Shown here piece after piece: positions 1-64,000 of a stretch of 64,000 bases of DNA. Below the pieces are notes generated by a model, which made no database searches, had not been told where the DNA came from, and saw only the letters and a program-made list of their open reading frames with translations. The translations under genes were made by a program, and so were the position numbers. Every line of letters begins with the position of its first letter. The first letter of the stretch is position 1. This DNA is from Salinispora arenicola (GTDB lineage: Bacteria; Actinomycetota; Actinomycetes; Mycobacteriales; Micromonosporaceae), in NCBI RefSeq assembly GCF_006716065.1, contig NZ_VFOL01000001.1, positions 558,001-622,000 on the forward strand. The letters are read 5' to 3'.

Positions 1-778
1 CGTCGGAGAGCTCGACCTCGACGCCGTCCTCAATCCGGCGGACCGCCTGGGCCCGGGAGTTGTTGAGGATGCTCATCCCTCGACTGCGGAACACCCGCTC
101 GATGGCCATCGCGGCGTCGGCGTCCTCGTGCGGCATCACCCGGTCCCGGCTGGAGACGAGCGTGACCTCGATCCCCATCGCCAGGTAGGCGCTGGCGAAC
201 TCGGCGCCGGTGACGCCGGAGCCGACCACGACCAGGTGCCGGGGCAGCTCATCGAGGTCGTAGACCTGCCGCCAGGTGAGGATGCGTTCGCCGTCCGGGA
301 CCGCGGTGGGCAGCTGACGCGGGGTCGCGCCGGTGGCGATCAGGACGATGGAGGCGTCGATCCGGTACTCCGTGCCACCATCCGCGGGTGTGACGATCAC
401 CCGGTGGGTGTGACCGAGCGTGTCCTCACCGAGCCGGGCGCTGCCGGCCACGAACGTCACCCCGGCCTTGACCAACTTGGCGTGGATGTCGACGGACTGC
501 GCGATCGCCAGCCGCTTGACCCGCCCGTGCACGGCCGGGGCGTCGACGGTGACCGCCTCCAGCCCGTCCGAGTGGACCCCGAACTCCTCCGTGTCCCGAT
601 ATCCGGTCACCACCTGTGAGCTGGCGATGAACGTCTTCGACGGCACGCAGTCGGACAGCACGCACGCGCCGCCGGCACCGTCGGCCTCCACGACGGTGAC
701 ATCGGCGTCCAGTTGGGCGGCGACCAAGGCCGCCTCGTAACCGGCCGGCCCCCCGCCGATGATCACGATCTGGCTCAC
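1..778 (-). CDS. lpdA: NAD(P)H-quinone dehydrogenase LpdA (flavoprotein disulfide reductase family), 3' end outside window
   Basis: FAD- and NAD(P)H-binding oxidoreductase of the dihydrolipoamide dehydrogenase superfamily. About 259 N-terminal residues are visible. They show the FAD Rossmann motif GGGPAG at residues 8-13, a C-X4-C pair (C39, C44) inside GGACVLSDCVPSK, an ATGA turn, and the second dinucleotide fold VVVGSGVTGAEF. The wording around the cysteines matches mycobacterial LpdA (Rv3303c type), a quinone reductase, rather than lipoamide dehydrogenase (GGTCLN.GC). I chose the third of three in-frame GTGs (778) because GGGGAG lies about 8 bases upstream; 787 would be too close to it. 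The gene runs off the left edge and is divergent from the cyclotransferase-like gene at 885. Confidence 0.9.
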   Translation of the reverse strand, partial: MSQIVIIGGGPAGYEAALVAAQLDADVTVVEADGAGGACVLSDCVPSKTFIASSQVVTGYRDTEEFGVHSDGLEAVTVDAPAVHGRVKRLAIAQSVDIHAKLVKAGVTFVAGSARLGEDTLGHTHRVIVTPADGGTEYRIDASIVLIATGATPRQLPTAVPDGERILTWRQVYDLDELPRHLVVVGSGVTGAEFASAYLAMGIEVTLVSSRDRVMPHEDADAAMAIERVFRSRGMSILNNSRAQAVRRIEDGVEVELSD

Positions 779-884
779 CACGCTCACTCCCCGTTCATGC
801 TCACGGTGACTTTCTTCTCCCGAACGCATCCGACACGCACCGTCGTATTCTCCCCCACCCGTCAGCCCGGCTATCGTCATCGTC

Positions 885-1340
885 GTGCGTCATTACGCCG
901 CCTACGGCTCAAACCTCGACCCTGCCCGGATGCGCGCCTATTGTCCGCATTCGCCGATGGTGGGCACCGGCTGGCTCGAAGGCTGGCGGCTCACGTTCGC
1001 CGGTGAGGGCGTCATCGGCTGGGAGGGTGCGGTCAGCACGTTGGTGGAGTCTCCCGGCGACCGTGTGTTCGTGGCGCTGTACGACATCCACCCGTACGAC
1101 GCGGCGCAGCTCGACGAGATCGAGGGCGTTACCTCCGGCACCTACCGGAAGCTCCACGTCCGGGTATCGGCGCTGGACGGCGACGTCACGGCGTGGATCT
1201 ACGTCTTCGACGGTTACGAGGGTGGACTGCCGACCTCGTGGTACCTCTCGGAGATCGCCAACGCCGCCGAGAAGGCGGGCGCACCGGACGACTACGTCAC
1301 GCAGCTGCGCTCTCGCCCCACCGGCACCGCGTCGGCCTAG
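885..1340 (+). CDS. Gamma-glutamylcyclotransferase-like (AIG2/GGCT fold) protein
   Basis: A 151-residue protein of the gamma-glutamylcyclotransferase superfamily, whose members release 5-oxoproline from gamma-glutamyl substrates. The substrate-loop motif YGSNL is at residues 7-11, and the LDEIEG segment near residues 77-81 holds the expected catalytic glutamate (E80 most likely). Length is typical. The GTG start directly precedes the conserved RHYAAYGSN segment. It is monocistronic and divergent from lpdA across about 105 bases. The exact substrate (gamma-glutamyl amino acid, glutathione or gamma-glutamylamine) cannot be read from the sequence. Confidence 0.82.
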   Translation: MRHYAAYGSNLDPARMRAYCPHSPMVGTGWLEGWRLTFAGEGVIGWEGAVSTLVESPGDRVFVALYDIHPYDAAQLDEIEGVTSGTYRKLHVRVSALDGDVTAWIYVFDGYEGGLPTSWYLSEIANAAEKAGAPDDYVTQLRSRPTGTASA

Positions 1341-1503
1341 CGGCCGGCAGTCGGTCGGGGCGTCTCGCACCGCCCCAGTCTGCTACCAGCCGCGGCGGGG
1401 CAACGAGCCGGCCCCGCCGTGCGTCGTCAATCACACATCTGCAGCCGCTGCTCCCGCCCGGCGCTCGGTTGAGCACGGGTCGCGAGGGCCACGTCGACGA
1501 CGG

Positions 1504-2433
1504 TCAGTCGACCGCACCGCCGCCGGCACCGGCCTCCCCCTCGTCGTCGGCGAATGCCTCGACCGCCGCCTCGACCTCGCCGGTCCGGCGCCGGGCGACG
1601 GTGACCGACCGCTCGGCCGTCCGCCGCGCCAGAGTGCACCGGCTCAGTTCCTGCTCGGCGACGGCCCGCCTCCGCTCCAGTTCGGCGAGTTCCGCCTCGA
1701 TCGCGGTGAGTGCGTCCACCCCGGCCCGCTCGGCGTCCGCGGCCCCGGCCAGCTCTGCCTCGGCCCGCTCCTGGTCGGTGTGGGCCCTCGCCAGTTCCTT
1801 CGCCAGTGCCCGGCGCCGGCGCTCCCGCTCGGCGCGGGCCGCCCGCTCCGCCTGCCCGACCCGCGGGTCCGGCCGGTCCGGGGACGGCGGCTCCGCGGCC
1901 TCCTCCCCCTCGTCGTCTGCGGTAACCAGGTGCAGCTGCGGTCGCGGCACCTCGCCAAAGCCGGCGTACCGTGCGGCCCGAAGCAGACGGCCCGCGCGCA
2001 CCTGCTCGGCGACCTCAGCATCGGACAGTGCGGCGTGGAGAGTCGCCTCCACCTCGCCCAACGGGAGCTTGCCAGGGGGCGGGGCACCGAGTGCCTCGGC
2101 CGCCAGGGTGCGGACCTCCGCGATCAGTGCGCCGACCACCGCCCGACGCTGGGTGGAGAGTTCCCGTAGCCGCGCACCGCGAAGCTCACGCTGGGCCGAC
2201 CGGAGTGACTCCGCCAGTTGGCCCAGGTCGGCGACCAACTCCGGCCGGTCCAGCGCAAGCAGATTCACCAGCCACGCCGCGACCGTAGGGCGCCGGAGCC
2301 GGGCGATCTCCCGCGCGGCACGCACGTCACCGGCCCGACGGGCCTCGGCGACCGCCTCGTCCCTGGCGGCCACGAACCGGTCGGGCGGCGTGCGATAGAG
2401 CTGCCGCACCAACTCCCGGGACGGACCGGACAT
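1504..2433 (-). CDS. Conserved coiled-coil protein, function unknown
   Basis: A 309-residue protein with no domain I can name. The N-terminal half has a conserved-looking segment (TPPDRFVAARDEAVAEAR, then PTVAAWLVNLLA). The C-terminal half, from about residue 190, is rich in Ala/Glu/Arg with heptad-like spacing and no prolines, which predicts a long coiled coil. The final residues are acidic, then Gly-rich. The ATG at 2433 lies 5 bases after the stop of the upstream metallo-hydrolase gene, so the two are probably cotranscribed and translationally coupled. Similar two-gene arrangements occur in actinomycetes, but no function follows from this. Confidence 0.75.
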   Translation of the reverse strand: MSGPSRELVRQLYRTPPDRFVAARDEAVAEARRAGDVRAAREIARLRRPTVAAWLVNLLALDRPELVADLGQLAESLRSAQRELRGARLRELSTQRRAVVGALIAEVRTLAAEALGAPPPGKLPLGEVEATLHAALSDAEVAEQVRAGRLLRAARYAGFGEVPRPQLHLVTADDEGEEAAEPPSPDRPDPRVGQAERAARAERERRRRALAKELARAHTDQERAEAELAGAADAERAGVDALTAIEAELAELERRRAVAEQELSRCTLARRTAERSVTVARRRTGEVEAAVEAFADDEGEAGAGGGAVD

Positions 2434-2438
2434 GAGGT

Positions 2439-3068
2439 TCAGGCGTCGACCCGGGTGCCCGGTACGAGCCGCCGGTAGTCCACGTCGGAAAGTCGGGCGA
2501 AGTTGGTGTTGAGCACGTTCAGGCCGTAGTCGTTGAGCAGTCCGTCGTGCAGCGCGTACGCCCGGCGGGGTGCGACGGCACGGAGGAAGTCCAACGACTC
2601 GGAGAACTTGGCCCACGGCGCGTGGATCGGCAGGAACAGCGTGTCGATCGGCACATCCTCCGGTACGACGAAGGAATCGCCGGGGTGATAGACGACGTCG
2701 TCGATCAGATACGCCAGGTTCTCCACCACCGGAAGGTCGGGGTGGATCACGGCGTGTCGGCCACCGTAGGCGCGGACCGGGACACCGGCTGCGGTGAACT
2801 CCGTTCCGGCCTCCACGGGGACGAGCGCGTCGGCCAGGCCGTCCAGTGTGGTCGCCAGCGACGCCGGCCCGTACAGCACGACCGGCTGGCGGTCGCGCAG
2901 CTCGGCCAGGGCCGCCACGTCCACGTGGTCCGGATGCTCGTGGGTGATCAATACGGCGTCCACACCGTCCAGCGCACCGCGCTCGCTGTAGATGCCCGGG
3001 TCGACGACCAACACCCCGCCCTCGTGCTCCACGCGTATGCAGGAATGCGTGTACTTGGTCAGCCGCAT
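2439..3068 (-). CDS. MBL-fold metal-dependent hydrolase (UlaG/YtkL-like)
   Basis: A 209-residue metallo-beta-lactamase-fold hydrolase. The metal-binding signature HEHPDHVD is at residues 43-50, preceded by the first-strand aspartate in VVDPG (about residue 23). A later histidine (HPGDS, about 137) and a C-terminal ALHDG supply further ligands. The compact size and the opening MRLTKYTHSCIRVE are typical of the UlaG-like branch rather than glyoxalase II. The substrate is unknown. It is first in a two-gene operon with the coiled-coil gene at 1504-2433 and is transcribed divergently from the DUF4349 lipoprotein. Confidence 0.85.
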   Translation of the reverse strand: MRLTKYTHSCIRVEHEGGVLVVDPGIYSERGALDGVDAVLITHEHPDHVDVAALAELRDRQPVVLYGPASLATTLDGLADALVPVEAGTEFTAAGVPVRAYGGRHAVIHPDLPVVENLAYLIDDVVYHPGDSFVVPEDVPIDTLFLPIHAPWAKFSESLDFLRAVAPRRAYALHDGLLNDYGLNVLNTNFARLSDVDYRRLVPGTRVDA

Positions 3069-3185
3069 TCGTGACTCCTCGAGAATCGAATCGTGACCTC
3101 CTCAGCGCAGTCTGCCGGAAGGGACGCCGTCTCGCGTCCCGACTGACCGATCGTCCCTGCCGTCCCCGGGGTCGGGAGCGGATGA

Positions 3186-4196
3186 ATGTCACGGATCGGA
3201 GCGGACATGGATGGGTGTGGAGCGCGCCGCCGCGGCGCGGCGCTGGTGGCGGTACTGATAGGGGTACTGCTCGTCAGCGGCTGCGGTGCGGGGGGCGACA
3301 CTGGCGTCGGGTCTGGCACCGGCGACGACGCGGCGTCGGCCGATGGGGCCCGGGCGGGAGCCGGCCAGCCAGACGGGCAGGCCGAGGGCAGCGACGCTAC
3401 GGCGGACCTTCGGGTCGACCAGCGTGCCATCGTCTACACCGGTTCGATGCGCGTGCAGGTGCCCGACGTCGAGCAGGCCGCCCGCGAGGCGATCGCCCTG
3501 ACCACCGCGGCCGGCGGTTTCGTCGGTAGTGACCAGCGACGCAGTGCGAACGGGAACGCCACCGTCGAACTGACGCTCCGGGTACCTGCCGCGAAGTTCA
3601 CCACGGTGGTGGAGCAGGTCGCCGAACTCGGCACGCGGCAGCGACAGGAGATCTCCACCGAGGACGTCACCGAGGAGACGGTCGACCTGGACGCCCGGAT
3701 CACCACCCAACGGGCCCGGGTGGAGAACGCCCGGCGGCTGCTCGGCGAGGCGCAGTCGATCAGCGATCTGGTGTCGCTGGAGAACGAGTTGGCGCGCCGC
3801 GAGGCCGACCTCGCCTCGCTGGAGGCGAAGAAGCGCCGGCTGGCGGACCTGACCGCGCTCTCCTCGATCGCTGTGTCGCTGGTCGGGCCGGACGCCGCCA
3901 CCGAGGACGACGCTTCCGAGTTCGGCTTCGTGGTTGGTCTCCAGGGCGGGTGGAAGGTCTTCCTGCTCTCGTGGACCGTCCTGCTGACCGTGCTCGGAGC
4001 GGTGTTGCCGTGGCTGCTCCTTATCGGCGTGCCGGTGGGGACGATGGTGTGGTTGCTGCGCCGCCGGCGGCCGAACCTGCCCGCTCCCCCCGCGCACGGC
4101 ACCGGAACAGGGTCGACCGACGTCACCGGCGGCGGGGGCGCTCCGCCCGCGGTCAGCCCGCAGCCGCGAGCGCCTGGAGCGCGGTCTGCACCATGA
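3186..4196 (+). CDS. DUF4349 domain lipoprotein
   Basis: A 336-residue envelope protein. The N-terminus is a lipoprotein signal (Arg-rich n-region, hydrophobic stretch, lipobox LVSGC at about residues 29-33). A low-complexity Gly/Asp/Ala linker follows, then a DUF4349 domain with its antiparallel coiled coil (ITTQRARVENARRLL...LENELARREADLASLEAKK). A C-terminal transmembrane helix (about residues 255-290) is followed by an Arg-rich cytosolic tail. An alternative ATG at 3207 would still leave a full signal. The last 44 bases overlap the 3' end of the amidohydrolase gene on the other strand. Function of DUF4349 is unknown. Confidence 0.85.
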   Translation: MSRIGADMDGCGARRRGAALVAVLIGVLLVSGCGAGGDTGVGSGTGDDAASADGARAGAGQPDGQAEGSDATADLRVDQRAIVYTGSMRVQVPDVEQAAREAIALTTAAGGFVGSDQRRSANGNATVELTLRVPAAKFTTVVEQVAELGTRQRQEISTEDVTEETVDLDARITTQRARVENARRLLGEAQSISDLVSLENELARREADLASLEAKKRRLADLTALSSIAVSLVGPDAATEDDASEFGFVVGLQGGWKVFLLSWTVLLTVLGAVLPWLLLIGVPVGTMVWLLRRRRPNLPAPPAHGTGTGSTDVTGGGGAPPAVSPQPRAPGARSAP

Positions 4197-5412
4197 GCCG
4201 AACGCCGGCCGGAATGGCCCGCTCGTCCGGGTCGAACGACGCGCGGTGCAGGTCGACGTTCGGGCCGGAACGGCCGACACCGAGCCGGGCGAGGGCGCCG
4301 GGAACGTACTCCAGGTACCAGGAGAAGTCCTCACCCCCCATGCTCTGCGGGGTTTCGGCGATGCCCGCCGGTCCGAGCGCGGCGGTGGTCGCGGCGGCGA
4401 GCACCTGGATGGCCTGGGAGTCGTTGCTGACCGGTGGTCGGCCGCGTAGGTACTCCAGGTCCACGGTGGCGCCGGTGGGCGCGATCACGTCCTGGACCAC
4501 CTGAGAAACGATCTTGGGAGCCATCGCCCAGGTGTCCCGGTCCATGACGCGCAGCGTCCCGGAGGCGCTGGCCTCCGATGGGATGACGTTGTACCGGGTA
4601 CCGGCCGAGGCGTGACCAAACACCAGCAGTAGCCCGCTGTTGGCCGGCACCCGTCGGCTGACCAGGCCCGGGACCTCGGTAATCAGTCGGCCAAGGGCGT
4701 CGACCAGGTCGACGGTGAGGTGTGGCCGGGCGGTGTGCCCGCCCGGGCCGGTCAACCTGACGGTGACATTGTCGGCGGCGGCGGTGATCGGACCGACCCG
4801 TAGGCCAACCTCGCCGACCGGCAGGTTCGGGTCGCAGTGCAGCGCAAAGATCTGCACCACGTCGGCGAGCCCGCCGGCCTCGATCACCTCGAGCGATCCG
4901 CAGGGCAGGATCTCCTCGGCCGGCTGGAAGATCAGGCGCACCCGGCCGGGCAGTTCGCCCTGCTCGGCGAGGCGGCCGAGGAGCATTCCCACGCCGATCA
5001 TGATTGCGGTGTGCATGTCATGGCCACAGGCATGACACACCCCGTCAACAGTGGAGCGGAAGGGCACGTCCTTGCAGTCGGTCAGCGGTAGCGCGTCGAT
5101 GTCGGCACGGAGGGCGATCACTGGGCCGTCCGGGCGTCCATCGATGTCGCAGATGACTCCGTTGCCCTTGGGGAGCAGCCGGGGTCGTAATCCGGCCCGG
5201 GTCAGCTCCCGTGCGATCAGGGCGGCGGTCTCGAACTCCTCGCCGGAGAGTTCCGGATGCGAGTGGATACGCCGGCGGGTGGCGATCAGGCCCGACACCC
5301 GAAGCGCAAGGAGTTGGTCCAGGTCGAAGGGCAGGGGCTGGGAGCCGGCGGGCGCCTCGGTCCAGGACGACGCCAGCTGGCCATTAGTCGGCAGCGTCAA
5401 CGCACTCGTCAC
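4153..5412 (-). CDS. M20-family amidohydrolase (N-acyl amino acid / IAA-amino acid hydrolase-like)
   Basis: A zinc/cobalt-dependent amidohydrolase of about 419 residues. Family signatures are HSHPELSGEEFET, the metal cluster CHACGHDMHTA, FQPAEE with the catalytic Glu pair, GGHTARPH in the lid/dimerisation domain, and MGGEDFSWY near the C-terminus. The start is uncertain. The GTG at 5412 gives the usual family length but only a weak GAG upstream, whereas an in-frame ATG at 5595 has AGGAGG 10 bases upstream and would add 61 basic, low-complexity residues. It converges on and overlaps the DUF4349 gene by 44 bases. The substrate is unresolved. Confidence 0.88.
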   Translation of the reverse strand: MTSALTLPTNGQLASSWTEAPAGSQPLPFDLDQLLALRVSGLIATRRRIHSHPELSGEEFETAALIARELTRAGLRPRLLPKGNGVICDIDGRPDGPVIALRADIDALPLTDCKDVPFRSTVDGVCHACGHDMHTAIMIGVGMLLGRLAEQGELPGRVRLIFQPAEEILPCGSLEVIEAGGLADVVQIFALHCDPNLPVGEVGLRVGPITAAADNVTVRLTGPGGHTARPHLTVDLVDALGRLITEVPGLVSRRVPANSGLLLVFGHASAGTRYNVIPSEASASGTLRVMDRDTWAMAPKIVSQVVQDVIAPTGATVDLEYLRGRPPVSNDSQAIQVLAAATTAALGPAGIAETPQSMGGEDFSWYLEYVPGALARLGVGRSGPNVDLHRASFDPDERAIPAGVRLMVQTALQALAAAG

Positions 5413-5922
5413 GTCGAATTCTCGATCACTAGAAACGGATGATTCTTCGGGAACAGCAGACAGCCTAGACCTCCGACGGTGACGCTGCGCAACCTCGTTC
5501 TGGTAGCGGTCGGAGCGCTCAGCGTCACGTACGCCCTGCTCGGGGCGCTCGTGCATCGGCGGGACAGCAGGTAGATCGCGGTCGAACGCTGTCATCTGCC
5601 CCACACCTCCTACAACGCGTAACCGATTCGCGAGTGACAAATTCGTCCCCGCCGCTTCGGGCTGCCTTCCGAATTGTGGCATTAGTCCGTTCTGTTAACT
5701 TCACAATATGGCAACTAACCAACCACGCTCAGCAATCGGGCTCGCCGACGTTCACACGCTGTTGTGGTAACGGACCGCACACGGTGTGCGTCCACTTCAC
5801 TCGAACGGGTTACCCGCGGTTGCGGCCCGAAACGCATCAGTCAGGCGGGGCGACGCCCGGGCCACAACCGACATCGGCAGGCAATCACCGCCAGGACAGC
5901 GACCGGACCCCCGGGACCGCAA

Positions 5923-6010
5923 CCGACGCCGGAACGACAAGCCGACGCCACAGCGACCGACGGCAGAACGACGATCCGGCGCCAGAACGACGACAGCCGA
6001 CGCCAGGCAA
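5923..6010. repeat. Degenerate 15-21 bp tandem repeat
   Basis: Five imperfect units, each beginning CCGACGCC or close to it, start at 5923, 5942, 5957, 5976 and 5997. Three share the core CCAGAACGACGA with one or two changes. The final unit forms the left arm of the hairpin at 5992-6027. The repeats lie between two genes and show no coding signature. Confidence 0.55.
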
Positions 6011-6027
6011 CCTGGCGTCGGCCTGTC
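5992..6027 (-). terminator. Hairpin downstream of the mutase gene
   Basis: CCGACGCCAGG (5997-6007) and CCTGGCGTCGG (6011-6021) form an 11-bp perfect stem with a CAA loop. It extends by GC and GACA/TGTC pairs around a single-base bulge. The hairpin lies about 80 bases beyond the stop of the mutase gene (minus strand). There is no U-tract, as is common for actinomycete terminators. Confidence 0.55.
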
Positions 6028-6105
6028 ACCAGCCGGCGGCACCGAGCGGTGGCGAGAAACCGCCCAACTCGCCCCGTCGGCAATCCGACGAGCGCTACCG
6101 CGGAG

Positions 6106-7689
6106 TCAGAAACGGTCGGAGGGGCGGTACTGCCCCCAGACCTCGCGCAGCGTGCCACAGACCTCGCCCACCGTGGTGCGGGCCCGCAGCGCCTCCTTCA
6201 ACGGATAGAGCACGTTGCCGGTCCCCTCGGCGGCGACCCGCAGTTCCGCCCGAGCCCGCTCGACCGCCCCGGCGTCCCGCTCGGCCCGCAACGTCGCCAG
6301 GCGCTCGGCCTGCGCGACCTCGATCGCCGGGTCGACCCGCAGCGGCTCGTACGGCTCCTCCTCGTCCACCGCGAACCGATTCAGTCCCACCACGACACGC
6401 TCGCCGGAGTCGATCTGCTGCGCGATCTGGTACGCCGACTGCTCGATCTCCCGCTTCTGGAACCCGGCTTCGATCGCCTCGACCGCCGAACCGTGTTCGA
6501 AGACCCGCTGCATCAGCCCCTCCGCCGCACCCTCGATCTCGGCCGTCATCGCCTCCACCACGTACGAGCCCGCGAACGGGTCGACCGTGGCGGTCAGGTC
6601 CGTCTCGTAGGCGAGCACCTGCTGCGTTCGCAGCGCGAGCCGGGCGGCCTTCTCGGTCGGCAGTGCGATCGCCTCGTCGAAGCTGTTGGTGTGCAGCGAC
6701 TGCGTCCCACCCAGCACCGCGCCGAGCCCCTGGACCGCCACCCGGACCAGGTTGACCTCGGGCTGCTGGGCGGTGAGCTGCACGCCGGCGGTCTGGGTGT
6801 GAAAACGGAGCATCATCGACTTCGGATTCTTCGCACCGAACTCGTCACGCATCAGCCGGGCCCAGATCCGCCGGGCGGCGCGGAATTTCGCCACCTCCTC
6901 CAGCAGCGTTGTCCGGGCAACGAAAAAGAACGACAGCCGGGGCGCGAAGTCGTCCACCGCGAGCCCGGCGGCGACCGCAGCCCGTACGTATTCGACGCCG
7001 TTGGCCAGGGTGAACGCGATTTCCTGAACGGGCGACGCGCCCGCCTCGGCCATGTGGTAGCCGGAGATGGAAATGGTATTCCACTTCGGCACCTCGGCAC
7101 GACAGTAGGCAAAAGTGTCGGCGACCAGGCGCAGCGAGGGCTTCGGCGGAAAGATGTACGTCCCCCGAGCGATGTACTCCTTGAGGATGTCGTTCTGAAT
7201 GGTGCCGTTCAGCGCCGCAGCGGGTACGCCGTTCTCCTCAGCGACCAACTGGTAGAGCAGCAGCAGCACCGAGCCCGGCGCGTTGATGGTCATCGACGTG
7301 GACACCTTGTCCAGCGGGATGCCGTCGAAGAGCAGCCGCATGTCCTCGATGGAGTCGATGGCGACGCCGACCTTGCCCACCTCACCGTGCACGATCGGAT
7401 CGTCCGAGTCGTACCCCATCTGGGTCGGCAGGTCGAAGGCCACCGAGAGCCCCATCGTGCCCGCCCGCAGCAGCTGGTGGTATCGCGCGTTGGACTCCGC
7501 GGCGGTGCCGAATCCGGCGTACTGGCGCATCGTCCAGGGACGAGCGGTGTACATGGTGGGGTAGACCCCGCGGGTGTACGGGTACTCCCCCGGGTCGCCC
7601 AGCCGGGAGTCCAAGTCCTCGGGAAGGGCAGCCGACGTGTAGACGCCCTGGATCGGGAAACCGGACTCGCTTGACCGCCGTTCGCTCAT
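6106..7689 (-). CDS. Methylmalonyl-CoA mutase family, large (catalytic) subunit without B12 domain
   Basis: A 527-residue acyl-CoA mutase TIM-barrel subunit. Diagnostic segments are [51 protein letters not shown] and [14 protein letters not shown]. Residues equivalent to the carboxylate-binding Tyr (in MYTARPW) and Arg (in [10 protein letters not shown]) of methylmalonyl-CoA mutase appear retained. This favours a dicarboxylic substrate over isobutyryl-CoA, where these are Phe and Gln. The protein ends where the B12-binding domain would start, so it needs a separate B12 subunit that is not in this window; no MeaB-type chaperone is adjacent either. It is divergent from the kinase gene. Confidence 0.88.
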
Positions 7690-7855
7690 TACCGGATGGT
7701 AGGACGACCTGGCCGGACGTCGGATGAGGGATTGCGCACACGCGTCGAGCCACGTCGACCGGACGTACGCGGCTGGCCACGCACCGTCGAGTTCTCCGTC
7801 TGTCCGCCGCGTCGGCTTTCGCAACGGGCGTCCGAACCAGCAAGATAGGGAGGTT

Positions 7856-9865
7856 GTGTCCCAGCCCCCCCCTCAATTCTCCGGTGGCTCTTCAGTGACT
7901 CAGATCCCGACGTGGAGCGGCGGACCTGTCAGTCCTCCCAGCGACCGCGCGAAACCCAGCACCATCATCGGCGGGCGCTATTCGTTGCGCTCGCCGGTTG
8001 GCAACGGCGGCATGGGCACGGTCTGGCGTGCTACAGACACGCTGCTGCGCCGTGACGTGGCCGTCAAGGAGGTCGTCCTACCCCAAGGGCTGGCCCCCGC
8101 CGACCGCGACGCCATGTACGAACGCACCCTGCGCGAGGCCCGTGCCGCCGCGGCAATCCAACACCCGGCCGTCGTGCAGGTCTACGACGTGGTCACCGAG
8201 GGTGGCCGGCCATGGATCGTGATGGAGCTGCTCGACTCCCGCAGCCTCGCGGAAATGGTGATCGAAGACGGTCCGCTGGCCCAACGAGTGGTTGCGAAGA
8301 TCGGCATCGCACTCCTCGGCGCGCTGGAGGTGGCGCACGCGATCGGCGTGCTGCATCGTGATGTCAAGCCAGCCAACGTGCTGATCTGTTCGGACGGCCG
8401 CTGCGTGCTGACCGACTTCGGAGTGGCCCGGATGCCCACCGACGTGCAGCTCACCACGCCCGGAATGGTGCTCGGCTCGCCACACTTCATCTCACCCGAA
8501 CGGGCGATGGGCCAGGAGTTCGGCCCACCCAGTGACCTGTTCTCCCTCGGGGTGACCCTCTACACGGCCGTTGAGGGACGCCCGCCGTTCGACAAGGGCG
8601 ATCCGATCGAGACGATGCACGCGGTCGTCGAGGACCCGCCCGCTCCACCGCAGCGTAGTGGCCCGCTGACCCCGGTGCTGATGGGTCTACTGGAGAAGGA
8701 TCCGGCCCGCCGGCTGGCGGTGCACGCGGCCCGGGCCACGCTGCGCGAACTACTCACCGGTCCACTGACCAGCACCGCGGCCGCAGTGAACTCGGTGACC
8801 GACCCGTACTCGGTGGTGCCGGTCCAGCAGCGACCGGCCGCAGTCGTGCAACCGGCACAGCCGGCACAGCCGGCACAGCCGAAGCCAAGCGGCAAGATCG
8901 GCGGACGGGCAATGCTCGCGGCCGGTGAGTCGCTCACCGACCGGCTGGCCGCACTACGCCGAGGCGAACAGCCCGCGGTGGAGGCCCGGCCCACCGCCGC
9001 CCTCGAGGACACCAGCACCAACACGCTTGCCGGCCCGCTACAGACACCGACCGGGGCCATGCCGTCGCCGAGCCGCGCCCACGGGAACGACGTCACCCAG
9101 CGCGTAGGCGGCTACCCGGGCCCAGCCGCTGCGACCAGGAGCGAGGCCCAGTGGTCGGTCCCGGGCACCGGTCACGCGTGGACCACGACGCGGTCGCCGG
9201 CCCCAACGGGCGGCCTCGTCGGCCGGGCGCGAGCCACCGGTGGCCAGCTTGCGCGAACGGTGAAGGGCTGGTCTGGCAAGGTCCAGCTCGCCGCCGCGGG
9301 CGGGCTGGCCGCAGTCCTCCTGATCGGCTTCCTCGTCCTCACCGGTGGTGACGACGACCCGCAGCCACCGACCGCGCCGCAGGCGGCCCCGACATCGGCC
9401 ACCACGGCCGCCGACATTCCCGAACTGGTGGAGCACTCGGCGCGTGGGGCACGGGTCCTGGTACCAGCGGGCTGGCAGGAGAAGACCGGCGGGTTGTACA
9501 CCGACTACATCGACCCGGAGGACAACGGCCGCAAGGTCCGGGTCATCACCGAGAAGTGGAACAACACCTCGGAACGCTGGGCAGCGATCGCCGAGGACGG
9601 GTTGAAGACCCGCTCCACCTCGTGCGTGAAGCCATACCGCCAGGTCGCCCTGAACGTGAATGCGGAGCTGGCCGGCAAGCCGGCCGCCGAGTTCGAGTAC
9701 ACCTGTGGTGAGGGCGACAGCATGCGACATGGCATCTGGCGCGGGGTCGCCCACGAGGGCAAGGCGTACTCGTTCTACCTGACCTCCACCGACGCCCGGT
9801 TCCAGGAGAGTCGACCGATCTTCGACCAGATGGTCGAATCGTTCCAGCTCACCGGGGCCGGCTGA
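7856..9865 (+). CDS. Membrane-anchored Ser/Thr protein kinase (PknB-like)
   Basis: A 669-residue Hanks-type kinase. The order is: a Pro/Ser-rich leader; glycine loop [10 protein letters not shown] (48-57); catalytic Lys in VAVKE (K71); catalytic loop HRDVKPAN (167-174); DFG (187-189); activation loop ending in [10 protein letters not shown] long Pro/Ala/Gln-rich juxtamembrane linker (about 300-475) contains an AQP repeat. One transmembrane helix (about 478-496) is followed by an external domain of about 170 residues with two cysteines and no PASTA repeats. GTG 7856 has GGGAGG only two bases upstream, so a start at GTG 7894 (VTQIPTW) cannot be excluded. The ligand is unknown. Confidence 0.9.
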
Positions 9866-9886
9866 GCCTGGGCGAGCCGACGCGGA

Positions 9887-9925
9887 GATCCGCCGACGTG
9901 CTATCAAGAGGCATGTCGGCGGATC
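9887..9925 (+). promoter_or_regulatory. Inverted repeat enclosing the translation start of the phosphosugar mutase
   Basis: GATCCGCCGAC (9887-9897) and GTCGGCGGATC (9915-9925) are a perfect 11-bp inverted repeat. The 17-base loop holds the AAGAGG purine tract and the first two bases of the ATG at 9913. In RNA this would place the ribosome binding site in a hairpin loop. Confidence 0.5.
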
Positions 9926-11613
9926 CCAACCCTCGCAACGACCTTCGCAAGCAGGCCCAACGCTGGCTCGACGACGATCCGGACCCGGCCAGCCGCGCCG
10001 AGCTACAGGCGGTGCTGGACCGACTTCCGGCCAGTGCTCCCGAGTTGGCCGACCGCTTCGCAGGCCCACTGACCTTCGGCACCGCAGGCCTACGTGGCCC
10101 GCTACGCGCCGGCCCGAACGGAATGAATCTCGCGGTGGTCACGCAGGCCGCCGCTGGGCTGGTCGCCTGGCTCACGGCCCAGGGCGGCACCGGTCCGCTG
10201 GTGATCGGGTACGACGCCCGAACCGGCTCGCGTGCCTTCGCCGAACAGACGGCGCGGGTTGCCACCGGTGCCGACCGCCCGGCGCTGCTGCTTCCCCGAC
10301 CGCTACCGACGCCGGTCCTCGCCCACGCGGTGCGCCAGTTGGGGGCGGTCGCCGGGGTGATGGTGACGGCCAGCCACAACCCGCCCCAGGACAACGGCTA
10401 CAAGGTCTACCTGGGATCGGAACTCGGTGGCGAGTTGGGCGCGGGGGCACAGATCGTGCCGCCGGCAGACGTCGACATCCAGTCCGCCATCCGTGCGGTC
10501 GGCCCGCTGGCCAACGTGCCGCTGGGCCCACCCGGTCAGCTACTCGACGACGACCTGGTGGCGGCATACGTCCGGCAGGCCGTCGAGGTGATCGCCCCGG
10601 GCGGGCCGCGCGACCTGAACGTGGCCTACACACCGCTGCACGGGGTCGGCGCGGCGGTGTTCACGGCGGTATTCGCCCACGCCGGCTTCCCCACCCCGGG
10701 GATCGTCGCGGACCAGGCGGAGCCGGACCCGAAGTTCCCCACCGTGTCATTCCCCAACCCGGAGGAGCCCGGTGCCGTGAACCGGCTCACCGCGCTGGCC
10801 GAGTCGACTGGCGCGGATATTGCGATCGCCAACGACCCGGACGCGGACCGCTGCGCGGTGGTGATCCGGGAGTCGGCGGCAACGACCGTTCCGGAGCCGG
10901 GCGGGGGCACCCCGGGCTGGCGGATGCTCCGTGGCGACGAGATGGGGGCCCTGCTCGCCGACCACCTGATGCGGCGCGGAGTCACCGGCCTGTACGCGAC
11001 CACCATCGTGTCATCGGCGCTGCTGCGGGCGATGTGCGCCGCCCGCGACCTGCCGTACGACGAGACACTGACCGGGTTCAAGTGGATCGTCCGGGCCGGG
11101 GACGGGTCGACGCCACTGGTCTACGGCTACGAGGAGGCCCTGGGCTACTGCGTCGCCCCCGACCACGTCCGGGACAAGGACGGCATCACCGCCGCGCTGA
11201 CCATTGCCGAACTCGCCGCCGGGCTCAAGGCGGAGGGACGTACCCTCGCCGGCCGGCTGGACGAGTTGGCGGCCGAGTTCGGCGTACACCGCACCGACCA
11301 GCTTTCGGTACGGGTGGACGACCCGCGGGTGATCACCGACGCGATGGCCCGGATCCGCGCCGCGACCCCGGCCACGCTGCTCGGACAGCCACTCACCGAA
11401 TCCCGGGACCTGCTCCCCGAGGCTGACGTGGTGATCCTGCGCAGCGCCAACGCCCGGGTGGTGATCCGCCCATCGGGCACCGAACCAAAACTCAAGGCGT
11501 ACCTGGAGGTGGTACAGCCGGTCACGGAGGGCGACGTCGCCAGCGCCCGCCACCACGCGGCCACCGCAGTCGCCGCCCTGCGTACCGAGGTCGCCACCAG
11601 CCTGGGGGTGTAG
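9913..11613 (+). CDS. Phospho-sugar mutase (phosphoglucomutase/phosphomannomutase, PGM2-like; possible phosphopentomutase role)
   Basis: A 566-residue alpha-D-phosphohexomutase. It shows the phosphoserine loop TASHNP (152-157, S154), the Mg-binding loop DPDADR (308-313), the sugar-binding loop GYEEALGY (405-412) and the phosphate-binding RPSGTEPK near the C-terminus. The GYEEA type and length match the PGM2/PMM branch, some members of which interconvert ribose-1- and ribose-5-phosphate. Its place ahead of upp and deoC makes a deoxyribose/ribose phosphomutase role plausible; this is inference from context. A GTG at 9898 is an alternative start. It is convergent with upp, 21 bases apart. Confidence 0.88.
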   Translation: MSADPNPRNDLRKQAQRWLDDDPDPASRAELQAVLDRLPASAPELADRFAGPLTFGTAGLRGPLRAGPNGMNLAVVTQAAAGLVAWLTAQGGTGPLVIGYDARTGSRAFAEQTARVATGADRPALLLPRPLPTPVLAHAVRQLGAVAGVMVTASHNPPQDNGYKVYLGSELGGELGAGAQIVPPADVDIQSAIRAVGPLANVPLGPPGQLLDDDLVAAYVRQAVEVIAPGGPRDLNVAYTPLHGVGAAVFTAVFAHAGFPTPGIVADQAEPDPKFPTVSFPNPEEPGAVNRLTALAESTGADIAIANDPDADRCAVVIRESAATTVPEPGGGTPGWRMLRGDEMGALLADHLMRRGVTGLYATTIVSSALLRAMCAARDLPYDETLTGFKWIVRAGDGSTPLVYGYEEALGYCVAPDHVRDKDGITAALTIAELAAGLKAEGRTLAGRLDELAAEFGVHRTDQLSVRVDDPRVITDAMARIRAATPATLLGQPLTESRDLLPEADVVILRSANARVVIRPSGTEPKLKAYLEVVQPVTEGDVASARHHAATAVAALRTEVATSLGV

Positions 11614-11634
11614 GGATGCCCCGTCACCGCCGGG

Positions 11635-12267
11635 TCAGAAGCGCGGCATACCGCCGAACTGCCGGTCACCGGCGTCACCGAGGCCGGGCACGATGAACCG
11701 GCGGTCGTTGAGGCCCTCGTCGATCGCGGTCGTCACCAGGCGTAGGGGCAGGCCGGAGCGGTCCAGCCGATCGATTCCGGCCGGCGCGGCGAGCACGCAG
11801 AGCACGGTGATGTCGGTGCACCCCCGGTCGGCGAGGAGCCGGCAGCAGTGTTCCAGCGAACCACCGGTGGCGAGCATCGGGTCGAGCACCAGCACCGGCA
11901 ACCCGGCGAGGTCGGGCGGCAGCGACTCCATGTACGCGCGTGGCTCGAAGGTCGCCTCGTCCCGGGCCAGTCCGACAAAGCCCATCGACGACTCCGGCAG
12001 CAGGCCGAGCGCGGCATCGGCCATACCGAGACCGGCCCGCAGCACCGGCACCAACAACGGCGGGTTGGCGAGTCGGGTGCCCTGCGTCCCGGTGACCGGA
12101 GTCTGCACCGGGTACCGCTCGACGGGGAAGGAGCGGGCCGCCTCGTACACCAGCATGGTGGTGAGTTCGTGCAGCGCAGCGCGGAACGAGGCGGAGTCGG
12201 TCCGGGCGTCGCGCATGGCGGTCAGCCGCGCCTGGGCGAGCGGGTGGTCAATGACGTGTACGTCCAC
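11635..12267 (-). CDS. upp: Uracil phosphoribosyltransferase
   Basis: Converts uracil plus PRPP to UMP in pyrimidine salvage. The 210-residue protein has the typical opening [13 protein letters not shown], the region [15 protein letters not shown], the PRPP-binding loop DPMLATGGS (129-137) and the uracil-binding C-terminal [15 protein letters not shown] start at 12267. It is divergent from deoC across a 119-base region with a 16-bp palindrome, which suggests shared control of pyrimidine salvage and deoxyribose catabolism. Confidence 0.95.
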
Positions 12268-12284
12268 GGTCGCTCAACCTACCC

Positions 12285-12300
12285 GCCCACGGCCGTGGGC
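12285..12300. promoter_or_regulatory. 16-bp perfect palindrome between upp and deoC
   Basis: GCCCACGGCCGTGGGC is fully self-complementary and lies in the 119-base divergent intergenic region. It is 18 bases upstream of the upp start and 87 upstream of deoC, a suitable position for an operator. No regulator gene is adjacent. Confidence 0.45.
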
Positions 12301-12386
12301 ACGCTCGGTGTGGCCGGACCGCGGCGTCGCCCCCCACTCACCATGGCCAAGATCACACGTTCGGCACCAAGCGTAGACTCCGGGTC

Positions 12387-13376
12387 ATGACGGCGACAGC
12401 GACGTCGGCCTGGTCTGACCTGGCCGAGCTGGGACGATCCGAGGCCGCCCTGCGGGCCTTCCTGCACGGGCTGCCTGGCGTGGATCGGGTTGGCGCGGAA
12501 CAGCGGGCGGCTCAGCTCGGCACCCGCTCGATCAAGACCACGGCCAAGGCATGGGCGATCGACCTGGCGATCCGGATGGTCGACCTGACCACCCTCGAGG
12601 GGGCCGACACCCCAGGCAAAGTGCGGGCACTCGCCGCCAAGGCCCTGCGCCCCGACCCGGCCGACCCGACCTGTCCGCATGTCGGCGCCGTGTGCGTCTA
12701 CCCGTCGATGGTTCCGCACGTGGCCGAGGTGCTACGAGGATCCGGCGACCGGGCAGGATCCGACGAGACCAGCGTGGTGCACCTGGCCAGCGTGGCGACC
12801 GCGTTCCCCTCCGGCCAGGCGCCACTGGAGGTCAAGCTCGCCGACACCCGGGCTGCGGTCGAGGCCGGCGCCGACGAGATCGACATGGTGATCAACCGGG
12901 GCGCGTTCCTGACCGGTCGCTACCAGGAGGTCTACGACGAGATCGTGGCAACCCGGGAGGTGTGCGGCGACGCCCACCTCAAGGTGATCCTGGAAACCGG
13001 CGAGCTGTCCACCTACGACAACGTGCGCCGCGCGTCCTGGCTGGCCATGCTGGCCGGAGCCGACTTCATCAAGACCTCCACCGGCAAGGTCCCGGCTGCG
13101 GCCACCCCGCCGGTGACGCTGGTGATGCTGGAGGCGGTCCGCGACTTCCGGGCGGCGACCGGGCGGCAGGTCGGTGTGAAGCCGGCCGGCGGGATCAAGA
13201 CCACCAAGGACGCCATCAAGTACCTCGTGATGGTCAACGAGACGGTCGGCACGGACTGGCTGGACCCGGACTGGTTCCGGTTCGGCGCCTCCAGCCTGCT
13301 CAACGACCTGCTGATGCAGCGCACCAAGATGACGACCGGCGACTACGCGGGTCCCGACTACTTCACCCTGGACTGA
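12387..13376 (+). CDS. deoC: Deoxyribose-phosphate aldolase
   Basis: Splits 2-deoxyribose-5-phosphate into glyceraldehyde-3-phosphate and acetaldehyde. The Schiff-base lysine is in FIKTSTGK (K229), and the second conserved lysine is in VKPAGGIKT. Substrate-pocket segments are DIAIRMVDLTTLEG-like near residues 55-70 and EIDMVINRG. At 329 residues it is longer than E. coli DeoC (about 260) because of an N-terminal extension of about 60 residues, as in the long actinobacterial and animal DERA forms. It is followed after 5 bases by an aldehyde dehydrogenase gene, so aldehyde removal is likely coupled. Confidence 0.93.
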   Translation: MTATATSAWSDLAELGRSEAALRAFLHGLPGVDRVGAEQRAAQLGTRSIKTTAKAWAIDLAIRMVDLTTLEGADTPGKVRALAAKALRPDPADPTCPHVGAVCVYPSMVPHVAEVLRGSGDRAGSDETSVVHLASVATAFPSGQAPLEVKLADTRAAVEAGADEIDMVINRGAFLTGRYQEVYDEIVATREVCGDAHLKVILETGELSTYDNVRRASWLAMLAGADFIKTSTGKVPAAATPPVTLVMLEAVRDFRAATGRQVGVKPAGGIKTTKDAIKYLVMVNETVGTDWLDPDWFRFGASSLLNDLLMQRTKMTTGDYAGPDYFTLD

Positions 13377-13381
13377 ACGCC

Positions 13382-14812
13382 ATGTTCGAATACGCCCCCG
13401 CCCCCGAGTCCCGCTCGGTGGTACGACTCCAGCCCACGTACGGGCTCTTCGTCGGCGGCGACTTTGTTGACCCGACCGACGGCGGCACCTTCAAAACGAT
13501 CAACCCGGCCTCGGAGGAGGTCCTCGCCGAGATCGCCGAGGGCAGCGCGGGCGATGTCGACCGCGCGGTTCGCGCCGCGCGGTCCGCGTACGAGCGGATC
13601 TGGGCCCCGATGCCGGGCCGGGACCGGGCCAAGTACCTGTTCCGAATCGCCCGGATCATCCAGGAGCGCTCCCGCGAGTTGGCGGTGCTGGAGTCGCTGG
13701 ACAACGGCAAGCCGATCAAGGAGTCCCGGGACGTCGACCTCCCCCTGGTCGCCGCCCACTTCTTCTACTACGCCGGCTGGGCGGACAAGCTCGACCACGC
13801 GGGGTTCGGCCCGGGCCCACGGCCACTCGGGGTGGCCGCGCAGGTCATCCCGTGGAACTTCCCCCTGCTCATGCTGGCGTGGAAGATCGCCCCAGCGCTG
13901 GCCGCGGGCAACACCGTGGTGCTCAAGCCCGCCGAGACGACCCCGCTCACCGCGTTGCTCTTCGCCGAGATCTGCCAGCAGGCCGACCTCCCCGGCGGCG
14001 TGGTGAACGTCGTCACCGGCGCTGGCGACACCGGGCGGGCGCTGGTCGAGCACCACGACGTGGACAAGGTCGCCTTCACCGGCTCCACCGCGGTGGGCAG
14101 GGCCATCGCCCGCGCCGTCGCCGGCACCGAAAAGAAGCTCACCCTGGAGTTGGGTGGCAAGGCCGCCAACATCGTCTTCGACGACGCCGCGGTGGACCAG
14201 GCCGTCGAGGGCATCGTCAACGGGATCTTCTTCAACCAGGGGCACGTCTGCTGCGCCGGCTCCCGGCTGCTGCTTCAGGAGTCGGTCGCCGACCAGGTCA
14301 TGGCGTCGCTCAAACGGCGGATGGCCCAGCTACGGGTCGGTGACCCGCTGGACAAGAACACCGACATCGGGGCGATCAACTCAGCGGCGCAACTGGCCCG
14401 CATCAGGGAACTCTCCGACACCGGCACAGCCGAGGGCGCGGAGCGCTGGTCACCGCCGTGCGAGCTGCCCGACCGTGGCTTCTGGTTCGCACCGACCGTC
14501 TTCACCGGCGTCACCCAGGCCCACCGGATCGCCCGCGAGGAGATCTTCGGTCCGGTGCTGTCCGTACTGACCTTCCGCACCCCGGCGGAGGCCGTCGAGA
14601 AGGCCAACAACACGCCGTACGGGCTCTCCGCCGGGGTGTGGACGGAGAAGGGCTCCCGGATGCTGTGGATAACCGACCGGCTCCGCGCCGGCGTGGTCTG
14701 GGCCAACACGTTCAACAGGTTCGACCCCACCTCGCCGTTCGGCGGTTACCAGGAGTCGGGTTACGGTCGCGAGGGCGGCCGGCACGGGCTGGAGGCGTAC
14801 CTGAATGTCTGA
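13382..14812 (+). CDS. Aldehyde dehydrogenase (NAD(P)-dependent), deoC-linked
   Basis: A 476-residue ALDH. It contains the cofactor motifs IPWNFPL and GSTAVG, the general-base Glu in LELGGK, and the catalytic Cys in NQGHVCCAG (C290 by alignment with the usual middle cysteine, C291 next to it). EIFGPVL and the C-terminal SPFGGYQESGYGREGG are also present. The ATG is 5 bases after the deoC stop, with GGACTGAACGCC between. Context suggests oxidation of the acetaldehyde released by DeoC; the substrate is not otherwise visible. The last 8 bases overlap the next gene. Confidence 0.92.
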   Translation: MFEYAPAPESRSVVRLQPTYGLFVGGDFVDPTDGGTFKTINPASEEVLAEIAEGSAGDVDRAVRAARSAYERIWAPMPGRDRAKYLFRIARIIQERSRELAVLESLDNGKPIKESRDVDLPLVAAHFFYYAGWADKLDHAGFGPGPRPLGVAAQVIPWNFPLLMLAWKIAPALAAGNTVVLKPAETTPLTALLFAEICQQADLPGGVVNVVTGAGDTGRALVEHHDVDKVAFTGSTAVGRAIARAVAGTEKKLTLELGGKAANIVFDDAAVDQAVEGIVNGIFFNQGHVCCAGSRLLLQESVADQVMASLKRRMAQLRVGDPLDKNTDIGAINSAAQLARIRELSDTGTAEGAERWSPPCELPDRGFWFAPTVFTGVTQAHRIAREEIFGPVLSVLTFRTPAEAVEKANNTPYGLSAGVWTEKGSRMLWITDRLRAGVVWANTFNRFDPTSPFGGYQESGYGREGGRHGLEAYLNV

Positions 14813-15644
14813 GCGGGTCGCGGTACGCAAGACGTACAAGCTCTTTGTCGGCGGGAAGTTCCCGCGCAGCGAGTCGGGACGGTCGTATCTGGTGCAGTCA
14901 GGTGGCAGCGTAACCGCCAACGTGGCGTTCGCCTCGCGAAAGGACGCGCGAGACGCCGTCGTGGCCGCCCGGGCCGCCACGACGGGTTGGGCCGGTGCGA
15001 CCGCGTACAACCGGGGTCAGATCCTCTACCGCGCCGCCGAGATGCTGGAGGGCCGCCGCGAACAGTTCGTGGCCCTGGGCATCCCCGGCGACGAGGTGGA
15101 CGCCGCCACCGACCGGTGGGTCTGGTACGCCGGCTGGTCGGACAAGCTGCCACAGGTGTACGGCGGCGCGAACCCGGTCGCTGGCCCGTACTTCAACCTG
15201 TCGGCGCCGGAGCCGACCGGGGTGGTGGCCGTGGTGGCCCCCGCAGCACCGGCACTTCTCGGACTGGTCAGTGTGATCGCCCCGGCGATCGTGAGCGGAA
15301 ACACGGTGGTCGTGGCGGCCTCGCCCACCGAGCCCCTCGCCGCGGTGACCCTGGCCGAGGTGCTGGCCACCGCCGACCTGCCCGCCGGGGTGGTCAACAT
15401 CCTGACCGGTCATATCGAGCAGACGGTCCCGACACTGGCGGGGCACATGGACGTCAACGCCATCGACCTGACCGGCGTGGCCGACGCCGAGCTGGCGACA
15501 AACCTGGAGGCCAAGGCGGCGGAGAACCTCAAGCGGGTCATTCGTCCGATCGCGACCGACCACGACTGGTATGCCGATCCCGGCCTCGCTCGGATGACGG
15601 CCCTGCTGGAGACGAAGACTGTCTGGCACCCCAAGGGTGGGTAA
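14805..15644 (+). CDS. Cysteine-free, shortened aldehyde dehydrogenase-like protein
   Basis: A 279-residue ALDH paralogue that keeps the N-terminal cofactor-domain pattern (KLFVGGKFPRSESG, AYNRGQILYRAAEML, WYAGWSDKL, SGNTVVVAASPTEP, LPAGVVNILTG). It lacks the catalytic half. PWNFP has become APAAPAL, the ELGGK glutamate segment is not recognisable, and the protein contains no cysteine at all. It ends about 200 residues short. The reading frame is intact with normal codon use, and it overlaps the active ALDH by 8 bases, so it is translationally coupled. It is best read as a non-catalytic partner or pseudoenzyme rather than a decayed gene. Confidence 0.85.
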   Translation: MSERVAVRKTYKLFVGGKFPRSESGRSYLVQSGGSVTANVAFASRKDARDAVVAARAATTGWAGATAYNRGQILYRAAEMLEGRREQFVALGIPGDEVDAATDRWVWYAGWSDKLPQVYGGANPVAGPYFNLSAPEPTGVVAVVAPAAPALLGLVSVIAPAIVSGNTVVVAASPTEPLAAVTLAEVLATADLPAGVVNILTGHIEQTVPTLAGHMDVNAIDLTGVADAELATNLEAKAAENLKRVIRPIATDHDWYADPGLARMTALLETKTVWHPKGG

Positions 15645-15650
15645 GGCCAC

Positions 15651-15667
15651 TACTACGCGGGGTAGGA
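15651..15667. promoter_or_regulatory. Candidate BlaI-type operator ahead of the repressor gene
   Basis: TACTAC (15651-15656) and GTAGGA (15662-15667) form an imperfect dyad just upstream of the GTG at 15675. Actinobacterial BlaI operators are TAC/GTA-rich dyads of this kind. The position would block transcription of the repressor-peptidase pair. Confidence 0.4.
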
Positions 15668-15674
15668 TTGCCGG

Positions 15675-16160
15675 GTGACCCGGCTCGGTGACCTCGAACG
15701 TGCGGTGATGGACGTGCTGTGGGACACGCCCTCCGGGACGTCGGAGGGCGTCACGGTACGGGAGGTCGTCGACGCCCTCGCCGGACGTGAGCTGGCGTAC
15801 ACCACCGTGCTGACCGTGCTTGACCGGCTCGCCGGCAAGAGCATGGTGCGGCGGGAGCGCGAGGGGCGGGCCTGGCGGTACCGGGCGGCTGCGAGCCGGG
15901 AGGCGCACATCGCCCAGCTCATGCTCGACGCGCTGGACCTCGGCGGCAGCCGCGACGCTGCCCTGGTGCGTTTCGCCCGGTCGGTGACGGGCACCGAGGC
16001 GGAGGTCCTGCGTGCTGCCCTGAGTGCCACCAGCGAGTCCGTCCCGCCCGCCGGCCCCACCGGGCCGACCGAGACCACCCCCGAGGCTGCGCAGCCCGAC
16101 GTGACGGAGCTGGACCGGGCCACATGGGCACGTCTGGCCGGCGGGGCGACGGACCGATAG
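15675..16160 (+). CDS. BlaI/MecI/CopY-family transcriptional repressor
   Basis: A 161-residue winged-helix repressor. The family hallmark is the N-terminal segment LGDLERAVMDVLWD, followed by VREVVDAL and AYTTVLTVLDRLAGKSMV (recognition helix) and a wing REGRAWRY. The C-terminal dimerisation region (about 80-160) is less conserved and Pro/Ala-rich. It is paired with the downstream M56 peptidase gene (10 bases apart), the usual arrangement in which the peptidase cleaves or triggers removal of the repressor. A likely autoregulatory dyad lies at 15651-15667. Possible targets include the cydDC genes downstream; this is inference. Confidence 0.9.
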   Translation: MTRLGDLERAVMDVLWDTPSGTSEGVTVREVVDALAGRELAYTTVLTVLDRLAGKSMVRREREGRAWRYRAAASREAHIAQLMLDALDLGGSRDAALVRFARSVTGTEAEVLRAALSATSESVPPAGPTGPTETTPEAAQPDVTELDRATWARLAGGATDR

Positions 16161-16170
16161 GCCAACAGGC

Positions 16171-17076
16171 ATGGTTTACGTGCTGCACTTCGGCCTCTCG
16201 GTGCTGGCCTGCTGGCTCACCGCGCAGGTGTTGACCCGTTCGACGTGGACCTGGCGCAGCCCCGGGGTGGCCATCCTCTGTTGGCAGGCGGTCGGTCTGG
16301 GGGCTGGCCTCTCGACGATCGGTCTGCCGATGGCGCTCGGTCTGACCGCATACGACCTGCCGCCCGGCAGCGCCCTGTGGGCGCTCGCCGGAGATCTGCG
16401 TCGGGGGGCCTTGCCGGGCGGGATGAGCGCGGTCCAGCTGGGGTTGGTCGGCGTCGGAGGCGGAATCGGCGTGGTGCTGTTCAGCACGACCGTGCGCAGC
16501 CTGCGCAGCGCCGTCGTGGCGCAGCGCCGCCATCGGGACCTGCTCGCGTTGGTCGCCCGGCAGGACCCGACAGTGCCCGACGCGCTGGTGCTCGACCATC
16601 CGAGCGCAGCGGCGTACTGCCTACCCGGGGTACGTCCCCGCGTGGTGGTCAGCGCCGGCGCCCTCGACCTGCTGGACCGGGCCGAGCTGGCCGCCGTACT
16701 CACCCACGAGCGGACCCACGCCCAGGAACGGCACGATCTCGTGCTCCTGCCGTTCACGGCGCTCCGCCGGGTTCTGCCCTGGATGCGCTGGGTGCGGGAC
16801 GCGCACGAACGGGTCGCCCTGTTGGTCGAGATGCGGGCCGACGACAAGGCCCGCAAGTTCCACGCCGAGGCGCCCCTGGCGGCTGCGCTGCGCCGGTTCG
16901 CCGCCGCCGGTGATCGGATCGCCCCGGCAGGCACGCTGGGCATCGGCAACCAGGACCTCGACCTGCGGGTCCGCCGGCTACTGGAGTCGAGGCGACCGCC
17001 CCGGCTGCTCGGCGCCGCCGCATTGGGTGTGGCGACCATCCTGGTCGCTCTGCCGATCTCACTGTTCCTGAGCTGA
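16171..17076 (+). CDS. M56-family membrane metallopeptidase (BlaR1-type peptidase domain only)
   Basis: A 301-residue membrane protein with hydrophobic segments near residues 1-22, 32-60, 85-108 and 280-300. The zinc-peptidase motif HERTH (H179, E180, H183) is followed by a downstream acidic region EMRADD that can supply the third ligand. It lacks the extracellular penicillin-binding sensor domain of classical BlaR1, so its inducing signal is not evident. It pairs with the BlaI-type repressor upstream. Confidence 0.88.
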   Translation: MVYVLHFGLSVLACWLTAQVLTRSTWTWRSPGVAILCWQAVGLGAGLSTIGLPMALGLTAYDLPPGSALWALAGDLRRGALPGGMSAVQLGLVGVGGGIGVVLFSTTVRSLRSAVVAQRRHRDLLALVARQDPTVPDALVLDHPSAAAYCLPGVRPRVVVSAGALDLLDRAELAAVLTHERTHAQERHDLVLLPFTALRRVLPWMRWVRDAHERVALLVEMRADDKARKFHAEAPLAAALRRFAAAGDRIAPAGTLGIGNQDLDLRVRRLLESRRPPRLLGAAALGVATILVALPISLFLS

Positions 17077-17173
17077 TGGCCGCCACGACCGCCCGGTCCC
17101 GCCCTACTAGGCTTTGTGAAATGTGCTGGTGGATGGTCCAGGGACGGACCAACGAAAGGGCAGCGGGTAAACG

Positions 17174-18853
17174 GTGAACCGTCGTCCCTTCGACCCGCGC
17201 CTGCTGCGGCGGGTTCCCGCGGCCCGGCGCGACCTCGCCGTGCTCGCGCTACTCGGCGTGCTCGCCGCGGGCCTGGTGTTGGCGCAGGCGACGGCGCTCG
17301 CGGTGCTGCTCGCCACCGCGTTCGACGGACGACTCGACCGGCCCGCGCTGGCCGGCTTCATCGCCGCGGTCAGTGCCCGGTCGCTGCTGGTGTGGGCGCA
17401 GGGGACCGTGTCGGCGCGGGTCGCCGCGACGGTCAAGGCGGCGCTGCGGGTCGAGCTACTCGACGCGGTCGGCCGGCACGGCCCGACCTGGGTCGCCGGA
17501 CAGCGGGCGGGGCAGCTGGCCACGCTGACCGGGCGAGGACTGGACGCACTGGACGCCTACTTCACCGGATACCTGCCACAGCTCGTACTCAGCGTCACCG
17601 TGCCGGTCGCCGTCATCGCCCGGATCTTCGTCGCCGACTGGAGTTCCGCCCTCATCATCGCGGTCACCCTGCCCCTCATCCCGATCTTCGGCGCGCTGCT
17701 GGGCTGGCAGGCACAGGCCGCGACGGAGCGCCAGTGGCGGCGTCTGGCGACGCTCGGCGGGCACTTCCTGGACATGATCGCCGGGCTCCCGACGCTGCGG
17801 GCGTTCGGCCGGGCTCGGGCACAGACCGAGGTGGTCCGCCGGATGGCCGACGGGCACCGGATCGCGACGATGCAAACGCTCCGCATCGCGTTCCTCTCCG
17901 CGCTGGTGCTGGAACTGGTCGCCACCCTGTCCGTCGCGCTGGTCGCGGTTCCGGTCGGTGTCCGGCTACTCGGCGGCGGGCTGACCCTACAGACCGCGCT
18001 GCTCGTGCTGCTGCTCACTCCCGAGGCGTACCTGCCGCTGCGAACGGCCGGTAGCCGCTTCCACGCCAGCATGGAAGGGCTGACCGCGCTGGACGAGGCG
18101 CTCACGCTCTCCGCCGCGGCACCGCAGGCCGACACCGGGCGGGGCCGGGCCGAGGCGGACGGCCGGGGCGTCATCCGGCTCGAGGGTGTGACCGTCGCCT
18201 ACGACCGGACCACGGCCCTACACGACGTCACGCTCACCATCCGGCCAGGCGAGCGGATCGCGGTGGTCGGACCAAGCGGTGCCGGCAAGAGCACGCTGCT
18301 GAACCTGCTACTCGGGTTCGTCACGCCCACCTCCGGCCGGGTCACCGTGGACGGCGTCGACCTGGCCCAGGCCAACCTGGACGCCTGGCGCCGCCAGGTC
18401 GCCTGGGTGCCGCAGCGAGCGCATCTCTTCGCCGCCTCGATGGCGGATAACATCCGTCTCGGCGCCCCCGACACACCCGACGCCGAACTGGCCGACGCCG
18501 TGCGGGACGCCGCGCTCACCGACGTCGTCGCCACGCTTCCCGAAGGGCTGGCCACCCCGCTCGGTGAGCGAGGGCACGGTCTGTCCAGTGGTCAGCGACA
18601 GCGGGTGGCGCTGGCCCGCGCGTTCCTGCGGGACGCACCGATAGTGCTGCTCGACGAGCCGACCGCCCGCCTGGACTCAAGCAGCGAGTCGGCCGTACTC
18701 GAAGCCACCCGGGCCCTGGTGTCCGGCCGCACGGCGCTGCTCGTCGCCCACCGTCCCGCGCTGCTGGCCGACGCACACCGCGTGCTGCGGGTCGCCGACG
18801 GGCGGGTCACCGAACTCACCCCGGCCCCCAGCGGAAGGGCGACGGCCCGATGA
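17174..18853 (+). CDS. cydD: Thiol reductant ABC exporter subunit CydD
   Basis: A 559-residue half-transporter with an N-terminal six-helix exporter domain (about 15-320) and a C-terminal ATPase. The ATPase shows Walker A GPSGAGKST, signature LSSGQRQRVALARAF, Walker B IVLLDEPTARLD and the H-loop VAHRP. With CydC it exports glutathione/cysteine to the outer face of the membrane, which is needed for cytochrome bd assembly. GTG start. The gene overlaps cydC by 4 bases (ATGA). The cydAB oxidase genes are not adjacent; instead the BlaI/M56 pair lies upstream. Confidence 0.9.
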   Translation: MNRRPFDPRLLRRVPAARRDLAVLALLGVLAAGLVLAQATALAVLLATAFDGRLDRPALAGFIAAVSARSLLVWAQGTVSARVAATVKAALRVELLDAVGRHGPTWVAGQRAGQLATLTGRGLDALDAYFTGYLPQLVLSVTVPVAVIARIFVADWSSALIIAVTLPLIPIFGALLGWQAQAATERQWRRLATLGGHFLDMIAGLPTLRAFGRARAQTEVVRRMADGHRIATMQTLRIAFLSALVLELVATLSVALVAVPVGVRLLGGGLTLQTALLVLLLTPEAYLPLRTAGSRFHASMEGLTALDEALTLSAAAPQADTGRGRAEADGRGVIRLEGVTVAYDRTTALHDVTLTIRPGERIAVVGPSGAGKSTLLNLLLGFVTPTSGRVTVDGVDLAQANLDAWRRQVAWVPQRAHLFAASMADNIRLGAPDTPDAELADAVRDAALTDVVATLPEGLATPLGERGHGLSSGQRQRVALARAFLRDAPIVLLDEPTARLDSSSESAVLEATRALVSGRTALLVAHRPALLADAHRVLRVADGRVTELTPAPSGRATAR

Positions 18854-20685
18854 GTGTGTCCGACCCGACCGGCCGCCCCGATGGCCCCCGGGCCGACCGC
18901 ACCGACGGCGATGCCGCGCCGGCGGCACCCGGCCCTACCGGCGCACCCGAGTGGGTGGTACTGCGGCTGGCCCGCCCGTACCTGAACCGGCTACTCGGAG
19001 CGGGTCTGCTCGCCGCCGCCACCGAGTTCGCCGCGCTGGCCCTGATGTCCACCGCGACGTGGCTGCTGATGAGCGCCGCCGGCCGCCCACCACTGGACCG
19101 GTTGACGGTGGCGATCGTCGCCGTCCGTGCGCTCGCCATCGGGCGGGGCGTGCTCCGCTACACCGAACGACTGGCCGGCCACGACGCGGTACTGCGGCTG
19201 GTCACCGACGTCCGTACCCGCGTCTTCGCGGCCCTGGCCGCCCGACGGGACAACTCCGGGCAGCGCTCCGGCGACGCACTGAGCAGGTTGGTGTCCGACG
19301 TGGAGGCCGTTCAGGACCTGCTGCTACGAGTCCTCGTCCCGGCCACCGCGGCAGGGCTGGTCAGCGTGGTGGCCGTCGCCACGGCAACGTTCGTCTCGCC
19401 GGCCGCCGCCGGAACGCTCGCGGTCGGGCTGCTGCTCGCGGGTGTCGCGCTGCCGATACTCGCCACCGCGTTGACCCGACACGCCGCAGCCGAACTGGCG
19501 CCGCTACGGGGTGCCCTGGCCACCGATGCCGTCGATCTGACCCAGGGCGCCGCCGAGCTCGCCGCCTTTGGTGCCACCAGCCAGGCCCGGGGGGTGGCGT
19601 CCGATCGGATCCAACGGCTGGCCCGAATCGAGCGGCGGCTGGCCGCGACCGGGTTCGCAGTGGACGCGCTCGGCGTGCTGGTGGCGGGACTGACCGCCGC
19701 GGCGGTGGTGCTGGTGGCCCTGGCCGACGGCGTGGACGGTGTGCTGGTCGGCGTGCTCGCCGTCGGCACGCTGGTCGCCGTCGAGGTCGCACTCGCCCTC
19801 GTCGGCGCCGCCCGGCAGTGGACCGGCCTCCGCGCCGGCCTCACCCGGGTCGCGGTACTGCTGCGGGAGGCCCCGGCAACGACCGCCGCCGTGCCACCGA
19901 CCGGGCCCTCCCCCACCGCCGTGGGGATCCGGTTCAGCGATGTCACCGTCCGCTACCGCGCCGAGGGGCCAGCCGCCCTCGACCGGTTCCACCTGGACCT
20001 ACCGCCCGGCCGGCGGATCGCCGTTGTCGGCCCGAGCGGCGCCGGCAAGAGCACCCTCGCCGCCGTCCTCACCGGTAGCGTACGGCCGACCGGAGGGCAG
20101 ATCCTCCTGGATGGCCGGGACCTCTCCACCTACCCGGCGGAAGTTCTTCCCCGGATCGTCGGGGGCCTGCTCGCCGAGGCGTACGTGTTCCATGCCACCG
20201 TCCGTGAGAACCTGCTGCTCGGACGGCCCGGCGCGGGAGAGGGCGACCTGGCCGCGGCGACCGCCACCGCGGGCCTGGCGGACTGGCTCCGTGCGCAGCC
20301 CGAGGGCTGGGACACCGTGGTGGGCGAGCAGGGCGGGCAGCTTTCCGGCGGCCAACGGCAGCGACTCGCGCTGGCCCGGGCCCTGCTCGCCGAGCCGGCG
20401 GTGCTCGTGCTCGACGAGCCGACCGAGGGGCTCGACCCGGTAGCGGCGGACGACGTGCTGGCGTCCGTGTTGGCCGCCACCCCGGCCCAGCGCTCGGTGC
20501 TGCTGATCAGCCACCGGCTGCGCGGCCTCGACTCGGTGGACGAGATCGTGGTTCTCGAGTCCGGCCGGGTGGTCCAACGCGGTCGACACGCCGATCTGGT
20601 GTCAGCCCCCGGCTGGTACCGGGACCAGTGGCAGCTCCAGGAGGCTGCCGAGCGCGGCTACCTCGCACTCGGCCCGGTGCCCTGA
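18850..20685 (+). CDS. cydC: Thiol reductant ABC exporter subunit CydC
   Basis: A 611-residue partner of CydD. A Pro/Ala/Asp-rich leader of about 30 residues precedes six transmembrane helices with the family motif VRALAIGRGVLRYTERLAGHD. The C-terminal ATPase has GPSGAGKST, LSGGQRQRLALARALL, VLVLDEPTEGLD and ISHRLRGL. The start overlaps the cydD stop. An inverted repeat that may act as a terminator follows directly (20682-20729). Confidence 0.9.
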   Translation: MSVSDPTGRPDGPRADRTDGDAAPAAPGPTGAPEWVVLRLARPYLNRLLGAGLLAAATEFAALALMSTATWLLMSAAGRPPLDRLTVAIVAVRALAIGRGVLRYTERLAGHDAVLRLVTDVRTRVFAALAARRDNSGQRSGDALSRLVSDVEAVQDLLLRVLVPATAAGLVSVVAVATATFVSPAAAGTLAVGLLLAGVALPILATALTRHAAAELAPLRGALATDAVDLTQGAAELAAFGATSQARGVASDRIQRLARIERRLAATGFAVDALGVLVAGLTAAAVVLVALADGVDGVLVGVLAVGTLVAVEVALALVGAARQWTGLRAGLTRVAVLLREAPATTAAVPPTGPSPTAVGIRFSDVTVRYRAEGPAALDRFHLDLPPGRRIAVVGPSGAGKSTLAAVLTGSVRPTGGQILLDGRDLSTYPAEVLPRIVGGLLAEAYVFHATVRENLLLGRPGAGEGDLAAATATAGLADWLRAQPEGWDTVVGEQGGQLSGGQRQRLALARALLAEPAVLVLDEPTEGLDPVAADDVLASVLAATPAQRSVLLISHRLRGLDSVDEIVVLESGRVVQRGRHADLVSAPGWYRDQWQLQEAAERGYLALGPVP

Positions 20686-20729
20686 CCGGCCGAGGCCGGC
20701 GGTCCGAGGTCGGCCCGCTCGCCGGTCAG
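20682..20729 (+). terminator. Inverted repeat at the end of cydC
   Basis: CTGACCGGC (20682-20690) and GCCGGTCAG (20721-20729) form a 9-bp perfect stem around a GC-rich interior that can also pair. It starts on the cydC stop codon. No U-tract. Confidence 0.45.
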
Positions 20730-20889
20730 CGCCCATCGGCCGTTGTCGGGCCCGCTGGCACGTCCGCCTTTCCCGGCCGCCACCGGGGTGCCGACACCAC
20801 AACCCGACGGCGCACACTAGGGTATGTGCGCGTAGTCACCTGCCGGGTGGGCCTGGCGGGTGGGCAGCCCGAAGCACACGGAGGTCAGT

Positions 20890-21780
20890 GTGGCCCGCCA
20901 GTCGCCTCAACGACCCGATTCCGACGAGCCCGAACTCGACGACCCGGCCGCCTCCAGCACCGCGTCGACCGAAGCCACCCGTGCGCTCTGGGCGGAACTA
21001 CGAATCGACCCGGTGGAGATCGCTCTGCCCGCCGGCACCGGCTACACGTTACGGGCGTACCGTCCGGCGCGGGAGCTGACTCCGACCGACGTCGAGGAGC
21101 GCGACCAGGACGACCCCTTCCTCGCCCGCCGCCAGGTGGTGACCGAAGAGGACGACGATGAGGTCGTCATCCTCGACGAGGAGGTCGCCCAGGAGTTCGC
21201 GGAAAGCGACGAGGAGGAGGCCCGCAACGCCCGTCGCGACTCCGGAAGCGACTCGACGGAGGAGTCGCCGGAGTCCGACGAGGACGCAGGCGATGAGGAG
21301 GTGCCGGTCTTCCTCAGTCACAAGGGCCGGTTGCTACTCTTCAAGACGGCCGAGTCCCTGGTCAGTTTCGTGCGGTCCGGCGCCCCCACCGATCTGTCCC
21401 AGCTGGACAGCTGGAGTGAGCTCTCCGAGCGGGTGGAGCCGGATGACGTCGTGCCGCTCGACGAGGACACCTACGAGCTCGATCTGGTCGTGGAGAACCT
21501 GCGTGGTGGGCACGACGCGTGGGATCCGACGCTGCTCATCGAGGCGGGCGAGATCGCCCGTGACCTCTCGTACGCGCTGCGGGTGCCCGCCGTGCTGGAC
21601 ATGCTCTCCACCGGCTCGAGCCTCGACGACCTGGACGAGGCACTACGGGCGGCCGCCAACGGGGGAATCAGTGGTTTCCTCGGCCGACGTCGGCTCAGGA
21701 AGGTCGGGGCACAAACCGCAAGCCTGGGCTGGCGCACCATTGTCGGCAAGATCTCTGCCGTCGTGGACTGGCGCGACTGA
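20890..21780 (+). CDS. Conserved acidic actinobacterial protein, function unknown
   Basis: A 296-residue soluble protein. The N-terminal region includes TRALWAELRIDPVEIALP. The middle (about 85-140) is a very acidic, probably disordered tract rich in Glu/Asp/Ser. The C-terminal domain (about 140-290) is compact, with VPVFLSHKGRLLLFKTAE, LDLVVENLRGG and a basic RRRLRKVG near the end. The GTG at 20890 has GGAGG five bases upstream, so it is preferred over 20860. Homologues are sometimes labelled primosomal or DNA primase, but I see no primase motif. It is 63 bases ahead of the IS110-like gene, same strand. Confidence 0.75.
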   Translation: MARQSPQRPDSDEPELDDPAASSTASTEATRALWAELRIDPVEIALPAGTGYTLRAYRPARELTPTDVEERDQDDPFLARRQVVTEEDDDEVVILDEEVAQEFAESDEEEARNARRDSGSDSTEESPESDEDAGDEEVPVFLSHKGRLLLFKTAESLVSFVRSGAPTDLSQLDSWSELSERVEPDDVVPLDEDTYELDLVVENLRGGHDAWDPTLLIEAGEIARDLSYALRVPAVLDMLSTGSSLDDLDEALRAAANGGISGFLGRRRLRKVGAQTASLGWRTIVGKISAVVDWRD

Positions 21781-21843
21781 CCCGTTCCAGGGAGCATCAT
21801 TCTCTGGCAGAGAAGACCTGTGTCCCGGGAGGAGGACGACGCC

Positions 21844-24114
21844 GTGGCGCTCGTGCGCGTGTACTGCGGTCTGGCCTCGGCGGATCCGGCCGACCGACCG
21901 GCTTCGGCTGGTTCGGCGCTGACGTCCGCTGTAGTCGACGATGCAGGTCGCCTGCTACATATCAGCGAGATCAGCGATGACCCTGCCGGCTATGCCCAGT
22001 TGGTCACGCTGCTCGTGGACCGCTCGGGCGGACCGAGTGGCGCGGCGATCGCCGCGGACAGCGACGACCACACGGTCACCTCCCTACTCAGTGCCGCCGG
22101 TCGGCCGCTCGCGATCGCCGACGACGACTCGGTGGACGACTTCGCCGAACGATTCGCCGACGACGACTCCCCTGAGGAGGTGCAGGCGCCACCGGTCGAG
22201 CGGCGCGCCGTCGGCCTGGCCCGCGCCTTGCAGGCCGGTGCGCTCTCCGCTGTCACACTCCCGGCCCCTCGAGACCTCGCCGGCTACAAACAGGTACTCG
22301 CCGCACACGCCGCGCTCGCCAACGGCCGGCATTCGGCTGCGGTCGCGCTACGCGAAGTGTTGCGCGAGCTGTTCCCGGCAGCCCTGCAGGCATACCCCGA
22401 TCCGGCCGCTCCGGTCGCGCTGGCGGTGCTGGACGCCCTTCCCGAACCCGGGATGCTGGCCGGCCCTGGGCGCGACCAGTCGGCCACTCGGGTCAGCGCG
22501 GACCTCACCGCCGAAGGCGTCGCCGCGTCCGAGGTGATCGAGGCCGCTATCACCGCCCTCCGAGTCGCCATCTCCGAGACCCCACGGCGAGCCTCGGTCA
22601 ACCCCGCCCTGACGGCAGCGGTGTCCACAACGGTCCGGCAGGCTGTCGCCTCGGTCCGGGCCTGCGATGTCGGGTGCGCGGCGCTGGTCGGCGCGCTCGA
22701 CGACCGAGCGGGCTCCCCCGCGCCCGGCCGCCGTGCCGCCACCCGACACGGCGCGCCGCTGGACAAGCCGCCGTCCACCGACGCCGCCCGAACCAGCGGA
22801 CGGCCAGGCGTGCCCCCTCGGCCGGCGACGACCGGTGCTCGCCGTCCCCAGCCCGAGCCGGTGTCGGGCCAGACCCCGCCGCCGTCCCCGCGCCCCCTCG
22901 GCCCGCCACCGGTCGCGCCGGCGCCCGTGGCACCCCCACCGGTGGCGCCGCAGCCGATCGCACCCGCAGCCGTGGCCGGGGCACCGGTCCCTGCGGCACC
23001 CGGTCAGCCGGAGCCGATGCCGAGCCGTGTCGACGCTCCGACGAACCGCCCGATCTCACCGCCACCGCCCCCACCTCCTGGCATCACGCCGATCCCGCCG
23101 TCGCAGCGAGGTTCGATCCCACCGGCCGAGGCCGGAGAGCCGTTCCGGGCCACCTTGACCACTGCGGCGATCCAGGAGGCCCGTGCCGAGCGACAGCGCA
23201 CCGCCACTCCCCCGCGACCCCACACGGCGTCGGAACCGCCGACGCCAAGCGGTGGCTTCAGCGTGACCGACCTCAGCGTGCCGGTGCCCACCCCGCGACC
23301 GGCTCAGGAGCCCGCCCCCCCGGGCTCCCGGGCGAACTGGCCGCTGGTCAACAACGCGGATCCGGCTGACAGTTCGGCGCGCGTTCCCGGGGCAGACACA
23401 TACGGCGGGCAGGGGGTGGACGCCCCGACCGATCCGAGTGCGGAGCGTCGGGTGCCGCCGCCGTGGCTCGCCGACGACATGCCGCAGGAGCCACCGGTAC
23501 TGCGCCTGGTCGAGCCGCCCCCGCTGGCCGATCGCGCGCTACGCGACGGGGCTGATCCACGGCTCGAAATGCCACCGCTACGCCTCGTCGACGAGGGTAA
23601 GCCCAACGATCACCCAGCCGCCAAACGCCCTGCCGGGCAGCAGATGCCGCCGATGGAGCACCGGCCCCCGCCGGTCACCGACGACGGGGATGGCGACCTG
23701 CTCATCTTTGCCCAGGCGAAGTCGGCCTGGTTTGTCGGTCAGAGCGAGGACGACGAGGTGGACTGGTCGTCGCTGAACGACACCGGTTGGCAGGCGGCCG
23801 AGCAGGCCGCGAAGCCGGCCACCGGCTCCGAGACCCCGTCGGGTCTACCCAAGCGGGTACCCCAGGCCAATCTGGTCCCCGGCTCACCGAAGCAGGACGA
23901 CCGTCCCCTGCGGATCGTTCGGGATCCGGCCAGCCTCGCGGAGAACACAACTGGCTACTTCCGTGGCTGGCGTCGGGGTCAGGAGATCGGAGGCTTCGCG
24001 GTTGGTGGCCGCCCGGGTCGCGAGGCCGCTGGCGGCTGGGACTTCACCCGCGACACTGGCGAACGCGACGAGGACCGGAAGTACGAGTACCGCTCAGCCG
24101 GTTACCGGTCCTGA
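21844..24114 (+). CDS. IS110-transposase-like N-terminus fused to proline-rich region and conservon-kinase-type tail
   Basis: A 756-residue protein. Residues 1-205 follow the layout of an IS110 RuvC-like domain: a VYCGLASADP strand, VVDDAGRLLHISEISDDPAGYAQL, AIAAD, LLSAAGRPLAI, VGLARALQAGAL and the linker helix AALREVLRELFPAAL-like near 165-181. The acidic catalytic positions are largely replaced. Residues about 285-600 are Pro/Ala-rich and disordered. The tail holds SAWF (627-630), GLPKR (667-671) with LVPG, and YFRGWRRG, matching the tail of the sensor kinase at 25820. AGGAGG 8 bases before GTG 21844 favours this start over 21820. Probably a regulatory or structural protein, not an active transposase. 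Confidence 0.7.
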   Translation: MALVRVYCGLASADPADRPASAGSALTSAVVDDAGRLLHISEISDDPAGYAQLVTLLVDRSGGPSGAAIAADSDDHTVTSLLSAAGRPLAIADDDSVDDFAERFADDDSPEEVQAPPVERRAVGLARALQAGALSAVTLPAPRDLAGYKQVLAAHAALANGRHSAAVALREVLRELFPAALQAYPDPAAPVALAVLDALPEPGMLAGPGRDQSATRVSADLTAEGVAASEVIEAAITALRVAISETPRRASVNPALTAAVSTTVRQAVASVRACDVGCAALVGALDDRAGSPAPGRRAATRHGAPLDKPPSTDAARTSGRPGVPPRPATTGARRPQPEPVSGQTPPPSPRPLGPPPVAPAPVAPPPVAPQPIAPAAVAGAPVPAAPGQPEPMPSRVDAPTNRPISPPPPPPPGITPIPPSQRGSIPPAEAGEPFRATLTTAAIQEARAERQRTATPPRPHTASEPPTPSGGFSVTDLSVPVPTPRPAQEPAPPGSRANWPLVNNADPADSSARVPGADTYGGQGVDAPTDPSAERRVPPPWLADDMPQEPPVLRLVEPPPLADRALRDGADPRLEMPPLRLVDEGKPNDHPAAKRPAGQQMPPMEHRPPPVTDDGDGDLLIFAQAKSAWFVGQSEDDEVDWSSLNDTGWQAAEQAAKPATGSETPSGLPKRVPQANLVPGSPKQDDRPLRIVRDPASLAENTTGYFRGWRRGQEIGGFAVGGRPGREAAGGWDFTRDTGERDEDRKYEYRSAGYRS

Positions 24115-24118
24115 GGGC

Positions 24119-24154
24119 CGCTGGTGGCGCTCCGGGTCCGGAACGCCACCAGCG
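24119..24154 (+). terminator. Hairpin after the IS110-like gene
   Basis: CGCTGGTGGCG (24119-24129) and CGCCACCAGCG (24144-24154) form an 11-bp perfect stem, 4 bases after the stop of the plus-strand gene. Confidence 0.65.
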
Positions 24155-24297
24155 CGACATCATCGCACAACCCGGGTCAACTGCCGGGGACTGTGCGGTG
24201 ATGTCGGTCTGGCATGCCGTGGCGGGTGGTCAGTACGGCAGCCCCGCGGTCCACTCCGCCGCCCTCGTCGGATCGGGACAGCGCCCCGGGCGCCCGA

Positions 24298-24347
24298 GTG
24301 GCGGGGTGTCCGGCGACGGCCTCGACCGTTGCCGGACACCCCGCCAC
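24298..24347 (-). terminator. Very long hairpin after the conservon GTPase gene
   Basis: The arm at 24298-24319 pairs with 24326-24347 over 22 bp, the outer 17 being perfect and one inner pair a G-U. A six-base loop remains. It lies 9 bases beyond the GTPase stop and insulates the convergent transcription units. Confidence 0.75.
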
Positions 24348-24356
24348 AGTCGTCGC

Positions 24357-24968
24357 TCAGGCCCGCGCGACAGTCCGCGACCGACGCATGGTGAGCACGT
24401 ACTCGACCAGCGAAATAAGCACGTGCTTGGTGGATTCCCGGTTACGGGCGTCGCACGCCACCACCGGCACGTCGCTGGAGATCGCCAACGCGTCCCGGAC
24501 GTCCTGCGGGTTGTGATACTGCATGCCATCGAAGCAGTTGATGGCCACCAGGTAGGGCAGCCGCCGGTGCTCGAAAAAGTCGATCGCCGCGAAGCAGTCG
24601 GCGAGCCGACGAGTGTCGACCAGGACAACCGCACCGATGGCGCCACGGACAAGTTCGTCCCACATGAACCAGAACCGAGTCTGACCGGGCGTACCGAACA
24701 GGTACAGAATCAGGTCTCGGTCGATTGTGATCCGGCCAAAGTCCATGGCCACCGTGGTCGTCGACTTTCCCGGCACCTGCCGATTGTCGTTGACACCCAC
24801 GCTTGCGGAGGTCATGATCGCCTCCGTCGTCAGCGGCGTGATCTCCGAGACCGAGCCGACCAGCGTCGTCTTACCAACGCCGAATCCACCGGCGATGACG
24901 ATCTTCGCCGATGTCACGCGGCCGCTCGGAGTCGGCGGACGCGCCATGTCAGAGCCTGCGAAGTCCAC
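24357..24968 (-). CDS. Conservon GTP-binding protein (CvnD-like, MglA/Arf-type small GTPase)
   Basis: A 203-residue small GTPase. It has the P-loop GGFGVGKTT (27-35), a switch I region with TSASVGV, G3 segment LFGTPGQTRFWFMWD, and AINCFDG in place of a canonical NKxD motif. This pattern defines the ATP/GTP-binding proteins encoded at the end of Streptomyces conservons. The GTG at 24968 gives the usual VDFA opening and overlaps the DUF742 gene by 20 bases; ATG 24947 is possible. It is expected to act with the roadblock and DUF742 proteins at a membrane sensor kinase. Confidence 0.92.
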   Translation of the reverse strand: MDFAGSDMARPPTPSGRVTSAKIVIAGGFGVGKTTLVGSVSEITPLTTEAIMTSASVGVNDNRQVPGKSTTTVAMDFGRITIDRDLILYLFGTPGQTRFWFMWDELVRGAIGAVVLVDTRRLADCFAAIDFFEHRRLPYLVAINCFDGMQYHNPQDVRDALAISSDVPVVACDARNRESTKHVLISLVEYVLTMRRSRTVARA

Positions 24969-25326
24969 TCAGCACCCTCTCCAGCAGTTCAGTGCCCACC
25001 GCGTCGTCCGAGTCGTCCAGAATAGTCGGCTCGTGGACCGCGACCAGGCCGTCGGTCGCCATGTCGGCGATGAGCACCCGGGCCACCCCGAGCGGAAGCT
25101 GCATCCGTGCCGCGATCTCGGCTAACGACTGCACGCGTCCGTCACAGAGCGCGGCGATGTACTGGTGCTCACGGCCGTGTCCGCCGTTGCCGTTGGCAAC
25201 CACCCGCCCGCGCACCGTCGTCTCGATAAGCGCTTCCATCGCGATGTCGAGTCGGGGACGGGTGCGACCACGGGTCACGGCATACGGACGGACCAACGCG
25301 CCGGTCGGTTCGTCACGATCAGTCAT
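24949..25326 (-). CDS. DUF742 protein (conservon CvnC-like)
   Basis: A 125-residue protein with the DUF742 core: ALVRPYAVTRGRTRP, DIAMEALIET and LAEIAARMQLPLGVARVLIADM, which reads as a winged helix-turn-helix. ATG 25326 is preferred because GGAGGAGG lies 11 bases upstream; GTG 25347 would put that element inside the gene. It is the third gene of the conservon operon, between roadblock and GTPase. The molecular role is unproven; in Streptomyces these proteins are part of the signalling complex. Confidence 0.9.
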   Translation of the reverse strand: MTDRDEPTGALVRPYAVTRGRTRPRLDIAMEALIETTVRGRVVANGNGGHGREHQYIAALCDGRVQSLAEIAARMQLPLGVARVLIADMATDGLVAVHEPTILDDSDDAVGTELLERVLSGLRRL

Positions 25327-25418
25327 GTCGCCGCTCACCTCCTCCACACCCGAGACCAGCTAACACCGGTCGGACCCTTGTTGTTGTCGCCCCGCCGACC
25401 ACACGAGTCGGCGAAACG

Positions 25419-25823
25419 TCAGCCCGGCATGCCCGCGGCCGCGCGCGGCTGCGGGGTCAACGCGTCACCCACCCGGTCAACCAGGAGCGCCATCTCGTAA
25501 CCGACCTGCCCCACGTCGGAGCTACGGGCGGCAAGCACCGCGAACGACGAACCATCCGAGATAGACATCAAAAACAGAAAGCCGTTGTCCATCTCGACAA
25601 CCGTCTGAAGCACGGCGCCGCCCTCGAAACAGCGGGCCGCCCCTTGCGTGAGGCTGACCAGACCGGACGCGATGGCGGCCAACTGGTCAGCCCGATCGCG
25701 CGGGAGATCCCGCGAGGCCGCGAGGAGCAGGCCGTCCGCCGACACGGCGACCGCGTGTGCGACTCCCGGCACCCGGTCGGCGAAATTGGCGAGCAGCCAA
25801 CCGAGATCCTGCGTACTAGTCAT
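25419..25823 (-). CDS. Roadblock/LC7 domain protein (conservon CvnB-like)
   Basis: A 134-residue roadblock-fold protein. Typical segments are [46 protein letters not shown] and [16 protein letters not shown]. Such proteins act as scaffolds or GTPase-activating partners of MglA-type GTPases. It overlaps the kinase gene by 4 bases (25820-25823). GGAG lies 12 bases upstream of the ATG. Confidence 0.93.
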
Positions 25824-28800
25824 CCTTCTTGCTCCTTCTGCCCGCTCCCGGCCACCGGGCCTGAGCCAGACTGCGAGGACTGCCATCCCGGAGTCTCCTC
25901 CGGGTTGGTCGGGTTGCTGTCCGTGGGGTTCCTTCGTCCGCGCTGAACCCCACGGTGGTAGGCGGAGAGTAGCCCTCGGACTGACTCGGGCGTACGCCGC
26001 TGGACCGCTGCGGACGGCTTCTCCACGGCGCCCGGTACCAGCTGCGCCATCGGGGTACGTTTGGGCAGCCCCGTCGAGGTGGTCGCCGCCACCTGCACGT
26101 CGCTTGCTGCCGAGGCGGCCCGCCAACCATCGTCGGCGGCGGTTCGCCAGCCTTCACCAGCTCGCCCCCGCCGCTGGACGAATCCGCCCACGGTGGGGGT
26201 AACGCTCCCGTTGGCCGTCAAGCCGTGCTGAGGCGGTGTGCCGCCGGTGGCCGGGGTCTCTGCCATTGGTGTGTTACCTGTCGTTGCGGGTGGTATCTGC
26301 TGCTGGGTGTCCGCGTCGACCCTGGCGAACTGCTGGGTCGCGGCGCCACCCGGCCCAGCGACACCGCCGGGCTGGGTAGCTTCGGCCCGACTGGCAGTCT
26401 CCTCCGGACCAGGTCGGCGAGTGCGGAACCAGGCCGACTCCAACTCCCGGAAGATCGGCAGCTCCATTGTCTCGTCCGCATGCGGCTGCTGGTGCTGGGC
26501 AGGTGGCGTGGCCGGAGCCGACGTCGGCGGGTTGCCCGACATCGGAACGGCTGGGCCGCCCTGCACCGGGGCCGCCGGAGGCCCGACAGGCGGCGGCCCC
26601 GCCGGACGCGCCACCCGAGGCAACTCGGTGGTCAGGTCCGGGGCCGCAGCGACCCATTCCGACTGCGACGGGGCGGCGGTGTCCCCCGCCCCAGCGGGTA
26701 CGGGCGGCCAGGCCGGCGGGGCCGTGGGGGCCGAACGCTGCGGTAGCGGCGCCGCGTACGGCTGGCCGGAAGCCGGTGCCGCGGAGATCGGCGTCCCAGA
26801 CGTCGGGGCAGCCGACACCGGAGGCGCGGAGGTCGGTACGCCCGAGGTCGGCGGGTTGGAGACAGACCACCCGGAGTATGGGGTCGCCGGCGGGGCGTAC
26901 GGCTGGGCCTCCGGGCTGCTCGACAGTTGCCGCGGAATCCCGGACTGCTGCCCGGCGTCCGCCTCGCCCGGGGGCCGCCGTTGCGGTAGCGGGCCGCTCG
27001 GCTGCGCGCCTGAGTCGTACAGGGCCCGCGGCTCACTGCCGGCCAGGTCCGACCAGGCGGGCATCGTCTGCGGTGTCCCCATCGGTGCGCCCGCACCATT
27101 GCGGTGGGCCGGGTCGAACGGCCGACCACCGAGCGTCACCTGGTTACCGGACTCACCTGGGTACGGGCCGGCAGCTGTCCCGGACGGAGTGCTCCCACGC
27201 GTGGACACGGCCTCGAAACCCGGCGCCGAGGTCGGCACCGGCGGCAGGCCGGGGGGCAGCTGAGGCCGGCTGGCGAGCGCCCGGGGCACCAACAGGGTGA
27301 CCGGCAGGGTCACGTCCGCGACGGTCCCCCGGTCGGCGCCTGGGCGCAGTTCCACCTTCACACCATGCCGGGACGCCAGCCGGGCGACCACGACCAGACC
27401 CATCATCCGGGACACCGCCACGTCCACCTGCGGCGGCATGGCGAGCTTCTCGTTCAGTTCCCGTAGCTGTTCCGGACTGATGCCGATGCCGCGGTCCTCC
27501 ACGTAGAGGGAGGCACGTTCGCCGACGCGACGGGCCTCGACGACGACCTGCGACTCGGGCGGCGAGAACGCCGTCGCGTTGTCGAACAGCTCGGCGACGA
27601 GGTGGACCAGGTCGTTGACGGCGTGGGCTGCGACCTCGATGTCCCGGTCGATCACGCCGAACTCGATCCGCGTGTAGTGCTCGACCTCGGACTGGGCGGC
27701 CCGGAGCACGTCGATCAGGGCGGCCGGCTCCCGCTGTACGCGGGTGGAGTCAGCCGCAGCGAGAACCAACAGGTTTTCGTCGTTGCGACGCATCCGGGTG
27801 GCGAGATGGTCGAGCTGGAACAGCTCGGCCAGCCGGTCCGGGTCTTCCTCGCCCCGCTCGAGCCGGTCGAGGTGGCCGATCAGCCGGTCGACCAGGATCT
27901 GGGACCGACGGGCCAGGTTGACGAACATGGTCGCCACGGAGGCTCTCAGGGCGGCCTGCTCAGCCGCGGTACGCACTGCCTCCAGGTGCACCGCGTTGAA
28001 CGCCTCGGTCACCTGACCGAACTCGTCCCGGCTGCGCACCGGCAGCGGCTCGGCGATCTGGTCAGCCAGCTGTTTGGGGCTGAGCTGTCCGCCGGTGGCC
28101 TGTGACGCACGCAGCCGGGTGACGGCATGCGGCAGTCCGTGCTCCGCGATCGACAGGGCGCCCATCCGGAGGTCGGCCAGCGACCGGGCCATCGAGCGGG
28201 CGACCAGGAACGCGAAGAGAATGGACAGCAGCAGCATGCTGAGCAGCAGCCCGGTCTCCAGGGACACCTGCAGCCGCACGTCCGATCGGAGAGCGTCGGC
28301 GAGGCGGACGGCGTCACCGTCGATCTTTCCTTCCACCTCGCGGACAAGAGCGGCATACCCGACCATCGCGTTGTCCCACTGGTCGGCTGTGAAGCCGATG
28401 CTGTCGAGGGTCCGGGCGTCGGAGAGGCCGCGCAGGTTGCTGTTGTAGGCCACCGCCTCCCGGGCATCGGGACCGGCGACGGTTTGGTCGTACAGCTCCT
28501 GGTCGGCACGGGAGGCGACCGCGGCGAAGGTTTCCAGCCACTGCCGCTGGCCGGTGAAGGTGGAGATGTAGGTGTTACGCAGATCAGGGGTGAGCTGCCC
28601 CCGGATGAGGCCGACGTGCACCACGTCTCGCTGTTGGGACAGGTACTCCTTGTTCCGGGCGAGGGCGGTCGCGGCGCGCATTCGGTCACTCAGCTCGGAA
28701 TCACCGGCCAGCTGGGTAGCCGAATCCCGCACGTTGATCAGATCGGTCAGCAGGGCCTCGTACTGCTGCTGCGCCTGGGTGAGGCTCAGCCGACCATTGA

Positions 28801-29266
28801 GGACCTGACTTCGCGTGCCGGGCAGGTCGGTGAGGGTCTTGTCGATGAAGCGGAGCTGGTTGTCGAGGGTGCTGGGCAGGCCGTCAAGGTCGCCCCGCTG
28901 CGCGGAATACGGCTCCTTGGCCTTGTCGACGCGGGCGGCTACGTCCTCGTACGCCGCGCGGCGTTCCTCCCGCTGCGCCGCCCGTCTCTCACCGAGCAGC
29001 CGGATCGCCGCCGTCCGCTCGTCCTGCAGTTGGCTGACCAGTTCTCCGGAGTAGCCGACCAGGTTGGTGAGGTCGCCGGACCGATTGGCGTTGTTGAGCG
29101 TCTGCAAGTGGTCGACCAGACCACTGGTACCCACGACGACGGTGGCGATGGTCGGCACGATCATGATGAGACCGAGCTTGGACCAGATCGGCATGTCGCG
29201 GAGCCGACCGGCAGGTCGGCGCAGACGCGACAGGATGGAACCTGCCGTCTTTGGTCGTTTGCTCAC
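25820..29266 (-). CDS. Conservon sensor histidine kinase (CvnA-like) with nitrate/nitrite-sensing-type extracellular domain
   Basis: A 1148-residue membrane kinase. A basic N-terminus leads to TM1 (about 28-48). An extracellular all-helical NIT-type domain (about 55-325) is followed by TM2 (about 335-357) and a HAMP-like region. An atypical H-box [15 protein letters not shown] follows, then a HATPase domain with [27 protein letters not shown] and [11 protein letters not shown] Pro/Gln/Ala-rich tail of about 480 residues ends with SAWF (944-947), GLPKR (1066-1070) with LVPG, and [12 protein letters not shown] start. It heads the four-gene conservon operon with overlapping or close junctions. 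The true signal is unknown. Confidence 0.92.
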
Positions 29267-29857
29267 GTCACCGCCCTCGCGATTGCAGCCTTCGCGTCAC
29301 CCGGAGGCGACGTCGGGTGACCGACCCGTCGGGTCGGACCATCCGAGATTCCACCACGCCACCCCGGAAAGAGAAAGCCCAGGCTGGCCCTCATCGCCAC
29401 CGGGGTGAGATGTTCTTGCGATTCGATCGCGTTCAGTCTGAATCGTGTTACCCAAAGCAATGCAACGCCCCTCCGCGTCGTCCTGCTGGCCGGCCCTAAG
29501 GGCGCAAAAGTCGTACATTGCTCGACGAACCGGGGCTTCCCATCGTGGCTCCAGTGACGTCCGCCCGTATGACGATGCCGCTACGTCGCCACAACGGAAC
29601 AGGCAGGTCGGCCGGGATCCACCAACCCCTGGGAGGTTGGCGCGGCGGGGACACCACCGCCTGGCCACGCCGGAATGAACAGACGGGTCATTATACGCCA
29701 ACAAGGCTGATTGCGATATAGCCGTCCGGCTAGTTGAACCAACCAGTTCGCTGCCCTTCGTCACCGAAGAGACGTTTCGCCACCGAGATGCCATCACAGG
29801 CTGCCAACACGCGTACACGGCGGGAGGTCCGGGGCCGACCGGCCGGCCGTGGCCCGC
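29267..29857. other. Non-coding interval upstream of the conservon
   Basis: About 590 bases without a convincing gene. Reading frames here show neither GC-skewed third positions nor a recognisable product. The kinase promoter should lie in the right-hand part on the minus strand; base composition dips near 29440-29465 and 29690-29725. I see no repeat or RNA gene. Confidence 0.5.
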
Positions 29858-30952
29858 CTATGGCCGGCCCGGTCCGGTCAACAGCCTCCCGTACGCCGGT
29901 TTGATCACCTCGTCGATGATCTGCAGGCGCTGGTCGAACGGGATGAAGGCGCTCTTCATGGCATTGATCGTCAGCCACTGGAGTTCCCGCCAGCCGTAGC
30001 CGAACGTGTCCACCAGCAAGGCCATCTCGCGCGACATGGACGTACCACTCATCAGCCGGTTGTCGGTGTTGACGGTGACCCGGAACCGCAGGTCCCGCAG
30101 CAGCCCGATCGGGTGTTCGGCGATCGACGGGGTGGCCCCGGTCTGCACGTTCGACGAGGGGCACAGCTCCAACGGGATCCGCTTGTCGCGTACGTACGCG
30201 GCCAGTCGGCCGAGGACGGGCTCCGGTCCCGGCGTGATGTCGTCGACGATCCGCACCCCGTGGCCGAGCCGGTCCGCCCCGCACCACTGGATGGCCTGCC
30301 AGATTGACGGCAGCCCGAATGCCTCACCGGCGTGGATCGTGAAGTGAAAGTTCTCCCGCTGCAGGTACTCGAAGGCATCCAGGTGTCGGGTGGGTGGGAA
30401 GCCTGCCTCGGCGCCGGCGATGTCAAAACCCACCACGCCGGTGTCTCGGTACCGCACGGCCAGTTCGGCGATCTCCTGTGAGCGGGCAGCGTGCCGCATG
30501 GCCGTGAGCAGGGCGCCTACCCGGATCGGCGTGCCCGCCGCCGCGGCGAGGGCGCTGCCCTCGTCGAAGCCGGCGATGACCGCCGCTACCACCTCGTCCA
30601 GGTTGAGGCCACGCTCCAGGTGCAGCTCTGGTGCGAACCGGACCTCCGCGTAGACCACCCCGTCGCCGGCCAGGTCCAGCGCACACTCCCGGGCCACCCG
30701 CCGCAGCGACGAAGCGGTCTGCATGACCCCGACGGTGTGGGCGAAGGTCTCCAGGTACCGCTCCAACGAGCCGGAGTTGGCCGCGTCGACAAACCAGCGG
30801 CCCAGCGCCTCCGGGTCGGTCGTCGGCAACTCGTGCTCCGCCTCGGCGGCCAGCTCGACGACCGTCGCCGGCCGCAGGCCACCGTCGAGGTGATCGTGCA
30901 GCAGCGCCTTGGGGACCTGGACGATGTCCTCGTACCGGATAGTCGCGACCAT
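29858..30952 (-). CDS. add: Adenosine deaminase
   Basis: Deaminates adenosine/deoxyadenosine to inosine/deoxyinosine. The 364-residue TIM-barrel protein shows the zinc-ligand motif HDHLDG (19-24), HAGEAFG with the third His and catalytic Glu near 206-209, RLGHG, CPSSN near the substrate pocket, and a Thr-Asp-Asn in [10 protein letters not shown]. The opening [11 protein letters not shown] is typical of actinobacterial Add. It is monocistronic, divergent from the rRNA methyltransferase-like gene. Confidence 0.94.
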
Positions 30953-31122
30953 GGTCAGACCCTAGTCGGCACCGGCGCCGCCGGAAGCGTCGGACTGGTC
31001 GGCGCGTTGTCCCGATCACGCCAATCCGGTCGCGCGGCAATGATCGACACGCAACAGGGTCGATAGACTGCCGACCCACCGGGTGACCGCCCGGCTCACC
31101 ACCGACCGGCCCGGAGCCCGAC

Positions 31123-32010
31123 ATGGATCGCCGCATCCGCCACTGGCTACGCTGCCCGATCTGCGGCCATCCGCTGACCGGGGCCACCGAGGGCACCGCC
31201 CGGACGCTGGCCTGTCCGCACCGGCACAGCTTCGACATCGCCCGGCAGGGATACGTGAACCTGCTGGCCGGCCGGGCACCGCACGCCGGGGACACTGGCG
31301 AGATGGTCGCCGCCCGCGCCGACTTCCTCGCCGCCGGTCACTACGACCTGATCTCCCGAGCGCTGGCCGGAGCCGCCGTCGAAGCCACCGCCCGCTACCG
31401 AGAAGCACACCCGCGGCCCGGTGCCACCCCGCTGACGGACCCCCTGGTGGTTGATGTTGGGGCCGGCACCGGCCGGCATCTCGCCGCGGTGCTGGCCGCG
31501 CTGCCGGACGCCGTCGGCCTGGCCCTGGACGTGTCGAAGCCGGCACTGCGCCGCGCGGCCCGCGCCCACCCGCGAGCGGCGGCGGCGCTGGCCGACACCT
31601 GGCAGCGGCTGCCGCTGCCCGACGCGTCGGTCGCCGTGCTACTCAATGTGTTCGCGCCCCGAAACGGAGCGGAGTTCCACCGAGTGCTCGACCCAGCCGG
31701 CGCGCTGCTGGTCGTCACGCCGGCCGCCGACCACCTCACCGAGTTGGTCGGCGCGCTCGGCCTGCTCCGGGTGGATCCGGCGAAGTCCGACCGGGTGGCC
31801 AGCAGCCTGGGGGCACGCTTCGCGGCGGAGTCGGACACCGAGCACCGGGCCCGACTGGCGTTGCCCCGTTCGCAGGTCGCCGCCCTGGTCGGGATGGGAC
31901 CAAGCGCCTGGCACACCGACCCGGTCGGGCTCGCCGATCGGATCACCGCCCTGCCCGACCCGGTCGAGCTGACCGTGGCCGTCCGGCTCGGTGTCCATCG
32001 TCGTCGCTGA
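31123..32010 (+). CDS. RlmA/TlrB-type 23S rRNA (guanine-N1)-methyltransferase-like protein
   Basis: A 295-residue SAM-dependent methyltransferase. The N-terminal zinc finger CPICGH...CPHRHSFD (C11, C14, C31, H35) is followed by the family phrase QGYVNLLAG and the SAM motif VVDVGAGTGRH (about 109-119). LPLPDASVAVLLNVFAPRN is motif IV. The RlmA family methylates N1 of G745 (RlmA-I) or G748 (RlmA-II/TlrB), the latter conferring resistance to some macrolides. Which guanine is modified cannot be decided here. It is a single gene. Confidence 0.82.
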   Translation: MDRRIRHWLRCPICGHPLTGATEGTARTLACPHRHSFDIARQGYVNLLAGRAPHAGDTGEMVAARADFLAAGHYDLISRALAGAAVEATARYREAHPRPGATPLTDPLVVDVGAGTGRHLAAVLAALPDAVGLALDVSKPALRRAARAHPRAAAALADTWQRLPLPDASVAVLLNVFAPRNGAEFHRVLDPAGALLVVTPAADHLTELVGALGLLRVDPAKSDRVASSLGARFAAESDTEHRARLALPRSQVAALVGMGPSAWHTDPVGLADRITALPDPVELTVAVRLGVHRRR

Positions 32011-32045
32011 CCCGGTGGCCTGCCTGGCAGTCGGGGCGAGGCAGC

Positions 32046-32726
32046 CTAGGTGGAGAGATCCACCTCTTCCCAACCGGGCGGCTCATCGTGGTATGGGCCC
32101 CGCAGGACCACTGCCCACTCCAACGCCCACCGACGCTGCCCGATCGCGTTGGCATCCACCAGGCCGGGCAGCGCCCGGTGCGCGTGCTCCACCTCGAGAT
32201 AGGCCCAGTCGAGGCAGTAGTGCAGATCGAGCAGTGCCGCCGCATCCGCCGGGTGCCGCGGCGCGGTGAGCGTCCGCGAGCGCCAGTGCCGGACCGTCTC
32301 GCCGGCCACGATGTTCGGCATTCGCTCCACCAGCCGCTCGTCCACCGGCAGCGTCGGATCCAACTGCCGGGTCAGTCCGAGCACCCAGGCCAGTGCGTAC
32401 AACGCATCGTAGTGCAGCACGAACGAGCGGTGGTCACCCTTGCCACCGGTGACGAACTGCCACTCCGGTGGCGTGACGGTCTCCACCAGATGCGAGGCGA
32501 GCAGCCAACTCATCGCCGCCTGCGGCGGCATTCCGAAGCAGCGGGCCAGGATGAGGTGCAGCACGGCGAGCCGTGTCTCGATCTCACCGGTCGGGCGCAG
32601 CTCGATCTCGTCGCCAGGCTCCCACACCAGCGGATAGTGTGCCGGCGGCAATGGCAGCCCCAACCGGGACAGCTCCTCCAGGCTCGCTTCACGCACCATT
32701 CGGGGGTTTGGGGCAGGTACTGACAC
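32046..32726 (-). CDS. DUF4272 domain protein
   Basis: A 226-residue soluble protein. The phrases TRLAVLHLILARCFG, WQFVTGGKGDHRSFVLHYDALYALAWVLGL and LLDLHYCLDWAYLEVEHA are those of DUF4272, a family of unknown function. GTG start at 32726, followed by the opening SVPAPNPRMVREASLEELSRLGLP-type helix. It is on the same strand as and downstream of deoA across 92 bases with a hairpin. Confidence 0.8.
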   Translation of the reverse strand: MSVPAPNPRMVREASLEELSRLGLPLPPAHYPLVWEPGDEIELRPTGEIETRLAVLHLILARCFGMPPQAAMSWLLASHLVETVTPPEWQFVTGGKGDHRSFVLHYDALYALAWVLGLTRQLDPTLPVDERLVERMPNIVAGETVRHWRSRTLTAPRHPADAAALLDLHYCLDWAYLEVEHAHRALPGLVDANAIGQRRWALEWAVVLRGPYHDEPPGWEEVDLST

Positions 32727-32751
32727 GACGGAATCCTCGTCTGTTCGTGCC

Positions 32752-32778
32752 GGCCAGGCCGGATCGTCCCTCCTGGCC
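32752..32778 (-). terminator. Weak hairpin after deoA
   Basis: GGCCAGG (32752-32758) and CCTGGCC (32772-32778) can pair over 7 bp in the deoA-DUF4272 gap. Could be a terminator or attenuator. Confidence 0.35.
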
Positions 32779-32818
32779 AGGCAGGATAGCCCTCAGCCTG
32801 ACGGAACGGAACGGACGG

Positions 32819-34099
32819 TCAGCCGATTCGTTCGAGCACCAGTGGCCTCGGCTCCGGGGCCGACGCCGCAATACGCACCGCCCGCACCGCCTCCTCCCGG
32901 GCCGCCGGGATCCGAGCGGCGTCCTCGGCCCGCAGCTCGAAGAGCGGGTCACCGGCCCGGACCGGATCGCCGGGGCGTTTGCGCAGCAGCACGCCCGCCG
33001 GCGCGGACACCGGGTCCTCCTTGCGGGCCCGCCCGGCGCCGAGCCGCCACGCGGCCACCCCCATGCCGAACGCGTCGACCTCCGCCACCACACCGTCGGT
33101 GTCGGCGCGCACCACCTCGGTCTCCGGCGCCGTGGGCAGCGGGGCATCCGGATCCCCGCCCTGGGCCCGCAGCATCGCCCGCCAGGAGTCCATCGCCCGG
33201 CCGTCGCGCAGCGCCGTCGCCGGGTCGGCATCCGGTAGACCGGCGGCTTCGAGCATCTCCCGGGCCAGGGCCAGGGTCAGCTCGACCACGTCGGCCGGTC
33301 CACCACCCGCCAGTACCTCGACCGATTCGGCCACCTCGACCGCGTTGCCGATGGCCAGCCCTAGTGGGGTGGACATGTCGGTGAGCAGGGCAACCGTGCG
33401 TACGTCGTGCGCGCTGCCCAACTCGACCATGGTGCGGGCCAGTTGCCGGGCCTGGTCGACCGACTTCATGAACGCACCGGAGCCGACCTTGACGTCCAGG
33501 ACCAGGGCACCGGTCCCCTCAGCGATCTTCTTGCTCATAATTGAACTGGCGATGAGTGGGATGGCCTCCACCGTGCCGGTCACGTCCCGCAGCGCGTACA
33601 GCTTGCGGTCGGCCGGCGCGAGACCGGCGCCGGCCGCGCAGATCACCGCGCCGACACCGCGGAGCTGGGCGATGAACTCCTCGTTGCCCAGCGACGCCCG
33701 CCAGCCCCGGATGGACTCCAGCTTGTCGAGCGTGCCACCGGTGTGCCCGAGTCCCCGACCGCTCAGCTGCGGCACCGCCGCGCCGCAGGCCGCCACCAGC
33801 GGGGTGAGCGGCAGGGTGATCTTGTCTCCGACACCACCGGTGGAGTGCTTGTCGACGGTCGGCCGGTCGGCCGCGGCGAGGTCCAGTCGCTCACCGCTGG
33901 CGATCATCGCCGCGGTCCACCGGGCGATCTCCGGCGTGGTCATCCCGTTCAGCAGGATCGCCATCGCCAGCGCGGCCATCTGTTCGTCCGCCACCTGACC
34001 TCGGGTATAGGCATCCACCACCCAGTCGACCTGCGCGTCGGAGAGCGCCTCGCCGTCCCGTTTGGCCCGAATGATGTCAACTGCCGTAAAATCCACCAT
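32819..34099 (-). CDS. deoA: Thymidine phosphorylase
   Basis: Phosphorolysis of (deoxy)thymidine/uridine to base plus deoxyribose-1-phosphate. The 426-residue protein contains the phosphate-binding DKHSTGGVGD, the signature SGRGLGHTGGTLDKLESI, ADRKLYALRDVTGTV and MSKKIAEGTGALVLDVK. The C-terminal domain includes the pyrimidine-phosphorylase fold (DGVVAEVDAFGMGVAAW). ATG 34099 gives the family start VDFTAVDII; ATG 34117 is an in-frame alternative. It is downstream of cdd and the nucleoside transporter. Confidence 0.93.
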   Translation of the reverse strand: MVDFTAVDIIRAKRDGEALSDAQVDWVVDAYTRGQVADEQMAALAMAILLNGMTTPEIARWTAAMIASGERLDLAAADRPTVDKHSTGGVGDKITLPLTPLVAACGAAVPQLSGRGLGHTGGTLDKLESIRGWRASLGNEEFIAQLRGVGAVICAAGAGLAPADRKLYALRDVTGTVEAIPLIASSIMSKKIAEGTGALVLDVKVGSGAFMKSVDQARQLARTMVELGSAHDVRTVALLTDMSTPLGLAIGNAVEVAESVEVLAGGGPADVVELTLALAREMLEAAGLPDADPATALRDGRAMDSWRAMLRAQGGDPDAPLPTAPETEVVRADTDGVVAEVDAFGMGVAAWRLGAGRARKEDPVSAPAGVLLRKRPGDPVRAGDPLFELRAEDAARIPAAREEAVRAVRIAASAPEPRPLVLERIG

Positions 34100-34186
34100 G
34101 AGATAGCTCTTCCCCATCTTTCTTCTCGGGCTGCCCATACCCACGACCCGATGTGTCCCACCATCGGCCGGCCTCGGACCGAAAGC

Positions 34187-34903
34187 TCAGCCAGTCCACC
34201 GCATCGGGATCTCCAACGGCGGTTCGCCCTCACCCGCCCAGAAGATCGTGCCGGCCGCGTCCACCACCACCACCCGGGGCACCCGTGCCAGCCCCCAGGT
34301 GATCGCCTCCGCTGGATCGTCCCAACTCGGGCCCTCCTCCAGGACGCCGGTCTCGCCGTCGCCGGCATCACCGGCCGACCGCTCCCAGTAGGCCGTCCAC
34401 ACCTGCCGCCCCGCCGCCAGGTCGGGATGCACGAACACCGTGCCGCGCCCGCGCCAGGCGGCCAGTCGCTCCGGCACCACCGGGACCGGGTCCTCCCCGG
34501 TCACCGCCTCCAGATCCGCCACGTCAAACGCGTGCGGCAGCAGCTCCGCCATCCGCATCGGCCCGCCCTTGGCCTCGATCAGGCACTCCGGGCCGCCCTG
34601 TTCCCAGAGCAACTGTCGGCAGCGCCCACACGGCATCAGCGGCTCGCCGGTGGCATCGACGCAGGACAGGGCGACAATTCGGCCGCCTCCGGTGGAATGC
34701 AGCGAGGAGACCACGCCGCACTCGGCGCAGAGAACCACGCCGTACGACGCGTTCTCTACATTGCAGCCGACCACGATCCGGCCGTCGTCCACCAGCGCAG
34801 CCGCCCCCACGGGAAACTTCGAGTACGGCACGTACGCGTGCCGCATCACCTCGGTCGCGGCGGCGCGTAGCCGCCCCCAGTCGATCTCCATCTGGCGTCC
34901 CAT
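34187..34903 (-). CDS. cdd: Cytidine deaminase with long C-terminal extension
   Basis: Converts cytidine/deoxycytidine to uridine forms. Residues 1-135 are a complete homotetrameric-type cytidine deaminase: FPVGAAAL, NVENASYG, CAEC (C59, E61) and PCGRC (C92, C95). Unlike the usual 130-residue enzyme it continues for about 100 more residues, including RGTVFVHPDLAAGRQVWTAYWE and VVVVDAAGTIFWAGEGEP, which read as a small folded domain I do not recognise. The ATG at 34903 overlaps the permease stop (TGATG), so it is translationally coupled to the transporter. Confidence 0.9.
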   Translation of the reverse strand: MGRQMEIDWGRLRAAATEVMRHAYVPYSKFPVGAAALVDDGRIVVGCNVENASYGVVLCAECGVVSSLHSTGGGRIVALSCVDATGEPLMPCGRCRQLLWEQGGPECLIEAKGGPMRMAELLPHAFDVADLEAVTGEDPVPVVPERLAAWRGRGTVFVHPDLAAGRQVWTAYWERSAGDAGDGETGVLEEGPSWDDPAEAITWGLARVPRVVVVDAAGTIFWAGEGEPPLEIPMRWTG

Positions 34904-36192
34904 CAGCCCTTGATGTACGGCTTACCGTCGGCGGCCGGCGCCCGGACCCTACCGACCAGCCCGGCCACCGCCAGGATCGTCGCCAGGTAGGGCAGCATCG
35001 CCAGGAACTGGCTCGGAATGGCGCTGTTGATCGCGCTGAGGTAGGTGGCGAGCTGATCGGCGAAGCCGAAGAAGAGCGCCGCGAGCAGCGCGCCGGTCGG
35101 GCTCCACCGACCAAAGATCAACGCCGCCAGGGCAATGAAGCCCTTGCCGCCGATCATGTTCTTGGTGAACGAGAACAGGGCGAGCGTGTACGACGCACCA
35201 CCGATGCCGGCAACCGCCCCCGCCAGCAGCACGTTGCGGTACCGCACCCGCAGCACCCGGACGCCGAGGGTGTCGGCCGCGGTCGGGTGCTCACCGACCG
35301 AGCGGGTGCGCAGGCCCCACCGGGTACGGAACAACCCGATGTGGATCACCAGAACCAGCAGGAGGCCGAGGTAGAGGAAGATGTTGCCGGCGAACAGCGC
35401 CGGCCCCAGCACCGGGATCTCCGACAACAGCGGGATCTCCCAGTTGCTGAACCGTGGGGCACTGTTGTACTTCGCCGGTTCGGGCTGCATCAGTCGCTCA
35501 TAGAGGAAGCCGGTGATGCCCACCGCGAGCAGGTTCAGCACGATCCCCATGACCACCTGGTCCACCAGGTACCGGATGGCGAAGACCGCCAACAGCAGCG
35601 AGATGAGAGTGCCGCCGATCGCCGCGGCGACCAGACCCACCCAGAGACTGCCGCTGATGCTGCCGAAGAGGGCACCGCTGAAGGCACCCATCAGCAGCTG
35701 CCCCTCGATGGCCACGTTGACCACGCCGGAGCGCTCGCAGAGCACGCCGGCCAGCGACCCGAAGATCAGCGGCAGGGCCAGGATGAAGGTGCCCCGCACG
35801 ATGTTGACCAGGGGCATGAAGTTCTGCCCCGCCGGCGCGGTGGAGACCTGCCAACACAGGAAGCTCGCCACGAAGCCGACCAGGCCGATGCCGAGTACGA
35901 GGGTGAACCAGCGCGTCGGCAGGCCGGCGAGGATCGCCACGCCGGCGGCGAGGGCGACCGCCCCGAAGAGGGCCGCACCGACCGTCCCATTGATCTTCAG
36001 GGCGGCGCCGGTGGCGTCCTCGCTGAGCGTGAATCGGGCCGGCTCGCCGGTGGCGAGCGCGGTGAAGAGCAGCACCGCCAGCAGGCCGAGCGCGGTCAGC
36101 ACCAGGCCGGCCTTGCGAGTACGGGTCCAGTACCCCTCGTTGACCGGGGCGACCGCGACGTCGTCGACAGCCATCGTGGACATGCGCGTCAC
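34903..36192 (-). CDS. Nucleoside ABC transporter permease 2
   Basis: A 429-residue inner-membrane permease of the simple-sugar/nucleoside (BPD_transp_2) family. After a long N-terminal segment with one helix (about 28-48) and extra helices, the permease core shows GTFILALPLIFGSLAGVLCERSGV-type sequence, then NVAIEGQLLMGAF, and later SVGEHPTAADTLG, the EAA-like coupling loop. The GTG start overlaps the upstream permease stop by 4 bases. Confidence 0.9.
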   Translation of the reverse strand: MTRMSTMAVDDVAVAPVNEGYWTRTRKAGLVLTALGLLAVLLFTALATGEPARFTLSEDATGAALKINGTVGAALFGAVALAAGVAILAGLPTRWFTLVLGIGLVGFVASFLCWQVSTAPAGQNFMPLVNIVRGTFILALPLIFGSLAGVLCERSGVVNVAIEGQLLMGAFSGALFGSISGSLWVGLVAAAIGGTLISLLLAVFAIRYLVDQVVMGIVLNLLAVGITGFLYERLMQPEPAKYNSAPRFSNWEIPLLSEIPVLGPALFAGNIFLYLGLLLVLVIHIGLFRTRWGLRTRSVGEHPTAADTLGVRVLRVRYRNVLLAGAVAGIGGASYTLALFSFTKNMIGGKGFIALAALIFGRWSPTGALLAALFFGFADQLATYLSAINSAIPSQFLAMLPYLATILAVAGLVGRVRAPAADGKPYIKG

Positions 36193-37514
36193 CAGCCCTT
36201 CGCGAGGCTCGTCTGCGGCCGGGCGGCCCGGGCGGCCCGAAGCTGGAAAATCGCCTTCACCAGGGCCGGTGCGGCGATGAAGATGACGATCAGCGCCTGG
36301 AGCACGGTGACCAGTTCCAGCGACACACCCGAGTACGACTGCATCCGGTTACCGCCCGCCTGCAAGGCGCCGAAGAGCAGGGCCGCGAGCAACACGCCCC
36401 ACGGCTTCACCCGGCCAAGTAGCGCCACCAGAATGCCGTCGAATCCGATCTGGGCCACGACCAGCGGGGTCAGCGCGCTGGCGGTGGTGCCGAGCACCAT
36501 CTGCGAGCCACCGAGGCCGGCCAGGGCACCGGCGAAGACCATGATTAACACGTAGGTCCGGGTGACGCTGATGCCGGCCGTGCGCGAGGCCGCCGGGTTG
36601 CTCCCCACGGCCCGCATTTCGAAGCCGAGCGTCGACCGGTTCAGCAACCAGGCGACCGCCCAGGTCACCAGCACAGCAAGAATGATTCCGCCGTGCGCCC
36701 GCAGGTTGTCGCCGAACAGGGGAGGCAGCTGCGCGGAGGCGTCCACCGGCCGGCTGATGGCATCCGTACGGTTCGGGTTCTGGATCCCGTTCTGCACGAT
36801 CAACCAGGTCAGGAAGTACACCGCGACGTAGTTGAGCATGATCGTGTTGATCACCTCGTGGGCGCCGGTACGCGCCTTGAGGATCCCCGGGATGAAGCCC
36901 CACGCGGCACCGCCCAGCGCGCCGGCGAGCACCGCGACGAGCAGGTGCAGACCCGGCGGCAGCGGCAGCAGGAACCCGGCCAGCCCGGCTGTGATGACGC
37001 CCATCGTGGCCTGCCCCTGGGCGCCGATGTTGAACAGGCCGCCGCGGAAGGCGAGCGCCACGGACAGACCGGTGAAGACCAGCGGGGCGGTGTAGGTCAG
37101 CGTCTCCGAGATCGGGCTCAGCGCCGCGGTGAGACCGACCGCGTCCGGGTCGAGGACCGCGCCCTTGAACAGGTTCGCGTACGCCCCGCTGACCAACGTC
37201 CAACTGGCGTCGAGGGCGTCCGTCGGGCGGGCGGTGAAGTAGCTGTAGGCCTCCAGCACCTCCGGATCGGAGACGATCATCAGGACACCGCCGACGATCA
37301 TCGCCAGGACCAGCGACAGCAGCGTCACCGTGAAGGTGTTGGCGGCCCAGAGATTCTCGAGGAAGACCCGTCCGAGCGAGGGGCGCTCCGCTGGCTCTGG
37401 TGGCTTCCGGCCGCTTGTTGGCTCGGCTCGTTCAGTGTTGTCGAGCGCCATTCTGGCCGCCTGGTCCGCGGTCGCCGGGTCCTTGTCCGGGGAGCCGGGC
37501 TGTGCGTTGGTCAT
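36189..37514 (-). CDS. Nucleoside ABC transporter permease 1
   Basis: A 441-residue permease paired with the gene at 34903. A charged cytosolic N-terminus of about 50 residues precedes at least eight hydrophobic helices. The family motif FNIGAQGQATMGVI and the coupling region MRAVGSNPAASRTAGIS are present. It overlaps the ATPase gene by 4 bases upstream and the second permease by 4 bases downstream, so all three are one operon. Confidence 0.9.
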   Translation of the reverse strand: MTNAQPGSPDKDPATADQAARMALDNTERAEPTSGRKPPEPAERPSLGRVFLENLWAANTFTVTLLSLVLAMIVGGVLMIVSDPEVLEAYSYFTARPTDALDASWTLVSGAYANLFKGAVLDPDAVGLTAALSPISETLTYTAPLVFTGLSVALAFRGGLFNIGAQGQATMGVITAGLAGFLLPLPPGLHLLVAVLAGALGGAAWGFIPGILKARTGAHEVINTIMLNYVAVYFLTWLIVQNGIQNPNRTDAISRPVDASAQLPPLFGDNLRAHGGIILAVLVTWAVAWLLNRSTLGFEMRAVGSNPAASRTAGISVTRTYVLIMVFAGALAGLGGSQMVLGTTASALTPLVVAQIGFDGILVALLGRVKPWGVLLAALLFGALQAGGNRMQSYSGVSLELVTVLQALIVIFIAAPALVKAIFQLRAARAARPQTSLAKGW

Positions 37515-39106
37515 GCTTCGTCCTCGCTGCCGGGGTCCTCCGGGGCTGGGTGCGCGCCATCGGTACCCACCGTCGATCCGTTCGCCCCGGCTCCCGCCGC
37601 TCGCGGGTCGATGCCGGCCATCAGGAGGCCGATCTCTTCGCGGGGGACCTCCGGACCGACGACGCCGATGATCCGGCCGCGATACATCACCGCGATCCGG
37701 TCGGCAAGGCCGATCACCTCGTCGAGTTCGCTGGACACGAGCAGGACAGCCGTCCCGGCATCCCGCTCGTGGATGACCCGGCTGTGGATGAACTCGATGG
37801 AGCCGACGTCGACACCGCGGGTCGGTTGGGCGGCGATGAGAAGTTTCAGGGGCCGGGACAACTCGCGGGCGACGATCACCTTCTGCTGGTTGCCACCGGA
37901 CAGGGTGCCCACCGCCGCCTCCGCTGACGGAGTGCGGACGTCGAACTGGGCGATCCGCTCCTGCGCCGACTTCGTGATCTCGTCCGGTCGCAGCGCGAGC
38001 CCCTTACCGAACGGCGGTCGATCATACATATCCAGCACCAGGTTCTCCGCGACGCTGAACTCCTTGACCAACCCGTCGACGCTGCGGTCCTCGGGCACGT
38101 AGCCGACGCCCGCGCGAAGGACCTCCTTGGTCGACCAGCCGTCTACGCGGTCCCCGTCGAGGTGCACCGAGCCGTTGAGCACCGGACGCAGCCCCATGAT
38201 CGCCTCGACCAACTCGGTCTGGCCGTTGCCCTGCACGCCGGCGATGCCGAGTACCTCACCGGCGTGCACGGTCAGGTCGACGCCGTCGACCGCGCGTACC
38301 TGCCGGTCGTCGTCCACCACCAGCCCGTTGAGTTCGAGAACCGGTTCGCCTGGGGTGGCCGGTTGTTTGTCGACGGTGAGCCGGACGGTGCGGCCAACCA
38401 TCAGGGCGGCCAGCTCGTCCCGGCTCGCCTCGGGCGTTGCGGTGCCGACGGTCCGCCCGCGGCGGATCACCGTGATCCGGTCGGCGATAGCCTTCACCTC
38501 GCCGAGCTTGTGGGTGATGAAGACGATCGACCTACCGGCGGCCTTGAGTGACCGCATGACGGTGAGCAGTTCCTCGGTCTCCTGCGGCGTGAGTACCGCG
38601 GTCGGCTCGTCGAGGATGAGCAGGTCGACGTCGCGGGTGAGCGCCTTGACGATCTCGACCCGCTGCTGGATGCCGACCGGCAGGTCCTCGACGATCGCGT
38701 CCGGTTCCACGCGCAGGTTGTAGCGGGCGGAGACCTCCGCGACCTCGCGTCGGGCACGCCGGCGGTCGAGGAAGCCGGCGATTCCGCCCCGGACCTGCTC
38801 GGCGCCGAGCATGATGTTCTCCGTCACGGTGAAGACCGGCACCAGCATGAAGTGCTGGTGGACCATGCCGATCCCGGCCGCGATGGCGTCCGACGGCCCG
38901 CGCGGCTTCAACGGTTTCCCGTCCACCAGGATCTCACCGTCGTCGGGCTGGTACAGCCCGTACAGGACATTCATCAGGGTCGACTTGCCCGCGCCGTTCT
39001 CCCCGAGTAGGGCGTGGATCTCCCCCGGCTCCACCGTCAGGTCGATGTGGTCGTTGGCGACCACATCACCGAACCGCTTGGTGATGCCGCGCAGTTCGAG
39101 TCTCAG
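37511..39106 (-). CDS. Nucleoside/simple-sugar ABC transporter ATPase (duplicated ATPase), apparent CTG start
   Basis: A 531-residue double ATPase. The first domain has GENGAGKST, the Q-loop MVHQHFMLVP, DLPVGIQQRVEIVKAL and LILDEPTAVLTPQE. The second has a degenerate Walker A (AGVQGNGQTEL), signature LSGGNQQKVIVARE and AAQPTRGVDVGS, as usual for this class. Homology begins at RLELRGITKRFG. The only well-placed start is a CTG at 39106 with GGGAGG five bases upstream; the nearest in-frame GTG is at 39325, which would add a basic non-homologous stretch running through an intercistronic hairpin. Partner of the two permeases and the BMP lipoprotein. Confidence 0.88.
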   Translation of the reverse strand: MRLELRGITKRFGDVVANDHIDLTVEPGEIHALLGENGAGKSTLMNVLYGLYQPDDGEILVDGKPLKPRGPSDAIAAGIGMVHQHFMLVPVFTVTENIMLGAEQVRGGIAGFLDRRRARREVAEVSARYNLRVEPDAIVEDLPVGIQQRVEIVKALTRDVDLLILDEPTAVLTPQETEELLTVMRSLKAAGRSIVFITHKLGEVKAIADRITVIRRGRTVGTATPEASRDELAALMVGRTVRLTVDKQPATPGEPVLELNGLVVDDDRQVRAVDGVDLTVHAGEVLGIAGVQGNGQTELVEAIMGLRPVLNGSVHLDGDRVDGWSTKEVLRAGVGYVPEDRSVDGLVKEFSVAENLVLDMYDRPPFGKGLALRPDEITKSAQERIAQFDVRTPSAEAAVGTLSGGNQQKVIVARELSRPLKLLIAAQPTRGVDVGSIEFIHSRVIHERDAGTAVLLVSSELDEVIGLADRIAVMYRGRIIGVVGPEVPREEIGLLMAGIDPRAAGAGANGSTVGTDGAHPAPEDPGSEDEA

Positions 39107-39248
39107 CGCAACCTCCCGGAGTACGAAGCGTTGGTGCGGTAGCTGCCGGTACGCCGGCAGGGGTGCCTTCGGTGGAACCGATCGGCCGCCTCGGGGCCGC
39201 TGGGAGTGTCCCCGCGGCGCCAAGGCGGCCGGATCGTCGTGCAGTGCC

Positions 39249-39289
39249 GCTCGCCGAGCAGCTAGGGTGATCGCCCTACCGCGGCGAGC
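39249..39289 (-). promoter_or_regulatory. Nested intercistronic hairpin between BMP lipoprotein and ATPase genes
   Basis: GCTCGCCG (39249-39256) pairs with CGGCGAGC (39282-39289), and inside it TAGGG (39263-39267) pairs with CCCTA (39274-39278). It starts 11 bases after the lipoprotein stop. Such hairpins commonly stabilise the upstream message or reduce readthrough, so that binding protein exceeds transporter. Confidence 0.5.
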
Positions 39290-39299
39290 CGGCCACGGC

Positions 39300-40379
39300 T
39301 CACTGCGGTTGGGCTGGCGACTCAACCTTGATCATGCCGGCGGCGATGTCCGCCTTCAGCTTGTCGACCTCGGCCTTCAGCTCCGCCGGGACCTTGCTGT
39401 CGAACTCGTGATACGGCGCGAGCGCCACACCCTCGTTGGCCAGCGTGCCCGTGAAGCCCGGGTTCGCCTCCAGCTTCTCGCCAGCGGCGGCCTTAAGTAC
39501 GGCCTCCTCGACGGCACCCGGGATGTTCTTCACCACGGTGGTGATGATCGCCGCGCAGTCTGGAGTGCTCTCGCAGCCGTCGACATCCACCCAGATCGTG
39601 TTGTACTTGCCGCCCGAGGCACTGGCCGCTCCGGTCGTGCCGAGACCGGCACCACCGGCGACCGGCATGATGATGTCGGCGCCCTGGGCAACCAGTGCGT
39701 CGCTGACCTTCTTGCCCTCGTCCTGCTTGACGAAGTCGTTGGTGAACGAGCCGTTCTGGCTGGCCTTGTCCCACCCCAGGACCTGGACCTTCGTCCCCTT
39801 GGCCTCGTTGTAGTGGGCGACTCCGTCGGCGTAGCCGTCCATGAAGATCGTGACTGGCGGGATCTTCAAGCCGCCATAGGTGCCCACCTTGCCGGTCTCA
39901 CTGAGGCCGGCGGCCAGGTAGCCCGCCAGGAAGCCGGCTTGGGCGGTGTCGAACTGCATCGGGTAGACGTTGCTCTCCGGCAGCTTCGCGTCGACGATGC
40001 CGAACTGCTGGTCCGGGTTCGCCGCCGCGATCTTGGAGGTGGCGTCACCCATCAGGCCACCGACAGCGAGGATGAAGTCGCAGTCCTGGTTGACGTACTG
40101 CGTCAGGTTCGGCTCGTAGTCAGCCTCGGCCTTCGACGCGACGTACTTGATGTCGATGTCCTTGTTCTCGGCCCGGGCCGCCTCCAGGCCCTTCCAGGCC
40201 GAGGTGTTGAACGACTTGTCGTCGATACCGCCGACGTCGGTCACCATGCAGGCACTGAACTTGTCACCCTCACTGCCGGCGTTGTTGTCCTCAGGTGCCT
40301 CACCGCACGCGGCGGCGGCCAGCACGAGGCCGCCCACCGCGAAGACCGAGGCGATCCGCATCCCACGCACCGAGCGCAA
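39300..40379 (-). CDS. BMP-family nucleoside-binding lipoprotein
   Basis: A periplasmic-type (here membrane-anchored) binding protein for nucleosides, about 359 residues. The signal peptide RIASVFAVGGLVLAAAAC has its lipobox cysteine about 25 residues from the start. The mature part opens ACMVTDVGGIDDKSFN, diagnostic of the Bmp/PnrA family, and later has VGGLMGDA, PVAGGAGLG and WVDVDGCES. I prefer the TTG at 40379 because AAGGAG is five bases upstream and it supplies basic n-region residues; ATG 40361 is the simple alternative. First gene of the nucleoside uptake operon that continues through cdd and probably deoA. Confidence 0.9.
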   Translation of the reverse strand: MRSVRGMRIASVFAVGGLVLAAAACGEAPEDNNAGSEGDKFSACMVTDVGGIDDKSFNTSAWKGLEAARAENKDIDIKYVASKAEADYEPNLTQYVNQDCDFILAVGGLMGDATSKIAAANPDQQFGIVDAKLPESNVYPMQFDTAQAGFLAGYLAAGLSETGKVGTYGGLKIPPVTIFMDGYADGVAHYNEAKGTKVQVLGWDKASQNGSFTNDFVKQDEGKKVSDALVAQGADIIMPVAGGAGLGTTGAASASGGKYNTIWVDVDGCESTPDCAAIITTVVKNIPGAVEEAVLKAAAGEKLEANPGFTGTLANEGVALAPYHEFDSKVPAELKAEVDKLKADIAAGMIKVESPAQPQ

Positions 40380-40580
40380 GACGTCTCCTTCCATTGCGCA
40401 CCGCGTCAAACCGCGGGCGGCCCTTGTGAACCGGCCTGCGCTGTGCCGCCGGTGTCCCACGTTACGGACGCAGAGCGTACGCCCGCGCCCTCGCACCGGC
40501 GACAGTCGTGCGCGACTGTTGAGTGCCTGTTACCCCGATGTGACACTCGGGTACCTCAGCGCACCGGACAAGCCGGTCAA

Positions 40581-40622
40581 GGGCTCTCGGGCAGGACGAA
40601 ATGTCCTGCTCACCGGGAGCCC
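40581..40622 (-). terminator. Long hairpin terminator after the small membrane protein gene
   Basis: An outer 10-bp stem (40581-40590 with 40613-40622, one G-U pair) and an inner 7-bp stem GCAGGAC/GTCCTGC (40591-40597, 40603-40609) with a GAAAT loop. A three-base bulge separates them. It lies 26 bases beyond the stop at 40648. Confidence 0.65.
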
Positions 40623-40647
40623 ATCGGTGGAGCCTCCCAGTCGGACG

Positions 40648-40989
40648 TTACCGCCAGAAGACCGCCACCGCAGCGTTGACCAGGGTCAACCCAATGATCG
40701 CGAGGAAATGCCCCCGGTTGATCACCTCCCGCTTACGGGAGAAGAACACCATGACGAAGATCAACAACGCGAGTACCAGTTTGGTAACGAGCTTCGCGGG
40801 ATCTGGCTCGTTCCCGTCCCGTAGCGGCGCGGACAGTCCGATTCCGGTCAGCAGCGTGAGCGCCGCGCCCCAGAGCATGGCCGAGTTGATCCGGAGCCGC
40901 CCCTTGAGGTATTGGACCGTCGCGCCACCGAGCAGCAGCGCGAACCCGATCAGGTGGATGTAACGGAGGATGAGTCGTAGTGCTTCCAC
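40648..40989 (-). CDS. Small integral membrane protein, function unknown
   Basis: A 113-residue protein with four hydrophobic helices (about 8-28, 36-54, 65-84, 92-112). The phrases RYIHLIGFALLLGGATVQYLKG and RKREVINRGHFLAIIGL suggest a conserved actinobacterial family. GTG 40989 is chosen because GAGGA is 7 bases upstream. It is between two transporter operons and followed by its own terminator. Confidence 0.75.
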   Translation of the reverse strand: MEALRLILRYIHLIGFALLLGGATVQYLKGRLRINSAMLWGAALTLLTGIGLSAPLRDGNEPDPAKLVTKLVLALLIFVMVFFSRKREVINRGHFLAIIGLTLVNAAVAVFWR

Positions 40990-41047
40990 CGGCCCATCCT
41001 CGCGCACCACGACAGGTCGTAGTAGAGGGGCTTGGCCGATCGAGACG

Positions 41048-41962
41048 TCAGCCCTTCGTACCGCCCGCGGTCAGGCCCGAGACCAGGTGCCGCTGGGCGA
41101 ACAGGAAAACCAGACCGGCCGGTACGGTCACCAACACCGCCGCCGCCGTCAGATACTCCCACTGCGGGTTGAACCGCGGCACGAACTGCTGGAGCCCGTA
41201 CGCGAGGGTGAACTGATCGTCGGTCTGAATGAACGCCGACGCGTACGCGACCTCCCCCCACGCGGTGAGGAAGGTATAGAAGGCGGTGACCGCGATGGCG
41301 GGCCGGGCCAGCGGCAACACCACCCGCCAGAAGGTGACGAACGGGCCGCAACCGTCCAGGGCCGCCGCCTCGTCCAGCGTGGTGGGAATCGAGTCGAAGT
41401 AGCCCTTGAGCATCCAGGCGCAGAACGGAATAGCGATGGTCAGATACGCGATCACCAGTGACGGCAAGGTATTGATCAATCCCAGCCGGGCCATGATCGT
41501 ATAGATCGGGACGATCAGGATGGCGACCGGAAACATCTGGGTAACCAGGAAGACCATCATCAACGGCCGGCGCCCCGGAAAGTTGAAGCGGGAAACGGCG
41601 TATCCGGTGGTCGCCGACAGGAAAATACCAATGACCATTGTCAATGCTGCCACCAGGACCGAGTTCGCCAGCCACCGCAGGAAACTGGTGTCGAACAGCA
41701 CGTAACGGTAGTTACTCAACGTCGGATCCTCGACCAGGGCCAGGTCGGTGCTCTGCACCGCGTACCCGGGCTTGAACGACGACAGCAGTACCCAGACGAT
41801 CGGACCGATCGCGATCAGCGACGCGACAGTCAGGGCCCCGTGCAACAGCAGCGACGCCGCCCGACCACGCCGGCTGCGGCCGGTACGTCGCGCGGTCCCG
41901 GTCGGGGCTGCCGGTACGGCCACCTCTGCCTCAGCCTCCACGGAGACGGTCGCTTGGCTCAT
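41048..41962 (-). CDS. Carbohydrate ABC transporter permease, MalG-type
   Basis: A 304-residue inner-membrane permease. A basic N-terminal stretch of about 30 residues (GTARRTGRSRRGRAAS) is followed by six helices and the EAA coupling motif TLDEAAALDGCGPFVTFWRVVLPLARP. ATG 41962 overlaps the malF stop (TGATG) with GAGG upstream. Third gene of a solute-binding-protein/MalF/MalG operon; the ATPase (MsiK-type) must be encoded elsewhere, as is usual in actinomycetes. Confidence 0.92.
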   Translation of the reverse strand: MSQATVSVEAEAEVAVPAAPTGTARRTGRSRRGRAASLLLHGALTVASLIAIGPIVWVLLSSFKPGYAVQSTDLALVEDPTLSNYRYVLFDTSFLRWLANSVLVAALTMVIGIFLSATTGYAVSRFNFPGRRPLMMVFLVTQMFPVAILIVPIYTIMARLGLINTLPSLVIAYLTIAIPFCAWMLKGYFDSIPTTLDEAAALDGCGPFVTFWRVVLPLARPAIAVTAFYTFLTAWGEVAYASAFIQTDDQFTLAYGLQQFVPRFNPQWEYLTAAAVLVTVPAGLVFLFAQRHLVSGLTAGGTKG

Positions 41963-42975
41963 CACCACACCTCGCCTTGCTTACGCAGTGCCCGCCGGTA
42001 GAACACCGAGAAGACCAACAGGATCGACAGGATCAGCACGCCGTACGTGGAGGCGAGCGAGTAGTTGCGGATGCCCTCGAACCCGGCCCGGTACGCACCG
42101 GTCACCAGGATCTCGGTCTGTCCGGCCGGCTCCCCCTCCGTCACCAGGAAAATGATCGGGAACAGGTTGAAGGTCCAAATGGTGCCGAGCAGAATCACGG
42201 TCATGCTGGTCGGGCGCAGGCCCGGCAGTGTGATGGCACGAAACCGCTGCCACGGCGACGCGCCGTCGATCTCGGCCGCCTCATAGAGTTCACCGGGAAT
42301 GGTCTGCATTCCGCCGAGCAGCGCCACCATCATGAACGGCACACCGAGCCAGACGTTGGTGACAATCGCGGTGAACAACGAGGTCCACCGGTCAGCAAAC
42401 CAGGAGACCGGATCGATCCCGAATGCGGCGAGCACCGAGTTCACCAGGCCGAAGCGCTCGTTGAAGATGAACTTCCAGGCGAACGCGCTGACGAACGCCG
42501 GCACCGCCCACGGCAGCACCAGCAGCACCCGGTAGAGGCCACGGCCGCGCATCGGGCGGTTGAGCATGACGGCCAGGCCGAGCCCGAGGCCGTAGTGGCA
42601 GGCGACGCCGACGAACGTCCAGATCAGGGTGATCCCGGTCCACTCCCAGAACTGGCCGACCTGACCGGTGAGGACGCGGACGTAGTTGTCCAGCCCCGCG
42701 TACTCCCACGGGTTGGGGTTCTCGTCGCAGACCTGGCTGCCGGTGATCGACTTGGTGCAGATCTCCGCCGCCTGATTGGCCTCGTTGAGGTTGGTGAAGG
42801 AGAGCCAGATGCCGCGCCCGAGCGGATAGAAGATCAGGACCGCCAGGACGATCACAACCGGCAGGACCATCGCCCAGGCGTACCAGTTCCGGTCCCAGCT
42901 GCGACGCAGCCGAGACGGTGGGGCGGTGCGACGGTCGGGCGGCGCGGACGCTGCCGCGGCTGTCACGGTACGCAT
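41962..42975 (-). CDS. Carbohydrate ABC transporter permease, MalF-type
   Basis: A 337-residue permease with six or more helices. The opening WYAWAMVLPVVIVLAVLIFYPL is characteristic, a periplasmic loop carries a cysteine pair (AAEICTK...VCDENPNP), and the coupling motif is ELYEAAEIDGASPWQRFRAITLPGLRP. The extra N-terminal extension is short. ATG 42975 has GGGAG about 12 bases upstream. It is coupled to malG by a one-base stop-start overlap. Confidence 0.92.
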   Translation of the reverse strand: MRTVTAAAASAPPDRRTAPPSRLRRSWDRNWYAWAMVLPVVIVLAVLIFYPLGRGIWLSFTNLNEANQAAEICTKSITGSQVCDENPNPWEYAGLDNYVRVLTGQVGQFWEWTGITLIWTFVGVACHYGLGLGLAVMLNRPMRGRGLYRVLLVLPWAVPAFVSAFAWKFIFNERFGLVNSVLAAFGIDPVSWFADRWTSLFTAIVTNVWLGVPFMMVALLGGMQTIPGELYEAAEIDGASPWQRFRAITLPGLRPTSMTVILLGTIWTFNLFPIIFLVTEGEPAGQTEILVTGAYRAGFEGIRNYSLASTYGVLILSILLVFSVFYRRALRKQGEVW

Positions 42976-42999
42976 ATCAGCTGTGCTCCCAGTAGGTGA

Positions 43000-43049
43000 G
43001 CCGGGTGCCCGGCGACCGGATTCGGCCGCCGGGGCCGGCACTGTGCCGG
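43000..43049 (-). promoter_or_regulatory. Two small hairpins between solute-binding protein and MalF genes
   Basis: GCCGGG-TG-CCCGGC (43000-43013) and CCGGCA-CTG-TGCCGG (43035-43049) can each fold in the 107-base intercistronic gap. They may protect the abundant binding-protein message. Confidence 0.45.
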
Positions 43050-43082
43050 TGGTCGTCGGGTTCTGCCCACGTCGGTGGTGGG

Positions 43083-44384
43083 TCAGAGCCCGAACGAGGT
43101 GACGACCTCCGCCTGGTACCTCTTGGCGACAGCGTCGAGCGCGGCCTTCGGATCCCGGTTCTGGATCAGAACCTCGGTGGCCATCTGGTCCAGCGGTTCG
43201 AAGAACTGGCCGGCCTCGGGAATCCAGGGACGGCCTACGGCGGCCTCCACGGCGGGCTGGTAGGCGGTGACGATCGGGTTGTTCCGCACCGCGTCGAGGT
43301 CGTAGGCCGACTTGCGGGTCGGCAGCAGGCCGAGTTTTTCGGAGAGGAATGCCTGCGACTCGGTGGAACTCATGAAGGCCACGAACGCGACCGCGGCGTC
43401 GACCTTCTCCTGTGGCATCCCGGACCAGATGGTGTAGTTGTGCCCCCCGACCGGGCCGCCGGCCCTGGCCGAGCCGCCCGGGACCGGAGCGATGCCGAGG
43501 TTCTCCGCGCCACCGAAGCTCGGCGCCTGCGTAACGTTGTTGACCTCCCACGGACCATTAATGATCATGGCGACCTGCTGCTCCTTGAAGAGCGTCATCA
43601 TCGTCCCGTAGGAGTCGTTCGCGGAGGGCTTGACGGCGGCACCGCTGTCGATCAGGTCCTTGGCGATCTTCAGCCCGGCGACGTTACGGTCCGAGCCAAC
43701 GGTGATCTTCTTGGCCTCGACGTCGACCAGGTCGCCGCCCTCGCCGTACATGAAGGGCAGCAGGAAGTAGCCGGCCGGATTGACGTAGAGGCCCTCGGCA
43801 CCGGTCTTCTGCGTGACGGCCTGGGCCGCGGTCTTCAGCTCGGCCCAGGTCGTCGGCGCTGCGGCGACGCCGGCCTCGGCCAACAGTTCCTTGTTGTACA
43901 TGAGCGACAGCGTGTCGGTCACCTGCGGGACGCCGTAGGTCTTGCCGTCGTACTTGTTCGACGCGAGCGGGGTAGCCAGGAAGTCCGCCTCGTCGGCAAG
44001 CAGCTCGGAGCCATCCAGCGCGTAGAGGTAGCCCAGCGAGGCAAACTCCGGCACCCAGGCCACCTCCGCCCGCAGGATGTCCGGTGCGCCGGTCTTGGCC
44101 TGCGCGGCGGTCTTGAACTTGTTCTGGGCCTCACCGAACGGGACCGACTGATAGTTGATCTTTATACTCGGGTAGGTCTCGTTGAACCGTGCGATCAGCT
44201 CCTGGAACACCGGACCCTCGTTCTTCGGGTCTGACGTGTCCCACCAGGTCAGTTCTGCCTTCATAGCTGCGGGATCCGCCGCTGGGCGCTCCTCCTCGCC
44301 CTGGCTGTCCCCGCCACAGGCGGCGAGGGCCAGAGCAAGGGTGGTGGAGGCAAGTACGGCGACCCCCTTGGCTGTGCGACTCAT
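43083..44384 (-). CDS. Maltose/maltodextrin-type extracellular solute-binding lipoprotein
   Basis: A 433-residue lipoprotein. The signal peptide (SRTAKGVAVLAS...ALALAAC) has a lipobox near residue 23. The mature part has ELTWWDTSDPKNEG, INYQSVPFGEAQNKF, MIINGPWEV and PVGGHNYTIWSG, matching cluster B sugar-binding proteins (MalE type). ATG 44384 has AGGAGC immediately upstream. First gene of the transporter operon, divergent from the LacI-family regulator. Confidence 0.92.
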   Translation of the reverse strand: MSRTAKGVAVLASTTLALALAACGGDSQGEEERPAADPAAMKAELTWWDTSDPKNEGPVFQELIARFNETYPSIKINYQSVPFGEAQNKFKTAAQAKTGAPDILRAEVAWVPEFASLGYLYALDGSELLADEADFLATPLASNKYDGKTYGVPQVTDTLSLMYNKELLAEAGVAAAPTTWAELKTAAQAVTQKTGAEGLYVNPAGYFLLPFMYGEGGDLVDVEAKKITVGSDRNVAGLKIAKDLIDSGAAVKPSANDSYGTMMTLFKEQQVAMIINGPWEVNNVTQAPSFGGAENLGIAPVPGGSARAGGPVGGHNYTIWSGMPQEKVDAAVAFVAFMSSTESQAFLSEKLGLLPTRKSAYDLDAVRNNPIVTAYQPAVEAAVGRPWIPEAGQFFEPLDQMATEVLIQNRDPKAALDAVAKRYQAEVVTSFGL

Positions 44385-44729
44385 GTTCGCTCCTAGATTG
44401 CCGGCCGGGTTCCGGCGGGACATTAGCAAGAGTTTTCCGAGTTAGAAACCCTTTGCGAACCGTCTTGCGAAAGCCAGCGCGACCCGATCAGCCGACCTCA
44501 CCTCAGATTCGGGCTTTTAGGGGACAAACCTCCAGCGCTTAACCCCACTGGGTTCCGCGCCACGACGGGGTCAGACCTCGAGCTCACCGGGTTAGCGCTG
44601 CTCAAAGCTGGTCACTCCGCGCTCCCACCGACCGACCGGCGCCGTCGGACCGAGGGCCCCGACCATGGATCGAGGTGCAAGAAATTGCCAAGCCAGCGTA
44701 AGAACCACCGGGTGAGCTACAGTGCCGCC
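44385..44729. promoter_or_regulatory. Divergent regulatory region between solute-binding protein and LacI-family gene
   Basis: 345 bases with no gene. TCTTGCGAAAGC at 44463-44474 matches 10 of 12 bases of the perfect dyad found upstream of the glucosidase (45855-45866). Related CTTTGCGAAC (44451-44460) and TGCAAGAAATTGCC (44677-44690) sites flank it. These look like operator sites of the LacI-family protein encoded here. The 44400-44475 section is AT-rich for this genome and probably holds the minus-strand promoter. Confidence 0.5.
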
Positions 44730-45812
44730 ATGCGCGCTCGACTGTCCGACATCGCCCAGCAGGCAGAGGTCAGCGAGGCCACCGTGTCGCGGGTACTCAA
44801 CGACCGGCCCGGAGTGGCGCCCGAGACCCGGCAGGCTGTCCTGACCGCCCTCGATGTGCTCGGTTACGAACGACCGGCCCGGCTGCGCAAACGCTGCGCC
44901 GGCCTGGTGGGCCTGGTGGTCCCGGAACTCGACAACCCGATCTTTCCCGCATTCGCGCAGATCATCGAGTCGGCGCTGGCGCCGACCGGCTTCACCCCGG
45001 TGCTGTGCACCCAGACTCCCGGTGGAATCCGGGAGGACGAATACGTCGAGATGCTGCTCGACCGGCAGGTCTCCGGCATCGTCTTCGTCTCTGGCCTGCA
45101 CGCTGACACCACCGCCGACCACGATCGATACCGTGCGCTGATAGCCCGCCCGCTGCCGGTTGTCATGGTCAACGGGTACGCACCCAATCTGCCAGCGCCC
45201 TTCATCTCCTGCGACGACCGAGAGGCCGCCGACCTGGCCGTCACGCACCTGATCGCCCTGGGGCACCGGCGGATCGGCCTGATCACCGGACCGGACCGAT
45301 TCGTTCCGGTACAGCGCAAGGTCACCGGATACAAGGCTGCGATGAGGCGCGGCACCGACGTGTCCGACGCCGAACTCACCGAGCTGACCGAGCTCTCCCT
45401 CTTTGGCGTCGAGGGCGGCGAGGCCGCCGCCACCCGCCTGCTGGAACGCGGAGTCACCGGTCTGGTCTGCGGGTCCGACCTCATGGCCCTGGGTGCCATC
45501 CGCGCCGCCCGGCAACGGGGGCTGTCCGTTCCCCGGGACGTCTCCGTCGTCGGATACGACGACTCCCCGTTGATGGCCTTCACCGACCCGCCACTGACCA
45601 CCGTGCGCCAGCCGGTCCCGGCGATGGCGGTTGCCGCCGTGCGGGCCCTGGTGGACGAGATCAATGGGCATGCCGCCCCGCACTCGGAGTACCTGTTCCG
45701 GCCGGAGCTGGTGGTGCGCGGCTCGACCGCCGTCGCCCGGGCACCTGGCGTCGGCGAGGGCGGCCCGGTACAGCGGCATACCCCGTCGGCCACCCTGGCG
45801 GTCTCGGCCTGA
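44730..45812 (+). CDS. LacI-family transcriptional regulator (sugar-responsive)
   Basis: A 360-residue repressor. The N-terminal HTH is LSDIAQQAEVSEATVSRVLNDRPGV (about 4-28) with the hinge YERPARLRKR. A periplasmic-binding-like effector domain follows, with IGLITGPDRFVPVQRK, GLVCGSDLMALGAIRAA and VSVVGYDDSPLMAF. ATG 44730 gives the conserved opening; further in-frame GTG/TTG starts lie upstream at 44712 and 44685. It sits between the sugar transporter operon and the glucosidase, and likely represses both, as actinobacterial MalR/AglR-type regulators do. Confidence 0.92.
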   Translation: MRARLSDIAQQAEVSEATVSRVLNDRPGVAPETRQAVLTALDVLGYERPARLRKRCAGLVGLVVPELDNPIFPAFAQIIESALAPTGFTPVLCTQTPGGIREDEYVEMLLDRQVSGIVFVSGLHADTTADHDRYRALIARPLPVVMVNGYAPNLPAPFISCDDREAADLAVTHLIALGHRRIGLITGPDRFVPVQRKVTGYKAAMRRGTDVSDAELTELTELSLFGVEGGEAAATRLLERGVTGLVCGSDLMALGAIRAARQRGLSVPRDVSVVGYDDSPLMAFTDPPLTTVRQPVPAMAVAAVRALVDEINGHAAPHSEYLFRPELVVRGSTAVARAPGVGEGGPVQRHTPSATLAVSA

Positions 45813-45820
45813 ACCACTCG

Positions 45821-45845
45821 CCTGCCGGTTCCCACGATCGGCAGG
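45821..45845 (+). terminator. Weak hairpin after the LacI-family gene
   Basis: CCTGCCG (45821-45827) and CGGCAGG (45839-45845) pair over 7 bp, 9 bases after the stop. Confidence 0.35.
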
Positions 45846-45854
45846 GTGCACAGA

Positions 45855-45866
45855 TCTTGCGCAAGA
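45855..45866. promoter_or_regulatory. Perfect operator-like palindrome upstream of the glucosidase
   Basis: TCTTGCGCAAGA is a 12-bp perfect dyad with the central CG typical of LacI-family operators. A second CTCTTGCAAC copy begins at 45876. Confidence 0.55.
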
Positions 45867-45871
45867 ACTGC

Positions 45872-45901
45872 TTGACTCTTGCAACATCGGGCCGGCATTC
45901 T
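45872..45901 (+). promoter_or_regulatory. Candidate promoter of the glucosidase gene
   Basis: TTGACT (45872-45877) is a near-consensus -35 box, with CATTCT (45896-45901) as a weak -10 at 18 bases. The CTCTTGCAAC operator half-site overlaps the -35 end, consistent with repression by the LacI-family protein. Confidence 0.4.
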
Positions 45902-45974
45902 GCTAGGCGTCCGGCGCCATCACCCCTGCCCGTGCCGGATACCGCCGTCCTGCGCGAGAACGGGGAACACCTGC

Positions 45975-47606
45975 ATGACCACCCGCAATCCCACCCAGCT
46001 GGCCTCCGACGATGACTGGTGGCGCTCTGCGGCCATCTACCAGGTCTACGTTCGCAGCTTCGCCGACGCGAACGGCGACGGGATCGGCGACCTGGCGGGC
46101 CTGCGGGAACGCCTGCCCTATCTGCGCGACCTCGGAGTCGACGCGCTCTGGTTGACCCCCTTCTACCCCTCGCCGATGATCGACGGCGGCTACGACGTCG
46201 CCGACTACCGCGACGTGGACCCGCTGTTCGGCACCCTCACCGACTTCGACAACGTGATCGTCGACGCGCACGCGCTGGGGCTGCGAATCATCGTCGACCT
46301 GGTACCCAACCACACGTCGAGCGAGCATCCCTGGTTTCAGGCCGCCCGCACGGCCGCCCCCGACTCTCCCGAGCGCGCGAGGTACGTCTTCGCCGACGGG
46401 CGAGGCGTGGCGGGCGAGTTGCCGCCGAACGACTGGGAGAGCGTCTTCGGCGGTCCGGCCTGGACCCAGCTCGCCGACGGACAGTGGTACCTGCACCTGT
46501 TCGACCCGGCGCAGCCGGACCTGAACTGGCGAAATCCCGAGGTCCGCGCCGAGTTCGCGGACGTGCTCCGATTCTGGCTGGACCGTGGTGTCGACGGCTT
46601 CCGGATCGACGTCGCCCACGGGTTGATCAAGGCTGAGGGCCTGCCGGACGTCGGCTTCGGCCAGCTGACCGGCCAACGACAGGTCGAGCTGCTCGGCAAG
46701 CGCCGGCTCCCCTACTTCGACCAGGACGAGGTACACGACATCTACCGCACCTGGCGACCGATTCTGGACAGCTACCCAGGCAGCCGAATGGCAGTGGCCG
46801 AGGCGTGGGCGGAGACGCCCCAACGGCTCGCCCGCTACATTGGCCCGGACGAGCTGCACCAGGCGTTCAGCTTCGACTTCCTCGACGCCCACTGGTCGGC
46901 CGACTCCTTCCGCAAGGTCATCGACACCGCGCTCGCCGAATCCGTGATCGTCGGCGCACCCACCACCTGGGTGCTGTCCAACCATGACAAGCAGCGACAC
47001 GTCACCCGCTACGGAGATGGCCCGGAAGGGTTGCGTCGGGCACGTGCCGCGGCTCTGCTGATGCTCGCGCTGCCTGGCTGCGCCTACCTCTACCAGGGTG
47101 AGGAACTGGGCCTGCCCGAGGTGCTCGACCTACCCGACGACCTGCGGCAGGACCCGCAGTACCTGCGGACCGGCCAGAGCCGGGACGGCTGCCGGGTGCC
47201 GATCCCGTGGAACGGCGAGCTGGCCCCGTACGGCTTCGGCCCGGCCGGCAGCGCGTTGAGCTGGCTGCCAGCCCCGGCGACCTGGCGCGAGCTGTCGGTG
47301 CGGGCCCAGACCGGCGTCTCCGACTCCACCCTGGAGCTGTACCGCACCGCGCTACGGATTCGTCGGACCCACCCGGCGCTGTCCGTATCCTCGGCCAGGA
47401 TCACCTGGCAGAAGACCGATCCGGGAATCCTCGCCTTCACCCGCTCCGCCGCCGGCACGGCGCTCACCTGCGTGGTCAACATCAGCGACGAACCGGCCGC
47501 TGTCGCCGAGTACGGCGAGCCGCTCGTCGCCAGCACGGCGCTCACCGAACGGGACGCCGGCTACCTGGTTCCGGTCGACGCCGCCGCCTGGTTCGAACGC
47601 CGCTGA
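45975..47606 (+). CDS. GH13 alpha-glucosidase (oligo-1,6-/alpha-1,4-glucosidase type)
   Basis: A 543-residue cytosolic glycoside hydrolase. The four GH13 regions are present: DLVPNHTS (I), DGFRIDVAHG with the Asp nucleophile (II), AEAW with the acid/base Glu (III) and LSNHDKQR (IV). The opening DDWWRSAAIYQVYVRSFADANGDGIGDL defines subfamily 30/23-like glucosidases. No signal peptide. With the MalEFG-type transporter it would hydrolyse imported maltose or maltodextrin to glucose. A small C-terminal beta domain completes the enzyme. Confidence 0.93.
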   Translation: MTTRNPTQLASDDDWWRSAAIYQVYVRSFADANGDGIGDLAGLRERLPYLRDLGVDALWLTPFYPSPMIDGGYDVADYRDVDPLFGTLTDFDNVIVDAHALGLRIIVDLVPNHTSSEHPWFQAARTAAPDSPERARYVFADGRGVAGELPPNDWESVFGGPAWTQLADGQWYLHLFDPAQPDLNWRNPEVRAEFADVLRFWLDRGVDGFRIDVAHGLIKAEGLPDVGFGQLTGQRQVELLGKRRLPYFDQDEVHDIYRTWRPILDSYPGSRMAVAEAWAETPQRLARYIGPDELHQAFSFDFLDAHWSADSFRKVIDTALAESVIVGAPTTWVLSNHDKQRHVTRYGDGPEGLRRARAAALLMLALPGCAYLYQGEELGLPEVLDLPDDLRQDPQYLRTGQSRDGCRVPIPWNGELAPYGFGPAGSALSWLPAPATWRELSVRAQTGVSDSTLELYRTALRIRRTHPALSVSSARITWQKTDPGILAFTRSAAGTALTCVVNISDEPAAVAEYGEPLVASTALTERDAGYLVPVDAAAWFERR

Positions 47607-47616
47607 GTGGGTAAGC

Positions 47617-47691
47617 CCGAACGACCTGGCCGTTCGGCGTGCCCCGCGCCGCCGGGCGGCCGGGCAGCCGACCCGGTGGAAGGGCGCGGGG
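47617..47691. terminator. Hairpins in the convergent gap after the glucosidase gene
   Basis: CCGAACG (47617-47623) pairs with CGTTCGG (47631-47637). A wider inverted repeat CCCCGCGCC (47642-47650) and GGCGCGGGG (47683-47691) follows. They lie between convergent genes and may terminate both. Confidence 0.5.
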
Positions 47692-47776
47692 TGTCGGCAT
47701 GCCAGCAAGCGACCCGGAACGTCGGCTCCAGTCAGCCTGGCCCTTCGCGACCCAGCGGCCTCCGCCAGGCGCCAGA

Positions 47777-48220
47777 TCAGCGTTCGGGGCCGGGCAGCTT
47801 CGCCGCGATCCGGGCGAAGCCCGCCCGTAGCTCGGCCTCACTCGGTGGCATTGCCGGCCTGGCGTCGCGGTCCTGCTGTGCCGCCGTATCCAGCTCCTCG
47901 TCAATGGTGTCCTCGTAGTCGCCGTACAGGTCAGCGCTGTCGACCTGGGCCGCCTCATCCTCGGCAGCGACCTGGGCGGCGTCGATCTCACCCCGGATCT
48001 CGTCGGCAGACACGGCCGGCAGCAGCGGCTCGACCACCGCCATCAGCGGTTCCTCCGCCACCACCACCTCGGCCAGCGCCAACGCCGGCACCCGTTCGTA
48101 CGGGCCGCAGACCACCGGCTCCCACTCGTCGGCGTCGCCCAGCGGACCGAAAGTGATAATCCACGGCAGGTCGAGCATCGGCGAGTCGTCCGGCAGGTCG
48201 AGTGTCACGAGTGCGCCCAC
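47777..48220 (-). CDS. Conserved hypothetical acidic protein
   Basis: An acidic protein of about 147 residues with an ordered N-terminal part (LDLPWIITFGPLGDADEWEPVVCGPYERVPALALAEVVV) and a disordered acidic Ala/Asp/Glu-rich middle. A short helix EAELRAGFARIAAKLPG ends it. No family recognised. Start uncertain: GTG 48220 is chosen over GTG 48307 because the extra N-terminus is low-complexity Gly/Pro, and GTG 48208 is also possible. It is downstream of the BrkB-family gene on the same strand. Confidence 0.6.
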   Translation of the reverse strand: MGALVTLDLPDDSPMLDLPWIITFGPLGDADEWEPVVCGPYERVPALALAEVVVAEEPLMAVVEPLLPAVSADEIRGEIDAAQVAAEDEAAQVDSADLYGDYEDTIDEELDTAAQQDRDARPAMPPSEAELRAGFARIAAKLPGPER

Positions 48221-48315
48221 CCACCCATCATCGGGCCCCGGCCCCGGGCGGGTGCCCGGTTCGGCACCCGTCCCTTGTTCGGGTGCCCTCGACCCGCTCG
48301 CGCCCACCGCGGCCG

Positions 48316-49239
48316 TCAGCCGGCTCCGCCCGGAGTGCCGGGTTCTGTCTGCTCGTTCAGGTCAACCGCCACCGGTCCCGCCGCCAGGTCCACCACCCGC
48401 CCCCGCCTGTTGGTGGCCACCAGGGCCGCACCGAAGAGCACGAGTTGGTTGAACAGGTAGAGGTAGAGCAGCAACCCCACCGCGCCAGCCACCACCGTGT
48501 AGGCCGGGTTCCGCTCGGTCCGCACCACGTAGTGACGCCCGATGGTGTTGAGCAGGGTGATACCCACCGCCACCAACAGCACCGCCGGCCGTAGCCGGAC
48601 CCGGCTTGGCCGAAGTCGCGGCACCGCCGCCAGCAGCAGAGTCGCCAGCACCGCGTTCACGAGAACGCTGAGCAGCGCACTTATCGTGGTGAGACCCGCC
48701 GAGCCGGCGCTTTGCAGCAGCCAGCGCAGCAGTGACTCCAGCGTGTCCACCGCCGCCACCGAGACACCGAGCAGCACGAACACGACCAGCAACACGCCCA
48801 AATCGATGAGCCGGCGAACGACCAGGTTGCCGGGCTGTTGGTCGAGGCCATACAGCGACCGCTGAGACGAACGGATCGCCTCGACCCAGCTGATCCCGGT
48901 AAAGACCAGGATGGTCAGCCCGGCCGCGCCGACGGCCCCGCTGCTCTCCGCGATCTGCACCGGGTCCAGAAACGGAAGGTTCTCTCGGAAGAAGTCCGCC
49001 GTGGCGGCGTTGACCTCGTCGTTGCCCTCCAGAATCGCCCCGAAGACGGAGTACGCGACGAGAGCGAGCGCGAACATCGCAAAGAACCCGTAGTATGCGA
49101 TCGCAGCGGCCAAACGGGTGGCAAAACGACCATTGTAGAGCAGAATCGCCCGCCACACGTGGTCGAAGGTCTCGGAGCGGCGACGGGCAGCGGCGATCCG
49201 CCCGCGAACGCTCACCTGGATCCGGCCGAACACGTTCAC
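48316..49239 (-). CDS. YihY/BrkB-family integral membrane protein
   Basis: A 307-residue membrane protein with about six helices. The family region LAAAIAYYGFFAMFALALVAYSVFG is at about 43-67, and the later GLTILVFTGISWVEAIRSSQRSLYGLD, VAVGITLLNTIGRHYV and YLYLFNQLVLFGAAL are also characteristic. It was once taken for RNase BN, which is now rejected; the function remains unclear. GTG start. The C-terminal tail is Pro/Gly-rich. Confidence 0.9.
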   Translation of the reverse strand: MNVFGRIQVSVRGRIAAARRRSETFDHVWRAILLYNGRFATRLAAAIAYYGFFAMFALALVAYSVFGAILEGNDEVNAATADFFRENLPFLDPVQIAESSGAVGAAGLTILVFTGISWVEAIRSSQRSLYGLDQQPGNLVVRRLIDLGVLLVVFVLLGVSVAAVDTLESLLRWLLQSAGSAGLTTISALLSVLVNAVLATLLLAAVPRLRPSRVRLRPAVLLVAVGITLLNTIGRHYVVRTERNPAYTVVAGAVGLLLYLYLFNQLVLFGAALVATNRRGRVVDLAAGPVAVDLNEQTEPGTPGGAG

Positions 49240-49388
49240 ACCGTCATCCTCGCCGATCTATCGCCCACCCGCCGTCATCCCTCCCGAGGTGCGCCGTGCA
49301 CAGCGTGCACCGCGGGCGAGTTCGGCCGGCACCACGGACCGGGTCGAGCCGGCCGGCCAGCCGGGGCCACGGACAGGGGTCGGTCGGT

Positions 49389-49967
49389 TCAGCCACCGAG
49401 CCGAAAGTCCCGCCGCGGCTGCCATCTCGTCTGTCCACTGTGCGAAAACAGGGTGAACGCCTCCACCTCGAACATCGCCGAGAAGTCAGCCAGATCCTCG
49501 TACGCCTTGTCCAGCGCCGCGGGCGGGACGTCCTGCGCCACGGTGACATGCGGGTGGTATGGGAAGCGTGCTTCCCGGCGCAACTCGGGCGCGGCCCGGA
49601 TCGCCGCGGCGAGCAGCTCACATTCGCTGATCCCGGCCGCGACCGTCACAAAGACCACCTGGGTAACCGGCCGGAACGTGCCGGTGCCGCGCAGATGCAG
49701 AGTGAACGGAAGGTGCGCGGCGGCGACCGCGGTCAGGTGCCGTTCGACAGCCGGCAGGGCGGCGCCCGGGATCTCGGTCGGCCCGAGCAACGTCACATGC
49801 GCCGGGACAGCCTGCTGGTCGCCTGCCTCCATCCGCCGCCGGGTCAGCATGCTCCCCCAGGGCTCGGGAATGTCCACCGCGATGCCGATCTGAATCGTTC
49901 CGTCGGCCGCCGGCGAACCGCCCCACCGGTCCGCTCCCTGTGCCGCCCCTCCGGCCACCGCTTCCAT
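49389..49967 (-). CDS. 2'-5' RNA ligase-like 2H phosphoesterase
   Basis: A protein of about 192 residues with two HxT motifs, HVTLLGP (about 57-63) and HVTVAQ (about 139-144). This is the catalytic pair of the 2H phosphoesterase superfamily (LigT/ThpR-like), which acts on 2',3'-cyclic or 2'-5' nucleotide bonds. ATG 49967 follows GAGG; GTG 49982 is an alternative. It lies just downstream of trpS on the same strand (35 bases), possibly cotranscribed. The true substrate is unknown. Confidence 0.85.
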   Translation of the reverse strand: MEAVAGGAAQGADRWGGSPAADGTIQIGIAVDIPEPWGSMLTRRRMEAGDQQAVPAHVTLLGPTEIPGAALPAVERHLTAVAAAHLPFTLHLRGTGTFRPVTQVVFVTVAAGISECELLAAAIRAAPELRREARFPYHPHVTVAQDVPPAALDKAYEDLADFSAMFEVEAFTLFSHSGQTRWQPRRDFRLGG

Positions 49968-50002
49968 ACCCCTCACCCGCACACGTTGCGTCGCACCACT
50001 AC

Positions 50003-51061
<1,059 letters not shown>

Positions 51062-52093
51062 TCATGACGGGCCGGCGGGTCGACCGCGGGCCGGTCGCAC
51101 GGGGAGACCCACTTCGCGCCGCGGCTCGGGTGGCCGCACCACGGTGACCGTCACCCGTGCCACTCGACGCCCCTCCAGCGCCAGCACCCGCAGCAGCCAG
51201 CCGCTGGGCGACTGCCCCGCCGAGGCCGCCGGGGCGGCCGGGGCGGCCGGGGCGGCAGTCACCGGCACCTCGTCGCCGGCCACCGGCAGCCGGCCCAGCG
51301 CGGCCATGACGAAACCGCTGACCGTCTCGTATGGCCCGCTCGGCAGGGTCACCCCCGTACGCTCGGCGAAGTCGGCCAGATTCAGCCGGCCGTCAACGGT
51401 GGTGGGCAGGCCGGCGTTGGTCTGCTCCGCGAGTGTGTCGTACTCGCCGTGCAGCTCGCCGACCAACTCCTCGATCAGGTCCTCGCAGGTGACGATTCCG
51501 GCGGTCCCCCCGTACTCGTCGATGACCACCGCCAGGTGATGCCCCTCCCGACGCATCTCGGTCAGGGCCGCGAGCACCCGTTTGCTCCCGGGCACGCGTT
51601 TGACCTCCCGAGCCAGCTCGCCGACCGTGGCCGGTGGGACTTTGTCGGGGCGGAGCAGCACGTCGTGTAGGTGCACGAAGCCGACCACGTCGTCGTGAGT
51701 CCCGTCGACCACTGGGTAACGGGTATGCGTCTCGACCCGGACGAGGCGTTCCGCCTCGGGGGCGGTCAGCGCGGCGGAGAGGAAGACCACCTCGGTCCGC
51801 GGCATCATCACCTCGCGCACCAGGCGCGCACCAGCCACGAGGACCTCGTCGATGATCCGCCGTTCCACCGGGTCCAGCACGGTCGCCGCGGCGACAAGGT
51901 CGCGCAGTTCGTCCTCGCTGATCCGTTCTCGGCCGGCCACCGGGCTGGTGCCGAGTAGACCCGTCACCAGGCGGCTGGCGGCGGCAGCGGCGCGGACCAC
52001 AACCCGGGCGATCACCCTGGCCAGGGGGCCGGGTTCGCGGCGGGGTCGCCCCCGCGCACGGCGCCGGAGCCCGGGACGACCCGCTTCCCGCAT
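51062..52093 (-). CDS. CorC/TlyC-like CBS-pair protein lacking the DUF21 membrane domain
   Basis: A 343-residue protein. A basic N-terminus (about 1-25) and an amphipathic stretch lead into ISEDELRDLVAAATVLDPVERRIIDEVL. Two CBS domains follow (MMPRTEVVFL...VVGFVHLHDVL, then REGHHLAVVIDEYGGTAGIVTCEDLIEELVGEL), then a CorC_HlyC domain (TTVDGRLNLADF...GFVMAALGRLP) interrupted by an Ala/Pro linker. The four-helix DUF21 region that usually precedes the CBS pair is absent. It is named after hemolysin/Mg-Co efflux accessory proteins; actual role unproven. Downstream of trpS order (33 bases), same strand. Confidence 0.82.
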   Translation of the reverse strand: MREAGRPGLRRRARGRPRREPGPLARVIARVVVRAAAAASRLVTGLLGTSPVAGRERISEDELRDLVAAATVLDPVERRIIDEVLVAGARLVREVMMPRTEVVFLSAALTAPEAERLVRVETHTRYPVVDGTHDDVVGFVHLHDVLLRPDKVPPATVGELAREVKRVPGSKRVLAALTEMRREGHHLAVVIDEYGGTAGIVTCEDLIEELVGELHGEYDTLAEQTNAGLPTTVDGRLNLADFAERTGVTLPSGPYETVSGFVMAALGRLPVAGDEVPVTAAPAAPAAPAASAGQSPSGWLLRVLALEGRRVARVTVTVVRPPEPRREVGLPVRPARGRPAGPS

Positions 52094-52262
52094 GAGTTGG
52101 ATGGTAGACACCGAACCGACGGCGCGACATCGATGTCCCATTTCGACGCCACGTAGCGACGGGAAATCCGACCGGCCGACAATCCAGCGCGGTCACAGCG
52201 GGTCGCCGTAGGGTGGCCACCGAAAGGCCGCCGGTACGGTGGCCAGGCTGGAGGAGATCAAC

Positions 52263-53246
52263 GTGAAACTGCTCGTCACCGGCGGCGCCGGCTTCATCGG
52301 CAGCGTGGTGACCCGGATGCTGCTTGACGCCGGCCACGAGGTCGTCGTCCTGGACGACCTGCGGACCGGGCACCAGGTCGCCGTGGCGCCCGAAGCCACC
52401 CACGTCGTGGCCCCCCTGGACGACGTGGCGCGGGTGGTCACACCCGAGGCGGGCTTCGACGGGGTACTGCACTTCGCGGCCCTGATCGCCGCAGGCGAGT
52501 CGATGGTCAGGCCCGAGCTGTACTGGCACGCCAACGTCGTCGGCTCACTCGCCCTGCTCGAGGCCGTACGCGCCGCCGGGGTGCCGAAGGTCGTCTTCTC
52601 GTCCACCGCCGCCGTGTACGGGAACCCGGTCGAGCTGCCCATCTCGGAGTCAGCGGTCACCGCCCCCACCAACACGTACGGAGCCACCAAGCTCACCGTC
52701 GACATGGCGCTCACCTCGGCGGCGGTCGGACACGGGTTGGCCGCCGTCTCGCTGCGCTACTTCAACGTCGCCGGTGCTCACCTGGACGCCCCGGTGGCCC
52801 TCGGCGAACGGCATGACCCGGAGACGCACCTCATTCCCATCGCGCTCGACGTCGCCGCCGGCCGCCGGGAGAAGCTCCAGCTCTTCGGCGACGACTACCC
52901 CACCGTTGACGGCACCTGCGTCCGCGACTACATCCACGTCACCGACCTGGCCCGCGCTCACCTACTCGCGCTCGACGCTGCGGTCGGCGGCCGGCACCGG
53001 ATCTACAACCTGGGCAGCGGCAGCGGATTCACCAACCGCCAGGTGGTCGAGGTGGTCCGCGAGGTCACCGGTCATCCGGTTCCGGTGACGGTCGCGCCGC
53101 GCCGCGCCGGTGATCCCGCCGAGCTGGTCGCGGCCGCCGAGCTGGCCCGCGAGGAGTTGGGCTGGACGCCCGCCAAGCCCACGCTGCACGACATGGTCGG
53201 CGACGCGTGGACGTTCTACCGCCATCACCTGCTGGAGCAGGCGTGA
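52263..53246 (+). CDS. galE: UDP-glucose 4-epimerase
   Basis: An NAD-dependent short-chain epimerase interconverting UDP-glucose and UDP-galactose. The 327-residue protein has GGAGFIG at the N-terminus, the Tyr-X3-Lys catalytic pair in NTYGATK, the catalytic Ser/Thr in VFSSTAAVYG, RYFNVAGA, and DGTCVRDYIHV near the sugar site. GTG 52263 has GGAGG 8 bases upstream, preferred over the start at 52239. Divergent from the CBS-protein gene, convergent with cysN. Confidence 0.93.
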   Translation: MKLLVTGGAGFIGSVVTRMLLDAGHEVVVLDDLRTGHQVAVAPEATHVVAPLDDVARVVTPEAGFDGVLHFAALIAAGESMVRPELYWHANVVGSLALLEAVRAAGVPKVVFSSTAAVYGNPVELPISESAVTAPTNTYGATKLTVDMALTSAAVGHGLAAVSLRYFNVAGAHLDAPVALGERHDPETHLIPIALDVAAGRREKLQLFGDDYPTVDGTCVRDYIHVTDLARAHLLALDAAVGGRHRIYNLGSGSGFTNRQVVEVVREVTGHPVPVTVAPRRAGDPAELVAAAELAREELGWTPAKPTLHDMVGDAWTFYRHHLLEQA

Positions 53247-53289
53247 CCAGCGCGGCGCCGGGCCGGACCGTCCTCCTCGAACGGGTGGG

Positions 53290-54597
53290 TCAGCTCGCCT
53301 CGACGATCATGCCGGCGCCGACCGTCCGGTTCGTCGTCTCGTCGATGATGACGAAACCGCCGGTGGTGCGGTTACGGCGGTACTCGTCAGCGAGCAGCGG
53401 AACCATCGTCCGGAACCGGACCCGGCCGATCTCGTTGAGCCGCAACTCTCCCGCCGACTCGTCGCGGTGCAGCGAGTTGATGTCCAGCCGGTAGTGCAGC
53501 CCACGGACGATGGCCCGCGCCGATCGGGTGGTGTGCTTGATCGCGTATCTGCCGCCGACCTGCAACGGCCGGGTCTCGTCCATCCAGCAGACCATCGCCT
53601 CGATGTCCTGGGCAACGGCCGGGGCGTTGTGCGGACGGCAGATCATGTCGCCCCGGGAAATGTCGATCTCGTCGGTCAACCGTACGGTCACCGACATCGG
53701 CGGGAACGCCTCCGGGACCGGCCCGTCGGCGGTCTCCACTGCGGCGATCCGGCTGGTGAAACCGCTCGGCAGCACCAGCACCTCGTCACCCGGCTTGAGT
53801 ACGCCGGAGGCGACCTGGCCCGCGTACCCCCGGTAGTCGGTGACGGTGGTGGACTGCGGACGAATCACATACTGCACCGGGAAGCGCACGTCGACCAGGT
53901 TGCGGTCGCTGGCGATGTGCACCCGTTCCAGGTGGTGCAGGAGGGACGGCCCCTCGTACCAGGGCATGTTCTCCGACCGGGAGACGATGTTGTCGCCGTT
54001 GAGCGCGGAGATCGGCACCACTGTCAGGTCAGGCACGTCGAGCTTCGCCGCGAACGCGGTGAACTCGTCGGCGATCTTCTCGAAGACCTCTTTCGACCAG
54101 TCCACCAGGTCCATCTTGTTGACGCACAGCACCAGGTGGGGCACCCGGAGCAGCGAGCAGAGGAAGGCGTGCCGGCGGGACTGCTCCACCAGGCCCTTAC
54201 GGGCGTCGACCAAGACCAGTGCGAGGTCGGCGGTGGACGCGCCCGTGACCATGTTCCGGGTGTACTGGATGTGCCCGGGGGTGTCGGCGATGATGAACTT
54301 GCGCCGAGGAGTGGCGAAGTAGCGGTACGCCACGTCGATCGTGATGCCCTGCTCCCGCTCGGCCCGCAGGCCGTCGGTGAGCAACGCGAGGTTGGTGTAC
54401 TCGTCACCGCGGGCCGCGCTGACCGCCTCGACCGCGGCGAGTTGGTCGGTGAACAGTGACCTGGTGTCGTACAGCAGGCGGCCGATCAGGGTCGACTTGC
54501 CGTCGTCCACGCTGCCGGCGGTCGCGAACCGCAGCAGGTCCATTGGGCGGGCGGGTGCCGCTTCGGACCAGACCTCGGCGGTCGTCTCGGTGGTCAT
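53290..54597 (-). CDS. cysN: Sulfate adenylyltransferase subunit 1 (GTPase)
   Basis: The GTPase subunit that drives APS synthesis by CysD. The 435-residue protein has G1 GSVDDGKST, G3 DTPGH, G4 NKMD and the EF-Tu-like beta-barrel domains II and III. It ends without a fused APS kinase (CysC) domain, so PAPS synthesis would need a separate gene. The ATG overlaps the cysD stop (TGATG). Confidence 0.95.
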   Translation of the reverse strand: MTTETTAEVWSEAAPARPMDLLRFATAGSVDDGKSTLIGRLLYDTRSLFTDQLAAVEAVSAARGDEYTNLALLTDGLRAEREQGITIDVAYRYFATPRRKFIIADTPGHIQYTRNMVTGASTADLALVLVDARKGLVEQSRRHAFLCSLLRVPHLVLCVNKMDLVDWSKEVFEKIADEFTAFAAKLDVPDLTVVPISALNGDNIVSRSENMPWYEGPSLLHHLERVHIASDRNLVDVRFPVQYVIRPQSTTVTDYRGYAGQVASGVLKPGDEVLVLPSGFTSRIAAVETADGPVPEAFPPMSVTVRLTDEIDISRGDMICRPHNAPAVAQDIEAMVCWMDETRPLQVGGRYAIKHTTRSARAIVRGLHYRLDINSLHRDESAGELRLNEIGRVRFRTMVPLLADEYRRNRTTGGFVIIDETTNRTVGAGMIVEAS

Positions 54598-55508
54598 CAG
54601 AAGTAGCCCTCCCGCTTACGGTCCTCCATCGCGGCCTCGCTGACCCGGTCGTCACCGCGGGTCGCACCCCGCTCGGTGATCCGGGTGGCCGCCACCTCCT
54701 CGATGACCTTCGCCACCGTGTCCGCGTCCGAGCGGACCGCCGCCGTGCAGGAAGCGTCCCCCACCGTTCGGTAGCGCACCCGGGCCTTGAACCGCTTCTC
54801 ACCGGCGCGGGGGCGGAGGAACTCGTTGACCGCGTACAGCATCCCGTCGCGCTCGATCACCTCACGCTCGTGCGCGTAGTAGATCGACGGCGCCTCGATC
54901 CGCTCCCGGGCGATGTAGTGCCAGACGTCCAGCTCGGTCCAGTTGGACAGTGGGAACGCCCGGATCGACTCGCCCGGCTGGTGCCGGCCGTTGTAGAGGG
55001 ACCACAGTTCCGGACGCTGGTTCTTCGGATCCCACTGACCGAACTCGTCCCGGAAGCTGAACACCCGCTCCTTGGCCCGGGCCTTCTCCTCGTCTCGACG
55101 GGCTCCGCCGAACAGCGCGTCGAAGCGGTGCCGCTCGACGGCCGCCAGGAGCACCGGGGTCTGGATCCGGTTCCGCATGCCGTCCGTACCCTCACGGACC
55201 AGACCACTCGCCAGGGCCTCCGGCACACTCGCCACCACCAACTGCAGGCCCAGCTCGGCGACCCGCCGGTCCCGGTACTCCAGTACCTCGGGGAAGTTGT
55301 GCCCGGTGTCCACGTGCATCACCGGGAAGGGAATGTTCGCCGGTGCGAACGCCTTCTGGGCCAACCACAGCATGACGATCGAATCCTTGCCGCCGGAGAA
55401 GAGCAGCACCGGTCGTTCCATCTCCGCGACCACCTCGCGCAGCACGAAGATGCTCTCCGCCTCCAGCGCGTCGAGGTGAGACACCTGGTACGCCGCCGTC
55501 GTGGTCAT
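54597..55508 (-). CDS. cysD: Sulfate adenylyltransferase subunit 2
   Basis: The catalytic ATP-sulfurylase subunit making APS from sulfate and ATP. The 303-residue protein has the PP-loop SGGKDSIVMLWLA, VDTGHNFPE, the GARRDEEKARAKERVFS segment, and the family C-terminal EDRKREGYF. ATG 55508. First gene of the cysDN pair; cysQ lies 69 bases further upstream on the same strand. Confidence 0.96.
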   Translation of the reverse strand: MTTTAAYQVSHLDALEAESIFVLREVVAEMERPVLLFSGGKDSIVMLWLAQKAFAPANIPFPVMHVDTGHNFPEVLEYRDRRVAELGLQLVVASVPEALASGLVREGTDGMRNRIQTPVLLAAVERHRFDALFGGARRDEEKARAKERVFSFRDEFGQWDPKNQRPELWSLYNGRHQPGESIRAFPLSNWTELDVWHYIARERIEAPSIYYAHEREVIERDGMLYAVNEFLRPRAGEKRFKARVRYRTVGDASCTAAVRSDADTVAKVIEEVAATRITERGATRGDDRVSEAAMEDRKREGYF

Positions 55509-55577
55509 GACACCGACTCGATTCCCGCTCTCATTTCCAGACCTTTCCGGTCGGCTTTGTCAGAAGTAGCGCTCAGG

Positions 55578-56411
55578 CTACCCGCAATGTTGCCGCAGCG
55601 CCGCCAGCAACCGACTGGCGAGATCCTTGCGGCAGACCAGGAGGTCCGGCAGACGCGGGTTGGCTTCGTTGTATTTCAACGCAGAACCGTCGATTCGGGA
55701 AGCGTGCAGCCCGGTGGCCGTCGCCACAGCCACCGGCGCCGCCGAGTCCCACTCGTACTGGCCGCCCGCATGGATGTAGGCGTCCACCTCCCCGGTGATC
55801 ACCGCCGCGATCTTCGCGCCGGCCGAACCCATCGGCACCAGTTGGGCACCAACCTCCGTGGCCAGGTCAGTGAGGAACGCGGGGGGTCGGCTACGACTGG
55901 CGGCCAACCGGATCGTCCGCCCAGCGTCCGCGGTGGCCGTCGTCACCATCGCCGGGGGATAGCCCGGTGGGTAGTCCGTTCCCAACACCCGCTGCTGTGC
56001 CGGCAACCCGACCGCACCCGCCACCAGCCCGTGCGGCGTCGGGGCGTTGCGCGCCCACAGCGCCACATGCACCGCCCAGTCGACGCGGCCCGTCTCGGCG
56101 AACTCCCGGGTTCCATCCAACGGGTCAATGATCCACACACGGTCGCTGGTCAACCGAGGTGCCGTGTCCGCGCCCGCCTCCGCCGCCCACGCCAGCCGGG
56201 AACCCTCGTCCTCCTCCGACAGGACCGCATCCTGTGGGCGCCACCTCGTCAGTTCGGCGCGGATCAGGTCGTGCGAGACCTTGTCACCCGCGGACTTCAG
56301 GGCGGCCTGGTCGCCGAAACCCAACTCCTCCCGTAGGCCGACCAGCGCCTGCCCAGCGCGGTCTGCCAACCACCGCGCGAATGCCCCATCAATCGTCGGA
56401 GGGCTACCCAT
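55578..56411 (-). CDS. cysQ: 3'(2'),5'-bisphosphate nucleotidase / inositol-phosphatase family protein (CysQ)
   Basis: A Mg-dependent phosphatase that would remove 3'-phosphoadenosine 5'-phosphate from sulfate assimilation. The 277-residue protein contains LSEEDEG, the metal-binding IIDPLDGTREF, a GSAGAKIAAVITGEVDAYIHAGGQYEWDSAAP-type C-terminal signature, and the AGDKVSHDL opening. GGGAG lies 8 bases before ATG 56411. The position next to cysDN supports the CysQ assignment over inositol monophosphatase. Confidence 0.9.
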   Translation of the reverse strand: MGSPPTIDGAFARWLADRAGQALVGLREELGFGDQAALKSAGDKVSHDLIRAELTRWRPQDAVLSEEDEGSRLAWAAEAGADTAPRLTSDRVWIIDPLDGTREFAETGRVDWAVHVALWARNAPTPHGLVAGAVGLPAQQRVLGTDYPPGYPPAMVTTATADAGRTIRLAASRSRPPAFLTDLATEVGAQLVPMGSAGAKIAAVITGEVDAYIHAGGQYEWDSAAPVAVATATGLHASRIDGSALKYNEANPRLPDLLVCRKDLASRLLAALRQHCG

Positions 56412-56474
56412 CACCCGTACTCCCGTCGCCGCGCCACATGCCGGAAAGAGCGGAACCACCGACCGAACCGGCTG

Positions 56475-57065
56475 TCAGGCGCCGTGATAAAGGTTCTGGG
56501 TCGGTTCGACCCCACGCAGGACGATCGACTCCACCACATCAGCCGCCCGGTCCACCAGGAAATCCAGCTCCTTGCGCTCGACGGTACCGAAATCCGACAG
56601 TACGAAGTCAGCCGGGTCCCGCCGTGCCGGCGGCCGACCGACCCCGAACCGCACCCGGACGTACTCCTTCGTCCCCAGCGACTTCGTCATCGACCGCACG
56701 CCGTTGTGGCCGCCCTCGCCGCCACCGCACTTCAACCGCACCTGGCCGTACGGAATGTCCAGCTCGTCGTGCACGGCCACGACCCGCGCCGGCGGAACCT
56801 TGTAGAACTGTGCCAGGCCGGCCACCGCTGACCCGGACAGGTTCATGTACGTCAACGGCTTCACCAGTACCAGCCGCGGGCCGCCAAACCCCAACCGTCC
56901 CTCGGCGACCTCCGCCACCGCCCGCTTGTGGCGACCGAACCGTGCGCCCAGCCGCTCGGCCAGCAGGTCGGCCACCAGAAACCCCACATTGTGCCGGTTA
57001 CCGGCGTACTCCCGACCGGGATTGCCCAGGCCAACCACCAACCACGGCCCTGTCTCCTCCGCCAC
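56475..57065 (-). CDS. pth: Peptidyl-tRNA hydrolase
   Basis: Releases tRNA from prematurely dropped peptidyl-tRNA. The 196-residue protein shows [21 protein letters not shown] with the catalytic His (H25), [17 protein letters not shown] and [15 protein letters not shown] 57065 has AAGGGG 6 bases upstream; longer in-frame starts would add a non-homologous basic stretch. Last gene of the glmU-prs-rplY-pth series. Confidence 0.95.
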
Positions 57066-57110
57066 CGTCCGCCCCTTCCGCTCGCACCGTGCCACCCTCC
57101 GATACGCCAA

Positions 57111-57139
57111 CAGGCGCCCCCGACGAGCGGGGACGCCTG
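57111..57139 (-). terminator. Hairpin between rplY and pth
   Basis: CAGGCGCCCCCG (57111-57122) pairs with CGGGGACGCCTG (57128-57139) apart from one mismatch. It lies 19 bases beyond the rplY stop, within the 93-base gap before pth. Confidence 0.55.
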
Positions 57140-57158
57140 CCACGTGCGCAGCGGACGA

Positions 57159-57863
57159 TCAGGCCTCGGCCTTCGCCTCGGCACCCGCCTCGTGCTCGGC
57201 GGCCGGGGTCCCCCCGGCCTCGGCGCCCTCCGAACCCTCGGTGACCTCGCCGACCTCGGCCTCGGCCTCCTCGGCCGCCTCTTCCACCTCCGGCAGCGTG
57301 GCCTCGAGCTGCTCCGCGGTCGGGGCGGCGGTCACCGCGGCGACCGGCAGTTCCGGATCAGTGGCCAGCTCGACTCCAGCCGGCAGCCGCACGTCGCCGG
57401 CGGCCACCTGCGTACCCGCCTCCAGGCCCTCGATCGTGGCATCGAGGTGGTCCGGCACCCTGGTGGCGTCAGCGGTCACCGAGAGGGTGTCGTGGTCGTG
57501 CACGATCAGCGTGCCCTTCGCCGCCTCGCCGACCAGCTGGACCGGGACCTCTACCGTGACCTGCTCGCCCCGGCGAACGAGCAGCAGGTCCACATGCTCG
57601 AAGGTGTCCTTGACCGGATCCCGCTGGATGGCCTTCGGCAGCGCCAGCACCTGCGTGCCGTCACTGATGTCGATCGCGAAGAGCTGGTTGGCGCCACCGC
57701 GCCGGATCGCCGCGGCGAACTCACGGGCTGGCAGCGCGATGTGCTTGGGCTTCTCGCCGTGACCGTACAGCACGGCTGGCACCTTGCCGGCCCGGCGGGT
57801 ACGACGGGCACCACCCTTGCCGAACTCGGTACGGGGCTCGGCGCTGATCTTTACCTCGGACAC
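57159..57863 (-). CDS. rplY: 50S ribosomal protein L25/general stress protein Ctc
   Basis: Binds 5S rRNA. A 234-residue CTC-type L25: an N-terminal L25 domain (about 1-95, with GKGGARRTRRAGKVPAVLYGHG), a TL5-like C-terminal domain (about 96-185), and a disordered acidic Glu/Ala-rich tail of about 45 residues. GTG start. The long acidic tail is common in actinobacterial versions. Located between prs and pth. Confidence 0.95.
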   Translation of the reverse strand: MSEVKISAEPRTEFGKGGARRTRRAGKVPAVLYGHGEKPKHIALPAREFAAAIRRGGANQLFAIDISDGTQVLALPKAIQRDPVKDTFEHVDLLLVRRGEQVTVEVPVQLVGEAAKGTLIVHDHDTLSVTADATRVPDHLDATIEGLEAGTQVAAGDVRLPAGVELATDPELPVAAVTAAPTAEQLEATLPEVEEAAEEAEAEVGEVTEGSEGAEAGGTPAAEHEAGAEAKAEA

Positions 57864-58149
57864 GGGGAAACTCCTGATGCTTTCGCTGCGGCGATGGTCG
57901 TCTCGGTGCCGGGTGAGGGGCTCACTGGGGCTCCTGCGTCATGACCGCCCGCCTCGGAGCACCGCGTCGATGACGGCGCCTCCGTGCGGTGCTGTGTCAG
58001 CGGCCCGCAGGGCACCCTCGCCGTGGCAACCGCACCAGTCTACCCGAGCGAATTCCGCCCGATCCGGCGGTCCCCACAACACCCTCCACGTATCGGCGAG
58101 GGACCACCCGGACCGGACACCCCGGGCCGGGCTCCGCCCGAACCACAAC

Positions 58150-59130
58150 TCAGCTCAGGCCACCAAAGAGTGTGGTCACCGATCCGTCGTCGAACACCTC
58201 ACGGATCGCCCGGGCCAACAGTGGCGCGATCGACAGGACGGTGATCTTGTCAAGCTGCTTCTCCGGCGGCAACGGCAGGGTGTTCGTTACCAGCACCTCG
58301 CTGACCGGGCTGTTCTTCAGCCGCTCGGTCGCCGGATCCGAGAACAACGCATGGGTGGACGCGACGATGATCTCGGCCGCCCCCGATTCCTTGAGGATGT
58401 CCGCAGCCTTGGTGATCGTGCCGCCGGTGTCGATCATATCGTCGACGATCAGGCAAACCCGGCCCTCGACCTCACCGACAACCCGGTTCGCCACTACCTG
58501 GTTCGGCTTGGACGGATCCCGGGTCTTGTGGATGAACGCCAGCGGACAGCCGCCCAGCCGGTCGGTCCACCGCTCCGCGACCCGGACCCGACCCGAATCC
58601 GGTGCGACCACCGTCATCGGCCGGCCCGCGTACCGGCGTTCCACGGACTCGGCGAGCACGTCCATCGCGAACAGGTGGTCCACCGGCCCGTCGAAGAAGC
58701 CCTGAATCTGGGCGGTGTGCAGATCAACCGTGAGGATCCGGTTCGCGCCGGCGGTCTTCAGCAGGTCCGCGATCAGCCGGCCCGAGATCGGCTCCCGACC
58801 CCGGTGCTTCTTGTCCTGCCGGGAGTACGGGTAGAACGGCAGCACCACCGTGATCCGCTTCGCCGATCCGCGCTTCAGGGCGTCGATCATGATGAGGGTC
58901 TCCATGACCCAGGTGTTGACCCCGTGCGTCACGGACTGCACCACGAAGGCGTCCGAACCACGCACCGAATCCTTGAAGCGCACGAAGATCTCGCCGTTGG
59001 CGAACTCGTAGGCGTCGGCCGGCGTCGGGGCCACCCCGAGCACCTCGCCGATCTCCCTGGCTAACTCCGGAAAGCCGCGCCCGGAAAAGAGCATCAGGCT
59101 CTTGCGATTTTCGGCGACGATGCTGCCCAT
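58150..59130 (-). CDS. prs: Ribose-phosphate pyrophosphokinase
   Basis: Makes PRPP from ribose-5-phosphate and ATP. The 326-residue protein has KSLMLFSGRGFPELA, FANGEIFVRF, YSRQDKKHRGREPISGRL, the cation-binding DLHTAQIQGFFDGPVDHL and the PRPP loop DDMIDTGGT. GGGAG is 10 bases before ATG 59130. It is 52 bases downstream of glmU, likely one operon. PRPP feeds upp in the same window. Confidence 0.96.
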   Translation of the reverse strand: MGSIVAENRKSLMLFSGRGFPELAREIGEVLGVAPTPADAYEFANGEIFVRFKDSVRGSDAFVVQSVTHGVNTWVMETLIMIDALKRGSAKRITVVLPFYPYSRQDKKHRGREPISGRLIADLLKTAGANRILTVDLHTAQIQGFFDGPVDHLFAMDVLAESVERRYAGRPMTVVAPDSGRVRVAERWTDRLGGCPLAFIHKTRDPSKPNQVVANRVVGEVEGRVCLIVDDMIDTGGTITKAADILKESGAAEIIVASTHALFSDPATERLKNSPVSEVLVTNTLPLPPEKQLDKITVLSIAPLLARAIREVFDDGSVTTLFGGLS

Positions 59131-59182
59131 GGCCCGTCTGCTCCCGTTGGTCGGTGTTGCCCGGCGCGGTGGAGGGCCGGGG

Positions 59183-60721
59183 CTAGTCGGTTGCAGTATC
59201 CCCCGAGCCGAACGCCCCACCCACCGGCTCGGTTCCCGCGTGCGTTGCCTCACCTTCGCTTGCCGTCGGCCTCGGCGACACCTCACGCGCACCGCCCCGC
59301 CCAGCGCGCTCGGCGGCGTCGGCGGCCGCGGTGCCGGCCCGCCGCTTGAGCACCCAACCCTCGATGTTGCGCTGCCGCGCCCGGGCCACCCCCATCGCCC
59401 CGGCGGGCACGTCCTCGGCGATCACCGAACCGGCCGCCGTGTACGCGCCGTCGCCGACCGCGACCGGCGCCACGAACATGTTGTCCGCCCCAGTGCGGGC
59501 GTGGTCACCGATGACCGTGCGGTGCTTGCGCACACCGTCGTAGTTCACGAACACAGTCGCCGCGCCGATGTTGCTCTGCTCGCCGATCGTGGCGTCCCCG
59601 ACGTAGGTCAGGTGCGGAACCTTCGACCCCACGCCGATCTCGGAGTTCTTCACCTCGACGAACGTACCCACCTTCGCCTTCTCCGCGAGCCGGGCCGCCG
59701 GCCGCAGGTACGCGTACGGGCCGACGCTGGCCGTTGGACCGATCTCCGCCCCGACCGCGTGGCTACGGACCACCGTGGCGCCCGACCCGACCAGCGTGTC
59801 CACCAACGTGACGTCCGGCCCGACCTGCGCACCGGAGCCGATCACTGTGGAGCCCTTGAGCTGCGTGTTCTGATCGACCACCGCATCCCGGTCCAGCGCC
59901 ACGGTCACATCGATCCAGGTGGTCTCCGGGTCGAGCAGGCTGACCCCGGTACGCATCCACGCCTCGTTGACCCGGTCGCGCAGTAGTCGCCGCAGCGCGG
60001 CCAACTCCACTCGGTCGTTGCAGCCCAGCGTCTCGACGTGATCCGCCGCCACGTGCACCGCCACCGGCTCGCCGACCGACCGCAGCAGGGCGAAGACGTC
60101 GGTCAGGTACTCCTCGCCCTGGTCGTTGTCCGTCGACAGCTTGCCGAGCGCCTCCCGCAGGCGGGCCGCGTCGAACGCGTAGATGCCGGCGTTGATCTCC
60201 CGGATCTCCCGCTGGGCGGGGCTCGTGTCGCGCTGCTCCACGATCTGCTGGAGCCGTCCGTCGGCGTCCCGAACGATCCGCCCGAGCCCGGCCGGGTCGG
60301 GCACCTCGGCGGCCAGCACCGTCGCGGCGACGCCCGACCGCTCGTGCGCCCCGACCAGCCCACCGAGGGTCTCCGGCCGGAGCAGCGGCACGTCCCCGTT
60401 GAGCACCACCACGGTGCCGCTGGCTTCCCCGACCGCCTCCAGGGCGATCCGCACCGCATGCCCGGTGCCGAGTTGCTCAGCCTGGAGCACCGGGGTGGCC
60501 TGCGGCGCGACCTCCGCCAGATGGGCACGGACCTGGTTGGCGCCGTGACCAACCACGACCACCGTGCGGCCGGCGTCAAGCGGCGCGGCGGCGTTCAGCA
60601 CGTGGCCAACGAGGGTGCGGCCCAGCAGCGGATGCAGCACCTTCGGGAGCGCGGACCTCATCCGCTTTCCCGCACCAGCGGCGAGCACGACGACGGTGCG
60701 GAGGTGGGGCTGCTGGGACAC
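59183..60721 (-). CDS. glmU: Bifunctional GlcNAc-1-P uridyltransferase / GlcN-1-P acetyltransferase
   Basis: Makes UDP-GlcNAc for cell wall synthesis. The 512-residue protein has an N-terminal uridyltransferase domain (LAAGAGKRMRSALPKVLH near residues 13-30, GTGHAV, LNGDVPLL) and a C-terminal left-handed beta-helix (hexapeptide repeats from about 260, KNSEIGVGSKVPHLTYVGDA). A disordered extension of about 50 residues follows. GTG start at 60721. The tRNA-Gln gene lies about 100 bases upstream on the same strand. Confidence 0.96.
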   Translation of the reverse strand: MSQQPHLRTVVVLAAGAGKRMRSALPKVLHPLLGRTLVGHVLNAAAPLDAGRTVVVVGHGANQVRAHLAEVAPQATPVLQAEQLGTGHAVRIALEAVGEASGTVVVLNGDVPLLRPETLGGLVGAHERSGVAATVLAAEVPDPAGLGRIVRDADGRLQQIVEQRDTSPAQREIREINAGIYAFDAARLREALGKLSTDNDQGEEYLTDVFALLRSVGEPVAVHVAADHVETLGCNDRVELAALRRLLRDRVNEAWMRTGVSLLDPETTWIDVTVALDRDAVVDQNTQLKGSTVIGSGAQVGPDVTLVDTLVGSGATVVRSHAVGAEIGPTASVGPYAYLRPAARLAEKAKVGTFVEVKNSEIGVGSKVPHLTYVGDATIGEQSNIGAATVFVNYDGVRKHRTVIGDHARTGADNMFVAPVAVGDGAYTAAGSVIAEDVPAGAMGVARARQRNIEGWVLKRRAGTAAADAAERAGRGGAREVSPRPTASEGEATHAGTEPVGGAFGSGDTATD

Positions 60722-60822
60722 GGAAAGGGCTCCCGTCGGTCGGGCGACAGTCTCGCGGCCATGCTAACCAGACATCGACGCGGCAACGGCGGGGCCATGA
60801 CAATGCCGACCGGTGGCATGAG

Positions 60823-60894
60823 CTGGGGTGCCTGGACTCGAACCAGGAGCTCAAGGCTCCAAAGGCCTGCGGGTTGCCATTACCCCACACCCCA
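60823..60894 (-). tRNA. tRNA-Gln (anticodon UUG)
   Basis: Read on the minus strand, TGGGGTG pairs with CACCCCA as a 7-bp acceptor stem with discriminator G and no encoded CCA. The D-arm is GGGT/ACCC. The anticodon loop CTTTGGA carries TTG. The T-arm CCTGG-TTCGAGT-CCAGG is perfect. The first anticodon-stem pair (C27-U43) is mismatched; other stems are intact. The D loop is short. Confidence 0.93.
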
Positions 60895-61210
60895 TCGCCA
60901 TGTCACCTGACCGTGGTCGGGCAACCTACGATCCGGAACAGCTCGGTGATCATACCTACGATCCGCCGGGAAGGCTGCCGACCGCACGTCGACTTGTCAG
61001 AAACCACGATAGTCGTCGCCCCCACACCGCCGGACGGGTGGGGTAACCGGTGGCCAACCCCCGCGACGACGCGGTGCGGATTGCCACGAAGCCGGTCAAG
61101 GCACGCGCTCAGCGGTCGCTGGGTGGACCACCCGAGCCGACCTGGCAGGATGGCCGATGACCGGCTCGACCCCACGACAGGGCGGCACCGAGCGCCGACG
61201 AGGTGACGAC
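60895..61210. promoter_or_regulatory. Divergent intergenic region between tRNA-Gln and TetR gene, with 12-bp direct repeat
   Basis: 316 bases with no gene. ACCTACGATCCG occurs at 60924-60935 and again at 60954-60965, exactly 30 bases apart. Read on the minus strand each copy contains CGTAGGT with a TAGGTT or TAGGTA hexamer, so they may be tandem -10 elements for the tRNA or a repeated operator. GAGGTGA (61200-61206) is the ribosome binding site of the TetR gene. Confidence 0.5.
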
Positions 61211-61894
61211 ATGACGGACAGCCTGGGCAGCGACCCGATCACCGGTCGTCGGCGGGGAGTCGCAGCAGCCGGCAAGACCTCACGGGTACGCATGTCGGCC
61301 GCGCAGCGGCGCGAACAACTCATCTCGATCGCACGACAGATCTTCGCCGAACGCGGATTCGACGCCACCTCGATCGAGGAGGTGGCGTCCCGGGCGAAGG
61401 TGTCCAAACCGGTGGTGTACGAGCACTTCGGCGGCAAGGAAGGGCTGTACGCGGTGGTCGTGGACCGGGAAGTCCGCAGCCTGCTCGACCGGATCACCAC
61501 CGCGCTGACGGCCGGACACCCACGGGAACTGCTCGAGCAGGCCGCCCTGACCCTGCTCACCTACATCGAGGAGGAGACCAGCGGATTCCGGGTACTGGTC
61601 CGCGAGTCACCGCTGATGTCGGCGACGGGCAACTTCAGCAGTGTCATGAACGACGTCGCACATCAGGTCGAGCACATCCTGGGTGCCGAGTTCTCCAGCC
61701 GGGGGTACGACCCGAAGCTGGCCGAACTCTACGCCCAGGCCCTGGTGGGGATGGTGGCGCTGACCGGCCGCTGGTGGCTGGAGGTGCGCAGGCCACCCAA
61801 GGAGACAGTGGCGGCGCACCTGGTGAACCTGGCCTGGAACGGCCTGTCACACCTCGAGGCCAAGCCAGGTCTGATCACCCTACGGGGACGCTGA
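61211..61894 (+). CDS. TetR-family transcriptional regulator
   Basis: A 227-residue regulator. After a charged N-terminal segment of about 35 residues, the HTH region reads RREQLISIARQIFAERGFDATSIEEVASRAKVSKPVVYEHFGGKEGLYAVV (about 37-87 by span, shown here in parts: RQIFAERGFDATSIEEV then VVYEHFGGKEGLY). The C-terminal ligand domain is all-helical. ATG 61211 has GAGGTGA four bases upstream. The effector and targets are unknown; the DUF4383 genes are convergent. Confidence 0.9.
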   Translation: MTDSLGSDPITGRRRGVAAAGKTSRVRMSAAQRREQLISIARQIFAERGFDATSIEEVASRAKVSKPVVYEHFGGKEGLYAVVVDREVRSLLDRITTALTAGHPRELLEQAALTLLTYIEEETSGFRVLVRESPLMSATGNFSSVMNDVAHQVEHILGAEFSSRGYDPKLAELYAQALVGMVALTGRWWLEVRRPPKETVAAHLVNLAWNGLSHLEAKPGLITLRGR

Positions 61895-61913
61895 GACCGC
61901 CCAGGTTCACACA

Positions 61914-62390
61914 TCAGGAACGGTGCTGGTCAGCGACCGGGTGACAGCGGTCGTGCTGTCCCTTCTCGGCATGATCCGTGGGTCCGACCTTGTCATAGAG
62001 GCCGGTGCTGAGCAGGATCAGCCCGAACAGCATCGACACGACCACGGTCGACATCGAGAAGCTGAGAAAGTTGGCTGAGGTCTGTAGTACCGACATCATC
62101 AGGATCCCGGTCACCAGGAAGACGACGCCGGCGGTCAGATTCATGTAGTGGCCGAGGTTGCCCCGCCGGGAGGCCCCCACCAGGAGGAACGCACCAAAGA
62201 CGACCGAGACCAGCGCGAACGCGAGGTTGGTGCGCAGGCCAAGAACCCAGGCTCCGCCGCGGTCGAAGAGTGGGTCGCCCAGCGTCCGCGCCGTGCCCCA
62301 GACACCGAAGACCAGGATGTAGAGACCGATCAGCCCGGCGAGGACCCGGTAGATCGGCCGCGCCGGATGGTTCAGCGGGATGTGCGCCAT
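61914..62390 (-). CDS. DUF4383 membrane protein (copy 1)
   Basis: A 158-residue protein with four predicted helices (about 17-38, 50-70, 80-102, 112-132). It shares the opening MAH.P.NHPARPIYR and the pattern TNL.F.L.SV..G with the neighbouring copy at 62536. A hydrophilic tail with several His and Lys follows the last helix. The role of DUF4383 is unknown. It is downstream of copy 2 across 145 bases containing a strong hairpin. Confidence 0.85.
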   Translation of the reverse strand: MAHIPLNHPARPIYRVLAGLIGLYILVFGVWGTARTLGDPLFDRGGAWVLGLRTNLAFALVSVVFGAFLLVGASRRGNLGHYMNLTAGVVFLVTGILMMSVLQTSANFLSFSMSTVVVSMLFGLILLSTGLYDKVGPTDHAEKGQHDRCHPVADQHRS

Positions 62391-62478
62391 GACACCTCCG
62401 ACGGATCGACGACAGCCAGGGGCCATTGTCACCCGGGCGGGTGCCGCGCGTACGGCGAATCGGCCGCTAGCCGGAAAG

Positions 62479-62522
62479 CCACGGGCCGCCGCGTCCCGAC
62501 GGTCGGGGGCGGCGGCCCGTGG
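62479..62522 (-). terminator. Strong hairpin after DUF4383 copy 2
   Basis: The arm at 62479-62492 pairs perfectly over 14 bp with 62509-62522. An inner CCCGA/TCGGG stem (62495-62499, 62503-62507) completes it. It begins 13 bases beyond the stop at 62536. Confidence 0.7.
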
Positions 62523-62535
62523 CCACGACCGGAGG

Positions 62536-62991
62536 TCAGAGCACCAGTCGGGCCTTCTGCCAGGCGTCCTGCTCCGCATCGGTGCCGACTTTGCCGTACA
62601 TCCCGACCATGAGTAGGACCAGACCGACCACCATCACCACGACGACGGTGGCGACGCTGAAGTTGAAGATGTTCGCCTCGGTGCGGATGAAGGCGAGGCC
62701 GGCGAGGCCGAGGGCGAGGCCGCCGTACCCCAGCCCCTGATTGATCAACACGTCGACGTTACGGCCGATCGCCGTACCGGCCAGCACGGCGCCGCCAAGC
62801 AGCACGCTGAGCAACGAGAAGCCGAGGTTCGTACCCTGACCGAGTACCGCGGTGTCGTCCTGGGCCAGCACGTCGTCGCCAGCGCTCGCGATGAGACCAA
62901 GCACGCCGAAGGCGACCAGGTACAGGCCGGTGAGCCCGCCGATCGCCCGGTAGATCGGCCGCGCGGGGTGGTTCACGGGGGTGTGGGCCAT
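62536..62991 (-). CDS. DUF4383 membrane protein (copy 2)
   Basis: A 151-residue four-helix membrane protein, paralogue of the copy at 61914 with the same NHPARPIYR opening and helix spacing. The C-terminal tail differs (KVGTDAEQDAWQKARLVL). ATG 62991. Tandem duplication with separate terminators suggests independent expression. Confidence 0.85.
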   Translation of the reverse strand: MAHTPVNHPARPIYRAIGGLTGLYLVAFGVLGLIASAGDDVLAQDDTAVLGQGTNLGFSLLSVLLGGAVLAGTAIGRNVDVLINQGLGYGGLALGLAGLAFIRTEANIFNFSVATVVVVMVVGLVLLMVGMYGKVGTDAEQDAWQKARLVL

Positions 62992-63212
62992 GGCTGCGTC
63001 TCCAACAAACGTCGCGGTGAGGGTCGGCGCCGATTGTCGCGCACGTGTCGGTGTGACGCCGCACACGGTCGTGACGACGCCGCCGGGACGTGGCGGCCGA
63101 CGTGGCGGCCGTGGATGCCTACGGTGTCGGCTCGCCCTGGTCGGTCACCGCCGCCGCGGCGGACCGGCGCTGTCGCCACACCTGCGGCAGCCGGGCTGTC
63201 GGCCTGCCGGTG

Positions 63213-64000
63213 TCAACCAGTCGGGAGCTGGTCGGCGAGCGTCAGCCACGCCTCCTCGACCTGCTCACGCTCGGCCCGGACGTCCTTGAGCTGGGCGTCC
63301 AGATCAGCGACGGTCGCATAGTCGGTGGCGTGCGTGGCCAGCCGGTCGAGCAGGTCCGCCTCCCGCTGCTCCAGCCTGCCGACCTGCCGCTCGAGCCGCG
63401 CCAGCTCCTTACGGGCCTGGCGCACCTGCGCGGCGGACATCCCGCTCGCCGGCGCGGACCCCTGCCCACCGCCAGCCACCGGCACGGGGCGAACGCCCTC
63501 GGAGGCACGGGCGAGGTACTCGTCGACGCCGCCGGGCAGGTGCACCAGCTGGCCGTCACCGAACATGCCGTACGCGGTGTCGGTGACCCGCTCCACGAGG
63601 TACCGGTCGTGGCTGGCCACGACGATCACACCGGGCCACGAGTCGAGCAGGTCCTCGAGCGCCGCGAGTGTGTCGGTGTCCAGGTCGTTGGTGGGCTCGT
63701 CGAGCAACAGCACGTTCGGCTCCCCGGCGAGCAACCGCAGCAGTTGCAGGCGCCGCCGCTCCCCGCCGGAGAGGTCTGCCACCGGCGTCCAGAGCCGGCG
63801 GTCGTCGAAGCCGAAGACCTCAGCGAGCTGGGCGGCGGAAATCTCCCGGTCACCGAGCTGAACGCGGCGGGCGACCTCCTCAACGGCCTCGAGGACGCGC
63901 AGGTGGCCGGGGAGCTCGACGAGTTCCTGGGAGAGAAATGCGGGGCGCACGGTGGAACCGGTCGCGAACCGGCCACCGTCCGGTCGGGTGACGCCGGCGA
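63213..64000 (-). CDS. ABC-F family ATP-binding protein, C-terminal part (5' end outside window)
   Basis: The visible 262 residues hold the second ATPase domain of a duplicated ABC-F protein: VRPAFLSQELVELPG, signature LSGGERRRLQLLRLL, Walker B VLLLDEPTNDLD and H-loop ASHDRYLVERV. A C-terminal coiled coil (AAQVRQARKELARLERQVGRLEQ...) like the Uup C-terminal domain follows. No membrane domain, as expected for soluble ABC-F translation factors. The gene continues beyond 64000. Confidence 0.9.
   Translation of the reverse strand, partial: AGVTRPDGGRFATGSTVRPAFLSQELVELPGHLRVLEAVEEVARRVQLGDREISAAQLAEVFGFDDRRLWTPVADLSGGERRRLQLLRLLAGEPNVLLLDEPTNDLDTDTLAALEDLLDSWPGVIVVASHDRYLVERVTDTAYGMFGDGQLVHLPGGVDEYLARASEGVRPVPVAGGGQGSAPASGMSAAQVRQARKELARLERQVGRLEQREADLLDRLATHATDYATVADLDAQLKDVRAEREQVEEAWLTLADQLPTG

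What the first reader, a model, noticed from the sequence alone, without database searches (positions are those of the whole stretch)
21844..24114. Domesticated, catalytically degenerate IS110-like protein next to a conservon
Seen: the first 205 residues follow the order of an IS110 transposase N-terminus (first strand, DDAGRLL..ISDDPAGY..L, AIAAD, LLSAAGRPLAI, VGLARALQAGAL, linker helix ending LRELFPAALQAY). The expected acidic residues are lost: GLA stands where GID is usual, and RRAVGLA where the D-x3-D pair is usual. No inverted repeats or Tnp20-type C-terminus are present; instead there is a long proline-rich region. Known: IS110 enzymes use a RuvC-like DEDD domain plus a C-terminal serine domain. 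Inference: an old transposase-like fold was recruited as a scaffold or nucleic-acid-binding component.
Basis: partly seen in the sequence, partly recalled or inferred. Interest (0 to 1): 0.78.

Follow-up and report, generated by a model that had tools for sequence, protein, structure and literature searches.

The report
Dead transposase wearing a kinase tail
A gene kept by nearly all sampled members of the bacterial family that holds Salinispora fuses the first half of a disabled IS110 jumping-gene enzyme to the signalling tail of the sensor kinase encoded next door, which suggests that a dead transposase was recruited as a docking platform for a bacterial G-protein switch.

Summary
The 756-aa protein (21844-24114, +) begins with a catalytically dead IS110 half: RNase H/RuvC domain plus coiled-coil part, residues 4-289. 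Support: hhalign Prob 99.2, clean controls; a confident AlphaFold model whose two best VIA-align matches are the IS110 recombinases ISCro4 and IS621. D11 is lost in 24 of 24 orthologues; no Tnp serine domain is found.

In 17 of 36 loci the gene is followed at -4 to +15 nt by its own roadblock (CvnB-like) gene, mimicking cvnA-cvnB order; these form one clade. The gene is near-universal in its family (matches in 119 of 121 genomes) and under purifying selection; no tailed IS110 half turned up outside the family in the sample examined.

Best reading: a domesticated IS110 dimer module replaced the sensor-kinase part of a CvnA, making a kinase-less docking platform for roadblock/Ras-like GTPase signalling. 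Identity is solid; function is inferred.

The parts
21844..24114 (+). Focal gene (TARGET), 756 aa: dead IS110 half + Pro-rich linker + CvnA-type tail
21853..22266 (+). RNase H/RuvC-like domain (aa 4-141); A11 at D11, D72 at the E60 place, V and R at D102 and D105
22270..22710 (+). Helical part with two long helices (aa 143-176, 254-289), aligned to the IS110 region after RuvC; resembles the Nop5 coiled coil
22714..23673 (+). Proline-rich linker (aa 291-610, 27% Pro), mostly pLDDT < 50
23689..23733 (+). Tail motif 1, DGDLLIFAQAKSAWF
23761..23799 (+). Tail motif 2, DWSSLNDTGWQAA
23839..23886 (+). Tail motif 3, SGLPKRVPQANLVPGS
23911..23982 (+). Tail motif 4, RIVRDPASLAENTTGYFRGWRRGQ
20860..21780 (+). 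SatS-like gene, upstream on the same strand in 54 of 56 orthologue loci
24357..24968 (-). cvnD, small GTPase (PF03029; weak Ras)
24949..25347 (-). cvnC, DUF742
25419..25823 (-). cvnB, roadblock; its ATG overlaps the cvnA stop by 4 nt
25820..29266 (-). cvnA, NIT-HAMP-HATPase sensor kinase with the homologous tail
25934..26152 (-). CvnA tail motifs 2-4, homologous to TARGET's
26426..26467 (-). CvnA tail motif 1, [14 protein letters not shown]
24119..24154 (.). Hairpin just after the TARGET stop (17-nt arms)
24298..24347 (.). Hairpin before the cvnD stop (22-nt arms)

Best explanation
SHOWN: the protein is a fusion of (i) the RuvC-like domain plus coiled-coil part of an IS110 recombinase, catalytically dead and without a Tnp serine domain, (ii) a proline-rich linker predicted to be disordered and (iii) a tail homologous to the C-terminal tail of CvnA conservon kinases. 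INFERRED: it arose once, in the ancestor of the family that holds Salinispora, Micromonospora and Glycomyces, when an IS110 5' half was joined to the 3' end of a cvnA paralogue whose cvnB stayed downstream; that cvnB became the second roadblock gene RB2, later lost in the branch of the window (more than once, if the tree is right). Mechanism, INFERRED: the IS110 part dimerises through its coiled coil, as IS621 and Nop5 do, and serves as a protein platform or input module in place of NIT-HAMP-HATPase. The long linker presents the CvnA-type tail, whose short motifs dock the roadblock protein (RB2, or in the window's genome CvnB of the neighbouring conservon) and so place or tune the Ras-like GTPase CvnD. 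It would be a kinase-less counterpart of, or competitor with, CvnA.
Against: No interaction, expression or phenotype data for this gene; I found no report of what the CvnA tail binds. In the window's branch RB2 is gone and TARGET is convergent with, not in the operon of, the conservon. In 7 of 36 loci no conservon roadblock lies within the held downstream DNA (they have RB2 only), and 1 (paralogue L056) has neither. L053, which has RB2, sits inside the branch that mostly lacks it, so loss happened more than once or the tree errs. The fusion route is not observed; trees are unrooted, carry long-branch warnings, and the tail tree has few columns. The SAWF-to-GW spacing differs (21 and 103 residues). 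Dimerisation was not tested. Six of 24 rows (L044, L045, L047, L049, L051, L052) hold a D-x-x-D one column out of register with D102/D105, so an alignment slip could hide a kept pair there. Foldseek alone gave no match at E <= 0.001, best 0.018 to an SPT6-containing complex. A PDB sequence search with the N-term profile gave no IS110 hit.
Confidence: 0.6

Rival explanations
1. A nucleic-acid-binding regulator: the dead RuvC/coiled coil still binds a structured RNA or DNA (as IS110 and Nop proteins do) and the tail carries that signal to the G-protein system.
Confidence: 0.12
2. The tail is a general localisation signal (membrane, pole or septum) shared with CvnA, and the protein is a structural factor unrelated to G-protein switching.
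For: The other tail carriers tested are NIT/HATPase kinases; the upstream neighbour is SatS-like.
Against: Immediate coupling to a roadblock gene in 17 of 36 loci and the conserved conservon neighbour favour a signalling link.
Confidence: 0.18
3. A separate-events origin (this rival concerns the route, not the function): IS110 half, tail and RB2 came together by independent steps.
For: The tail clade and RB2 clade are apart from all sampled CvnA and CvnB, so no donor pair can be named.
Against: The order and 4-nt overlap of cvnA-cvnB in the window recur as TARGET-RB2, where the RB2 match begins at -4 nt in L039, L040, L042 and L043.
Confidence: 0.3
4. An ordinary decayed IS110 copy (pseudogene) beside a conservon.
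For: Many database entries are named transposase.
Against: dN/dS well below 1; matches in 119 of 121 family genomes; conserved neighbours; no phage match, and one plasmid match, a true IS110, at E <= 1e-5.
Confidence: 0.01

Closest known systems
IS110 family recombinases (IS621, ISCro4; PF01548 + Tnp)
   Same: RuvC fold, coiled-coil region, sequence similarity over residues 4-289
   Different: DEDD lost, no Tnp serine domain, acidic, one copy in the own genome, conserved place, fused to a CvnA tail
CvnA conservon sensor kinase
   Same: Pro-rich linker and tail motifs; gene followed by a roadblock gene in 17 of 36 loci
   Different: NIT-HAMP-HATPase replaced by the dead IS110 half
Conservon accessory proteins CvnE (P450) and CvnF (GAF), PMC13343842
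   Same: Extra protein beside a conservon, possible input or modulator
   Different: Not in the cvn operon; unrelated fold; has the CvnA tail; the neighbouring CvnA keeps its NIT sensor, whereas CvnE/F go with CvnA that lack one
Nop5/Nop56 and TasR (RuvC-like + coiled coil + Nop C-terminal domain)
   Same: RuvC-like plus coiled coil; Nop5's RuvC is dead and recruits a partner protein
   Different: C-terminal RNA-binding part not seen; no RNA partner found

Membership tests
IS110 transposase | RuvC/RNase H fold with IS110 sequence similarity | tested here: met
IS110 transposase | DEDD active site | tested here: not met
   D11 in 0 of 24; E60 place D in 19, E in 1; D at D102 in 4, at D105 in 2, both in 0. 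Six rows have D-x-x-D one column off, so the pair is less certain there than D11
IS110 transposase | C-terminal Tnp domain with catalytic serine | tested here: not met
   Pfam on the full protein finds only PF01548 at E <= 1; linker and CvnA tail stand there instead
IS110 transposase | Mobile, often multi-copy | tested here: not met
   One match in own genome at E <= 1; conserved neighbours
IS110 transposase | Bridge RNA | tested here: inconclusive
   Only a tRNA match in the window at Rfam gathering scores; whether Rfam holds bridge RNAs was not checked
CvnA kinase | CvnA-type C-terminal tail | tested here: met
CvnA kinase | HATPase (NIT-HAMP optional) | tested here: not met
   Pfam finds none at E <= 1
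CvnA kinase | cvnB directly downstream | tested here: not met
   Not in the window; a roadblock gene in 17 of 36 loci
Conservon accessory protein | Conserved linkage to a conservon | tested here: met
   Convergent cvnD in 28 of 36 loci with >= 3 kb downstream; absent in 8
Conservon accessory protein | Physical or genetic interaction with Cvn proteins | not testable with these tools
   needs bench work
Nop-domain (box C/D, TIGR-Tas) protein | Coiled coil of the Nop type | tested here: inconclusive
Nop-domain (box C/D, TIGR-Tas) protein | RNA partner | not tested
   only an Rfam scan

The most novel reading that the evidence does not exclude
TARGET-roadblock is a kinase-less G-protein input unit: a transposon-derived dimer took over the place of the sensor kinase in a conservon, so that a dead IS110 recombinase fold now gates a bacterial Ras-like GTPase.
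Probability: 0.35. Interest if true: 0.87.

Novelty: new variant of a known kind. Interest (0 to 1): 0.73.

Why it matters
How signals pass through conservons is open; PMC13343842 (2026; abstract and passages seen) describes P450 and GAF accessory proteins. A family-wide protein that keeps the CvnA tail while dropping the kinase separates the tail from catalysis and makes the tail's binding partner directly testable. It would also be a case of an IS110 fold recruited for signalling, of which my searches listed no report, and it would correct many database entries now named 'transposase'.

Tried and rejected
Rejected: decayed IS; mobile element or prophage gene; nucleic-acid binder as first choice (charge). 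NCBIfam gave no family for the protein. The PDB sequence search with the N-term profile gave nothing related (best E 0.5). Foldseek alone gave no match at E <= 0.001; the IS110 structures came from the VIA-align second look. The promoter/terminator scan of 20600-24500 found none. The full-length model has pLDDT 55.2 and pTM 0.41; only aa 1-290 are usable. In one search four RB2 rows (L039, L040, L044, L050) bore the label CvnBadj by my distance rule; they fall in the RB2 clade. The roadblock HMM holds five RB2 and one conservon CvnB by oversight; strand and place, not score, tell the two apart. Alignment A2 held the window tail in a wrong frame and was replaced by A3. In one search some TARGET ORFs were tagged NITHK by length alone. 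In the joint alignment four IS110 rows (L057, L058, L060, L067) lack D11 because I cut them at a late start, and E60 is out of register in several other IS110 rows. Rows dropped: L001 (same gene as the window), L021 (linker frameshift) and, from tail counts, L005, L013, L014, L016 (cut by the end of the held locus): 51 of 55 sequences gave a tail, 48 of these one that reached motif 4. The tail tree took only 7 of the class-wide CvnA tails, those my pattern caught. Of 861 proteins found only 120 were listed. One search scored only 8 candidates a genome, and 17 of its 28 out-of-family matches were fetched. The two sets of 36 loci differ by one member: one search has the window, one search has L021.

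Full report
WHAT IS THERE. The ORF 21844-24114 (+) encodes 756 aa; GTG 21844 has GGAGGAGG upstream, and the gene lies 63 nt after a SatS-like gene at 20860-21780. It converges on a conservon on the minus strand: cvnD 24357-24968, cvnC 24949-25347, cvnB 25419-25823, cvnA 25820-29266. Pfam: small GTPase-like (PF03029, weak Ras), DUF742, Robl_LC7, NIT-HAMP-HATPase.

DEAD. Against the IS621 residues D11, E60, D102, D105 and S241 (PMC11208158, passages), D11 is A, T, V or S in 24 of 24; the E60 place is D in 19, E in 1, other in 4; D stands at D102 in 4 and at D105 in 2, never both. Against this: six deep rows (L044, L045, L047, L049, L051, L052) have D-x-x-D one column off, so a slip in the alignment could hide a kept pair there; the window has none. 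Pfam finds no Tnp domain in the full protein. The first 290 residues are net negative in all 24 (mean -11.9); the 14 IS110 proteins average +13.7 whole and +2.4 over the first 190 residues.

TAIL. The C-terminus resembles that of the CvnA kinase next door. An HMM of 48 TARGET tails against 6322 six-frame ORFs of the loci and window finds 29 CvnA ORFs at E 3.6e-22 to 2.5e-14 (two further rows counted as non-target are cut TARGETs) and nothing in the shuffled ORFs. hhalign of 19 TARGET tails against 16 CvnA tails over motifs 2-4: Prob 99.4, E 5e-21; reversed 0.5, best of 20 column shuffles 2.7. In the window GW to GLP is 19 residues in both proteins, GLP to Y.RG 38 against 37; SAWF to GW differs, 21 against 103. 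In the own genome the profile finds, at E <= 1e-4, TARGET, this CvnA, a second kinase (2395104) and a weak third (655185). In 118 class genomes 39 have it. Of 32 non-TARGET loci held (two of them one gene), 28 show a HATPase: 21 by an N-box motif, 3 by Pfam, 4 after fetching more sequence; 4 were not tested (L114, L118, L119, L129). In the full-length model most of linker and tail has pLDDT < 50.

GENE NEIGHBOURHOOD. Of 121 family genomes 119 have a match (not G038, G113); not every weak match was examined for a tail. A SatS-like gene lies upstream on the same strand in 54 of 56 loci (own locus included; not L051, L056), within 324 nt of its last aligned residue in 50 and 963-1070 nt in 4. Convergent cvnD lies 52-3257 nt away in 28 of 36 loci with >= 3 kb downstream. 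In 17 of 36 loci a roadblock match (RB2) starts -4 to +15 nt after the stop on the same strand; 10 of these also have the conservon, 7 do not; L056, a paralogue, has neither. RB2 forms one clade, 100/100, apart from all sampled CvnB. L053 has RB2 yet sits inside the branch that otherwise lacks it, so RB2 was lost more than once or the tree errs. The window genome has six roadblock genes, none RB2-like: RB2 proteins match best the adjacent CvnB, at 38-42%. In the window cvnA and cvnB overlap by 4 nt; RB2 matches begin at -4 in L039, L040, L042 and L043. All 11 genomes tested, including those without a conservon beside TARGET, have DUF742 genes, hence probably conservons elsewhere.

DISTRIBUTION AND SELECTION. 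The N-term profile matches 24 of 296 class genomes at E <= 1e-8, three of them in the family. Of the out-of-family matches 17 loci were fetched: none carries the tail, and 11 show an S.PG.G motif, recalled by me as that of intact IS110. Deep relatives are Glycomyces, Natronoglycomyces, Haloglycomyces and Salininema. dN/dS from the window to relatives: N-term 0.13-0.29 (8 pairs), tail 0.05-0.28 (7 pairs; Phytohabitans failed), linker 0.23-0.61 (8 pairs). N-term and tail each lie on one side of a branch at 100/99, with long-branch warnings.

HOW IT MAY WORK. Each of the three parts looks of one origin, and the order tail-then-roadblock copies cvnA-cvnB. The simplest account is one fusion of an IS110 5' half to the 3' end of a cvnA paralogue. 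A coiled-coil dimer (known for IS621 and for TasR/Nop5) would take the place of the kinase, and the flexible tail would dock the roadblock protein that acts on the Ras-like GTPase. PMC13343842 (passages) models CvnB as a GTPase-activating protein, and the title of PMC9769811 (listing) calls MfpD one. Dimerisation, docking and GTPase control are inferred here. Nop5 gives a precedent: its dead RuvC recruits a partner protein (PMC12045711, passages).

WHAT IS KNOWN. PMC13343842 (abstract and passages) describes CvnE and CvnF accessory proteins and holds no 'transposase' or 'C-terminal' in its main text. PMC8510531 (passages) holds no 'C-terminal' or 'tail'. Searches list no paper on an IS110-derived conservon protein; most subscription papers are not held, so this is weak evidence of absence. 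PMC8987985 and PMC9769811 were seen in listings only.

VERDICT. Identity about 0.95; docking-platform function about 0.6; fusion route about 0.5.

Noticed in passing
window 20860-21780 (+): SatS-like gene (NCBIfam SatS E 2.6e-10, well under cut-off) lies upstream of TARGET in 54 of 56 orthologue loci; its role beside a conservon is unexplained.
   Followed up: partly
L056 (G073): A second, shorter paralogue (476 aa) with dead RuvC and CvnA-type tail but without SatS, roadblock or conservon beside it.
   Followed up: partly
L021 / L160 (Phytohabitans flavus): TARGET reading frame is broken within the linker; the tail lies in another frame of the same strand.
   Followed up: no
own genome G000: Six roadblock genes and five DUF742 genes over cut-off, but only three kinases with the TARGET-like tail, one weak: conservons may fall into tailed and untailed kinds.
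   Followed up: partly
L037-L053 against window, L022-L036, L054, L055: Loci with RB2 have shorter proteins (492-708 aa), those without longer ones (709-1070 aa; paralogue L056 with 476 aa apart); the linker may have grown when RB2 was lost.
   Followed up: no
window 24119-24154 and 24298-24347: Two strong hairpins between the convergent TARGET and cvnD genes, perhaps a two-sided terminator.
   Followed up: no
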